Part shown: positions 1 through 64,000 of the stretch, piece by piece
Layout of the letters: each line of letters opens with the position of its first letter
How positions within the stretch are numbered: the stretch's first letter is position 1
From: Daphnia pulex
Lineage: Eukaryota > Arthropoda > Branchiopoda > Diplostraca > Daphniidae
DNA: 64,000 nt
Assembly: GCF_021134715.1 (NCBI RefSeq)
Contig: NC_060018.1
Location: 8,573,501 to 8,637,500, forward strand
Direction of reading: 5' to 3'
Translations under genes and position numbers: made by a program
The notes under the pieces: generated by a model
Told to the model about the DNA's origin: nothing
Seen by the model: the letters and a program-made list of their open reading frames with translations, nothing else
Databases searched by the model: none

Positions 1-27
1 GCGCGATGTTGGGGAGCTTGGCTCGGT

Positions 28-3000
28 TTATGTTTTAAATTCTGAATGTGTTTTTGTTTTTTTGTTTTTTGTTGGTTTTTTTGACGTGTACAATACCTTC
101 CCTAGTCTGGATTGAATGTCGCTGACGGGTTTGAACATCATCGACGATGAAGATGTTTGATGCTCCTCGCTTCCAGTGCTGCTTGCCATAGCTTCCGACA
201 CCAAAGTGTCCGACATATACAAGTTATACTGAAATTTGAAGAAAGAAAATCCCAAAATGGAAATCCTTGTTCTTTTGATTGTGTTTCATTTGTTACTCAT
301 TCATTTTTCTCCAAAAGTCCGTTGCATTGCATTTGGATCTCAAATTTTCCTACCTAGGTTTTGTTCTTTTCTATTTTATTTTGGTTATTTTTTTTTATAT
401 TGTTTATATTTTTTAAATTAAAAAAAAATGCGATTAGTGAACTAAATCATAATGTTGACGACGGCGAGGGACCCACCGAGATTACCGTGTCATTCAACGG
501 AGTTATTATTGTGTCAAGATTAAATTTTTTTTCCGATAGAAATTAAGGTAAGGTGTTAGTAAAAGAGAACGTCAGATACTAAGTGCACTAAAATCGTAAC
601 AACTATGGGAGAACGAAGAAAAGGCAAATAAGAAATAACCTTGTTGGCGCATTCGAAGCAAGTGCTGACCACTTTCGAGACGCAATTCATGCAGTTTTTC
701 GTCTCTTGGATGACAGCGTCGACTTTGGTGAACGTGGCCGCTTTCCCGACGGTGGGATTCTTGACGGTGAATTGCAACTGCTGTACGTAAGTTGGAATCT
801 GATCGACATAGTCCAGCAATTCTTTCTTCAAAGTTCCGGCAGGTACCTGTAATAATTGTAAAAATATTAGAGATTGACGTTAGAAATAAACGTAAGGTAA
901 TTGTGCAATGTCTAAACGAACCTGGTAACAAAACTGCCTGACTACTTTGTAAAGCCGATTGGCTTCTTCGGCGAAATACTCGGCTTGCGTGAAGAGGTCC
1001 TGTGTGGTCTTGAGCGTTCCCTCACCGCGCGTGAATTGATACATACTAAAGGCCATGGAAGACATGTTGCGAGCTCGTTTGACGATATCATTGTTCTCGT
1101 CCAAGCCACTGCTGGTCGGACTCATCGGGACAGCAGCTCCGCCAGCGACACCAGCACCACCGTTGCCGACTCCAGCAACGCCCGGATTCGCCATTCCGCC
1201 CAGAGCTTCGCCGCCAGCTCCTCTGAGCGCAGTGGCCTGTTGTTGTGCCGCGTTTTGAGCTTCTGTCCATCTGTCCGTTTCCGCGTCCATTTCACTTGTG
1301 ATTAATTTCATTTCAAGTCCAGCTTTTGCTATTTTCGCTTGCTCCTACAACAGTCACAATATTAATCATTCAGAAACCAAGATAAGTTCATTTTAATAGA
1401 TGAAAATGACGTTTGGCTGGCATTTAGGACAGTGAAAAAAAAAGGATGTCGTAATAATAGGTGCTGTCATTCGTACCTCTGAGTCGAGTTTACCCGGCTT
1501 TAGAGGTTTACTAGTGGTCCCGTGTTTCTAAATATCAACAACAAATAACAGGTGTTTACAATTGCTTGGCGTGTGACATCAATGTGACAAAATTTAGAAT
1601 CTATTGATTTATCTATGTGATAATATAGTTTGTGATTGCATTTTACACTGCAAAAAATATGCGGCTAAGGTGCCCATTTGAATGTAATTAATTACAGTGA
1701 CTTGTAGTGACATCTATAGCCTAATTACACAATAGGTATACAGTTAAAATACAAATTGATAGTACTCATGATGTGATGCATTCAGAAATCAAGGAATTTC
1801 AAACTTTAGAACTAGAACTGACGTAGTGTCAAATTCATAAAGAGCAACTCACGCCTGGTCGTGGAAGGGACATGTAAACATGTTTTTCGGTCGCGCGACC
1901 TTGCAGAAGCTCTGACACTTCTTTCGCCAGATTGGTGACGTCGTTGAGTAGCGCCTGCCAGCAGTCGGAGAAAACTGCACAAGCGCCGACGGTAATCGGT
2001 TCGAGCGGACGAAGAAAATCCAAACGTCATCGGAGATGTTCGTCCACACCGCAGATCGGGTTGAGTAATCATAACAGAATTAAGCGAGAACGGAGAAGAT
2101 GAGATTAAGACGTGTGAACCAATTATTCAGGCTCGTCCATGCTTAATTTAGATCAGATCACTTAAAGGAATGCACATTGTGTAACACTATCACAGCCATT
2201 CGTGTTCGTTCACCTGATATTACTGGCCCTATCTTATTATCAGTCAGCCTTCTTAGCAAATGAGGATCATTGCTTGAGAAATGTTGTTATATAGCCTACA
2301 TATACATGCAATCAGATGTATACCAATCAGTTTTTTCACTGTCATTGGCATTCTAGCTGGTGCAAGCGTGACACATTCATTCAGCGAACACGAGACACGA
2401 GTAGTACGTCATTGAAGTCAAATTGTTTGTTAACCAAAATTGAGAGATAGGCTTGTTTGTTATAATTAAGTCTAATGTTTCAAATGATTGAATTTCTATT
2501 TTCTAAGCCTGAATTTGATAAAGTACCTTGGAAATTTTCTTTGGCTATCTTGGAATTGGGGTAAAGCGAGAGGGTGTGAGTGGCTGTGAGCATTTGGGGT
2601 CCGTAAATGCGAACGGTGATCTCGGCATATTTGGCTTGAACCTGTAGGGCTTCAGTCGGCGCCACATGTCGCAAGAGCTTGCACACTTCTTGCAAGTGGT
2701 CAACGTGCTCCTGAAAGCGCTCGCTGCACTCGTCGAATCGGTCGCCATCTAGCGAAATGGCCGCCGCTCGCAGATGGCAGACCAGGTCGGCGTCCTCCCG
2801 CGACGAGGCCAGCAGCTCCGACGCTTGTTCAAGAGATGTCTGCTCCAGTTGGAGTCGCAGCTCTTGAGTGCACTGCAAGAGTGTCCGGATGGCCGTTTCC
2901 AGTTCTTCCGTTGGCGAGTGCCTTTCTCTTTGTTCCTATTCAAGAGACACGAAATGAAAGTTGAACAATGACTTGAAACGACTGCGCTTTTCAACTTCTC

Positions 3001-6000
3001 ATTTCGATTTATAAAACTGGCGCTATTCTCGCCTTCTTCTATTCCCTACAATTTTATTTTTCCTTCAGCTTTTAATTGGTTTTCTGATTGTAGAGTTGAC
3101 ACAATATACATACCAAATTGATACCGGCGCGGATGACGTGAGATAATCCAGATCTAACGCGATCCCAAAGTAGGAGAATATTTTCCCGGTGTTCGTGCGA
3201 CGTGTAGGCCGAGTCTGTAAAGTCTTGAGTTCGTTCGATGGCGGCATCCAGTGCCGAGGTCATACGTTCCCGACAAGCCGATGGCGCCAGTGTTAACCGA
3301 GTCATCTCTACGGAGTCGTCTAGTTGCTGGATGGCTCCGTAGGCTGTTAACAGGACGTCCCAATCCTCCTATGCGTTCCCGTGAAAATATATTGAGTTTC
3401 CCGAAATATTTGATTATTCCCACGGCTCATTTATTGAATCAGAACTTCAACTTTTTCACTATGGTGAGCACAAAGCTACGGCTGACAAAAGTAGTGAAAA
3501 TTCCCTTAGTTGGTACAGTACAAACGTTATTAGTAAGGCATATATGCTGGGGAGCTTTTACAAAGTAATAATTACGTAGAGTTAATAAAGCCCAAAGAAA
3601 AATTGGGTTCTAGAAATAGTAACACAACTAGGTATACACTTTTGAAAAAGGGGTTTGAAAATTTTCTAAATCTATTGCGAGATCATTTATTTTCATGACG
3701 AAATTAACGACAGATTTCGTTATTTTTCTTCAAAGAATTGGCACCCCTTTTTCTTTCCGTTTTCTCTCTCACCTTGGCGACGAAAATGGAAGCCATTCAT
3801 TACCTAAGCTACATAACTAAGTAAAAATGTATGCACCATCCTTTCGTTCCTCCGTCACACACTTTTCTGTCAGAATGGGTGAAACATGACAGTAAATCAA
3901 GTAAGTAATCAGTGCGCAAGTTAACTAACGTGAAGGGTCCAAAAACACGTACGCCAGTTCATGTAACACTTTGAGGGGGAATTCTCGTGAATTTTGCGTT
4001 CCTGACATTCGATTCCTCATTTCTCTAACGTGAAGAACACAGCACTTTCCACATTTCGCGTTTCAATTCATGTTGACAACTAAATCTATAAACACATATG
4101 TCACAGGCATTAGCAAACTTTTCTTTATGAAAGAGAAATTAGTAATTTAATGAACACTATGGTTCGCTTTGAAACCTGCTACTAAGAACCACGTCTTAAT
4201 CCTACACACATGTCACGGTGGCGTCATAGCACCGGTATATGCTTTAAATCTCTAAAATGTCTCATTATACTGTAAAAGCAACACCATTAAAGCAAAGCAA
4301 CATTTGATAAAAAGTTCTCTCATTAACTAGTACGGAATCTTCTCTAGTTGGATAGCAGTAAGAATACATTTCTCCCTCCCTAGTCCTAGCTAGCTCGCTC
4401 AACACATTTTATTGGTTTAAGTTTTTCTTTATCTTTTGTCTTTCCGTCGCTTCAATCCGATGGGTTTTCCCTATTGCAGTTTAGCACTCTGTGTGTGTGC
4501 CTTTTTATAGCCTTCTCATCTTCCTCCCGGGTCGCGATCCTAGGTTGGCTTGATCTTTAATGGCCGTCCCTGTTTCTTAACCAAACTTCTTGGACCTCGC
4601 GCCGAGGAGCGGACGACAGACGGCGACAGAAAAGTCGAAATCGATCGTTGGAATCAGCAGTAAACATGACGTCAAACCCGTCTCGCCCTGGCCGTCGCCG
4701 GGAGGCCCAGCAAAGCAAGCAGCTTGTCATGCAGAGCTATTCGCTTCCCTGCTGTGCATAGGAAAACAAGTGCACATGTGTATCTACTGCACGTATGTGT
4801 AGGCCAACGCTTGGACGGACGTGGACGGACGTCAGTGCGACTGCGATGGTGAGCTGGACTGGCTGACATTCATGTAACATCCGACTTCTGAGTAGCGCAT
4901 TTTGAATTTTAAACTGACATGCGCATTTATTGCAGCAGCTATAACCTTATTTATGTATTTATGCATAGGAGTATATAGACTGCGTGTTATTTCAATCCTA
5001 TTGTCATATGTTACCTCTTTGGGTTGATTGGACATTGAAGAAGAGTTGGGACCGTTGCCGGGGGTTCGAGCGTCGCTGACGTGGTCACTGCTACTCTGCA
5101 AAAGGCCATCCTTGACTACGTAGTGAACCAGGTCGATGGCGCGCCTCATGTGACAGAAAACGGTGTCGCGGTTCTCGCGTGATGAAGTACACTCGGGATG
5201 TCGCAGACACGTCTAAAAAAGAAGCGTCACAAAATATATAACAGATCCATCATTGGGTTTTTTCTTTGAGCTATTTATTAGGCGGGACGTTTTTCGAAGT
5301 TTACTCGAGTCAAATCTAACATCAATTAAATTCCCGCAGGTCACATTTATCACATTTGTTATGTTCATGAAAGCAATATAATCATTCAGAAGCGTTCAGA
5401 AGCAATTTTTTTTCCTTGTCATTTAGTTAATCATATAATAAATCGACAGTAATCTGGTTTATTCCTAGCCTGTTATAAGTAATTATTACATTGTTATTGG
5501 ATAATTACGCTATATTTACGACTGCTGATGTCACAGTGTATCATGCATAACTCTATAAGTGCTCTTAAGTATACTACGGTACAATATGTCTAAGAGAATG
5601 GCAATTGTTGTCATTGCCAAGAATATTTTTTATGCGCATTCATTTGTGTTGTCCAGCAGGAAAAAAACTAATGCATCAACTTGATATGGCTGACGATTAG
5701 GCTCAATGGTTCGTGAAAAGGGACGACGACTAAGTCTATAAATTCGGGCCTGTTTTTCCAAAGATATTCCGACCACTTGAATCGTGGAGAAAAATAAGCC
5801 GTCGTGCATACATAATCAACAAGCGATTTTCTGATTCATCACGTATAGCGTTACTGCGTACACAGCAATTTATGTCAATATAATTGGATTGGTAGAAAAA
5901 TGAGCAGATTGAGAGATAGAACGCCACGGTTTAGAATATTTTGTTGGTTTGTAGTCTACTGTCTCCAGTGTTCTCGAGAATGGCACGATAATAAGAAACA

Positions 6001-9000
6001 ACGTGTCGATAACACTATAGACAGACTTGACGTCTAGGGCTTCCCTATTCTTTTTATGTTTTCGTATTTTCTATTTCCTTTCATTATCGCTTCCTATGGT
6101 GCACAAGGACAGAAGGACGCTACTATGATGTAACCCAAATAGAATCGGTTGCCAACTTCACATTGGAGATTCGGCCAATGGCAAACAACCCAAGAAACTA
6201 TATAAGACAAAAGAGAAAAAAAAAGCGTCTGCGATTCCGTCTCGCATTACAAACATCCAGAAAATTATATAGATATATCTTAAAGAAGGCTGTAACCAGT
6301 AACCATCTCACGTGCTTTAGACCCAGACGGGACAGAGATTCAATCAATTGTTGTAACTAGAAAAGCAATAAACAGTTAATAACTTATTTATTCGCCGTAG
6401 TCCTCAATAAAGCCTTGCATCATCATGCTCTGGCCGGCTCTCGCTATAGAATCCAACTGCAGCCAGCCCACAAATGGACACACTTTATGTGTGTATATGA
6501 TTCCAACAGTACACGACTACACGTATATACTTTGATCTAGTTGGAAGGGCTACATCGTATAATAGTATTCGTCATAATCGTATCTAGAAGCTAGAACCCA
6601 GTAACCTAGATATGCCAACTATGAGCGAGTTCCATGTTGATTTTACTTTCGCATCACGTTGCTGACTTTGACCTTGTTCGTATTTCCGGTCCTATTATTG
6701 GCTTATGGCGTTAGAAAAAGACACACAAAGTTGCCCTCTAAATGAATATACAAATAATCGGCTCATTTTTGGGTACTAATTAGAGCCAGGAAATAAAAGT
6801 CAGCCAACGCGTATCTTTTTTGGTCTGGAATATAAACGCTGTTAAAAAAAAATCCAGATTCTTTAAAGCGCTTCAAAAAGTCAAGCAAAGAAGGACAAGA
6901 AAGAAAACAATTTCAGATGTTTTCCCCCATATAAACAGAGCGCTTCTTCTGTGAAAATCATTGTCCCTCCACCCCATTTCTGGCAGTTTGTCCCTGGCGA
7001 CCCATAGACCAAATCCAACAGCAATTGCACGGCAGCCGCAGCGCAACGTCTTCAGCAGCACACACAATCCATCAAGCCATTATTCCCCTGCCCGCACTTG
7101 TATCCAGCATCAGCCCTATTACACTGCTGCTCTCGCTGTTCCGCACATACCACAACTTGCCCCTATAGCAAAGACAGCTCTACATTTCCTGCGTCGACTC
7201 GACCGCACCTTATATTCGTCCTATACTGTATAGCAGCCTCGACAATGTTATAGCGGCGCTGCAACCGCGGATGAGATGGTCTGGCGCGGCGCGCGGCCTA
7301 TAGCTTTCTCCCCTTTGCCCGCCTTTGCCCGTTCTGGCATTATTATATACTGGCACCAGCAACAATGACTCCCTCGACATGACGACCTCTACATAGGCGA
7401 TGTATTGATCTAACTTGGAGGAATAACGAGGCCCCGCTCCATGCACTGCCGGGGAAATGCAGCTTGCATGTGTAGGTGTGTACTCTTGCGAACGGATTTC
7501 TTTTGTTTGGTTGGGTTTCTTCCTGCACCAGCGTCGCCTCGGCCCGTCACCGCGGACGTTCACACACACACAAAGAAATAAGGGCGAATGATAGTCATCC
7601 AAGAAATGCCTCTTCTTTTCTCCGTATACTACTTTTCCCCTTTTTTCTCTTTTTTTACTTCGCCCGTCTCTCGGCTTTTTTTTCCCCTTTTTATTTCTTT
7701 CTCTTTTTCGATTCCTTGTCGCCTGGTTGCATTCGCCGCTCTGCTCGCTCCCGCCCACGAATCTCGGTCGTATAGAGGAAGGCAGGAAGGAGCGAAGGAG
7801 CGAAGGAGCGAAGGAGCGAAGGAGAGTCGCGGGCGCGGGGCACAGGAAAACAACATCAAGAAGAAAGAGTCTAGAGAAACTGCGGTGATAAGGGCGAGAG
7901 TCACGTTGCCTCCAAGGTTGTCTCTGATTTCCTGTTCTTGTGTCTTACTGCAGCGACGACTATTACAAATTATACGGAAGCACAAAGAAGGCGGGCGTGT
8001 ATGGATGTGGCATTCCCCAGTCACAACAAGCAACTGAAACATATCGCCCGGACGAGCGAGTCATTTCATCCCCATCCTTCACTATTTCTACCAAAAGATG
8101 ACGTCCATCCAAAATCATACGTAGCTATATTATGCGAGCGAAAATATGGCGCATGATTGAGATTCCATTAGGTTTATTCATACTTTTATTCCAATTCAAT
8201 TTCAAATATTTAATCTTCGCAGTTGATTTCAATGCGAATATTCCTGAAACGCGCCAGTCGTCAACACAAACAGACGCGCATATTTTTCATACATGTTAAT
8301 TAATTACACTTCTAATATATTATTGCTAGGAAAATATACGTCAAACGTTTGCAGTACGGCAAAGTCAACTCAGCGGGATAATCACGCCGCCGTTTCTTGC
8401 GTGCTTGCGTTTAGATTTGTTTGCCAGTTGCCCTACTACCTTGATGACCAAGGACGAAAACAACCGCTCCGCGTGTATGCACAATTTAGTGTGGGCTTTA
8501 TTTATTATGCAACGTGCGTGTTATTTGAGTTGCGCAACTAAATATAATCAAAACTAGTTCTTCATCGTACTCAGCGTTAACCAATTGATTTTCGTGGCAA
8601 CGAGTATTTCACATTTTTACCGCGAAATCAACAACAGCACAACAACATTTGATCACGATTTACAACAGCTTTGATTACATTAGTAATATTACCAAATGAA
8701 TAATATTGAATTGCTTCATACGTTATTGTTTCAGTTCAGAATGAGACTTAACCCCCGCCACGTTGCAAGAAGCAGCCAATCTAATGTCCCTTCCTCGATT
8801 AGATGAAATTGACCTGATTCCTGCATGACTTTTCTTTCAAAGGAGAATAAGGGAATGATTGGCAAATTGCCACAGCACCGTGACCAGACCGTGACAATAA
8901 TCGGGTTTATCGGCTAACTTCGTTATGAATACAGACACTTAATGCTCTTTACGAATGTGTAGGCATTTGATCTCCTACGTATATATACAACCGAAACTAT

Positions 9001-12000
9001 TAACTATATCAATAAAGAGTCAGTGCAGCCTGCTGCTTATTATTGGTCGCGTGATAGGGTGATAGAACTGAGAGTTCATATATTCATGTTTAGACGGAAA
9101 CTATACGTAGGATATGGGACGACTGTTCTGGCGTCACATGATCTACGCATGCGTAAACTCCTTTTTTCCTTTTTGTTGGTGTTTTTGTGACATCTTGAAT
9201 GGGGAATGCCGCGGTTATTTCTCAGCTGCAGTGACTAGTCCTCAAATATGAGCTAATGCGATACAGCGATACATGCGAATCTGGCGGAATCTTAAGGGAC
9301 TTGGACGAAAAAAAAAAGACGGATCGATTGTGTTCTTAACAGCATTAATGATGGTATCTTGCATACAAATATAACACTTTTACACTAAAAGAAAACAATT
9401 TACTACTGCTATTTCTTCTATTGTAAAGTTCCCCTACGAATCTGCAAGTGATCATAGGTTCAGCCTAGGTGAATAACATCACCATAGTTACGATGGAAGC
9501 TGTTTGTTTTTTCCTTTGTTTACTATGGTTAGTTCTACTTGCACAATCATCGAGAATGAAAACTGTGTTTAATTACTGTTAACAATTTTGACAAAACAAG
9601 GACTCGGAAGAGCATAAAGAATAAAGGTTGTTACCTTTGAGGCGGTGAGAAGCATAAGCGTTGAACGTTCTAGAATAGTACGAGCAGCACTCATTTGGGC
9701 TCGCCGTCTCTCATCTTTCAAATCGTTCTGGCGATCTCCCGTCACGTGAGCAAAATCAACCATCTCGCTTCCGAACTGACTGAAGGCTTTCACAAATTCT
9801 GTGAAATTGTTTACTCCCTCTAGGCGAGTTAGCGTATTCGACACCTGCAAGAGAAATCACACCCAAAAAGTACAACAGTAAGGTACAGTACAACCAGAAA
9901 AAATACCAATCAAATACTGTATACTAAAAAATTCAGAAGTTGCGCGCTGTTATAATAAGATCGCTTTTAGCAACAAAACAAATGGTTTTTAAATCTAACT
10001 TACTTTATCTTTGGCTTGAAGAAGCTGTTTGACTACAATGGTATCAGCTAAAAGAAGGACTTGGGTAACAGCGGCTAGCAGACATCGAGCTGCTCGGACC
10101 ATTGAACCTTTGTCGGTCATTCCGCTGCTACCAAGAATTGAACCGCTTCCACCTCCGCCACTCCCGGCCGATGGACTCATTTCGCCGTCTGTTCCGCAGG
10201 TTTGTGTTTCGTCATATTGCATTTCGCATAACTTTTCAATGGCAGCACCTATCAATGCAATAGTTTAATCGAAATGTTTTTATCATTCGTGTTTTACACC
10301 AAAATAAAATCTTTTAACGAAAATAGACTACCAAATTTGAAATACACGTTGTATTGAATCATTAGAATTGAGAGAAATGCGTTTAACGGCTTATAGTTAT
10401 TGTTACTAAAATGAAATATTTGATGATGACGAATAATGAATCGAAAATTGGAGCGCTAAAACTAAAATAAGTTTCCGCCCGTCGATCTTGAATGTTACCC
10501 AGACAAATGAATTCCCGTCGCACGTCGTTATCTGGATCTTAGTCCTCAAGTGTGCTTTAATTTCCAGCTCACTGAACTTCTGATACAACAGTTTGATTCT
10601 TTCAATGGAACATTTAAAGGCTGCAAAAATTCCGCCCTATCGAGTTGAGGACTTTTAACTTTTCTTGTGAACGCACTTATACTCGGATCATACCGCCCGT
10701 TCGCCTCACGTTGATTCGCCATTAGCTTGCATATCTTTGTATTTAAGGACATTATTTCTTAAGGACAAGTATTTCGGTTATAAACATCGATATAAATTTA
10801 CAGATATTTAATCTTGAAATTTTTCGATCGACATATTTCTTAGAGAGAAAAATACAGGAAATGTCTGTATGGTGGTATTGGATTCAGAATTCATGAGCTA
10901 TTGAGCTTGCTCTGCTAATATTGCTCTGCTGTCACTGAACAACCAGGCATTTTAGAATAAAAAAAACGTCAGCACAAAAATCGCGTTCTAGGCCTAATAA
11001 AATCGGATTTGGATGCATTATAATATACAACTGTTTGTGACGACAAAAAATATTGACTCGGCTTGACTTATTCATATGGCGCCACCAGCGCCTTCCACTT
11101 TTGCTATAGTTACGTCAACATCACATATTGCGGTACAGTTATTCATAATGAGAAACATTGTTCCACATGTTCCATTCGTTTTTTTTTCATTCAAAATTTA
11201 CTACAAGCGCAAGCTATGAACTAAGAAGTAAAAATGCGGTATTTGCCCATTTCTGTTACACACTAGAAACAACAATAATTATTCCTACATTGAATGTTTC
11301 TAAAGTATAAACGTACCAGCTTGGCGGGCCTCCCTGCAGGCCTCGTACATATCCAACTTGATTTCACTGTTGTCGTCGGCAATTGTTTCGCCAACCAAGA
11401 CAAACCGTTCGACGGCTGCTTGAACAGCTCTACCAACTCGGCCGAGGGCTCGTCGTGAACGTTCAGCTTTCAGCGGTCGATCCGGCGCCGAAACCAGGGT
11501 CGTGATCTGTCAAGAAACAATCATTTTAGATTTAGATGATGATTAAGGCGTGATGGTATCCTATATTGCTATATGTGTTTTGATGCCAAATCTTTTATCA
11601 GCCAATTCCAAGAAACCTCATCACTGACTGACGGAAGTTTACAGCAGGAGATTAAAATTGTAATCTCAAGATACTCAAAATAGCCGTTGCAATCTTTGCC
11701 GAAATTCAATCATTTACGATCTTCAGCAGCGTTTAGAAAACGAAAATCTATAGGAGTTAATAAATGCGACGGAATATGGCGAAAAAAAAATCAATAACAT
11801 TACATTTTCTTTTGTCATTTTCATTGCGCAAATTTACTTCGTTGTGGATTTCAATAATTGCTTTTTATATTTGGTTAAATGATGACGACATTTTTTTTTT
11901 TAAATTCAGGTTTGTTATTGTACAACAAAATTTCAAATTTCAAACTCTTCTTTTCATGCGTTTTCGGTTCTTATTATAAATAGCAAAGGACCAGTTTGCG

Positions 12001-15000
12001 TCAATGCAGATAATTAATATGCGATACGATTGCACTGCGTCTCCTTCTCAAGGTCGCAGCGATGCACGGCGACGCAGTCTTACCATCACTCGCCACCACT
12101 ACTCTACAAACCCAACCACCCGTCTCACCCTAGAAAAGGTAGAAAAGTAAGTTTTTATTTTTAAGGAACGGTTTGGTCCCATTTTTGAAATAGTAATTAA
12201 TTAATTATTTCCTAAAAAGGTTCTAAATTTCTTCAAATGAACTTCAAATGAATTTTATCCCTACAGGCCTACACACATCATGATATTGGTTAATTTCTGG
12301 GTGCCCCCCTCGTTTTTTCCTTTCAATCCCGAAGAACAAAAAGTGTCGACCAATATTAAAAACAGCCCAAGCAGATGCTGAAAAATGTCGACACGATAAA
12401 TACGGTTCAATTTATTTTTAAATAGGAAATCAAAATCGATCACTTGAAGCCGAGAGACTTCTGACATCTCCCACACGTCCAGCGTCAGAAAATTTGGTAG
12501 CCTTTCTGCAATTCCCCGATTCCCGTCACAGGAACCGATGTGCCCATTGATCTATTCGGGTCACGTTCGCGATAGAGATTCCTTGCCATCTTTAGGCCCT
12601 AGCCTATATTATGCAGGGGTTGCACTGCTGCAGCCTACCCTGTGATGCGGGTCACTGACTCGCAGTATGCGTTGCTTATTTCGCCTATAATAAGACACTT
12701 TATGGTTCTTTTTCCTCTACAGCTAGCTCGTATATGTCTTAGTGGTTAGTGTGTGGTTTAGTGCCTTGTCGATCGATCGCCGTATCATATATTCTTGCGA
12801 TTTACAACCGGATCAAACCTGCAAGCCGTTATATTTACGCGTTCGCCTCACGAATTCTGATATTTGCCTAAAATATGTCACCCAGTCATATACAGGCAAT
12901 ACAGGCTCCCATTCTGAAAGCAACGTTCGGTATAAATACAGCTTGTGTTACGTTTATGAATAATTACGCACATCATCTACATTGTATAAAAGTAAAAAGG
13001 AACGGGAGGAGCATTGTAACCTGCTTAGACATGAGGAGGTGTGTCCTCAAATGCTGATTAATGGATTTAAATTGAGAATAACAATGCGGGGTTCGATTTT
13101 TTCATTCCACAATTTTTTACCACGACCACGGCAACTTTTTTGGGAATTACTAAGCTTTTTTTATTAGTGAAAATATAAATGTCACTGTGTATATAACAAA
13201 AAAGAAGCCAAATATGAGACTGCCCAGCGGCCAATCGACGGCAGCTAAGACGGGACTGCACGCAACCGCCACCATTGCCGTAATTTAAATCAAATTTGGT
13301 CTTTATATTTTTTCGACATTTTCAAAGGAAAAAACATAGATAGCCTCTTAATAAAACATAGCCTCTTATTCCATTGGTTTACTCGATGAAGGACGACTTC
13401 GGTATTGTCTTTGTGACGTGATAAGGGCAATTATTTAATAAAGGAATAGATTGGTCGCGCCCGTGTTTTATTTTATTCTACAAAGACCCGTGAGAGTAGT
13501 ATTGAAACTTCTAATTCTACTTCTCTTTTCCCTTTTTTTTTTACTTAATGATCTAAACGAGTTCTAGTCATCACGTACGATTCGTCCTCCACACACGTAC
13601 AATGAAGTTGCAAAGAGACACGTATGTTGCTGTTGCCAAAGCTTCTGTTTCCATATATGGGCACAATGTTTTGGAAACTTCCCGTACGCTTTATTACGCT
13701 TTATCAATTACCTGTTGTGTTGTGTGTGACCGGAAATTCTTACCAATTTACGTAAGAAAGAAGAAAACATAATGAGGGTAATTTTAAGGAGTTCTTCTCT
13801 TTCAGAAGTGAGAAATTCTTTTGGTAACTATTTGTTATCAACTTTACTTTTACAGTGTTTCTTATTAATCAATGAAAGATCTGTACTTGAACAGTTTTTT
13901 GTATGATTGGTCACGGGTCGACTAGCGATCGATAAATATACTATACTAAATGTATTTCTGATAAAATTATGACTCGGAGAGAGCAATGCCAACTGGAACA
14001 AAAAACATTGAGCTGTTTCTTAGTATTTTATTCAGTATAATAGCCGTGTGTTTCTATGGCTAACATAGCCTATGCCCTTTCCTTTAATTGATATACTCGT
14101 ATGCATTGTTTTCTAAGCTGCTGCATGACTGCGTGTGCGTTTTTCCAGTGTGGCCGCCCTGCCATCATGCCTGCAAGGCTCACAGGCCTGTACAGAAGCT
14201 ACTGTATGTATGTCTGCTGTGTGTCGACTGCCTGTGTCTGCGAATTCTACGCGCGCGTGTGGGTCCATGTTCATGTGTACACGTCAGTGTATATAGAGCT
14301 TTTTGAGAAATATAGCCGACATTATAAGTATACTGCGGAGAAGGTGCAGCTGTTCTTTCTGCTGCCGAACCCCGGGACCCTCGCATTTATTTTTGCCAGT
14401 CGCGAAGGAAAACCAGGTTCTGTCGATGGCGATCAATAAGACTCCCGTGGTGAAAACGAAGCCCACAGTAGATGGATACATACGTGCAGGCACTATTTAG
14501 AAACGTTGCATTTTTTATTCGTCATTATTATTTCCTTGTAGGAAAAACGTGTTTTCATTTGAAAAATGTAGGCCGAACCTTAGAACGTTTGCAAATCTTC
14601 ACAAACCTTTAGACATTTCGAAATTGTGTCAAGAAAGCACAGACCTTTTTCAGCTCTCTCACCCGCTCTTTGAACTCTTAGATTTGTGTGCTACCAATGT
14701 CAATGTTCGAGCTTTTACAGGTTTTCCCTGCTGTTCGATCTTTCTACATTTTCCCGCATTTTTTATGAAAAACTTTAATCCTTCCCCATATATGTGTCGG
14801 TTAAAATAAATCGAGCAGCAGGATTCTCTCTATATACAATATGATTTAGTGTGAATATTAACATCTTGCGCATGCATTTTTCTCGTGCTTTATGAACCGG
14901 TACTTCTATTTATCCCTTCCTCATAGATTTTATAACAATTTTTTTTTTAATTTAAGTTCAAATTTTTATCTCATTCCACTCATCGCATACAGGACCTTCG

Positions 15001-18000
15001 TACCCTCGTACCCCCTCGTTCTATTTCAATACATGGACGCCCGACACGCACATGCTTTTGCTAACTAAAATTATTTATTTAATACACGCATACTTTTATA
15101 TACGGCCTACAGTATATATTATACGGAAGAACTGTTATATGCGTATTATTCTGTTCATATTACACAAAAACTATACAGCTCTATACGCTATTTTTCCTTT
15201 TGTTTGGTGTATACGTCAGATTGACTTAATTCGTCATCGGGAAGGGCAAGTTATGTAGAGGACTGCGATTAGCTAATAAATAATTTATTTTATTTTTCTT
15301 TGTGACTGCGTTTTGTTTGTATTGAAAGTTTTGGGTATTAAATAAATGAATCAGCAAATAATAATCGTAATACCTAAACCGATAGTACAGCATTATCATT
15401 CCATGTGAAATGGGTGGGGGAGTTTTAGGTGGGCTGCACTGGGTGTTGGGAGTACACGCTTAATACCTGCAGAGCTTTACTCCACCCAAAACCATACATA
15501 TGTAAATTAAGCTTATGATTAGCTCAACCATAAAATCATAAAACGTCTGTATTACAATGTAGAAAATGTTTTAATCTAACAATAATTTTTTTACACCTAG
15601 GCACCTAGGCCCTAGGGCTACGTCTCCACTCTCTAGATCGGGTGATATAATTGAAAAAAAAAAAATTACTACACACCTGATGAAGACTTTAAAATTGCAA
15701 AAAAATCGATTAGATGTCACCGTCATTGGATAATTTCACATAGAATGACTCTAAAAGTCTACAACATATGGGGAGTGTGAGAGATATTCATCATTTTGTT
15801 GTTTGTTCGCCTGTGTGTGGGTGTGTGTAAATGTAATTGGACTATAAAGGAATTAACAGCCATAGGATGAATGCATTGATTGGCCTTATTATTGGGCCAA
15901 TGGAATGAGTCTAAAATAGCTCTTTATTTCCAGCACGTTGTGCCATTTCGCGTGCGAACTTTAAAGGTGTAATGAATATGCACGAAGCATATAATGTACC
16001 CTGACTATACAAGGAATGAAGGGAATAAGGAGATAGCTGCGATGAAGTTGTTGCGTATTGACACTGAGCCAGCAAGGAAGTAAGAGAGTCTCAAAGTTAA
16101 GATCATTTCCCCTGCTGCGGGGAAAAAAAGTGAAAAGAAAAAGAGACTACTGAAAAAGACCGTGATTCGGTCATAGATAACAGGCAAAACGTATGACGAA
16201 GGTAAACGATGACGCACAAAAAGTATACGTAGCTTAATTTGATGAAAGTAATGACCTGAGAAAGTGGCCGTTTTATGAAGTCGTGGGCTCGTGGCTATGC
16301 CAGTGTGCCCATCATGGGATACTTAGTGTAGAGGAGCCGAGCCTAGCAGGACTTGTCAGGAGTAACCCAGAGGCTCCGGCTGAGTTGATACACTCTTCAC
16401 TGCATGCTCTCCCTCCCGTATACCGCTAGCTAGCTAGCCGTATTTATTAGGTTATTTAGTTTGGACTTTCATTTACTAGTAACCAGCTACAGAGCTACGC
16501 TTGTCTAGAGATCGCCCAGTTCAAAATTTCCCCGTTCTAAATATTTTACAAATTAACTAAAGCAATTAAAGCGGATCGATGAGCAGGCTACTTCTCTCGT
16601 CGGACGATAACTTAAGTCGTCAAGAAGATGGCTAAATTTTTACAGAATAAGATGGATGACGCCATAAAAGTTCGCGGCCAACACGCAATACAAAAGACAC
16701 ATGTGTCGATTCGACTAGCAAGTTAAATCGTTTGATTAGTGAAATCAAATGGCTGAAATAAAACCAAATTTGGGTATTATATCATTGGAGTTTCCGACGG
16801 TCGGCTCAATTAGGTCTGGCCGCAATTACGACATTTATCTGCTTCTTGACAATAGAGCTGATTGATTGTCTGATTGGTGCATAATTTTTTTTTTTTACGT
16901 TGTCCTTTTATTCCCAAATGCCAATAGCCTAAATGCAATAAACGGATCCGATAGACGTGCACACTGCACACATAGTCTACGTAGTCTCCGTAGTCTCGGT
17001 AGTCTCCTCTGTGTTTATGGCATCTCCACTTGTGTAGATACAAGTGATAGTAGACCATATAATACATATAATATGCCCTACTATGCTGGTTGTTTTTCAG
17101 GTTGCAGTGGGTAGGGAATCCGATCGACGAGTTAATCTGACGTTCGGAAGAGGATTTATGCATGCAGAGGCTACCGGAGAATGTCAACGGCGTTGGGGGT
17201 CTCACGCTCTCTGTCTCTCTGCTTCCACTCTGTCTCTCTCTCCCTGTGTCTCCGTCTATCCTCTTTCCGGTAGGTTTGCGAAATCAATAGTCCAACTTAT
17301 TGATTAATAGGGAGGAAAGGAGAAAGAGAACGAGAGAGAGAGAGAGAGAGAGAGAGAGCAAGAGAGAGAGAGAGCGAAAGAGAGATAAAACGACTGGTAG
17401 TCGAGCTGAATATGATTGGAGACGAAGTATGAAGGGAGAGAATAAGGATGTAGATGAAAAGCAGAGTATACAGGATGCCAACGGCAAGTACGGAACACAT
17501 GCACATACTACACACACACCCATGCACTCCAACAGCCAGAGATGCAGAAACGTACACACAGTGGCACATATCACTGCACAGTTGTGGAATATTGACTGCT
17601 CCATCAACTGATGTGCGTCTTAAAAACAAGACGGAAAAATATAAGAGTGAAGAACTTGGGAGACAAGAGTATGGTCGATAAAGAAGTGTAGGCTATTATA
17701 CTTGTGGGGTCAGTATAGCAATGAAACATTGATGGAAGAGGATGGAAGAAAAATTAAATATGAAAGCGGCCGAACGACGAAGAAGAGACATCAGCATGCA
17801 GCATCACGGTCACTTTGACTCGAGCCGTCAAACTCTAAAGTCTAAGTGTATACAGCTATATAAGCTATTCGTATAGGACTCTTGGACTGATCAGCTAGAA
17901 TATTTATATATGTCTAGAGCCTTCTTCAAATGTTGATTGATGCAAGAGGCTGATGTAGCTGCCAGCTGTAGAAGTTCTTATTACTCTCTTTCTTCGAATC

Positions 18001-21000
18001 AACTGTTGTTTCTCTATATAGTTGTTTTTCTTCGTCGTATTTCTACATTCCCCATCTCCGAATCTCATTCCGTTATTGTCTCTATACCCCCCCCCCCACA
18101 TCCATTTGCACATATAGTTTGTGGCCTAGTTCACACCAGTCACCAGCATTGAGTATATATAGCGCGGACGCTCAATAGCTGCCAGAATTGGTAACGTTTG
18201 ATGCAAGAAGAGCTGAAGAAGAAACCGATGATCCCTTTTAGAGGGAAATCTTTGAAACGACAGAATCAAGTTTAAGGACTCACATAAATATATCGCACAT
18301 CTTCAGCACCAACGTCCGGGCTCTTTTTGATTTTACTAGCCTATGTATAGGATCGATGCATCATAGATGGATAAGCTTTTACAACGGACGGCCTTGTTAA
18401 GTCAGCTAGGCTACTTGATTTGCAATCGACCCATTTGGTGATGACGCACTCACCAGGCCTATAGCTAGACCTATTCGAGCGTTGTCTTTAGACCAAGTTG
18501 GATGGCAAGAAATGCAAGGCACAACGCACAAGATGCCTAATGTCATACCAACGCGGCGTTACTAATCAACCGCTTCTGTGCTCGCCTCTGCTGTGTACAT
18601 CCGTTTTCGATTCAAGATTCGCCGCCAAACTTGCAGCTAACTTAGCGGTCGTACAGAACAGAGCTCTCTCGCCTAAATTGACTTTCAATCAGGAAACCCC
18701 TAACCGGTTTTTCTTTCGCAGAAGGGCAACGCCGGGGATAGATAGGATCGAGCCGGTCGATTGCATCGGCTGTGTTTACTCGTCTATCGTTGATTACACC
18801 GCTGCCAGAATTACAGTACATTTAAGGGCGATAATTAGTTATGGTAGTAGACGTAGATGTCAAAATGAAAAAAAAAGGAGCGACTCTGTATTATATACGG
18901 GGGAAAAAATTTTGATGTTAACACTTTCCGATCCTGAATGAATCGAATAAAGTTCCATCTGAGAATGCGTGACAGTAATGGTTTTCCACGACTCCGCCAT
19001 AGTACTATGTCAAACGCTCCGGGAATCATAATTAAGCCTTTAATGACGCAAATAAATCGTCAAACGCCAGTAGGTGAGGCGGTAGCCTATACGCGGAAGG
19101 GATTCTTTTCTCTCGACAAGTTCGCCCAGTTCGCCTTGCTGGCAAAGTGAATCACGCCAAATCACGATCTAGTGAATCGATGGGAGTCGATCGCTGGTCG
19201 GCTGACTGGAATAAAAGTATCGACTCGAGCACGGAGCAAGGAGTAAAAGAGAATTGACTCACCGCTCTGCTGTGCTCTGCTGATGACATGGTGGTAGAGC
19301 AACACTTTGTCGTCGGGGGTTCAATCAGTAACTCGCTCACGTCGGCGCGTGATGTTGCTCCTCTACAAACACTGGAGCCTGCTGACCCGCTTTTCTCTTT
19401 TGCCTTTGTGCCGTTTGACTTTTTTCGTCCGACGTTTGTTTCGTTTGTTTCGTTATTTCTTTCTTTAGTCCGGTCTTCCTTTCTTTGGAGCCGTCGTTGC
19501 GCAAAGGAAGCTTGATTAGAGACGGAAGGCGAATGATGGCGGAGCGAGATGGAAAACAGGCCGGACAAGAAACCCACTGCGGGTTTGCAACGGAAGCAAA
19601 TGGCATGCACGTGTAGCACAGAACAGACGAGAGAGGCGGCAATCGCAGGCGATACGTCGCGAGCGTGCTAATATACTTAATATACAATCCAGCGGAATGG
19701 GAGGGACAGTCTCTAGGGTTTGGATGGCCGTTGGACCCGAATATAGCGTACGTGAGCGTACGTGAAACAAGACCGGGCTGGTGAACGGCTGCCACTAACA
19801 GGGATATACAGCAGGGAACACGAGTTTGTAGAACAACACTCGAAACACCACTGGGAACGCGATTAGCCTAAATCGAAGGCGGCGACTGGAGCACAGCAGC
19901 AGTTGATGCGAGAGTAGCAGCTACGATGTTTCCATCAAGCGAAACGGACAAAGAATCCAATTCTTTTGATTCACTTGTTTAGTTTAGTTTTAGTTTTTGT
20001 TTTGTTTTTTTGTTTTTTTTGTCTCTATGCTAACGTCAAGGGTCGGTTGCACTGAAAGAGCCAAGGGACCAGCAAGTTCACTCTTTTCTTTCACTGGATT
20101 GGTTTCTCGGTTTGTCGGCTTGGGTTTATTTCTCGTTTTGTTGGCGACGACGATATAGCATGTTTACCGACGACCTGAACGATGTTAACAGTTGAGCGTC
20201 GGGCTGCCCACAAACTGCAACCTGATTGAACGAAAGTGAAGCCACAACTGGTGGTGTATGTGCGTCGTGAACCGACCTTATTCCTTTTCTCCCACTTTCC
20301 ACTCTCCACCCTCACTCTGTTCCACTGTTCACCACTAGGAACTAGCTCTAGCAATGCTCCTACACCGCCGTTACCTCCTCCGACTGAAATCCAACTCCTA
20401 TTCTATCCTTTTCTCCCCTTTTCCTTCACTTCCCCTTCGACCCTTAAAGTCGTTCACGATAAATCGTAAGGAGCGGGAGGAAGGAATGGAGGAGGGGGGG
20501 GGGGGGTGAGAGGAGGAGCTTAGAAGCGGGAAAGGGCGGAGCCGAAGCCCTCGTAGAATCTTTTTTTAGCAATGGGTTAGAGCCGCTCAGTTCTGCCTTA
20601 GATCAATAAAGCTGACCCGGGTGCTGCGCTCGCGCCCACTCCTTGGATGTGTAGCCTAGCCAGTAGCTCTCGAACATGTCTGCTTACGCTTGGGTTTTCC
20701 ACTCTACAATTTCTTTTTATCCTGCCTCTCTGATTCTTCCTAGTCGTCTTTGATGTGACTCGTCGGCGTCTCTCTCTCTCTCTCTATTTCCTCTCGCTTT
20801 CTTTCTTTCATTCTTTTTATTTTTCCGTTATATGTCATCTGTAAAGACGTGGAAGAGCTTGGACTCGTCCTTGCTGTACATGTTTAGGCACAAGGGATGG
20901 TGGATGGTCTAATATGAACCAAAACTTGCCGTCATTCCTCACTCAATGGGTCTACCAAATGCTGGAACCAAATTTATCAAACCGAGAACCTACTGATTCG

Positions 21001-24000
21001 CATCAAATATAGTAGGGAGTCTTTGAGGTAGCTAAGCATCAATTGTCTTCGTTGGAATCGAATTTCAATTACGATATCGTTATATAGTGTTATTTTTTAT
21101 CTATACGTATACGGCACTTGAGATTGGTGCTGTATAGTTCCACACAAATAGCAGGACATAACATACCTGAAATGAATGAGATCGAGAAGGGTTCAGAAGA
21201 ATAGTGTCGATGCAAGAGACAACATATGTATATATATCCATATGCGGCAGTAAAGTAACTGAAGATCCATACATGACTTCAAAAGCTACAAGTTGTTGTC
21301 TTGAACACTCATTTGATGTTACTTAATAGGACCGCTGTTGATGAATGGAAAAGTCTCTGGAAAGATCAAATGAAAATAGGTCGGCTGATGCCAGTTGGTT
21401 GGTGCGACAATTTAACTGTCGACAATCAAGATTTAATAAATTCATAAATTAATCAGCGTTCATCAATAGAAAAACTTCTCATCGTTCTCAACGCTGTTCT
21501 CTATTATCAACACGATTCAACAAGAATTAAGAGGATAGTTTTATCAAGTTTATTCCTATTGTCCAACTATTTTGCACATGACATGACATGATCATTTCGT
21601 CGTTTGATACTGTAGCAAGCTTTACTGTATGAACTAGAAAAATATGGCAGTATGAAATATGGGTGTTGAACAAAAATGTTAATAAATCAACAATCTTATA
21701 TGTACGGTGAGAGTTGTACGAATTGAAGCGAATTTGAATACCAAGTGTCAGGCTAAGAATGATAGATCACTTGAAAATTCGGGTTTGATCCCGTTGAATA
21801 CAGTTCGGATAAAATTCAAAGAAACATAGAAATTCGCTTGAGGTTGTAAATTAATTTATTTTTTAGATTTATAGATTATTATTTTATTGATTTATTATAT
21901 ATTAATAAAATATGTAGGCCTATCATCAATTCAATTTAAGTTCGAAAGGCTGAAATGAATTTAGCTTAGTAGTTTGACGATTCTCTTCCCTCATCTCATA
22001 ATGAAAACTTATGATTAATAAATATTTAGAGACTCAGCCCTTGGGTAAGAAAATATTTTTCAAGTCATACACACACACCCGGTCTGAAGACGCTATGTAT
22101 ACATATTTAAATTATTTTTATTTATTTATTTAATTTTCCTTTTTTTTTTTTCGGGGGGGGGGGGCGGTAGGAATAACTTTCCTTGTAGGCCTATTAATAA
22201 AAACCAAAGGGAAATCCAGTGATTGAGATATTTAAATTTAAAACTCGAGTTTTAGAAGAAACAAAGGGCGAGTTTATGTAAATAAATCAAAACAAATATT
22301 CCTGAGATGTAATGTAACAATCCCTACTGCAAGATCATTAAATTTGCTGTCATTATTTTATTGGATTAAAAACTTGTTTTTAATTTTGAATAAATAAGTT
22401 AACATATGAAAGTCCAAATGATCATTTGCGCTATATCAAAGCAAGTTTCATATTTCTCTAACGTGTCGAATTCCTGCCTGCGTATTTCGGTACAAAATTT
22501 TGAGGCCGCGTTTAGAGATACTTAATGACAATGACAACTCATAAATATAACGCAAATGTCGGTCTACTCACAAGAGAAGATCTAATTATCTAATAGCCCA
22601 ATAGTTTGTCCATTTAGCCGCAATGCCGCATAGCCTATAGCCTAATCATCACGGGTCCACCTTTCTATTGGTCGTAGTGTCTGCAGTGTCCACTAGATCG
22701 CGGAAAACACTAGGAACAAATGGAATTACACCACAGCCTTTGCCTTCTGGAACGCAACGCCTCTAGCGATCATTTCATGCACTTATGCATCATTACTTCA
22801 TGCACGAAAATCGTAGATCAGTTGGTCGAGGAATCGATCAGTTGATCAGGTGGCGAAGGAAAATGACAGAAAATTGAATAAAAATTAGAAAACATTCGTT
22901 CGAAAATACAACAAACGTTCAAAGACAACCCAAAAGATATTAGAATTCCTGGAATTTGTCTATGGAATTCAATTCCATAGACCTTAGAACACATTTTATC
23001 GAGCCCATGACTCAGTATAGAGTGGTTCGAGGTTGCCATCTTGGCACGGTATTAAACCCCTTTTAGTGCAGCCACAACTGGAAAGCATTGGCATTGTCCA
23101 TAAGAAAAGTGTACCTTAATTTCTTTTTCTTACGTACCTTAGTTTCTTAATCTTAATTTTGTGAAACATTTTCATAAACTATTTATGTTTTTTAAAGCAA
23201 CAAACGAAAATTACTTTTGAGTATAGAATTACGGGGCTGACGCGACGCGCTGCCCAAGCCGACCAGAAGGGTGGTCAAGTGGGGGTGGGGGGGGCTGCAC
23301 TCACTCATGGAAGAGGGGTGAGTAGGGGGTTTACCTAGGTCATACCATATTATTTCCCTTATTATTCTTTGTTAACGGGGGATCTAATGGTCAGCAACCC
23401 GGGATGTCATTCGAAAGGGCTGATGATCGAATATCGATAAAGTAGAAATAAAATTTCAGGAGAATCTAATTTTTAAAATTTTGATAAGCACTTCTGCATT
23501 AAGATCTCTAATACATGCGGCCACATGCTGCAATATCAACGGTTGGGCTATTGGAAATCTTGTTGGAATTCCATGCAATAACGCATGGGTTTGAATGCGG
23601 CGATTATCACGCCATACATGACGGTCGTCTGATAAACAAGATGGCATTTTGAATAATTCAAAAAGATATTTTATAAAAATTTCATTATTCAATTTCTACT
23701 TCACCGAAACTAGAACCTCAGACATTTCAAATGACAGCCGGTTTGCTAACCATTAGACCAATCGTTTATAATGAAGATGAAGGAATGTCCTTAAAGTGAT
23801 GTCCTTAAAGTAAAGTGCACCTTTATGCACCTTTTGAAATTGTACTGTACACGATGTTACAAAAGACCAACAAATCCTATTGTCATTTTATTCTTTTATA
23901 AAGCAGTAACATACATGCAAATTATTACACTTGATCCATGGATTTTGATGCGACTTTACCTTTTTTTAATAGTTAGAATTCAAAACTTGGTGAAAGTATA

Positions 24001-27000
24001 TCTACAAAATAAAGTTTCGCACAAAATAAAACAATAACTACAGCAAAAAAATGAATTTCGCTTGTTTCGTTTTGTTATTTTCGAAATTTTCGCTGTATTT
24101 CGATGCAGACGAAAATTTTGAAACTATCGAAAGTTTCATAACTTTTGGAACTATCGAAAGTTTCATAACTTTTGAAAATATTTATTTTTTTAGCATTCAC
24201 TGCCTCTTTATTAACAAAATTAAAATTTCCTCTTTTCTTAAATTTCCACTTCTGTAGCGTGTAACCAAAGCAGAAGAAAGAAAGCCAAATTTTCATGGTT
24301 TTGTGTTTTAACTTTTATCATATTTCGAAGTTTTACCGCAGCTCCCAATCACAATTGTTCTTCATCGCTCTCTCAAACAATTACCAATTCATGTTACTGT
24401 GTCGTATATACTTTTGTTGATCTTATCTTCGTTGATGTGCCAAACGACTACGTTATTGATTGAACAAAACATTCCTCTAGTAAAAGAAAAGTATGTTTCA
24501 TGTCAAAATGCCAGCGGCCCTACTAACTTATATTAAATTTTTTTTGTGTTAGCTGTAAACAAATCGATATTTGGGAGTTACAATTTCGTAACCAATCGTA
24601 ATGCTACGATGATCTGAAAAGGTTCTTTCAAGAGTTTTTGGAGCTTCATATTGATGCTCGTAGGCACTACTACACATTTTTATCAAATAACTGATTTGAT
24701 GAGCTTCAATATGAAAAATTTTGATGCAATTATAGTTTTCAAATTTCTTTCAATAAGGATTATCGAGAGCAAGCCATTATCAACGAATGGAAAGTTTGGA
24801 TGTACAGTCATGCTTGAAAGTTTCTGGAGCAGGCAAATTGCTCTATATGTTTGTATTTCAAGTTGATGGAAGGTATACTGAGAATCAAACTACTCCCCAT
24901 TTTTAAATCCCTTTTTCACTTTTTCTTTCTCTCATTCTTTTCCTTTATTCTCCGCTTTCAATTTTCCAACCTTATTTTGTACATCCTTTTAGCGTGCTGA
25001 TTACGGCTTGCGCAACTAGGCCTACTTGTTAGTTTGTTGTTAGTATTAGTTCCTCACTTCAGTAGTGATTTAAAATGGCAGAGATACAGACTGCTCGTTT
25101 GTCCCTTATTGAAAAATGAAGATCGATAGGTTTTTTTAAGCTGGCATGTCCCAAAGACAAATTGCAAGACGATTTAATCGGTGTTTTCAAACTGTGAATC
25201 TCTAGATTCAGAGATTTCAAACTGAACAGGTGCAAGGTCTGGCTATGCGTACTCGTTCAGGGAGACCACGCGTGACCACTTTAGACGAAGATATGGCTAT
25301 AATCACTGCTTGTAAGTTAATTTAATTTAAATTGGGGTTTTATTATTTGGCTCAGTGTGACTATTTTTCTTACAGGTATCGTGAATCCATTCGATACAGC
25401 AGAGGAATTAAGAGAGATGGCTAATGTACCTCACATTTCAGTTACCTCTTTAAGAAGTCGATTGAGAGTTGGCGGTATTTATGGTTGACGACCAGCCAAA
25501 AAAAGCTGAACGGCTGTGTTTCGCACAAGAGCACATTCACTACACAAACGAAATTTGGAGAAAAGTCATCTGGTCCAACGAAAAAACATTTTCTACCGAT
25601 GGCTATAATGCTCAATGGGTTCATCGTTTACCAGGAGGTAGACATGAACCCTTTAATCTTTCCCGTAGTAGACACAGTACCCGAAAAACGATTAATGTGT
25701 GGGGATGTGCGACAAATCATGGCCCTGGTGTATTACACAGGATCCGCGGTAGATTAAACATGCACAACTACATAGACATTTTAATTAACCAAATGGTTCC
25801 ATTCGCCAAAGACCCCTTTCCCCTTCCTGATAACGAGGACCCATTACTGCACGAGCATCCTGAACATAGGCAACAATATCGTTTTTTTATGCAAGATGGG
25901 TTAGTGTTTCGTTAAATTTTTTTTCTCGATTTTAATGCCTTATTCTTTTATTAAGATGTCCAGCCCACACAGCGATAATCGTCCGGGATTGGATTGCGAA
26001 ATAAAAGCGAATTTAAAAAATTTGGTGGCCATCATTTAGCCCTGACCTTTACCCAATTTAGGATTTTTGGGGGTTGATGGTAAATCGGATGGGCTTAATT
26101 GAAGCTGATACTGAAGAGGAATTATGGGACTGGGTTACCCATTACTGGGAAGAAATGAGAGAAGAGAGGACTTTTGATGATTGGGAGCATTTGATAGACT
26201 CAATGCCTGATAGATTGGCTCGTGTACTGGAACTTGAGGGACAAATATTTATGGAAAGTCAAAGGGAGAGTGAAAAAAAGAAGGAACCAACCCCTTTCTT
26301 CCCCACTCTATTCTTCCCTTCCTTACCTGTCCTTCCTTTCGTACCCTTTTCTTATGGCAAATGTCAATGCTTTTGGATGTGGTTGCACCAACCTGGAACT
26401 AATGAGTATCCAAGATGGCATCCTCGAACCACTCTATTGCTTTGTTTTTAAAATTATGATTTTTCATTCCTTAATGCGCATTCAAATTGTCTACGTTGTG
26501 TTGCGTAAGTATACTATGTGTTTTTTTTTTTAAATTTATTTACTCGTCCACCTAGTTGCAAGGCATGAAACCATTTTTAGCAGCGATTTAAAAGCGATCA
26601 TGCTCGTGATTATTGAACCCAATCCGAGCATTATAGTTGCTTGCGCCATCTCCACTGTTTTCTTTATACCATATTAAAATAAAGTAGATAAACTTGGCTA
26701 CTTGGGCGGCGTTCATAAATTATGTAACGCGATAGGAGGGAGGGGGTCGAAAGAAATGTTACGGATTGTGACAAGGGGTCAAGACTTTGTCACGTAACAA
26801 ATTGAAAATCATATTTCCCTATGTCGCCATCTATCGGAAAGTAAAAAAATTCGGAAACCAAAGCATAAAAAATGAAAAATTCGAGAAATAACCAAAATTT
26901 CGCAAGAAATAGCCAAGGGCTATATTGTGAAACGTCTATGTCGTCAAACTCAAAAATTTGATTGTCAAAAGCTGTAATATTATGGAATTTTAAAAAGAGG

Positions 27001-30000
27001 GGGGGGGGATTTCAGGCTTTCAGCCTCTGTTACGTAGTAATCTAGGACGGGTCAAATTTGTGTTACAATTTGTTACAATGGGTTAAAAAAATGTGAAAAT
27101 CGCGTTACATAATACAGTGCCGGTCCACTTATGCGCCCATTGGTGCAGCGGTCGTATAATTGGATGGTCGCATAACCGGCCAAATGAATTAGTAGTAAAC
27201 TTGTAGAAGGTGATGTCTGAATCTTAGTAACACTTTGCTTAAAGAAAACAAATTGTTACGACGGACGAAAGTCATCTTTGTTCGAAAAAGTCCAAACCTT
27301 TTTCAATAATGAAGATAAATGACAATTTAAAAACAAAATAGGGGAGAACGGGGTCATGATGGACACGGGTCATATTGGACAAATGTAATTATTCCCTCAG
27401 TTCAGAAGATAAAATTAAATTTTTTTATTTTTTATGTAGAATTTAGTGTTTTACATCAAGGATAAACTTTTTATTGAGATCGCGTGATTATTTTGGATGT
27501 TATCCCAAATTAAATAAAATAGTTAGTTAGTTTGATGTAATTTTTTTTTCGATTTCAATAGCTATAAAATAACATAAAAACGTGATACCTTAAAAAACAA
27601 ATTATAGATATAACTAGAGCATTCATTCCTTTATGTTTACCGTAAAAATTACATTTTAATGTCAAGTACATTAAAAGATATAAGCAAAATACAAAAAAGT
27701 ATAGGGTCGGGTCAGATTGGACAGCAGTTTTAGGGGTGTATTTGGACAACGCTAACTATAGCAGTGGGAGGAGCTTAGTAGCCTTAGGGCCCAAATTCCC
27801 GTAAAATGTCCAATCTAGCCCCCTCTTTACAGAAACACTCATAACTCTTAAGTTTTTTACACGATTTTATCCATTTTAGCGTGGATGACTAAAGAATGGA
27901 CGGAGAATTCGAAAATATTTTTTTTAAATTTTTGTCATGGATCATTGTGCCTTTAATTAGCACTGTCCAATCTCATACATAGCCTGTCCAGTTTGACCCC
28001 ACGTTTTTTCGCGAAGGTACAAAAAATTGACTTTGTAAAAATCGTTACAACTTCTTTATTTTCAAACGGTAAAATAAATAAAAAATATAGTAGGTAGACA
28101 AGAGGATACTTTACAATGCATGTAAAACATATTTCATAAAAAAGAAATACAAAAAGAAATAATAGAAAAATAAAATTTTTTTCCAAGATGACCCCGTTCT
28201 CCCCTACCTCGAAATGGATTAAAATAATCCAAGTCGCGGCATATTTATCGGCAGAAAAGTTTGAACTAGGGGAATCTCACGCCAGAAAGTGGTGCAAGCA
28301 AAAGGGTGGTCGTATACCTGGATTGGCCGTATGGGCAGGCGGTCTGATAAGTGGACCAGCAATGTAAATGAACGCCGCCTTGTCAGAATAATCAAAAGCG
28401 CAGAAGACAACAAAATGTGTGCGCCACCCAGCGGTGGGAAAAAGGAGGGAAAAATTAAAGAAGATTTAGCGCAACCCATGTTTCGACATTTTTCAGTATT
28501 TCTAGTGCAATTTTTTTTATAATTTGAGTTTTTAGATCAAATCCACTAAATATCTGGAATTTTTACGGTTTTGAGGTAGTTTAAAGTTAAAAAAAGGGGG
28601 GGGGTAAATTAAGTGAGATTCTGGATATTCTACGAGATTCTATGGGATTCCACGGGATTTTGTGAGATTCTGAAGATTCTACGACATCCTGAAGCTTCTA
28701 TGAGATTCTGGGGATTATGGAGGGATTCTAGCCAAGATTCTAGCCAGAATGTACGAGGATTCTGAGAGTTGCCAACCCCCCGAATTAATGCCATGTTGCC
28801 GGAGACTGTTTGATTTCTTTATTAAAGATTTAGGAGAAAAGTCTCTATTTGCTGAGAAAAGCCGGGAAAAATTCAAACTTTTCTCATTTTCCCGGAGTTT
28901 CACTGGGCGAAAGATTTAGCAACTTCTCGTCGTTCTCGATTGTGTCCAAAACCAAGACCCTAAATTTTTTTTTTATTGGATTTTAGATTCTATTGTTGTA
29001 GTTCTAGTAGCAGTGGTGGTTCTAATGATTGTTTTAGGTTCTACTGTCCAATCTATGAATCCAAATATGAGGGGGGGGGGATTTTTGGTTTTCTCTCGCG
29101 CCAACGAAAAAACAAAGGGATGGGAGCGGAAAAAAGGGGAATTCTACTTTTTCGTTTTTTAACTTCAAATGAAACTGAGATAATATCAATCAAAAAAATT
29201 GAAAATCAGACCTGAAATAAAGCTAACGCAGGTCGATTTTTTGAAAAAAAATCGGGGGTTGGCAACTCACAACTTGGGTGTACGAAGATTCGGGATTCTA
29301 GAGAGATTCTAGAGATTCCGAAAGATTCTATGAGAGGAGAGATAGGGAGATTCTGGCCAGGGTGGACCAGGGTGTACGAAGATTCTGGGGAGTTGCCAAC
29401 CCCCGAAAAAAATTGCGTTTCCCTAGCCCTAGCGGTTCAACTGCAAAAAAGGCCAAAGTGGCCTAATTTGCATAATGTCCTCTCGGCTTTCCAAAGACTT
29501 TTAGAACCGGCCCAAAGTACTTCAGGAAATGAAAACAAAAATCTGAAAAAAATCAGAGGTGTCCTCACTACCTCTAGCTATGTACATACCAAATTTGAAA
29601 GCATTTGGTTAAAAACTATAGTACTGAGAGGACTGCAAAAACAGCGTTTTTGCATAAGGTCCTCTCGGGCTTCCAAAGACTTTCGGTAGGTACTTTTTTG
29701 TTTTAATTCATTTGTTCTAGTGTCAGAATATCTTAATTACAATTTAGAATTTAGTAATTTTGACCACCGTTCTACTATCTTTCTTCTGGTAGCCTAGTAG
29801 TGGCACGAACCGAATAAAATTGTATTTAAAACTTTCTTAATCCAATTCTTAACCAATTAAATTGAAACTGTAATGTTTAATTACTCAAAATAATCCCATT
29901 ATTGAACTTGTCTCGTTGTTCCGTAATTAGTTCTTCCATGCTGGGAAATATCAATCTCTATTTTTATTCAAATTTTCCTTTTTATTACATTTTAAGGGGA

Positions 30001-33000
30001 TGTATAGTATTCTCAAGAAGGTATGGCCTAAAGACCGACTAATATTTGCCGACTTAGGGGTGCTTTAAATCTCTCCTACACGATGCGCGGTTCTGCACCG
30101 AACATAAAGGCGCATATGGGTTCTAAAGAAGATAGCAAATATCGATAAATGTCTATACAAGTAGTTCAAGTAACGTTCAGATGATGCACGGTTCAAGATA
30201 GTGCCCCTTCTATATAGAGAAAGAGATACACCACACCAACCACATCATAGGCATAATGGAACTTCCGAGTAGGATGAATTGTGAACATTAAAGCTCTCTG
30301 CTAGAGTTTTGGTGTAGGAGGTGATTCTGACGAAAAACTAGTAAAAAGGAAACAGGTTGCACGTTCAAGTTGCTTTCTCTGTTTTTTCCCCGGTTAAGTA
30401 TGGGGGAATAAGCTCTATAAATAGGTTGAAATAAGGCCTAAACGCACCTAAAAGGGTCGACTGAAACAAGCAGAATCTCCGAGTCCGAGAGCGATAACTC
30501 GAATGGGCTTCTGTCGGCTATGGCAATTTTTAAGAGTAAGCCGGGGCAGACAGCAGGGCTGATGAGAAGTTTCAGGGAGATAACTGATAACTACACAATG
30601 TTGGTAGACCCTAAACTCCAAAGTAATAATATGAAACAGTGCCAGACCAGACTGCATTCCTCATAGCGAAAATAGCAAAACTTGAGACGACATCTGGCAG
30701 CATCATCTGGATGGATCAGACTGATGGATCAGAAACTGCTGTAGGCAACACAATTAAGTTTAGGTCTAAGTCTCACAAAAATAATGCCTGTCCGCCTGTT
30801 TTTATTTAAAAAAATCGAAAAATAAAAAAAAAACTCGCTCGAGACAGAAGGTACTCATCATAAGTGTTTGTCTCTAGTCCACATGCATATTCTCGCGAAT
30901 GCATGTATCCTTATGTATGAGCGCACGCGCGCTTGAGAGTGTTTCGATGTTTACAGTCGATTTATCACATTGTTTAAGAAATGTGAGAAATTAAAAACAA
31001 AGGGAGGTATGAGCGCAAAAGAATAAACAAATATGTAAGGTAAAAGGAAAATCTTAAGTAGCCTATAATATCTCAGATACGTAACAAAGAAGATGTCGGA
31101 ATTTTTCTATGCTATTTCTGAACAATCCTAGCCGTTTAAAGCATAAGATAGCTAAACATTAAAATAAAAAATAATAAATAAAAAAGCTGTTGTATAATTA
31201 GTAATTTTTTTCCTGTGTGATGTAGGCCTAAATAAAAGAAAGTATAGAAGAATTTAACCACAGTAGCAAGGAAACTAACCTCACTATAGTTTCATATTTT
31301 CATGTTTGAATCATCTTTGCAATTCAACAAAGTAAATAGAGCCATCTTTGCCTTAGCGCAGCAATACCGGAATAACCGTTCAAACTTACCCGAGCCTCAG
31401 ACCTCCGGACAATGAGAAAAGTTGGTTAGTATAAAGGCTAGGTGGTTTGTACGATTTCACGCTCACGCCATCGGCTATACCGTGCTGTCATACCGTTTCT
31501 GTAGTGTGATGGACTGATAGAAGTTTGGTGGTTCTCGCAGCACCGCAGGCTACTGCTTGCTCGATCGATAAAGGTTAGCGTTAGCTGTTGCGGTAATTGG
31601 TACGTGTGATGGTTCGCTGTTGCTTCAGCTGGCTGTTGAATAGCTCAAGGACTGAGTTTTTTTTTCGGTTAATATTCTTTTCTGAAACAAGTTTACATTG
31701 CAGCAATGCACCATAAATGCGCAAATAGGCTGCAAATCCGAAATAGCGCCCAAGACTTAATATGTATGAAAATTGTAGAACGGCAAATATGATTTCAAAG
31801 CACAGGTCTAGGTTATTGGCGGTCTGCAAAGCAGTGCATTTGTTGACCCTACTAATCTTTCCGTAATGACATCAATGAAATCATCGTTTTTTTTATTTAT
31901 TATTGCGATAAATATTGTGGATTCGGCTAACACGGCAAATATCATAATGCTACGCTTAATGAGAAATACTGAAATACGGCATGTATACGAATTTGAAATT
32001 CGAAGAACGTACGTTGTCTGAAGCCTGCGCCGTAACGCGGTATTTTATTTTGTTTTTATTTCGTGTACGTAATGCAGTATATTGCGAGTGAGCGAAAACA
32101 AGATCGCCATGCGCTGTTATAGCGACGATCTTGGTTGACGCTAGACGCCCTGCCATACAACATGGATTAAAGTGAATAAGAGTGAATAAGTCATCAAAAA
32201 GCAAGTAAAGAAAAAAAAAAACAAGTTTTGTCTCGAACTATACCCTTTGAAATGATTAACTGCAAGATGAAGCTCCAAAGTTACCACGGAAACAAGTAAC
32301 TAAATTGGTTCAACTCCTTTCAGAACAAGAGTGAAACCGAGTGAAACTAATAGAGGAAAACTACAAAAGTAGTAGAACGCATTCAGTTAATTATGAGTGC
32401 TGTGCTGCTGCCTACTGGTTTTGTACGAAACGCTCTGCTGCAATCTACGTTTCAAAGAGAAAGAAATATTTGATTTCGAAAAAGAGCGTGCGGCTGAATG
32501 ACTATAAATATCTTTCGGCGAAGAGAATCCCGCCTGTTCCACCTTATGGATGCCCGTTCCCGTATAGCACCGCCAGCGAAGAGCGGCGTGAAGTGCTGCC
32601 GACCGTCCCTTTGCTGTGACTTGTTCAAAAGACCAAGACTCTCTAAGGAAATTAATCCATTGCCAGCCAATGTACCATATATCCTTTTCTCTAAGCTCGA
32701 TAGTACAATCGATCACGAATAAAGTAAGACGAGCGCATTGCAATCTCAATAAGACTAGCCTTCAAAGAGTCGCTGCCAGTCCGAGACAGCGGTTTTCTAT
32801 AGATCTTATCTTGGTCAGTTTCTTACATCTTATATGTAGCCTATTCTCTTGTATCCTAAACGTAATTACTAATGTTTTGGCTTCTATGATTTTCAGTCAC
32901 GCAATTGGTAATCAAGAATTATGTATGATTTTTGAATGCACATCAGTAATGTTTCAGTCAAATATCAGCACAGAAACCTACTGCACACAAAATAAATTTT

Positions 33001-34130
33001 CGATTTGGTAATGGGCTTAAGCTAAAGGGATCAAACTTCTGAGACTCCTTACGAAATCATAGTTCTATACATAGTGGTCTATGGGCAAACCTACGGCTGT
33101 AAATTGGTGTTAACTCCAATTCGCGAAATGCCATAAAATCGTCGGACGAAATTGGTGCAATATACCTGCTTACTGCAGGAAGCTCGACCTATTGCTCTTT
33201 CGTACTCGGCATGCGCTTCATCCCTGATAGCTTATTCGACTTCGTATATATAACCCAAGGATCAATGAGAAATCTTCCTTTTTCCCCGCTGCACACCAGA
33301 TTCGGTGATTCGGTATGGTTGCGGGCGTAATAATATTACAAGACATGCAATATACATATAGAATTATATAGAACTTTCACACGAGTGCAGACTAGGCGTA
33401 TATACACGTATATACGTAGACACAGACAGACGGGCGCTTGGATGTTAGATCTATATGAACTTCCATTTCGCCGGATTTCGCCACTCGGGCCGGCCCTTCG
33501 AGAAACTTGCCCATCGCCTAAATTTCGAATCGATGATAAATAATGTCCGTCACACAGCCTCATACTACCCGGAATATTGTCGACATGGCCATGACAAATC
33601 GAGGAAAAGCCCATCGGCTAGACTCCAAAAGGGAGGTGAACGAGAGAAAAGGAGGAGGCCTCCGACCAGCAGGTGAATGCTGGCACCAGCTGAATTATAT
33701 AGGATGAGACGGTTCATCGTGGGCGTGTATATTGAACTGTGTTCTCTCGTCGGAAATGGCACGATGTCATTACACATAGGAGACCGAATGCATGCGAAAG
33801 TGCACAGCCGTACGTATATATCGACTCATGGTTTATGCCTATAGTGCTAAAGTATAGATATATATAGAAGCTTCTGCGTCTAGCGATTGCGTTTTCGCCT
33901 ACCTGCGTGACGAGCGGTATGAGAGTTTGTTCGATACTCTTGGTGTGGATGCGAAGGCTGTGCAGCTCGGGCGGGCGAGGGCTGTGGCTGGCGAACGACA
34001 AACTATGGCCAGCCGAGGCATTATTGGACGAGGTCACGGCGGCGGCGGATAATAACGACGAGGATGATGATGTGGCAACAGAAGCAGCACTGGTGGCCGT
34101 TGCAGACGTGCAGGCCATTGAAGTTGCCAT
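28..34130 (-). CDS. CTNNAL1: alpha-catulin (vinculin/alpha-catenin family scaffold), 12 coding exons
   Basis: Coding exons, 5' to 3' on the minus strand: 34130-33903, 11506-11317, 10248-10004, 9844-9635, 5212-5015, 3368-3114, 2935-2527, 1974-1853, 1527-1477, 1344-922, 846-640, 228-28. All junctions are GT-AG, phases agree, and they sum to 912 residues (human protein about 734). Diagnostic catulin stretches are KSIEQTLIPLVTQ near residue 60, GDRQNDLKDE, DFTDSAYTSHEHREN, LCKLLRHV-type and SSMAFSMYQFTRGEGTLKT; the last separates it from true alpha-catenin. The family is a helical-bundle cytoskeletal scaffold linked to Rho-GEF and dystrophin-type complexes. Extra length comes from a Ser/Ala-rich N-terminus, a Gly/Ser insert near residues 163-178 and a Gly/Ala insert near 671-715. 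The start is the first ATG in a frame that stays open upstream to a TGA about 45 bases away, so an upstream coding exon is possible. The 3' UTR lies outside the window. Confidence 0.93.
5213..9634 (-). other. 4.4-kb alpha-catulin intron, no recognised content
   Basis: The intron lies between the exon ending LLTASK and the exon starting TCLRHPEC. It is AT-rich with purine/pyrimidine-rich low-complexity DNA at 7.2-8.0 kb. Open frames there are short and repetitive, and I support none of them. Confidence 0.7.
7786..7825. repeat. 8-bp tandem repeat GAAGGAGC, about 5 copies
   Basis: Five consecutive copies of GAAGGAGC (the last ending in A) lie in an alpha-catulin intron. It is a simple minisatellite without evident function. 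Confidence 0.85.
17334..17385. repeat. (GA)n microsatellite
   Basis: A nearly pure run of AG dinucleotides with a few C interruptions. The Leu/Ser- or Arg/Glu-rich open frames across it are artefacts of the repeat. Confidence 0.9.
23378..23455 (+). repeat. tRNA-Asp-like degenerate sequence, left copy
   Basis: It contains GATCTAATGGTCAGC (D-arm/A-box-like), then GATGTCATT (anticodon-loop-like, GTC = Asp) and GATCGAATATCG (T-arm/B-box-like), ending in AAAGTAGAAAT. It matches the inverted copy at 23690-23770 at roughly 70 percent by eye. The acceptor stem does not pair, so it is not a functional tRNA. It could be a tRNA-derived SINE end or a tRNA pseudogene. Confidence 0.4.
23690..23770 (-). 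repeat. tRNA-Asp-like degenerate sequence, right inverted copy
   Basis: Read on the minus strand, it has GGTCTAATGGTTAGC (D-arm-like), CTGTCAT (seven-base loop with GTC) and GAGGTTCTAGTTTCGG (T-arm-like), then GAAGTAGAAAT. It is the inverted partner of 23378-23455, with about 235 bases between them. The acceptor stem is not complementary, so a functional tRNA is unlikely. Confidence 0.45.
24111..24175. repeat. short tandem duplication
   Basis: A unit of about 30 bases around ACTATCGAAAGTTTCATAAC occurs twice in tandem within alpha-catulin intron 1. No function is apparent. Confidence 0.8.
25075..26452 (+). mobile_element. dead Tc1/mariner-type transposon with two introns in the transposase
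   Basis: Pieces of a Tc1-like transposase appear in order: a helix-turn-helix segment (MSQRQIARRF), the GRPR-type linker (RTRSGRPRVTT), the first catalytic block (VIWSNEKTF, where the usual Asp is Asn), the second (FMQDG-CPAHTA) and the third (PSFSPDLYPI-stop-DFWG, where TAG stands at the expected catalytic Glu). Two canonical GT-AG introns, 25312-25375 and 25900-25955, restore the reading across TAC-VNP and QDG-CPAHTA. There are also frameshifts near 25120 and 25500. The transposase cannot be active. The terminal inverted repeats were not resolved; GCAACTAGG near 25015, inverted near 26558, is a weak candidate. The orientation is opposite to the host gene. Confidence 0.8.
27115..28364. mobile_element. 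middle nested DNA transposon (element B), TA target duplication
   Basis: The left terminus CAGTGCCGGTCCACTTAT and the inverted right terminus CATTGCTGGTCCACTTAT match at 16 of 18 bases. Both are flanked by TA (27113-27114 and 28365-28366), as expected of Tc1/mariner/pogo elements. The interior has no transposase and is itself interrupted by element C. It is inserted inside the right terminal repeat of element A. Confidence 0.82.
27339..28206. mobile_element. innermost nested DNA transposon (element C)
   Basis: The terminal inverted repeats TAGGGGAGAACGGGGTCAT are perfect at both ends (27339 onward, and inverted ending at 28206). TA at each outer edge may be the target site. The interior is AT-rich, with recurring motifs of the GGTCA..TTGGACA type in both orientations, and has no recognisable transposase. 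It lies inside element B and is therefore the youngest of the three insertions. Confidence 0.82.
28615..29404. repeat. degenerate GATTCT repeat block with inverted GTTGCCAACCCCC motifs
   Basis: Irregular 8-14-base units built on GATTCT fill 28615-28763 and 29279-29389. AGTTGCCAACCCCC occurs at 28767-28780 and 29391-29404, and its reverse complement at 29254-29267. The pair at 28767 and 29267 brackets about 500 bases like terminal repeats. This is probably a decayed repeat element or satellite; no coding sequence was seen. Confidence 0.65.
29467..29683. repeat. pair of ~35-bp direct repeats
   Basis: A unit of about 35 bases beginning TTTGCATAA and containing GTCCTCTCGG and CCAAAGACTTT occurs at 29467-29501 and 29649-29683, nearly identical. 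The sequence before each copy is also related (ACTGCAAAAA). It looks like part of an uncharacterised repeat in alpha-catulin intron 1. Confidence 0.7.
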
Positions 34131-37100
34131 CGCTTTAACTAGCCAGTCCTCGAGTTCTCTGGCGTCTGCACGAATTCAACACACATAAATCCCTTTGTCG
34201 GACGATGACCGCATTCACTGTCCAACACTGGCCGTTGTTTAGCAAAGCGGCGCTACCACTTGAGCAGACAACGGTCGAACCCCAACTCGAACTCAAGTCG
34301 AACAGACAGCGCGATCCTTAACGATTGCACGTTCATCCTCTTCCGCTCCTTTTCCTCCCGCATCATCGGCGCCTATGTAGAGCCAGCCTATGGCCGATTC
34401 GTACAGGATTCCTGGTTCGATGCGCTCCAACTGGCTGGGACTACTCCCCCCTTATGACGTCAATCTTTAAATCAAATTCAACTCGCATCAGCTCCTAATA
34501 AGTAATAACTCACACGGTCAAACGTCGAATTTCTTCAGGTTGAATGTGCCAATCTCTTGTCGGGAGCTCCCAATGGCGCTGCTGCAACGTGATTTTCTCT
34601 GCGCCGTCCTTATATTGTACACGGGAGAATTTATAAGTCGTCGTCGGCTGTTTTCCCTTTCACTTTAGCATTTTTTTCCCGCTCCTTTTTTTGTGTACTT
34701 CCTTATTCATTTTTTTTCTCTATTGCTGACTCTTTTAGGCCTGTCTTTATCTGCTTGACTTTCCCGAGGTTTTTTTTTTCCCTTCCTCTTTGCCTGTATA
34801 TCTCCTTACATGAGCGGTCACTCATTCGGAAGGGTGTCGTGTGTCTCGCCAGCTGGCGAATGTATAGAAAGAGGGCAGCACATGGTCTATCTATATATCG
34901 ATCGGGACCGGTGGCACCCACCAGCAACAGCAATCCATAGTCCAGCTGATTGTCGGCTCGGCGTCTACAGACGTGAAGAATGCAGACGTGTGTGCGTAAG
35001 CTTACTGCACAGCAAGGATAAGTGTCCATCCACTTGGTGTATTGTCCCGTTTTCTTTGACCCGAGTGCTACTGCTTTAAGGAGCCGACAGATATAGGGTC
35101 GAGATGACCGCACCAGAAACAGAGCTAGAGAAACACAGCGCACATTCCGATACACATCACTTACGCAACCAAGGCACTCGATTTCACATGTAAATTCGCA
35201 AGTTTTCACTGAAATCATTAAAAAAACGTCAATAGATTAAACTTTTTCACTTGTCGATATCAGCTGACGTGAGAGAGGGGGAGGGGGGGGCACTGCTTTC
35301 CCTGCGATTGGATTACTGGCGGACGACCTCGAAATTAGGGTCGTTATAATTCAGTTTGGCATCAAAAGAATCTAGACACACCGCCTCTCTTCTCCCGTCG
35401 CGTAGACGATCCGTCCCTCCATCATCATGCGCACTCACCAAGGAATTCCTCATCTGGCTCTTTCTCTTTTTCTCTGCATTGTGTCACTGCTGTCGCCCTG
35501 TCGTCAGATGCCTAACTCACAAGATATAGTTTCGAAATTCAATCAGAGTTATTGCGGAGAAAACCAATAGTCCAAACTTCCAGCAACAGCGTGCTATACA
35601 GCGTTTCTACAGCCAGCAGCAACCCAACATCACACTCTACTGATTCTACACACCACAGGAGCAGTCAATGTCGGCTATTAGTTTCCCAGCCGAAGGTGCT
35701 GGATTTCTCGTTTGTTGTTGTCGCACTGGAAGACGACACACGCGTGGCGGCTCCTACTAGGCGTCTAGAGGTACTAAGGCGTTCAACACTTTGCTGGATA
35801 GTTTTTCTCGAGTCTCGGCCGACTGTCTCCTGCCGACGGTTTGTTTTTGATTTGTGTAGTGCCGGGCTTTTTTCTTGCTGTGCGTTGGCCTCTTCTCTCT
35901 CTCTCTCTCTCTTCTCTCTGCGCGACTTTGTCTTGCCTTTTGTTATTGTTGTCCTTGTTGTTTCCTTGGGGCTTCCTTTTCTCGCTTTCTGGCCTTTCCC
36001 GAAATACCCAGCTCGATAAAGGAATGAACCACAGCACTGCTGGTGTCGGGAGAAGGAGCTTTGGCACGTTCCTGCGGCCGGCCGCTTTCACCGCCACTTT
36101 CGACGGAAACTCGACGCCGAATGAGCAACATCAAGCCCCTGGCAGTGCCGTATATCCCTCCTGATGTATACTGATGAAGCAGTGTGGTAGCAGCGGCACT
36201 AGTAGCCTAGTAGCACTCGTCGCAGCAGCAGCCCAGCCCAAACAAACGTCGAAGCAGCACAGCACGCAGCGACTGACGACGACGACTTCGGTGACAGTCT
36301 CTCTCTATACTGATCTCCACTCACGACCGCTCACGACGAGTTTCCCAGTTCTGACGCTCTTCCTTCTCCACAGAAGCCAGTCATGGTTCCTCGTCCTCTG
36401 CAGCTGCTCTAAGTCTCTTCAACTCTGCTACGAACGAAAAAAAAAATGAAAAATAAAATAAAAACGAAAAAAAAAAGAAAAAGAGAGAAAGAGAGAGAGA
36501 GCCAGTCGGTTTGGCGTTCAATGCATGTTTTGGTCCTTCTCCTCAGACATTCCCGTTCGTACAACTCCCACCGATTCTCCCTCCCCACACCTTGTCCTCC
36601 TCCCACCCAGCCCCCTTTGATTCCTCCTCTTTTTGGCTTCCTTGATAATGGCAAAGTATTTTTCCCATTCTTTTTTAGGAGAGAAGAGTGGGTGGAATGG
36701 GAGAGGGGGGCCGGGTGTCGGGATCGCGGGAGTTGGAAGAGTTTGGATTTGGGAGGTTGGTTGGTTGGTTGGATGGTTGGAAGAGAGAAATTTTTCTTTT
36801 AGGTTTCTTCTCTTGTGTACATTACACACGCCCACGTCGTTCTCATGACGAGTCGAGTCCTATGGCCCGTCTCTTTTTCTCTTCAGCTGCCTCTCTCTCT
36901 CTTTCTTCCACTGATGCACGCGGGAAAAAAAAGAGAAGAGTGAGAGAGAGAGAGTCGCATATGTACATGTACAATATGCCGGGGCCGAGCAAAACTCGCT
37001 TTATGTATTTGATGCTATTTTAGCCTGGGCACGGGCGTTGAACGAACGACGACGTGCAGCCACTCCATCTAGCCAGCTTCGCAAAGCCGAGCGTGAACTC

Positions 37101-38805
37101 GTATTAGCTCCCGCTTCTGGTTTCGCCTCTTATCTTAGTCAGACACTGTTGCCTACTGTACATCTCTCTCTCTCTCTCTCTCCTCCCAAACCTCCCTCCT
37201 CAAGTCATACGAATGAATAGCCCAGCCCTCTTGATCTAAATATGTATACCATTGTGTGCGGTTATGGAGCCAATATTCTTATGGTTCACAAATCGCACCG
37301 AAGATTCTCGCCTGTATACCCTTTTGGAATCCCCCCCCCCACCGCCATCATCAATAAACGTTACAAATAATAATACAAAAAAGTCTTACTACTCATGAAC
37401 TATAATTCATTGAAAACCCCTTTCTTCTAATTAGGTTGGCGTCCTGCGTATATGGAGAGACATCCGTTATGGTATATTTGTTCTGCATTACCATTTGAGA
37501 TATCATGCTGCATCTCGAGTCTCGAGTCTGACAGTCGCTCTGCTCTGCTGTACCATCGTAAGTTACAGGCAGGCGCAAACTGCAGCCTAGTCGACTCATC
37601 TGCAACTCTCAACTTTGTTTCAGAGCGAGAAATCAAATAACGTCCTACATAACTTGAATTCAATTCCTGGGAAAAGCTCCATTACATAGAAACTTAGTAA
37701 TTGGTGTAATTATACGGATTCAAGTGTAAATAGCGTTACAAAATAGTTATTCACTTAGTTCAAATATTATGTGGGCAAGAAATTATCGAAAGATTCGCTC
37801 TCTAAAAGTTTTGGCGAAGACTGGAGACACGACCGACTGATTTAGTCGTAAAAATGGGAAGCTTATACTGGTATACTCACCTTTCCGACTTCCAGTTTAA
37901 GGGTTAATACGACGCAACACTTTATTTCCGCATAAATTTCCACGTCTGTGTAAGACCTGCTTCGTTTTATTTACCCTCTCTTATTTTCCCTTTCTACGAG
38001 ATTTCGAGGAAACTCTTAAAAAAAGGAAGACGCAAAATACATTTTGGTGAACACATTTACACTAAGAAATCCATGATCGAAATTGGCTTATTATTTGGTA
38101 TATTCCGTGTTGACGTAAATTATGACGCATATCGCAAACCATGCTCAGTACAGCAGGGAATCCCTTGGTTCCTTTTCTTCGCATTACTGCTTATAGTGCT
38201 TGCTGTGAAGCTCTCGAACCAAAATAGAATCCAAACGAAACTATATAAGAGTCTGATGTTGCATGTGTGTGTTTTATCTAGCTTCAAAAAAAGGCGGGCC
38301 TTGCCTCGTTGTCGGGCTTTCTCATTTCCCTGACTTATTCTTGTCCTCTTCAACCAGCTAGTTGAAGAGAATGAATAGCAGACGCGTCAAACATAAGAGT
38401 TGTGTAGTTACATATTAAGCTGGTAAATATAGAGGTGTTTGGGTTTTCAAATATTTTCCAAGCCCCGGGAAAATATAGCGAGAAGCGATATGTGTTGCTG
38501 GTCTGTTTGATCGATATCAACTTATTATATAACTACAAATTATAAATATGTTGAAAATACAAAAAATTTGCGAATTTTTTCGTTAGGTGTAAAATCCTTT
38601 TTTGTCAAGACGATGATTTTTGTTATCAAAAGTTAGTGTAATAGGGTTTTACGCTACGTTGGTGTCCTGATGAGAAAAAAAATCAACCGATCCGTTATAA
38701 CGAGATCGCTTTCTTTCTAATATTTATTAAATTTATATAAGTTTCCGAAATTTTCACAGAAAAAAGCAGGCGACCATTTTCCCCAAATACACTTTGACAC
38801 CTCCC
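34131..38805. other. 5' flank of alpha-catulin, no recognised gene
   Basis: This is the GC-richer segment upstream of the alpha-catulin start codon, with CT/GA microsatellites (for example 35892-35913 and 37160-37182) and poly-purine tracts at 36430-36505. It probably holds the promoter and 5' UTR, but no initiator or splice-linked non-coding exon could be fixed. Open frames of up to about 170 codons here are compositionally biased, and I do not support them as genes. Confidence 0.6.
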
Positions 38806-38813
38806 ATTATAAC
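38806..38813. other. left 8-bp target-site duplication ATTATAAC
   Basis: ATTATAAC immediately precedes the CAGTG terminus of the large element. The identical octamer follows the other terminus at 45535-45542. An 8-bp duplication is the hAT-superfamily signature. Confidence 0.9.
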
Positions 38814-39545
38814 CAGTGTTTGCTGAATCACGATTTTTTTGATTTATGAATCAAAATCATAAATCATTTTTTAGAAATTTTAGATGAATCAAAAATTAAA
38901 TCAATAATCAAATAAATTTTTGATTTAATTTATAAATTAGGGATCCGGATACAAGTAATTATTTTCACTAGTAAATATGGTATCAAGCTCTTTCAAAATT
39001 TTGTTTTATTGAAATTAAGGACACAAGTATTTTTGTTCTTAAGTAATTATGGACTGTTGTATTTAAAATTTTTAATAATTCGGGCTTTAAGTAATTCATG
39101 CAACGTGTATTTAGTCAAATACTCGCTAGTAATTATGGTCACCAGTTATTAAAATTATGTTCACAAATAATAGGTTCTATTAGTACAATTGTTCGTAAGT
39201 CACTAGCAATGACTTAAGTAATTATATTCTTAAGTAATTGTTCTCTTAAGAAATTATTTTCTTAAGTAATTATTCTCACAAGTAACTATTTTCTTAAGTA
39301 ATTATTATCTTATGTATTTACACGGTGTAAACACTTTTATTATTTTGTATTTAGAGAATTAAAGTGAAACGTCATTTATTGATTGCGTTATTGCGTAGGT
39401 TCAGGTTGCGTACAAACTTTTACGCGTTTGCAGGTTTAAGAACGCGCCTGGAAATTACATCAACAGTTTCGAGTTGTCTGCTTGTAACTTGTCAGTTTGT
39501 TTTTTTCCAAAAGTCAGACAAGAGTTAATTGCTGGTTAATTGAGT
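38814..39545 (+). repeat. left long inverted arm of the hAT-like element
   Basis: It starts CAGTGTTTGCTGAATCA, passes through an AT-rich palindromic stretch (GATTTAAATCA-like), then at least eight AGTAATTA motifs (about 38955-39310), and ends with a block containing GGTTTAAGAACGCGCCTGGA and AGTTAATTGCTGGT. The same blocks occur in reverse order and orientation at 44590-45534. Confidence 0.85.
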
Positions 39546-39679
39546 CTCAAAAGTGAAAATAGGCGTTGTTTGTGAAAAATATTTTGTCTTGGGTAACATA
39601 TTCTCTTTCTTTATAAGTAGACGTAAGATAACATTTATGTTGATAACAAAATGTTTGTTTATTCTGTCTATTTGTTAAG

Positions 39680-40229
39680 AATCAAATTGTTGGTAGACCC
39701 AAATTGTTACACCAGTTAAAGGAAACAGGAGTTTCATCAGAAGAGATTCAGCATCATCAGTACTACAACCAGGTGGTTTTGGATGTCAAACAAATTTTAA
39801 AATGCTTCCCTCCAGGTAGCTATAATATTTCTTTTATGTATATTTTCTATTCTTAAAATGTTGTTATCCGCCTAGGTATTAATGAAAATATTCAAGCAGA
39901 CCTCCAAGTAAAAGTCACAGAGCTGATAATAAGAGTTCTGATAGCAAATGAAGGTCTCCATTACTATCAGGTTATAGCAAAATTAAATTACGAAGATGAT
40001 CCTCATATAATTATTATGCTTCCATGCACAGGGTTTTCACGATATTGCCATCACACTGTTGCTTGAATTAGGAGAAGAGAAAAGTTACAGTGTGTTATGC
40101 AGACTTTCCCAATCACATTTCCAACTGTTTATGGGACCAGATATGGAGCCTATCTACAATGGAAATTCTTAACTTAGTGTATGCACTAGTCAAAAATGAA
40201 AATCGTGATTTGTACAATTATTTGATGAG
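39680..40229 (+). pseudogene. TBC1D20: captured TBC1D20 (Rab GTPase-activating) gene fragment
   Basis: Three exon-like pieces with GT-AG borders: 39680-39815, 39876-39970 and 40032-40229. They read PKLLHQL...HHQYYNQVVLDVKQILKCFPPG, then INENIQADLQ...EGLHYYQ, then GFHDIAITLLLELGEE.... This matches the start of the TBC domain of TBC1D20, an ER-associated GAP for Rab1/Rab18, including the catalytic YxQ glutamine finger (YYQ). The third exon shifts frame near 40150 (MEILNLVYALVKNENRDLYNYL resumes in another frame), and nothing after it matches the family. The N-terminus and most of the domain are missing. It cannot make a working GAP and is best read as transposon cargo. Confidence 0.85.
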
Positions 40230-40948
40230 GTATTTGAAACACCTCTCCCCCCCCCCCACCCCTAAAAAAAAGAGAGAAAGCTAGATTCTCTATATTTCAA
40301 GAGAGCATTCCTATATTTCAAATTTTATGAATGTGAAGAATGTAATTAAATAAACTGGTTTTGTATTCATTATTCCATGTGTTCTACACGTTGATCAGCC
40401 ACATAGCTTTCTTGGCTGTCTATACAGTGCCACCCTATTGGACCGATTTCACAATCTGCACACACCAAATATTTATAGTTCCCAACCGTTTTAGAAATCC
40501 AACATTTTCAAATTGGAACATATCAGGTATCAGCCAAGATTTTGTGACAAAGCCAAAGTCTAGACCGATTGATCGATTCAACTCTGATGTCACGGTTGTC
40601 ACCTTAGGCGAAAATCTATTTCGTTTCTTCAATCGATATTAAATTCAGAAAAAGAACTAAGTTGGTCAATAAAAGTGTAGTAGACATTGAGTATAGACAA
40701 CAAGGGCGTTGTGCTGATTAATTCGTCATTCCCTCAAACTTTTCTTGCATGTGGCAGACGAAAATGGCACTTTTCGCGAATCGCTCAAGAAAGTGTATTT
40801 CCTTTTTGTATTTTTCGAATAACGCGAAATTGCGCTGTGCGACTAACAAGGACATGTACTTGTTTGTCCGCAGGAATTGTTCATATTGCAAAGGTGGAGC
40901 CAGTTACATTGTCAGTCCCGAACTACCGATCGACGAAGATCGATCAAT
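40230..40948. other. cargo segment without recognised content
   Basis: This lies between the TBC1D20 and DNAI2 fragments inside the hAT-like element. Short open frames (40361-40642 and 40687-41001) match nothing I recognise. It may be captured upstream DNA of the dynein gene. Confidence 0.5.
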
Positions 40949-43551
40949 ATGACGGTTCCTCCAAAGATGGATCTTACCTGTGTTGTACGTCGACATGTTA
41001 AAGTACTGAGCAGGAGAAAATATAACTTCTCCGACGCTGTTTTCAACCCGCCACAATTTGTCGACATTTTCCCGGATCCGCAATTGACATCTTTGTTTAA
41101 GGTTTAAGGAGTAAAGAAATCGGAGTCCAATGCCAAGCTTGTGATGTTTCAGCACTTAATGTAAGTCAGTATTGAATTTAAATTTGTCAATAGCATTAGC
41201 TAATACAAAACGTATTGGAAAATTTAGATCAATACGGATTGCGCTACGACCGAGGCCCACGGAGTTTTCCACAAGGAAGGTGGATGGCCTCGCGATGTCA
41301 ACCCGCAAGAAGCCGATCAAACGGCTCGCTACCGCAAAAAGATCGAGAAGGATGAAGCTTATTTATTCCCGTACTGTTCTACAACTTGGACATGTTGAAT
41401 TGATATAAATGTGAATAATGTTTATACTAATAAGTGCAAACAGATTTTGTTTACCCCCTTGTAGCAAATGGAACATTACATCAAGCAAAATAATGTATTT
41501 AACATCTATGAGGATTATTTCACTGATTCTCCCGATATGTAGGATCATCAATTAATTTAATACTTTTGTTTTTATATTTCTGGATTGCTGAATTTTTATA
41601 TTTCCAACAGGCAAACGCCAGATCCAAATCCTCTGCGAACCCTTCATCTGCTAAAGGATCCGTCACCGATAAAACGCGCAGTCACTGGTCTTAGTTGGAG
41701 TCCCGATGTGGGAACCAAATTGGCCGCTGCTTATTCAGATCCTTTTTGGAAAAATCTGTTTGACCACAAAGAAAATGATTCTTGCATCTGAAATATTGGT
41801 ATTGACATTTGCCGATATGAGAATGATATGTCTCTTTATTCAGCAGTATAACTTTGCAAGTAATAATTCCTTTCATGAATAGAAAGAGCTGTGCAACCAG
41901 AAATAATTTTACGCAGCATGAGTCAACTACGTTCCGTCTCGTTCAATCCGCGTGACCAACACATTTTAGCTGGTGGATCGATTTATGGCGCTGTGGGAAT
42001 TTGGGACGTTCGTAAGAGTCAAGGTCCAGTTGAATGCGTCCCCATTGGTGTCGGTCATTCGGAAAGTGCCACTTCGCTTATTTGGAGCAATTCAAAGGCT
42101 GGAGTCCTGAGAATTCTTCTCAGCCTCTGGCGACGGCCAAGTAAAAACACGATAACAAATCATTTTGATTATTTCATCTTGATTATATGATTAACAATAA
42201 TAGGTTCTTTGGTGGGACATGCGAAAATTAAATGCGCCAATAGACGCACTTTTACTGGAACCTAGTTCAATCCCTCGATCGGAAAGCGCTTTATCTGCTA
42301 CTTGTCTCGAGTACGATCCTTCTATGCCAAACCGTGCCAAACAAATTCCTAGTTGGCACACGTCAAGGTGCTCATTTCTCAATTCATTTCACCGAAAAAT
42401 AAAAAATGAATTGCCAATTTGCAGGTATTGTGATGAATTGCAACAGAAGAGCCCGAACAACAGCGGAGAGGATAAATGGATAATGTGCCAATACGAGGCA
42501 CACTTGGGCCCAGTTCACGGTCTACATCGACACCTACATCTGCCCAAAATCTTTTTGACCGTTTTGGATTGGACCACGAATGTTAGGACCGAGGACATTC
42601 GCGATTCGCCCATTTTAACTTTAAAGTGTGTTCGCTTATGTCTATTGACAAGCAGATTCAAATAATAACTTGTTTCATACTCTGCTGCGTTGTAGGAATC
42701 AAAATGTCCAGTTACTGGACGGAGCGTGGAGTCACACACGGTCGTCCATCATATTCACTGCTGCAACAGACGGTGCTCTTTACCTGTGGGATATTCTCGC
42801 CCAGCGGATCACTCCTACGTTATGCTCCCAGGTCATAATAGAAAAAATTTGATTAAAATGTTGACAATCATAAATTTTAAATGTATTAACCAGGTCAGCG
42901 AATCTCCGCTTTTAAGTTTGAGCACCCAGGAACACGGAAAAATCATGGCAGTTGGCAGCAAAGACGGACGGTTGTCCGTCATTCAAATAAGCGACAATTT
43001 GTCGACAGTAACCAAAAACGATAAAGTAGCGCTCACCTCGGTATGATAAGTTATAGCTGGAAGAAAATTTAAGTCTATATTAAGTCCTATAATCCAATCC
43101 ACTGTTACACACAGTTACTGGAACGAGAAATCCGAAGAGAAAAGAATTTGGAACAGCGGACTAAAGACAGCAAGAGTAAACAAGGACCCAAAACTTCCAT
43201 TTTCCACCTTGCGATTGCAACAGTGACCCAAGCGGCCAAGTTGCTACGCAAGGCTCATTGGGCGTTCAGAAACCTCCGTCTCCCATCCATCACCTCGCTA
43301 TCTAAAAAAATGTTTGATAGCTTGAAGGAGACACTCCAGGCACTTAATATTAATCAAGAGAATACAAGCGGCAAAGAAGTTAACGAAAGATCGGTTATTG
43401 AACCTTCGGCTGATATGTTGCCAGCCACTGATAAAACCGGAAGCCAAATCAACGTATCTGTCTCTCACGCTGCTCCAGTGGCGCCATTCGTTGATCAGAC
43501 TCTGCAATCTTCCGAAGAGGCTTTCTTTGAAATTGAAACCATTGATCAGGT
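40949..43551 (+). pseudogene. DNAI2: captured DNAI2 (axonemal outer-arm dynein intermediate chain 2), disrupted
   Basis: Nearly the full family length is present in order with introns kept: an N-terminal NFSD segment (about 40990-41100), HKEGGWPRDVNPQEADQTARYRKKIEKDE (about 41222-41400), QMEHYIKQNNVFNIYEDYF (41465-41540), WD-repeat blocks (PIKRAVTGLSWSPD, VSFNPRDQHILAGG, VLWWDMRKLNAPID, FLTVLDWTTNVRTED, IIFTAATDGALYLWDI) and the C-terminal LLEREIRREKNLEQR. DNAI2 is a WD-repeat subunit of ciliary outer dynein arms. Disruptions include frameshifts near 41103, 41385, 42105, 42340 and 42480, and a TGA at 41789-41791 where the family has Trp. Last exon 43118-43551. It is non-coding as it stands. 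Confidence 0.88.
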
Positions 43552-43861
43552 ATAATATTTGAGTTATTTCGTTATGATATCAGAAAATGTCATGTACAAC
43601 TTTATTTGTTTTTAAATATGATCACAGGAAATACTTTCCCGTGGAATAGAAGAAAAACAATGAGTAGACGAATAACTAGTATGTATGAATCACCAATGAT
43701 TTTATTAATCCGATCCGCAATCAATATTTCCATTATTCAAATGTTCGTTTTTTTGGGAGAAGGGGGTATAATTAAGAGAGGTGTTGAGAAAGAGTGTTAC
43801 AAGCAAGTAAATAAAAGTTGTAGGGGAATTAGAAGTAAAAAGCGGTAAAAAGTCATTGCAT

Positions 43862-44545
43862 TCACAAGTCATTTCCAGGGATCCAGCTTTCGACTAAACC
43901 TCCTTTACTATTTTGTTCCGTTTCGAGACTATAAGTCATGCAAGCGGAGCCATCCCTATAAAATTTAAGATTTAGTGGAGAATGTCATTATTTAAAACAA
44001 ATTTGTTTAAAGTAAGTACCTGTGTTCAATAGCTGCCACTATAAACCCATGGGATGATATGTCTGAGCAGAAAGTTGAGTAGGCAGTACGGCACGCAGTA
44101 AGACCATGAGAAAATACAATTACAGGAAATCTTTGTTCATTGCATAGCTCAGCATCTAACGCTATAGGAATGTATGAATTTCCTGGCTCACATACATCAC
44201 AATTAGTTGACTTTAACCTTCTGTTAAAAACAGGTACTTCATTTCTCTACACACCAAAGGCCCAGGATATCAGCTTCTTGCCAAAGAAAGGAATCATTCC
44301 TAGTACTATGGTGTAATCTTCTACGTATTTTGGGTGGAGGAGCCAGCTTGCCCAACGGGAAGAATGTTCCTTTGGAGGAAAGAGGTAAATAGATTAACCA
44401 CAAAAGTTCAGCAGCAATTTGAGAAAAGGTCGCTTACATATACATCTTTTATTTGACTAGGATAGTATACTCGAAGAAAGCAACCATCTTCCTTGCTGGG
44501 TCCACCAGTCATTAAGTTGGTGCAGCCAACAACATACTTCCCTTT
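43862..44545 (-). pseudogene. captured PAF-acetylhydrolase gene fragment (5' part)
   Basis: Three exon-like pieces on the minus strand: about 44542-44438 (YVVGCTNLMTGG...FLRVYYPSQ), about 44390-44020 (HPKYVEDYTIVLGMIPFFGKK, then FPVIVFSHGLTACRTAYST and SHGFIVAAIEHR) and 43955-43862 (DGSACMTYSLE). This matches the N-terminal half of the PLA2G7/PAFAH2 family, secreted or cytosolic lipases of oxidised and short-chain phospholipids. The fragment ends before the GxSxG nucleophile motif, and a TAG interrupts exon 2 after SWAFGV. It is opposite in strand to the other two cargo genes. Confidence 0.83.
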
Positions 44546-44589
44546 ATAATCAATAACAACAAAGTAAGTTGATTACATTTACAAAACAC

Positions 44590-45534
44590 AATTCACCAGC
44601 AATTAACTCTTCTCTGACTTTTGGAAAAAACAAACTGACAAGCAGACAACGCGAAACTGTTGATGAAATTTCCAGGTGCGTTCTTAAACCTGCAAATGCA
44701 ACAAAGTTTGTACGCAATTAATAAATGTGGTTTTTCCTTTTTGTGCAGCATCACTATAATTCTCTAAATACAAAATAATAAATATCATAATTAATTATTC
44801 ATTCTAGTACGGAATATAAACAATTAAATATGACTAACTTTTTAATTAAAATGCTTAAGAACATAATTACTTGGGACTTGAATTACTTATGGCTTTAATT
44901 ACTTGTGAATTTATTTACTTGCAAAAGGGAATTACTTGTGTTGGTTAGCTAAATTACTTGTTGCCAGTATTACTTACTACCATAATTACTTAGCTGACAG
45001 AAAATAATTACTCATGAATTTTATTATTTAATTCCGTAATTACTTAAGAGAAAAATTACTTACACCCATAATTATTGATCTTATTTACTTAATACCCCAA
45101 GTGCTTGTGAAAATAATTACTTGATGCCCGGACTCATAAATTAAAATCAAAATTAAAATCAAATTTCATATAGTTTTTTGCATTATACTTGGCAAAAAAA
45201 ATCAAATATATATGTTATGCACACCTAAAATCTTCAGCAAAAAAATACGTTTTGTTTCTCTGCTGCTTTGTTTTAGGAAAGGAACTAGAATAATCATATT
45301 ATTTTAAAAACTGATTGGAAATCGAGAAAATTTTCATGAAAATCTGTAGGTTTTCTCGTCTTTTTTCAATTTTTTTGATTTACCCGTGATTCACTGTGTT
45401 TCAAACGATTAAAATCACGAATTAAATCAAATTTCTCTGTATGATTTAATTCTTGTAATTAAATCAATTTTGATTTAATTTTTGATTTAATTTAACGAAA
45501 CGATTTAAAATCAAATTTGATTCAGCAAACACTG
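44590..45534 (-). repeat. right long inverted arm of the hAT-like element
   Basis: This is the reverse-complement counterpart of 38814-39545: a block with CCAGCAATTAACTC and CAGGTGCGTTCTTAAACC, then a dozen AATTACTT-type motifs (44870-45122), then GATTTAATT-rich palindromic DNA and the inverted tip ending at 45534. Confidence 0.85.
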
Positions 45535-45542
45535 ATTATAAC
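45535..45542. other. right 8-bp target-site duplication ATTATAAC
   Basis: It is identical to the octamer at 38806-38813 and marks the other edge of the insertion. Confidence 0.9.
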
Positions 45543-48202
45543 GATTTTTCGGCTATTTATTTTTTATTTGTTTGTTTGTTTGTTTGTTTGTTTCTTTTCT
45601 TTTCTTTTTTTTTTATGCTTCGAGAAAAACGGTGGTTCTCGTTTTTTTTCTACGACGCACGGTTTGTTATAGGAGAAGATCACGTTCCAATTTTTAGCGA
45701 GGAGCTTAAAGGCAAAGGCGATCAGTTTTTGTGTGTCCTTGTATCGGATTTTCTTTACAGAAATAAGCGCCGCAATAGGCTTTCTGCATGACTTCTTACA
45801 GTACACTCCTGCGATTAGGAAATTTTAAATCGAACCATTAAAATGGCAATCGGAATTCAATCAGAATTTCCAAAAATTGCCAAAAAAACGATTCTGCTAA
45901 TCTTTTTAAAATCTCGATCAAATTAATATATTTTTTTATACCACGTTACAAGTAGTTTTTACAAATGAATTTTCAGCAATGAAAAGTATCCTCAATGCTT
46001 ATCGTCAGGAACAATGTTTTTCGCGGTATTTATAGGACAACGGAGAAGGGATACTACGGTACTATAAACTAGCAGATCACTGTTGGGGAACGTGATATTT
46101 TACCGCATATACGGAAGACGCTTTTTGTTTGCTGGATACAGCGATCACGATCCACTATGACAACCGTTTCATCCTTGTCGCATACTTACGTAGATCGATT
46201 TTATCGTTCGTCAGAGAATCATTCTCTAAATTTGAAAAACATTCGTTAACGGACAACGGGGGAGGAAATACTTATTTCAAAAAAACATGTTTTAATCAAA
46301 ATTAAAAAAATTTTATTAATTCTATTCCAATCAAAAAGATTTTTTTTTTAACTTAAATATTCAGGTTTAAATGATTATCATCAGACTCGATCTATATATG
46401 TAGCAGTTATCGATTTTATCTTTGTTAGTCCGCTAACGAAAGTGAACTTTTTTGTTGCCAGAATAGTCACGAGTTTCACAGATGTGGCCCTCATTGCATG
46501 TTTCTCTTTTCCGAATATGTACTGCAGAAGTGTATATGATAGAAAGAATACAAGCTGCTGTCTTATAAGAAACTGAAAGGCCCTTATTGCTTACTCTTTA
46601 TAACTCAATTGCCGGATAACTCTTTATCAGATTGGAGAAGCATTCTTTCGCCATTCTTGGCAAACGCATTTGTTTTCCGTTTTTCCACAAAATCGCCTCT
46701 GAATTGTCTCAAATTATTGATACATTAATTTCAAGTGTTTTGACTTTGTGGCGTAAATACGGGATGGGAAGGGAAAGAAGCGAATGCTACTGACGAATTT
46801 CAAGGACGGTATAGGCTATAACTTATAAGTTAAAACTTGGTATAAACGTGGAGGGCGTCCAAAAGGACAAATGCCAGATATCGAGAAGGGGGAGGGGCGA
46901 TGGGTTTTTGACGTTCTCGTGAATTCGGCGTTGCGTGTAACGCCAGTACTTGTGGCGTATACTGGAGTGTTTTATTTTTTGAGGTGGTTCAATTACCCTA
47001 CCCAACATGGAACATCTGGCCTCCTTATGTCAATCGAACAGATGGCTGCTGGAACCTTCTGTATCGACCTTGTATATATAATCGATCGATGGCGCAATTC
47101 TGTTGTTCACGTTGATAAACACTATAATAAATTACTATTTGATAAAACTAGATACTGAAAACTGATAACATAATTTAACTCGAACCAAGATTAAACTTCT
47201 AGTTCTAGCACGAAATAATGGGTGTACCAGATCAAGAATTTCTATGCGTTTTGCGTTTGCAAGCCTACAAAAGAGAAGAAAAAACGACATATAGTTCACA
47301 GAGTATTATACCCTTTTCGCTTGGTACACACGCTTGGCTTTACACTGACAAAATCATTTGAAAGCACCAAACGGCAACTGAGAACCCAAACTGCGTACGG
47401 TGTGAAAGCTTATCCGGTGTAGATGACGAATGAATCAAAGTTAGATGGGGTATTTTAATTATTAAGAGTACGGGTGGGCAGAGCAGAAACTATTTCAATT
47501 GCAAGTGTTCTTGTTTGATCTTCGTAAATATTTAATGACAATATATAATGAAAAGATGAAAGATTGCAATGATCGTTAGGCTTACGTACCCCAGAATTTT
47601 TATTGGATCCTACTCTTCTTTCTCTTTAATTAAATATGTGTAAGTTACATGGCTGTAATAAGGAGTTCCTTATCTGCCTAATGTTTATTTTCTAAACCAC
47701 CCGTTACATTGTTTCATTGAGTGTGAATTTAACGCGTACAAATACTACTCACTTTTCTGGAGAGCCAATCAAGATCAACGAGATTTGAAAACCTGAAAGA
47801 AGCGCGCAGTAGCGGTACGAAAACCAACTGTGATTAGGTAGATTCTCCATATTTTTTTTATTTGTCTTTTAAAAGTGAGCGTTGTCTGATTTCATGCTTT
47901 TTTACTATGCTGACGCTAACACACGAGTTAAAAGTATTTAATAATAAGTTGATGTACTTATTGTTATCTGGTGCCATGACTGCAGTGTGGCTGTTTGAAC
48001 GGTAGATGGCGGTAGCTGCGGGAAAAAAGGTAACAACCACCAAGCAGGCTATACACAAATTGACAAATACGTTAAGACGTGCCACAACAACTTGATGTTT
48101 ACAAACTTTGGTTTACGATTTATTGTTGCAAATTGGAAATATTTTTCTCAATCTATTATTTGATCATGTGTGTGTGAATGTTTACTACATAAATCGTGCA
48201 AT
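45543..48202. other. intergenic DNA upstream of BAP1
   Basis: AT-rich, with a GTTT-type microsatellite at 45568-45592. An open frame at 46871-47158 (95 codons) matches nothing I know. Its 3' end should hold the BAP1 promoter; no core element is distinct. Confidence 0.55.
47858..48085 (-). CDS. possible small secreted protein, weakly supported
   Basis: A 75-codon frame begins with a signal-peptide-like segment (VFVNLCIACLVVVTFFPAATA) and then a short polar tail. It is divergent from BAP1, 117 bases from that start codon. I recognise no family and see no conserved motif. Transcribed promoter DNA with a chance frame is an equally good reading. Confidence 0.18.
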   Translation of the reverse strand: MARLNVFVNLCIACLVVVTFFPAATAIYRSNSHTAVMAPDNNKYINLLLNTFNSCVSVSIVKKHEIRQRSLLKDK

Positions 48203-50466
48203 ATGCCGATAGATATCAATGACTTATCCGAAGGCTGGCTGGAACTTGAAAGTGACCCAGGTAATCTTTCACTCTCACCACAAGAAAAAAAAATTGTGTT
48301 TTTTTTTTCTTTTATTTCTAATGTTTTAAATATTTTAATTGAAGGTATTTTCACCTTGTTACTGGAAGACTTGGGCACATGTGGAGTTCAAGTTGAAGAA
48401 GTGTATGATTTGCAGAAACCCCTTGATGGTGATGCTCCTGTTTATGGCTACATTTTTTTGTTTCGCTGGAGGGAGCGCTCCAGAAGAAAAACCATTTTAG
48501 ATGCTGAACAGTTCATTAAAGATGAAACAGCTATTAATAACATGTTTTTTGCCCACCAGGTATATATTTTTTTTCATTTCTATTGCACAATAATTACAAA
48601 CATCTGTCATCTAACCAGGTGGTCCCGAATAGCTGTGCTACTCATGCATTGCTTTCAATCCTTCTTAACTGTCCTCAAGTAACCCTGGGTCCTACTTTAT
48701 CTAGATTGAAAGTAGATACTTCTGGTATGAGTCCTGATAACAAGGTTTGTTCCATTGACATCATAGGAAAAACAATAGAGAAAGCAGCTGACAGCCAAAT
48801 TATGCAATTATTTGTCACACAGGGCTTGGCAATTGGTAATACACCTGAACTGGCCTTGGCACATAATTCCCATGCGGCACCAGCCGTTGCGTGCGACAGA
48901 AATGAGCGAAATGCTAATGTTCCTTCTTCCGGACGATTTAGTGCAGAAGCTTTCCACTTTGTAAGCTATGTGCCTGTCGATGGCCAGCTTTTTGAACTAG
49001 ATGGTTTAAAACCATTTCCAATCGACCATGGTAAGTACTAAGTAGATTAACATCTGTCGTGTTTCCTTGTCGTGTCTGTTAAGCGCTGATTTTTCTCGTC
49101 TAGGACCTTGGGCTCCAAACGAAGATTGGACTGAGCTATTCAGACGGGTAATACAAGAACGAATTGGGTCAGCAACAGCAGGGGGTGAACCATATCACGA
49201 CATTCGGTTCAGCCTTATGGCTGTTGTCCCAGATAAACGTATGGCGGTTCGTCAGAGATTAAATCTTTTGAAAACAAACAAGTAACAACTTAAAATCAAC
49301 AAACATACGCTTTATTTTTATTATTATTTTATGAACAGAAAAATTGTGTTAGATGCCTTGCGACAATTAACGTTGCTCTCTGACGTGTCCAGAGAAATTG
49401 GCAAAGATATCCTTGAAGAGCAAATTGATACTGAAACAGACGGAGAAATTAATTTTCTACTACCTTCAATTGAGACGTTGAACACCCAGTCTTCGCCCAG
49501 TTTAGCCGCTAATGTCAGTACAGACACTGCGTCTGAATGCGGTTCTTCTTTTAACTCTCCTAACCAAATTCAGCAGCAACCTTCTAGCTCAGATTTGGCA
49601 AATAGTGCATTTGTCAAAGACTTCAGTCGACTGGTTGTCGTTAAAATGAGCGCTCAATCAACTGACTTAGATGGTATGTTTCATAGTGATGTGTTTTCTC
49701 CTGCTTCGTTGTCTTATTATTCGTTTTGCGTCCATGCAGATGCTGAAAATATCAAATCAGCCATCATAGAAGACCAACTTAAAACCATTGATCATAGTCA
49801 GCCCGTAAGTGATGCCAGTCGTCGTGATAGTGATGTGATGGGTTTACAATCAAACGAAAGCATTGCGGCAGAAAAGCGAAACCAGAAACAACGTTTTGGA
49901 TCTCGGGATTTGATGGCTCTACTCAAAAGCTTAGAAAAAGAGATCGATACATATGAAGTTCTTCTTGCCGAAGAGATTGAGAAGCGAAAAAAATATCGGG
50001 TACATTGAAATATACTATTATTCATTGATTATCGAGATTAACTCATTATTGATCTGGTTTTCTACTTGATGCAGGTTGATCATTGCCGCCGGACTCACAA
50101 CTACGACGAATTCATTTGCACCTTTCTTTCAATGTTGGCAGAGAGAGGAACATTGGCTTCACTCGTTGAACAGAATACTACTCGAAGAAAGCGATCACAC
50201 AGGTTTTCCCACTTTGTTTAAATCTATTGAATTATTCTTGATTTATTCAAACCACTATTAAGTTAGCAAAATTGTAAGTTTTGGTTAGTTCTTAATAGAT
50301 GGTTCGTTCTCATTTTCATAATTCAATAGATAATATGATCACTTTTTCTAAAATTATAATATCTTTACAATTTTTTAAATTTTACAGGTGTAGTCCTGGT
50401 ACTGGTACTGAGTCACCCAATGGGCGTCATAAAAAGGGTCGTTCCCGTTACAAGCGTCGCCGGTAA
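48203..50466 (+). CDS. BAP1: BAP1/Calypso ubiquitin C-terminal hydrolase, 9 exons
   Basis: Exons: 48203-48260, 48345-48559, 48619-48744, 48823-49030, 49104-49281, 49339-49673, 49740-49999, 50075-50202, 50388-50466. All borders are GT-AG, giving 528 residues (fly Calypso about 471, human BAP1 729). The UCH domain starts at [11 protein letters not shown] (residue 11). The catalytic set is intact: Gln91 (FFAHQ), Cys97 ([10 protein letters not shown]), His178 (AEAFHF) and Asp193 (LFELDG). The C-terminal ULD helix is present ([28 protein letters not shown]), followed by a basic tail ([11 protein letters not shown]) as used for nucleosome binding. In other animals it pairs with ASX in the PR-DUB complex to remove ubiquitin from H2A. 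The acidic and HCF1-binding middle region is short. Introns 48745-48822 and 49674-49739 are open and multiples of three. Confidence 0.95.
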
Positions 50467-53400
50467 TATCCATTCATCATAAAATTGACTATTTTCATTA
50501 TACATCCATGAAATAATACCCACTATGTTCTTTCATTTGACATCGAAGCACTTTTAATCTGCCAATCATGTACATTCTTTAAAGTGCACCGCACACTGTC
50601 TTCACTATTGCTCTCATCGTGTACCTCAAATAATAAGCCATATCTGTGACCAACGCTCGCTCTCTGAATATACACTTTATTTCAGTTGTTTTGTTTATTC
50701 TTGGCATAATTCTGGTTTTACCTTGTTAAGATTAAGACCACATGATCTGGCGCCACCAATAATCTTTGTTTTGTTTTTCTATGTCACTTAAGTGATTTGT
50801 TGGTACAAAACATATTCGACTGTCGCATACCAGATGAAACCAACGAGATTATTTATCGGTAGTCTACCTTTGTGTTCCTTTTATTATTGTCTAGTCATTC
50901 GAGTATTCTTTGCGGTAATCTCGAAATTGCACAATAATTGGGCAAACGTACGATTTGTATTCTGAAGTCGTCTAGCTGCCACCTGTCAGTCGTTATCGCA
51001 AACAATAACCTGCACTCAATTTTCAAACGTACAGTCCCCATTTGTATTTCTTACAACCCTATATTTTCAACAATGCTTTTTGGAGCGCTATATGACGTAT
51101 GAAATGTAGTTTTCTCTCTTGACGGAATAACCGAAATTGTTATTCTATCATGCAGGCTCCATACCGACCGTCTCGACTCAGATTCAGATATAAACTTCTT
51201 GCATAATCTATGGTTGTTGTATCATTTCACTAGTCTAAGACGCGTCGCACTGCCTCAGTGAACAAAACTTTTATGATTCGTTAATTGCCTTTATTTATTT
51301 AAATTTCTAATTATTTTTGTTTTTTTTAATTACATTCTCAAATTAAGTTTGAATGAAAAAATGTCCGAATGTTTTTGTAAAAATTACCGATACTCTGGGA
51401 AGTTTTAGTTTGAGTGTAGTTTCATTATCGTTGGCCTATAATACTGAATAACGAAGAATCAAATACATTTTTTCTTTATCTTTCGAAGGAGCATACAAGT
51501 AGCGATTAGCTTATTCGAATATACCACTACATCTCTTAGACAACTATAAACTATGAAACTCTGAGCTTTGTAGTTTGTATATCACGCGGTTAGCGCGCCA
51601 TCGATCAAATGACTTGTCCGCGGACCAAATGAACCCTGATCCCAATTGTATCTTATACTAAAAACCTATTAACAATTAAGCGCCTTGCGTAAATCACTAT
51701 CTAGATTTAAAAAAAAAAACACTATGCTACGATAATGAAGCCAACACAAACAAAACAGCTAAAGGAGATTGAACATTTATTATTTAGATCGCATTTGTTT
51801 CGGTTTTCCATCCCCAAAATGTTGATTATAGTATGTGTGCCAAGTATCTAAGCTTATTGTAATTGTACAAACAATACTTGACAGTAGCGGCTGGCTTGAA
51901 AAGGCCGGCTTAGCCTGATAGCAATGAAGCCTAGCTGGTATTAAGGGACCAGCTGCTGTGTAATTGTAGTTACGATTTACTCGATGGACAATCAAATAAA
52001 TCCAAATCGCCTCATTGTCATGTAAATAAGTACCGTAAGAATCTATAAGCCTTTGTATTATTCAACTTATTCATTTTTTTTTTAAATACACCTGCCAATT
52101 CGCACCCTTTTACCCCTCTCTCAAGAAACAAAGAGTAAAGATAAGCGAGTAACCTGCAGACTAGCGTCACTAGACTAAACCGATAAGTCTCACAAGGGAA
52201 AACCAATTTCGTAACCCACTTCGTTATTAGAGGAGAGAAAAGGAAATGCTTCGAATTTTGTTTGTTTATTTTGTTTGTTTGTCTAAAACAATTGATTCCC
52301 GAAAAAATTAAAGGTGCCGTTAGCTGTTTGAAAATTCATTGAACTATGAACTCCAATAAGTATATTAATTAAAACTGTAATTACATTCTTTTTAATAATT
52401 TAAATTTTTAATTACTATCGTATTAAGTTAAAATGTCTTGTCTAGTAAAGCTAAATAACTATTTCATTGAAAAACAAATCGCCAGTATGAAATTGATGAA
52501 ACATGATGAGCGCGCAATTAAATAACGGTACGGTAAGGGTAACAGTATGGAGCTATACGCCCTAATTTCAAAGCATACTGTGTGAATTCACTAACTGATG
52601 GGCTTAGACCTAATAACTCATCAAGAAAACTGAGCGCACCCTACCCACTCTAAGCCATTATTCTGGCTTTCTGGCTTTTTTGATCACTTCTCTTGTTTAA
52701 ATGAGAATTTTTTTTTTTCAAACCCACCAGGAATTTTTTTCTTTTTCCAATTGAGCACACCTGCGCACTCTTAGCGGAGTTCGTTTATTGTCGTAGCGTT
52801 TATTATAATAGTCAAATTATTTATACAAATTAGAGTGTAGTTATTATAAATAAAGCTTACTAGTCTGCGACCACACATAAATGCGAATTTATGGTCCTCG
52901 ATCTGTTTTCGTTGATGACGGGTTAATCAATGATGATGTAAGTATATAGGCTGCCGCTAGTCAAGTTTCCTATATCGAGATAAACTTCTTGCAACATTTG
53001 CAACTAATGTAAATTTAATTTCGTCAACTTTCAGCTGAATTTGAGCGGGCGGAGTGGGATCTTCATCGATCGTTTGTTTTTGCCTCTGATACGATTCTCA
53101 ATGCGCATTGTTGCCTACCGTTCCCAACTGTGATAACGGTCTCACCACGATGAAATCCTTTTGTATGTGTTTTGATACGTACATGTCAATCAAGTGATAA
53201 AGTCGAAGGTTGTGGTATGATTGGTCCCACTAGACGCGAGACGGGGAGAGATAGAATTGATCTAATGGAATGATTGTCTAAATGAGATTATGCTATTGGT
53301 TCATCATCGATTGCAGCTTGGGTAATTTACACATGTACAGATATTTCAAGCGTATCCAATACGCCTCCCACCTTCTCAGGGTTATTCTAATAGATTATTT

Positions 53401-53485
53401 CTAAGCTCCAAATCGACAGCACATCGGCCTATATTTTGAAGTTTCACTCAAAGAGTTTAGACAGTTTCAGTGTTGGGACGTGGAA
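50467..53485. other. intergenic DNA between BAP1 and the SLC10 gene
   Basis: 3 kb of AT-rich sequence with poly-T/poly-A tracts. I see no protein, RNA gene or repeat I can support. The last few hundred bases should carry the SLC10 promoter. Confidence 0.6.
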
Positions 53486-55819
53486 ATGACGAGCACGATG
53501 CTGTCGTTGTCACTGAATTCTGTTGCGGCGATTCTCCTTGTTCTTCTCGCAGGATTTCCGGTAAACAACGGCGATGACACGGACGCAGCAGTAGTGACTA
53601 CCCCCAGTCCGGACGTTGGCCCGTGGGTGCTGGTCGCCAATCCGTTAAAACTCGAGCGCATCACTGAAATGATTCCGTACACGATAAATCTTACCTTAAC
53701 TTACTCTGAAAGCGAGGAACCGCCCAAATATGTTTCAAAAGAAACTCTATTCGTCGTGAAAGTATCCACAACTAATCCTCTAACAGTGAAATTAGCTAGC
53801 AAAGAAATTGTCTTTACTTGGGAAGACGTTACGGAAGGTAACAATAAGTCCCTCGGCGTCACTGGACAAGTCATTGGGTATGTGGATCTCAATTTCGTCC
53901 TGGATATTTTGCCGAAGAATGGATCAGTCGCTGTGGAAACCGTCCCTGTTCTCTCCGGCTATTTGGTAACCGTCATTCGGGAAAGTGATACTTTGGACAA
54001 TGTTTTCACCATGTAAGTCTTTTTGTGTTGTTGTTGTGGAATTTTTTTTCTTGCAAGTATTTAGAATGCGCCGGCCTTAATACAAATAATTTCTAAAGAT
54101 TTTATATTCCGCAGAATTATGATTATTATGGCGGTACTCAACACAATTAACATGGGATGTGCCCTGGATATGGCCATTGTGAAACAAAATATTCTTCGCC
54201 CGGTTGGACCAATTGTCGGCTTCATCTCTCAATTTACTTTCATGCCACTGGTGAGTGTATTGAATCATTTGACTTAGTCAACAAAATACAAAGCACACAA
54301 TGAAGAAATCTGTGTTTGATTTTTGTTGATCTGGATTACGTTTTAACGATTGCGTACCTTAGATCCGATATCATGTGCGTACACAACTACGTTAATAGGT
54401 TTCGAAATTCTACTGACCAATTTGATGACGTATATTTATTTCCATGTCAAAATAAGGGGAAATCAATTAAATTATTGCTGATGCGTTTGTCTTTTTTTTT
54501 GTTTTTTTAAGTTTGCCTTCGGCATTGCCATGCTGATGATTAAGGATCCTTTGATGGGTTTCGGACTGTTGGTAATCGGCGTCTGTCCTGGCGGTATAGC
54601 CTCCAATTTTTGGACGCTGCTTTTAGATGGTGATGTTAATCTTAGCATTACCATGACCTTCGTTTCTTCCATCGCTGCCATGGGTCAGTATTAAACCATT
54701 CATTTGATAGACACAGCAAAATCGATAAACACTTTTAACGACGAATAAATTTGTAACAAATTATTGTTAATTACATCGCCTTCCATTAGGCTGAATTTCG
54801 TAAAATTATGTTTTCTTTTGCAGGGATGATGCCGTTATGGTTGTGGCTTTTGTCTCCATTTTTCCTGCCGCCGGGATCGTCCGTGCAGGTGCCTTTCCTG
54901 GACATGGCCGTGTCGCTAATATTGCTAACCGTTCCACTCGGAATTGGACTTTTGATTCGTCGATTTAAGCTTTCTGTTGCCGAATTTCTCACCGTAAAAA
55001 TCATCAAACCGGTGAGTAGTTAATTTTTTTTGGGGGGGGGGGGGCGAATTAAATTTAATACAGTTTTCATTTTTTTTGTTTTTCTAGTTCTCCTTCTTCT
55101 TCATATTTTTCATTTTTGGGGTAAGTCATTCTTTACTTTTAAGGATAATTGATTGTTGCGTTAAAAAAATTCGATTTAATGCATTACTCTTACTGTGACC
55201 TGACGCAATGTAAAAGATAACGGCATCAAAATCTAAAAATGCCTGATCAAAGTTCATTTTTGGCTATTGACAGCTGGGTTTCTACAGCATGTCCCATATC
55301 TTCATTCTCCTGGACTGGACTTTACTGACCGCCGGTCTGGCGGTCACGGTTGCCGGCTTCGTGTTTGGAGCCTTTTTCGCTTGGATAACGCGACTCGGTC
55401 GACCACAAATTATCGCTGTGTCATTAGAGACAGCCATGCAAAATGCCAATATAGCCTTTGTTCTCCTCAAGACGACTCTTCCAACTCCGTACAGCGACAT
55501 TGCTGCCCTGCCGGCGATTGCTCAAATTTTGATGACAACTTCAATCCTGTTCATCTTTTTCGGCATCATCATGGCATACAGATGCGTTAAGAACCGTGGC
55601 TGCAAGAAAAAGGAAGAAAAGGTCGAAGAGGAAGAAGAAACCACAAAGTCCTTGATGCTAAAAGATTACACTGATGGCAGCAATGGAAATGCCAAAAAAG
55701 TCGAAACGCCACCTCCACAATACTACGGTGGACAAGTTACTCCCGAGTTTTCATGGGCAAAACGACCAAGTCTCATTGTGCCTAGTTCGCCAACCATCGA
55801 TCCGAGAATTATCGCTTGA
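53486..55819 (+). CDS. SLC10-family sodium/bile-acid-type transporter, 6 exons
   Basis: Exons: 53486-54012, 54115-54250, 54512-54683, 54824-55011, 55088-55120, 55274-55819; 533 residues. The start is the ATG giving MTSTMLSLSLNS, followed by a signal peptide. Residues ~25-170 form an extracellular or luminal domain with Asn-glycosylation sequons (NLT, NKS, NGS). The membrane part follows from about residue 176, with family-like segments (NTINMGCALD, RPVGPIVGFISQFTFMPL, IGVCPGGIASNFWTLLLDGD, SLETAMQNANIAFVLLK). The tail is charged (KKKEEKVEEEEE) and cytosolic. The long N-terminal domain resembles SLC10A3/A5-like members more than the classical bile-acid carriers, so the substrate is uncertain. 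It is convergent with the pocket-protein gene. One exon is only 33 bases. Confidence 0.9.
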
Positions 55820-55842
55820 TGACACCATATATATAGCCAAAA

Positions 55843-55862
55843 AATAAATAAATAAATAAATA
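55843..55862 (+). promoter_or_regulatory. overlapping AATAAA poly(A) signals of the SLC10 gene
   Basis: A run of tandem AATAAA hexamers begins 24 bases after the SLC10 stop codon, which implies a very short 3' UTR. Confidence 0.7.
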
Positions 55863-57103
55863 ATGTTTTGTTATAGAAAATGAAGACTTGTCTCGTTGAA
55901 ATCTTGCCTTGCGTTACCCATCTGCCTTTTTATTTTATTTTTCTTTATTACCCGAATAAAATTTACCCATGACAAGTGAGTAACTGTGTAAAACGACAAA
56001 AAACAGCCCACGCGCTTGAACAAAATACACACAAATTTAAGTCTGTTTTCCCTCATTACTATCTTAAATTAGATATCAAATCCAGCTGAGCATTGAAAGT
56101 CAGTCATTGGTCAATTAAAGTCGTGTGATCTACAATACCAACGACGCACAGATAGTCAGCGGGCGCAATCAGTAAAAGTTGTTCAAACAGAATTATTCAT
56201 TGACGCAACGGCAGAAACACTCGCAACATTTTGAAATCAAATTGTCAGACTCGGTGACGATCCGATTGCAAATACTTTCCTAATCGAAACATTTTAATGA
56301 TTATGGTTCACCTGTTTAATATTCCCCTTCCAAGCGCTTGCTTGGAAATGTTTTGTTTTCTCATCTGTACACTATTATCGTTGATATTTTAACACACTCA
56401 TCTGCACTACAAACAAATAATTGCCCTTAACCAGTAGAGGTCCTGTAAATGAATAATAAGATTACATACAGATGTGAAATATTGAAAGCCATATGTTTGT
56501 AATTATGCTCCAAACAAAGTTACTACACATTCTTTTACTCAAAAGTCTCATGGGAAAAATCTCAAAACTGAAATAGTGATTGTGAAACTAGAAAAAAAAA
56601 ACGTTGCAATTTCCCCAAGATGGTTGATGCGGCTACTTCAACGTTCGTACTCATCACCGATATCTCACTTCCATATGATTCAAGTCAAGCAACACAAACC
56701 ATTCCATTAACATTCAACACCGACCCATAGCCAACATGACAATACAAATTCCACAATCAATTAAACAAAGAGAAAAAAAAATCAGAAAAAAAAATCAGAA
56801 AAAAACCTATTTTGTGATTCTACTAATAAGGTTGAGAATAACAAAAAATTGGGGAAAAATTAAAAGAAGAATGGTCAAGACCAAATAGTTTGGGAGGTTG
56901 GTTACCTCTCTTATTTTGTTGAGGGAGGATGAACCAGAAAAAGGAAAGTAGTGTTAATCTGTTCAGATGCATGAGTTGAGATAAAGAAAAGTGAAAACGA
57001 AGGGGAAAAGGAACGCAGGGGGGAATCAAAGCCAGATGACGAGGGAGAAGGGTCAGAAAAATCAAGCGAAATAGGTTGCAGCTAAGTGTCAATGACATGT
57101 CCT
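55863..57103. other. convergent 3' intergenic region
   Basis: This lies between the 3' ends of the SLC10 (+) and pocket-protein (-) genes and should hold the long 3' UTR of the latter. TTTATT motifs near 55929-55950 would be AATAAA signals on the minus strand. Nothing else was recognised. Confidence 0.55.
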
Positions 57104-60100
57104 TCAATGAAAAGAGATCTTGCGCGCCGCACCGGCGTTTTCGACTGTCATGGCGAATTTGGGCGGAGGTGGAGCCATAGCAGCGTCGGCTGCGTCTCGT
57201 GGACCAATCTCGTAGGAGAGCAGGCGTTTCGTCGGACGCTCTTCGCGTAAAAAGGCATTGATGGCCTGAAGATCTTTCGACGGGCTACGATTAAAGCTAT
57301 AACGCATAGGCAGCGGCGAATGAGAGATGACATTGCCTTTAAGCGGACTAATAAAGACCGTATGCTTTGCAGACACTTTTCGACGCGGAGAAACAGGAAC
57401 TGGGCGCTGTAAAGGCAAAGGCGACAAGGGCAATGACTCCTATATAGGGAATAAAACAAAAATTTAGTCACTTGATATTTAGCAATAAAGAATGATTAAA
57501 ATGCACTACCAGACGGTTCCTGTTTGAGAATTTAAGAGCAAAGGCCTGAAGTCGACGAACGTAGACCGTGTTGTAGAATAGAATCAAATCTCCTCGATCT
57601 TCGTACTCGAAGCTGGATGAGGTGCCAGCTAAACCTGTCGGGGTAGGTGGACAGGACGAAGGCTGAGGGAAAGGCAATGTCGACGAAGAACGAACTGGTG
57701 GAAGTGCCTTCTCTCCATTGGTTTCAGCTTTCTTTTCGTCACCGTTAACTTTAACAGTAGACCCAGTAGCTGCTTCATCGTCTTCTTCGCTGGGAGAAGG
57801 ACTTGGAGTGGTCGAAGGATGATTACCTCCGGTTACTGATGACGCCGAACCTGAGGTAGACGAAGCAGATCCACGGCGTGCTTTGGTGCATAGCAAAACA
57901 CTGCGATATACGTGACTCGAAGCATGGGGTTGTGTTCGATAGCAGCGCATAATATCGGTAAAGTTCTTGTCTCTACCAGTTACCTAAACAAGTAAAATAA
58001 TTAAAACCCAAGTCTTAAAATCTAATTTAATCTCCCTTTAGAGAATAGCACCAGAATTCAACTAACCTTACAAATTACGTAGACTGCACACATCAAAATT
58101 TGATCAAGGTGACGATCTTGCATTAAATCGCTATGCTTCATCACCGAAAACTCGAAACATGTCCAGATCTTCTTACGCAAGTCTTCTTCATACAACTCGA
58201 GACGATTGCACAAGTCTTGTAGCCGAACGGATGCCAAATGATAAAACTGCAACAAAAAAGATTAAAATAGTTTGTTGAATTATCTCGCAATATTAACAGC
58301 CATTAGAAGTCTACAAACCTTTCTAAAAAATAGACTCAGGGATCCCGTTCTCTTAGGTTTATTGTCAGCCGTTGTTACCACACTGGGACTGGGCAGAAGT
58401 TCCATTTTCTGATCATTTAATTCCAGTTTGGAAGAAGCCTTTATTGCATTGCCAACAGAAGCAGGAGTAGCCGCTGTATTAGAGGGACTTGGCGGAACTG
58501 TTTCAGGCCCGGGAAACAATTTCCTCCTTGACGATTGGGCTGGCGTACGTTCATTTACTGACGCCACCGATGACACGGGTGATTGCAGAAGAGCTAGTAA
58601 CAAGCAACATTCAATTTCAAGATCAAAGTTTGATAATATATTGTACTTACAGGCAGCAAGACTAGATTCCGCTCTCTTATTGGTGACGTAAGTCGATGGC
58701 GAATAAGGTATTGGCTGCTGCGGAGTGTTTCTGACTGGATCTGATGACTGGACGACAGCCGGAGTCTGCGGAGCAGAAGGGGTTGGTGGCAGAAGTTGGC
58801 TTGGTAGCGAAACTTCTTCACAAGAAGGAATGGGTTGATCGCAGCTCTTTAAGTATTCCCACAAGGGACTTTGGTAACGCCATGCCATAGATTCGAGAAT
58901 TTGCTCTTCCATGTGATTTAGGTGCTTTACTACGTCGCGAGATAAATCTTCAGCCCGAATGAGTACTTCAATTACCTATAACCGACCAAGATTTCTTTTG
59001 AATGAGCATGATAATGACGGCAATAATGTTAAGTACCTTATAAAAGTAGAAAGGTTGAATAGGAAAGACTTCCAAGATCCATGGGAATGTGCGCTGGGAG
59101 TTGTAAGAGAACAGAACAATCTCTAGGCAACAAGTGATCAAAAGCTGATGAAGCATATCTTGTTGTAGAATTCCTGACAAAAAAAAAAGAGTAATACAAT
59201 GTGAAACATGAAATGAAAATAAAATTCAGATTTAGTACCTGATAGATCTGTGCCTGCCTTGAGACGTCTGCGTTCGTCGATGATGATTTTTTCCAAAACC
59301 TTGTAGTACAGGCTTTCTCCTAACTGCAGACGTTTGCGAGCCATATCCATACTGAAACCATTAGTGCGCCCTTCATCGGCCTGATTGACATAGTGAGCGC
59401 AGAATTTCTCGCCCATTTCCTTAACCCTGGCTTGAATACTCTCCCCTGGATTGTTAGAACACTCACTGAAAATACGTCTGAGCTCCTCGCTAGGTCCCGT
59501 TTGACGACCGGAGACCAGAGCCTGCAGCCGGCTGACACTTTGAGTGGCTGTCGATACGGGCGTTACCGATCCAGGTTCTTTGGCTTTGAGGAAATTTCGA
59601 CCGGTCAAAGGCGTGGCCAGCGCCAGGTGATGTGAACCATCGAATTGTGATTGCAAATTGCGGCGGGCTGGGTAGACCATCAGCTTTTGTTCTTCGAAAG
59701 AAGCTATACTGTTGAAAGTGGCTTTCACCGGGGTTCCTATCTCTGTTAGAGCATCAGGACTGGAGAAAATACGCTCGTCGAAATCGCCGACACGATGCAC
59801 GTAATCCTCATAGTCATTGTTGACCACTTTCTTGTTTAAGTCAAAGACAGATGTGTCAAGAATTCCGCATAGAGTCCTTTTGTCACCCTTCAGTACCTCT
59901 TTTTCGATGAGGCTTTTCACGTAAGGTCTGAGAACATGCGTTTTGATTCGCTTGACGTCAACAACGGTTTTTTCGTCCTGGCTGCTGTTTCTTGAGTAAA
60001 GACACTCAACGATGCAGCCAGGTTCAGTAGGGGCTTTGTAATCACGACTGTGGAAGTCGCTAGGCAGACCAGGAAATTGAGGGTTGAAGAGTTCTCGGCG

Positions 60101-60927
60101 ATTGGCAACAAGAGAATTTCCGTAGATGTAATCAAGACAAGCTAGTAGCAAATGAAAGCAGCTGACTAGCTCTTCGTGGATCTGTGAGAAATTAGTCTTA
60201 ATGCGTACGAAGAAAGCCCAGCAAAAGTCGTAAACATCTTTTGCAGAGCAAGGAAGTTTGCGTGACTTCCGAGAACGTGGCTGTCTAGGAGGGTCGTTAA
60301 GCGGATCTTGGAAGATTTCTTTGAACATCTCATCATACTTCTTGAAAATCACAGAGCAGACTTCAAAGTTACGTTCCAAGCTAACAAACTTGCGACGTAG
60401 TTCTTCAGACAGGTTTGCCATGTCTGCCCATTTCCTCGATTTGTCAAAGAAATCTAGCATGCTGATGTTGCATTTTCGTCTGAGTTGAGTAAGACTAACA
60501 CAGTTTCCCTCTACTGTTCCAACTTGTCCCACAGTTGGAACAGTGCTGTTTCGGCAAGCAACATACAAGGCGCAACATAGCCAATGGATTCGATCACCCT
60601 AACAAAAGAAAAAGAAAACAGATTAGACCATGGGGAAACTAGGAACAAATCTGCCGTCAACAGCATTGTAATTACTGCTAAGCTTGTAAATGGTGTAATT
60701 TGTCTGACACAACCCACCAGACAATGACAATAACTGATAACAGACCAGTAACAAGTTAATCTCTTAACTCTGCATTGCAGATTTACCTCAAGAGTGTAGT
60801 TGGTGGAAAGAGTTTCATAGTTTCGCCAGGCTTCATCGGCTGTGTTTTTGTCAATGTTGAGATCGGCACAAAGGCCGCGAAACCTCTCCTCAGTGTTTTC
60901 TTGGTCGGCATCTTCAGACAGACCCAT
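57104..60927 (-). CDS. RBL1: retinoblastoma-family pocket protein (p107/p130 type), 8 exons
   Basis: Exons: 60927-60787, 60598-59239, 59173-59037, 58975-58651, 58593-58319, 58246-58067, 57983-57510, 57439-57104; 1075 residues (human p107 1068). Parts in order: an N-terminal cyclin-like domain; pocket A from about residue 395 (TPVSTATQSVSRLQALVSG ... CCLEIVLFSYNSQRTFPWI); a spacer of about residues 600-735 with the cyclin-docking motif RRKLF; pocket B (KRTGSLSLFFRK ... RKKIWTCFEFSVM ... DRHLDQILMCAVYVICKVTG ... SSHVYRSVLL); and a C-terminal region with Ser/Thr-Pro sites (PLSPLPL, PVSPRRK, FISPLK, NRSPSKDLQAINAFL). The RxLF spacer motif and long spacer assign it to p107/p130 and not RB1. In other animals these proteins hold E2F and the DREAM complex to repress cell-cycle genes. 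A Ser/Thr-rich acidic insert lies in exon 7. Confidence 0.95.
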
Positions 60928-61098
60928 TTCGAGTAGTCAATAAGCCAGTAACTATTAAATCAGTAGAGTAGCTATGCTTATTAATAACGGAAACCAGCTA
61001 CATCGGACGCAAAACCGGAGATCACAAGTAACACAAACTGCAGCCCACTGTATCAGACGTAGAAAAAACCCACACAAAGCTTACACTCGGCGATTCGT

Positions 61099-61106
61099 GG
61101 CGGGAA
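61099..61106 (-). promoter_or_regulatory. E2F-like half site TTCCCGCC
   Basis: The plus strand reads GGCGGGAA, the reverse complement of TTCCCGCC, about 170 bases upstream of the pocket-protein start codon. It fits a variant E2F/DP site. Confidence 0.45.
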
Positions 61107-61193
61107 TTCCCAGTTTTTCTCCAGACTGGCCCTTGCGCCCTCTTGCTGAACAGAGCCTCTAGCGGTGAATAAGATCTGGGGTGGGGACCACAA

Positions 61194-61211
61194 CCAATAT
61201 TTGGCGCGAAA
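61194..61211. promoter_or_regulatory. CCAAT box plus palindromic E2F site
   Basis: CCAAT at 61194-61198 is followed by TTTGGCGCGAAA at 61200-61211, an exact match to the consensus E2F/DP palindrome. It lies 273 bases before the pocket-protein start codon and 520 before the KXD1 ATG. Confidence 0.7.
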
Positions 61212-61731
61212 TGAAATCAGCTGTATGGAGACATACATAAAAAGGCCAGACAGTTTTTAATTAGCCATATAAATCACATAGATACGAACTGAACGATTAC
61301 GAAGATGCAAGGAATTAAAATTAAAATTAATTCATGTTCTGATTTTAATAATGGATACGGTTGGAAATTTTCTGTCTATTGAAAATCTTAGTAATGTAGC
61401 ATCCGCTAGATGCCTTCACCGAACACGTTTTGTGTACAATATTCCCAGGCCTTGGCTATTTTAATGAATAATAATAATTTTAATTTGGTTTAATTGTTTG
61501 TCTGTCTGCTCTTTCTGACTGTCACTGCTGTCTAGGTTCTAGCCTCTAGCACTGTCTAGCTTCTTTTTTTGACTAATATTGATGACTTGATGGTTAGGTA
61601 AAATAGATGAGCGCGTTTGAATGGATTAAGAACGATTTAAGAATTTTATTGTTTGATTATTGTAACATTATTGGGTTATTCAAAGCTGAACCTTTCTGTG
61701 ATCATATTCTTACTTTAATTTTGTGCAGGCA

Positions 61732-62299
61732 ATGGAGAATTACTTGTCAATGCATGAAAGTGAACTAGGTTTCGAGTGTTTTTCAAATTTCACTCCTGCT
61801 GAAGTTTTTGTTCAAGGTCTTGCAGGGTTCACTAACCAACATGACATTGATCACATAATTCGGGCACAGAAACAAATGTAATTTTGGAGAAGTTCAAGTA
61901 AACTCCATACTATTCACACTATACTTAAATTTATCATTTTCTTACTTTGACTTTGTATAGGCTTCAACGGTTTGAAAAGACAAATGAAATGCTAGTCAAC
62001 TGTAATACTCTGTCCCAAGTTCACCTTCAAAAGGCTAATGTAGAATTCAAGAAGCATGCACAGCTTTTGAATGAAGTAAAAAAGGACTTGGAGAATATCT
62101 TCAAGAGAATCAAAATCATGAAAGCCAAAGCAGCATCTCAATACCCACATCAATTTGAAGGCTAGTTCATACTGCATACATACATTTTTTAATTATTTTT
62201 TTTTAAGCTTATCCAAAATAATTGTTTTGATAAACAGATGCTGTAAGTAAAATTCAAACACCCATAGCAGAGGAGGATGAAAAAACAAAGGATGTATAA
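61732..62299 (+). CDS. KXD1: KxDL motif-containing protein (BORC/BLOC-1-associated), 3 exons
   Basis: Coding exons 61732-61877, 61961-62160 and 62238-62299; 135 residues. The core QKQMLQRFEKTNEMLVNCNTLSQ through LNEVKKDLENIFKRIKIMKAK is the small coiled-coil KxDL family, a BORC/BLOC-1-associated subunit that positions lysosomes and related organelles. The Lys-x-Asp-Leu signature reads KKDL. The first intron splits a Met codon (AT|G) with GT-AG borders. The last exon (DAVSKIQTPIAEEDEKTKDV) is in phase only if a GC-AG donor at 62161 is used; otherwise the frame stops at 62163-62165 after QFEG. Both forms keep the KxDL core. Confidence 0.9.
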
Positions 62300-63234
62300 T
62301 CTACACTACTTGAAAATGGCTTGCACTCATGATTTTGTGTTTAAATGTTAGAAATATAATTGAAGACTTCAATCAGTCATTATTTAAAAAATATAACATC
62401 GTCAGTTTTGATAGTTTGTGCATATATTTACAGCCGGAAAAGGTGCTGTTGAAAATCATAGTATTGCGCATCGGAGCCTATATACGTGTAGGCTACTTTC
62501 CTAAGATAAAAATGAAACACTAAGGCTAGGGATTATTTTTGTCGAATTTTATGTATTCTAGTCTTAACAGAGGTTTCGTAAATGTTATACTCTTTAATGT
62601 ACCAATGATGCGGCTCTCTGTTTCGAATGATATTTTTGTAGCTCTCAAACAAATTTGAATGTTATTTTCTGAAATTAGGCCTATGTATGTTATGGAACCC
62701 AAAACGGCAAACGATTTTAATGTCAATGGAATTATTTGTAATTAGTAGAATAATAAGAATAAATATAGATCGGCAGGAGATAGAAAAATAAACATTTTTA
62801 ATGTCATAAAGTTCCATAAAAAAAGCTAGGCCATATTATACTGTTATTTTATTAGCAAAAATGTTGTGAGAAGAATTATTACAACTACGAAACTACGAAA
62901 TATAAAAGGATATGCTAAATTTTTTAAAACAATGGTTTCAGATATCATCAGTATAAGCGCGTGTCTGAAAGGAAGGGTAATAACCAATAATTCCAAGCTT
63001 TATCACTGGGTGAGTTGCGGCCTTGCGGGAAGGGCGGTCGTGAGTCTGCCGCTAGAGTCTGACGAGAAGACGAATTCGCAGGCAGGCAGCAACGCTGTTT
63101 AGCTGTCAAAAATAAATTGCAAGTATTCAATTGTTGAAAACACGTTTACACTTAATTAACAATTCCAGTTGACCTGTTTCGTGGTTTCGTGCTTTTTCTT
63201 TTTCAGTTTTTTATTCAACCTCCTCATCCTCTAA
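62300..63234. other. intergenic DNA between KXD1 and the GAK-type kinase
   Basis: AT-rich 0.9 kb with an AATAAA at about 62788 that may end KXD1 transcripts. The stretch 63000-63100 is GC-richer and may belong to the kinase promoter. CTTTTTCTTTTTCAG just before the kinase start resembles a splice acceptor, so the 5' UTR may be spliced. Confidence 0.55.
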
Positions 63235-64000
63235 ATGGCCGATTTTTTAAAGTCAGCTGCTAACTATTTTACAGCAAGTAACAATGGCGCTTCTGAGAAT
63301 CCTCTCATTGGAGCTATGGTCAATGTCAATTCGGTGCAGCTTCGGATAAAACGTCAAATTGGAGAAGGTGATTTCGTTGTTACACGTTTCATATGAATTA
63401 ACTATTTACAACTTATGGCCAATCTTAGGTGGATATGCTTTTGTTTTTATTGCCCAAGATGTACAGAGCAATCAAGATTACGCTTTGAAAGTAATATAGA
63501 AACAAGACCATAGAATTAAATTTAACATGTACTATTATAATATGTATCTGATTATTCAATTTAATAGAGACTCATTGCAGCTGATACCGATGCTGTCAAA
63601 AGCATTATACAGGAAGTAGCATTTTTGGTAATTTGATATTAGATTGTTTCAAATAACATGCATTCAAAGTCCTTAGTTTTATTACATCATTTTTTCAGAA
63701 AAAACTAGCTGGTCATCCTCATGTGATCAATTTTATTTCTGCCTGCTGTAATGATAGAGGAGGAGGTTCAAAAGAATATTTAGTGGTCACTGAACTTTGT
63801 TCAGGTATCAGTACAGTTTCTTTTACCAATAAAAAATATATGTATGTATATTTTGTATTGGTTATATTTACAGGAGGAGCCTTGTTTGATGCATTGAGAG
63901 TACGAAACTCTCCATTAACACCAGAAGAAGTTAGTTCAGTATTTTGGCAAACATGTAAAGCTGTTCAAGCCCTTCACACCCTGGAACAACCTATAATCCA
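63235..64000 (+). CDS. GAK: cyclin-G-associated kinase/auxilin (GAK), N-terminal kinase part, cut by the window end
   Basis: Exons seen: 63235-63367, 63429-63490, 63568-63627, 63699-63804 and 63874 running off the end. Phases agree across every GT-AG border. The start MADFLKSAANYF is followed by VQLRIKRQIGEGGYAFVFIAQD (glycine loop), YALKRL (ATP-binding Lys65), IIQEVAFL (helix-C Glu81), then KKLAGHPHVINFISA and TELCSGGALFDAL. This pattern, including the GGYAFV loop, marks the NAK family. The AQDVQSNQ-YALK context and the N-terminus match GAK/auxilin better than AAK1 or BIKE. GAK phosphorylates clathrin adaptors and, through its C-terminal J domain, uncoats vesicles; those C-terminal parts lie beyond the window. 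Confidence 0.88.

Follow-up and report, generated by a model that had tools for sequence, protein, structure and literature searches.

Which transposable element at this locus carries the pieces of host genes, and from where were these pieces acquired? The window, a stretch of 64,000 nucleotides from Daphnia pulex, contains a region that a first-pass annotation had read as a hAT-type transposon with about 5 kb of TBC1D20, DNAI2 and PAF-acetylhydrolase (PAF-AH) cargo. The features in the window belong to two nested elements, of which the inner one is the gene carrier (Table 1). This carrier is a multicopy, multi-donor element of the Pack-TIR type with a cargo of about 4.9 kb. We assign a probability of roughly 0.93 to a nested Pack-TIR, in which a non-autonomous, long-TIR DNA transposon with host gene pieces was inserted in a hAT-like MITE; this figure refers to the nested Pack-TIR only, and the transposase partner lies outside it.

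Table 1. Features of the two nested elements (positions in the window), with strand and donor or basis.
Feature	Position	Strand	Donor or basis
Outer 8-bp target duplication ATTATAAC, left	38806..38813	.	identical to 45535-45542
Outer MITE, left part, tip CAGTGTTTGCTGAATCA	38814..38939	+	gapless alignment to two other MITE copies
Inner 8-bp duplication ATAAATTA, left (MITE sequence)	38932..38939	.	flank joining and copy comparison
Pack element left arm, start GGGATCCGG, 7 AAGTAATT motifs	38940..39540	+	start identical in all six copies
Left internal segment	39541..39728	+	39564-39679 76-79% similar to C2:10401784 and C7:3389808
TBC1D20 fragment with intron	39729..40294	+	donor C2:13218753-13219300(-)
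Piece between TBC1D20 and DNAI2 pieces at donor	40302..40551	+	C2:13217683-13217932(-)
DNAI2 fragment with introns	40551..43878	+	donor C2:13213667-13216910(-)
PAF-acetylhydrolase fragment	43879..44593	-	donor C9:9014397-9015115
Pack element right arm, tip read inward GAGTCCGGG, 9 inward-read AAGTAATT motifs	44594..45135	-	
Inner duplication ATAAATTA, right	45136..45143	.	flank joining and copy comparison
Outer MITE, right part	45144..45534	+	comparison with other MITE copies
Outer target duplication ATTATAAC, right	45535..45542	.	identical to left octamer

The outer element is a hAT-like MITE of 517 bp with the tips CAGTG…CACTG and the duplication ATTATAAC. The exact octamers and perfect 17-bp inverted tips of the first-pass annotation are present, the tips at 38814-38830 and 45518-45534. 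hAT-type MITEs have CA..TG tips and 8-bp duplications, and the outer element, which is short and has both, appears from its sequence to be one of them. When the flanks of the inner element were joined with a single ATAAATTA, they aligned to the two other MITE copies fetched (2 of 2) over 519 and 521 gapless columns, with identities of 99.4% and 98.5%. Each of these copies measures 517 bp and has its own 8-bp duplication (GTTACGTT and ATATCTGA). The outer MITE has no host genes aboard and is the insertion target only. A hAT-like element with CAGTG tips that itself carries the three gene pieces therefore has next to no probability: exact octamers and perfect tips do surround the whole region, but the empty-site comparison refutes such a carrier, and the flanks of the other five cargo copies do not resemble the MITE sequence on either side of the window copy. 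The long inverted arms are present as annotated, but they run from 38940 to 45135 and are not paired with the CAGTG tips.

The inner element spans 6,196 bp (38940-45135), with the ends GGGATCC…GGACTC and its own 8-bp duplication, ATAAATTA. Its arms measure about 600 bp (left) and 540 bp (right), and their AAGTAATT motifs, seven and nine, respectively, all point inward in a mirrored arrangement, with none in the cargo. hAT elements have short TIRs starting with CA(R). The inner element has the 8-bp duplication of this superfamily (exactly 8 bp in five of six copies, and 9 bp or an ambiguous 8 in one), but not its tips, as shown by the ends GGGATCCGG / GAGTCCGG and the arms of ~540-600 bp. The 16-mer CAAGTAATTATTTTCA of the inner tips has 14 exact occurrences in 133 Mb, comprising both ends of six copies (12) and related ends on C7 and C8 (2). 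A further 35 places match with one mismatch, and some diverged ends may sit among them because a reversed control pattern with up to one mismatch yielded only 13.

Six complete copies of the inner element were found on four contigs, all with cargo. Their duplications, located at the same ends, are six different sequences, with 0 of 30 cross-copy 8-mer matches, and no flank similarity between copies was detected at E 1e-5 over the 240-780 bp compared. As in a Pack-TIR, both TIR-transposon ends enclose host DNA whose parental copy lies elsewhere, and each copy has a distinct duplication and unshared flanks, as in a multicopy one. The window copy and C12a, on another contig, show 0 differences in 6,196 bp, as do C5 and C1b in 6,951. 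These two identical pairs would suit segmental or assembly duplication of the six copies, a highly improbable origin rejected by the differing duplications and dissimilar flanks, together with identical element ends and the position of the window copy inside a MITE whose empty form occurs elsewhere. The carrier with its cargo reached its six known sites by transposition, and a recent insertion is supported, in line with the first annotation of it as not ancient. Further copies with different duplications and different cargo, which the first-pass annotation had proposed to look for, exist with respect to the duplications; the cargo differs only in part, in one copy.

The cargo matches all three annotated genes. 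TBC1D20 was identified by a PDB match of a donor frame and by Pfam (RabGAP-TBC), DNAI2 by a PDB match of a donor frame, and PAF-AH by Pfam PF03403 on donor exons and also by PDB. The parental genes lie at C2:13.21 Mb (TBC1D20 and DNAI2) and C9:9.01 Mb (PAF-AH). At the former (C2:13.2137-13.2193 Mb), TBC1D20 neighbors DNAI2 in collinear order, and the pair arrived as one block with its introns; the PAF-AH donor (C9:9.014 Mb) is on a separate contig. No arm matches occur at the two donor loci among the matches listed. The retention of introns, the opposite strand of one piece (PAF-AH) and capture at the DNA level are all borne out. Separate captures, which the annotation held probable, are retained for PAF-AH, which came from elsewhere, but not for TBC1D20 and DNAI2; three independent captures are rejected on account of the adjacency of these two genes on C2. 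By the annotation's own reckoning, gene neighbors at a parental locus devoid of tips would speak against it, and this objection half holds, as the arrangement was found for two of the three genes. Apart from the C2 block, other origins apply only to PAF-AH and to the additional pieces in copy C12b. This copy contains further host DNA beyond the common cargo; one exon of it gave no match in a PDB search, Pfam gave VWA only at E 0.025, and VWA/CLCA is therefore a weak label for the extra cargo.

The window copy, C1a, C5 and C12b have their outer capture boundaries in common and lack the same 772 bp of donor sequence; at 59 of 143 variable sites, none of the four agrees with the donor. Copies both lost and gained internal pieces. 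Between the window copy and C12b, the arms (13 differences in 1114) are less diverged than the cargo (64 in 1898; Fisher p = 0.00017), while the comparison with C5 is not significant (12 in 1145 versus 72 in 4088; p = 0.11). The window copy and C5 differ by 1.8% in the C2 block and by 0.4% in PAF-AH, a contrast that a simple tree does not explain. In the window copy, nine sampled TBC1D20/DNAI2 stretches, which together make up 2,048 aligned sites, contain 12 frame-breaking indels, and these rule out TBC1D20/DNAI2 cargo as intact genes. The annotation of the cargo as heavily mutated applies to TBC1D20/DNAI2, and much of the cargo has decayed, but the two PAF-AH exons tested have kept their reading frames open, at 94-96% identity with the donor pieces. 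These open exons, the strand of PAF-AH opposite to the remaining cargo, and the transcription of at least 30% of Pack-TIRs as chimeras in three species (Tan et al., PMC8277862) could point to a putative function of the retained cargo, for example by giving rise to antisense or small RNAs directed at the parent genes, or by forming a new chimeric gene. Considering the frame-breaking indels and the faster divergence of cargo than arms between the window copy and C12b, such a function is improbable.

MULE elements have long TIRs and duplications of 8-11 bp, mostly 9 bp. Judged from sequence, the inner element appears MULE/Foldback-like in anatomy, with long arms, and with 8-bp duplications in five of six copies. 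A Mutator-like carrier, that is, an animal Pack-MULE of the Foldback type moved by one of the genome's MULE transposases, is a serious possibility, if somewhat short of an even chance. In its favor, the long arms consist of short repeats, the outermost motifs of the two ends differ, the ends are G-rich, the duplications are 8-9 bp in length and host genes have been captured; moreover, 55 PF10551 matches are listed in the genome. Similar anatomy is found in two animal families assigned to MULE, fly FB4, with TIRs of ~700 bp and 9-10-bp duplications (PMC8277862), and nematode Tm1 (PMC3169594). However, none of the 55 listed matches adjoins an arm (the nearest is ~48 kb away from the one on C8), the gene next to the C8 arm has no PF10551 match, and the predominant 8-bp duplications contrast with the mostly 9-bp ones of Tm1 and FB4.

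We tentatively place first, as candidate transposase source, the gene family beside the related right end on C8, at odds somewhat below even, and second a MULE transposase. The C8 gene is the only transposase-like gene found by a related end; transposase-like loci also lie at C3:5.05 Mb, C5:5.18 and 5.20 Mb, C2:11.812 Mb and C1:4.386 Mb. Its nearness to the arm has a chance of 0.001-0.003, a post hoc figure, since it was the neighborhood of this arm that led to the family. The C8 locus has a right end only, and searches for an opposite end at the C8 and C7 relatives were unsuccessful; no autonomous element with both ends of the inner family was found, and nine transposase-like queries matched neither the window nor any of the six copies. 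In Pfam and NCBIfam, pieces of the C8 family match no transposase and have sub-cutoff matches only, the best being CDC45 (E 0.0008, 18.2 bits where the cut-off is 34) in an acidic stretch. The C8-type gene pieces, whose link to the carrier is putative, likewise gave no Pfam match to a P-type transposase. The predicted structure of the transposase-like exon was unusable (mean pLDDT 38.5). It is unlikely that the carrier represents an undescribed superfamily with GGG/GAG termini, 8-bp duplications, mirrored AAGTAATT arms, a C8/C3-type transposase unmatched in Pfam/NCBIfam, and habitual packing of host DNA. Such habitual packing, if true, would explain why all six complete copies are cargo carriers.

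For the nested Pack-TIR, we propose that the arms may bind a transposase in trans via the mirrored AAGTAATT arrays. The cargo would have been copied in as DNA through template switching while a gap was repaired or the element was replicated, and would be mostly decayed baggage. The readable junctions share 1, 1 and 4 bp, as read by eye, and these overlaps neither prove nor exclude template switching.

Plant Pack-MULE and Pack-TYPE elements combine long TIRs, intron-bearing genomic cargo and multicopy spread. The present element is like plant Pack-MULEs in all three, but it belongs to another kingdom, as indicated by gene content, and a MULE-type carrier is only a candidate here. In animals, a survey of 100 genomes reports only four multicopy Pack-TIRs (1.4%), plus fly Ssk-FB4 (Tan et al. 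2021, PMC8277862). These elements, such as Pack-hAT-N8_XT of the frog and Ssk-FB4, are alike in having TIR ends around host DNA, several copies, distinct duplications and DNA-level capture, and FB4 also resembles the inner element in its very long arms (PMC8277862). The captured regions in that survey have a median of 224 bp, in contrast to ~4.9 kb from at least two donor loci and three genes here, present in six copies and with more cargo in one of them; the survey is not known to name a multi-donor case (PMC8277862). In Tm1 of root-knot nematodes, the TIRs are composites of 13-15-bp repeats, the end motifs are asymmetric, the duplications measure 8-10 bp and the transposase is Phantom-like (PMC3169594). 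It is similar in its composite short-repeat arms, unlike end motifs, duplication length, low copy number and likely acquisition of host sequence, but it has mostly 9-bp duplications and a MULE (Phantom)-like transposase (PMC3169594), whereas here the duplications are mostly 8 bp and no MULE transposase was found linked to the arms. In the Daphnia family, the history of six copies is readable from common capture boundaries, later deletions, extra cargo in one copy, and identical recent copies. Therefore, the order of capture, the repair route and selection on the arms alone can be asked outside plants.

The region 38814–45534 consists of two transposons, one nested within the other. When the flanks are rejoined without the inner element and with one ATAAATTA, they align without gaps to two other copies of the outer element in the genome, at identities of 99.4% over 519 columns and 98.5% over 521 columns. 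Both of these copies are 517 bp long and are bordered by the duplications GTTACGTT and ATATCTGA, respectively. The leftmost 134 bases of the outer element, in whole or in part, have at least 20 matches elsewhere in the genome, and the two copies compared here are two of those 20. Because of this gapless match, the outer element is a small hAT-like MITE and not a gene carrier, and the first-pass annotation, in which the CAGTG-tipped hAT-like element carried pieces of three genes, does not hold on this point. The hAT label is one that we take from the tips and the duplication length.

Positions of the nested transposons and distribution of the inner element, the carrier
Feature	Position	Observation
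Outer element	38814–45534	octamer ATTATAAC on each side
Inner element (carrier)	38940–45135, 6,196 bp	ATAAATTA on each side
Carrier copies	C2 (window) x1, C12 x2, C1 x2, C5 x1	match both arms

Searching the genome with both arms revealed at least six complete carrier copies on four contigs: the window copy (W) and five others named by contig (C12a, C12b, C1a, C1b and C5). In order of size, the copies measure 6,196, 6,196, 6,212, 6,951, 6,951 and 8,495 bp; W and C12a show zero differences, as do C5 and C1b. Five of the six are flanked by exact 8-bp target duplications, and the sixth by a 9-bp match that is also readable as 8 bp. The left 8-mer of one copy never equals the right 8-mer of another (0/30), and the 240–780 bp of flank compared show no similarity between different copies. 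The exact tip 16-mer occurs 14 times genome-wide, with 12 occurrences at the ends of the six copies and the remaining two at a related left end on contig C7 and a related right end on C8. With one mismatch, it is found at 35 places, including a second C7 end; the reversed pattern, used as a control and allowed no more than one mismatch, gives 13. The two C7 left ends (GGGAACCAG..., C7:7223948 and C7:7205718) are degenerate, with 86% and 77% identity to the left arm, and lie about 18 kb apart. They are probably one old end that was duplicated, since their outer flanks are alike; neither a right end nor a duplication was found for them in the surrounding DNA examined. Genome searches by arms and tips, which a diverged copy could escape, yielded no complete copy without cargo.

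The left and right arms span about 601 and 542 bp. Their inner parts are highly similar (85 bp at 89% and 58 bp at 84%), and their outer parts loosely so. AAGTAATT occurs seven times in the left arm, nine times in the right arm and never in the cargo, always in the same orientation relative to the element end, and averages 0.07 in single-base shuffles of the left arm. These repeats look like a putative transposase-binding array. Between W and C12b, the arms differ at 13/1114 sites and the cargo at 64/1898 (p = 0.00017), whereas between W and C5 the arms are not significantly more conserved than the cargo (p = 0.11); selection on the arms is thus suggested.

None of nine transposase-like queries had a match in any of the six copies or anywhere in the window, so the carrier appears to be non-autonomous. 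Its partner is possibly, although somewhat short of an even chance, a MULE transposase. Matches to the MULE domain PF10551 are frequent in the genome (at least 55; among those listed, 10 lie in frames exceeding 300 aa, one with a stop), with a model that also matches in 3 of 14 control genomes, and the carrier anatomy resembles that of the MULE/Foldback family Tm1, as far as the accessible part of PMC3169594 describes it. The C8 right end is 94–96% identical to the carrier arms and is followed, about 2 kb from the tip, by exons of a multi-copy gene family (at least 26 and at least 37 matches for two of its pieces). The probability of such nearness by chance was computed as 0.001 when one arm fragment is considered and 0.003 when three are; it is post hoc and overstates the link, since the family was found by looking beside this arm. 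In the exon of this family that was aligned, E and D residues are invariant across 6/6 rows; neither Pfam nor NCBIfam assigns it to a transposase family, and structure prediction gave no usable model. That the carrier belongs to an undescribed DNA transposon superfamily is unlikely. At C8:5006115-5013245, the related right end is split by a 1.1-kb insert and adjoins a transposase-like gene, which itself bears an insert with 77-bp inverted ends. Two further transposase-like loci, C5:3363918 and C5:3379666, lie 15.7 kb apart and are identical across the 3,459 bases compared; judged by this identity, they are a very recent local duplication.

The cargo, host DNA between the arms, was named from PDB and Pfam matches of the donor frames. 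C2:13213667-13219300 matches it in one orientation and order, comprising the TBC1D20 piece, a spacer piece and the DNAI2 piece. In addition to the donor gene, diverged relatives of the DNAI2 block (70–80% DNA identity) are present at C2:11836110-11838573, C6:4630367 and C3:2712762. Comparisons used four sequences (W, C1a, C5 and C12b), C12a being identical to W and C1b to C5. Relative to the donor, a 772-bp block is absent in all four, and an 820-bp block only in W and C1a, hence also in C12a. The PAF-acetylhydrolase (PAF-AH) piece derives from C9:9014397-9015115, and the longer C12b version starts at 9013925. At C9:9008346-9015115, at least three PAF-AH-like stretches stand in tandem, the last being the closest match to the cargo. 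In C12b, part of DNAI2 is absent and other host DNA takes its place: one piece sharing 87–88% identity with two places on C12 and possibly VWA/CLCA-like (its Pfam match to VWA reaches only E 0.025), a second of 452 bp with 98% identity to C1:3457854, and a third stretch 78% identical to C9:1198187.

Since introns and spacer are kept, the cargo was copied at the DNA level. Template switching during gap repair would produce chimeric cargo from several donors, as would fork switching, proposed for multicopy animal Pack-TIRs in the accessible part of PMC8277862. By eye, the shared junction sequence is 1 bp at the 772-bp deletion, 1 bp at DNAI2/PAF-AH and 4 bp at a C12b deletion; the 820-bp junction is not cleanly readable, and at four other places (left arm/TBC1D20, PAF-AH/right arm and both edges of the extra C12b cargo) the comparison covered one donor side. 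These junctions are compatible with both mechanisms. In the part of PMC8277862 available to us, 370 Pack-TIRs are reported in 100 animals, four of them multicopy, none in insect reference genomes, plus the fly Ssk-FB4, and the captured regions have a median size of 224 bp. The corresponding part of a survey of arthropod MULEs (PMC13359780) gives TIRs of 13–1193 bp and mentions capture only in general terms. Searches of the main text of openly accessible papers on arthropod or insect Pack-TIRs and on Daphnia Pack-MULEs turned up no report of this carrier.

Within the C2-derived block, W differs from the donor at 160/3,998 sites, from C5 at 72/4,088 and from C12b at 64/1,898. In nine coding stretches picked by eye from open frames, W differs from the donor at 69/2,048 sites (3.4%), compared with 91/1,950 (4.7%) outside them. 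These stretches contain 12 frame-breaking indels in W and 16 in C5, some possibly alignment artefacts; both PAF-AH exons tested are still open. For PAF-AH, W and C5 differ at 3/715 sites, and from C12b at 19/714 and 18/714, respectively. This pattern fits simple splitting less well, and the mere 3/715 differences may reflect conversion or exchange among copies. Of the 143 variable sites at which no sequence is missing, 59 have all four copies jointly unlike the donor, a count that includes donor-branch changes. Together with the capture boundaries common to the copies, these sites point to a single founding capture, followed by the lines C12b, C5/C1b and W/C12a/C1a.
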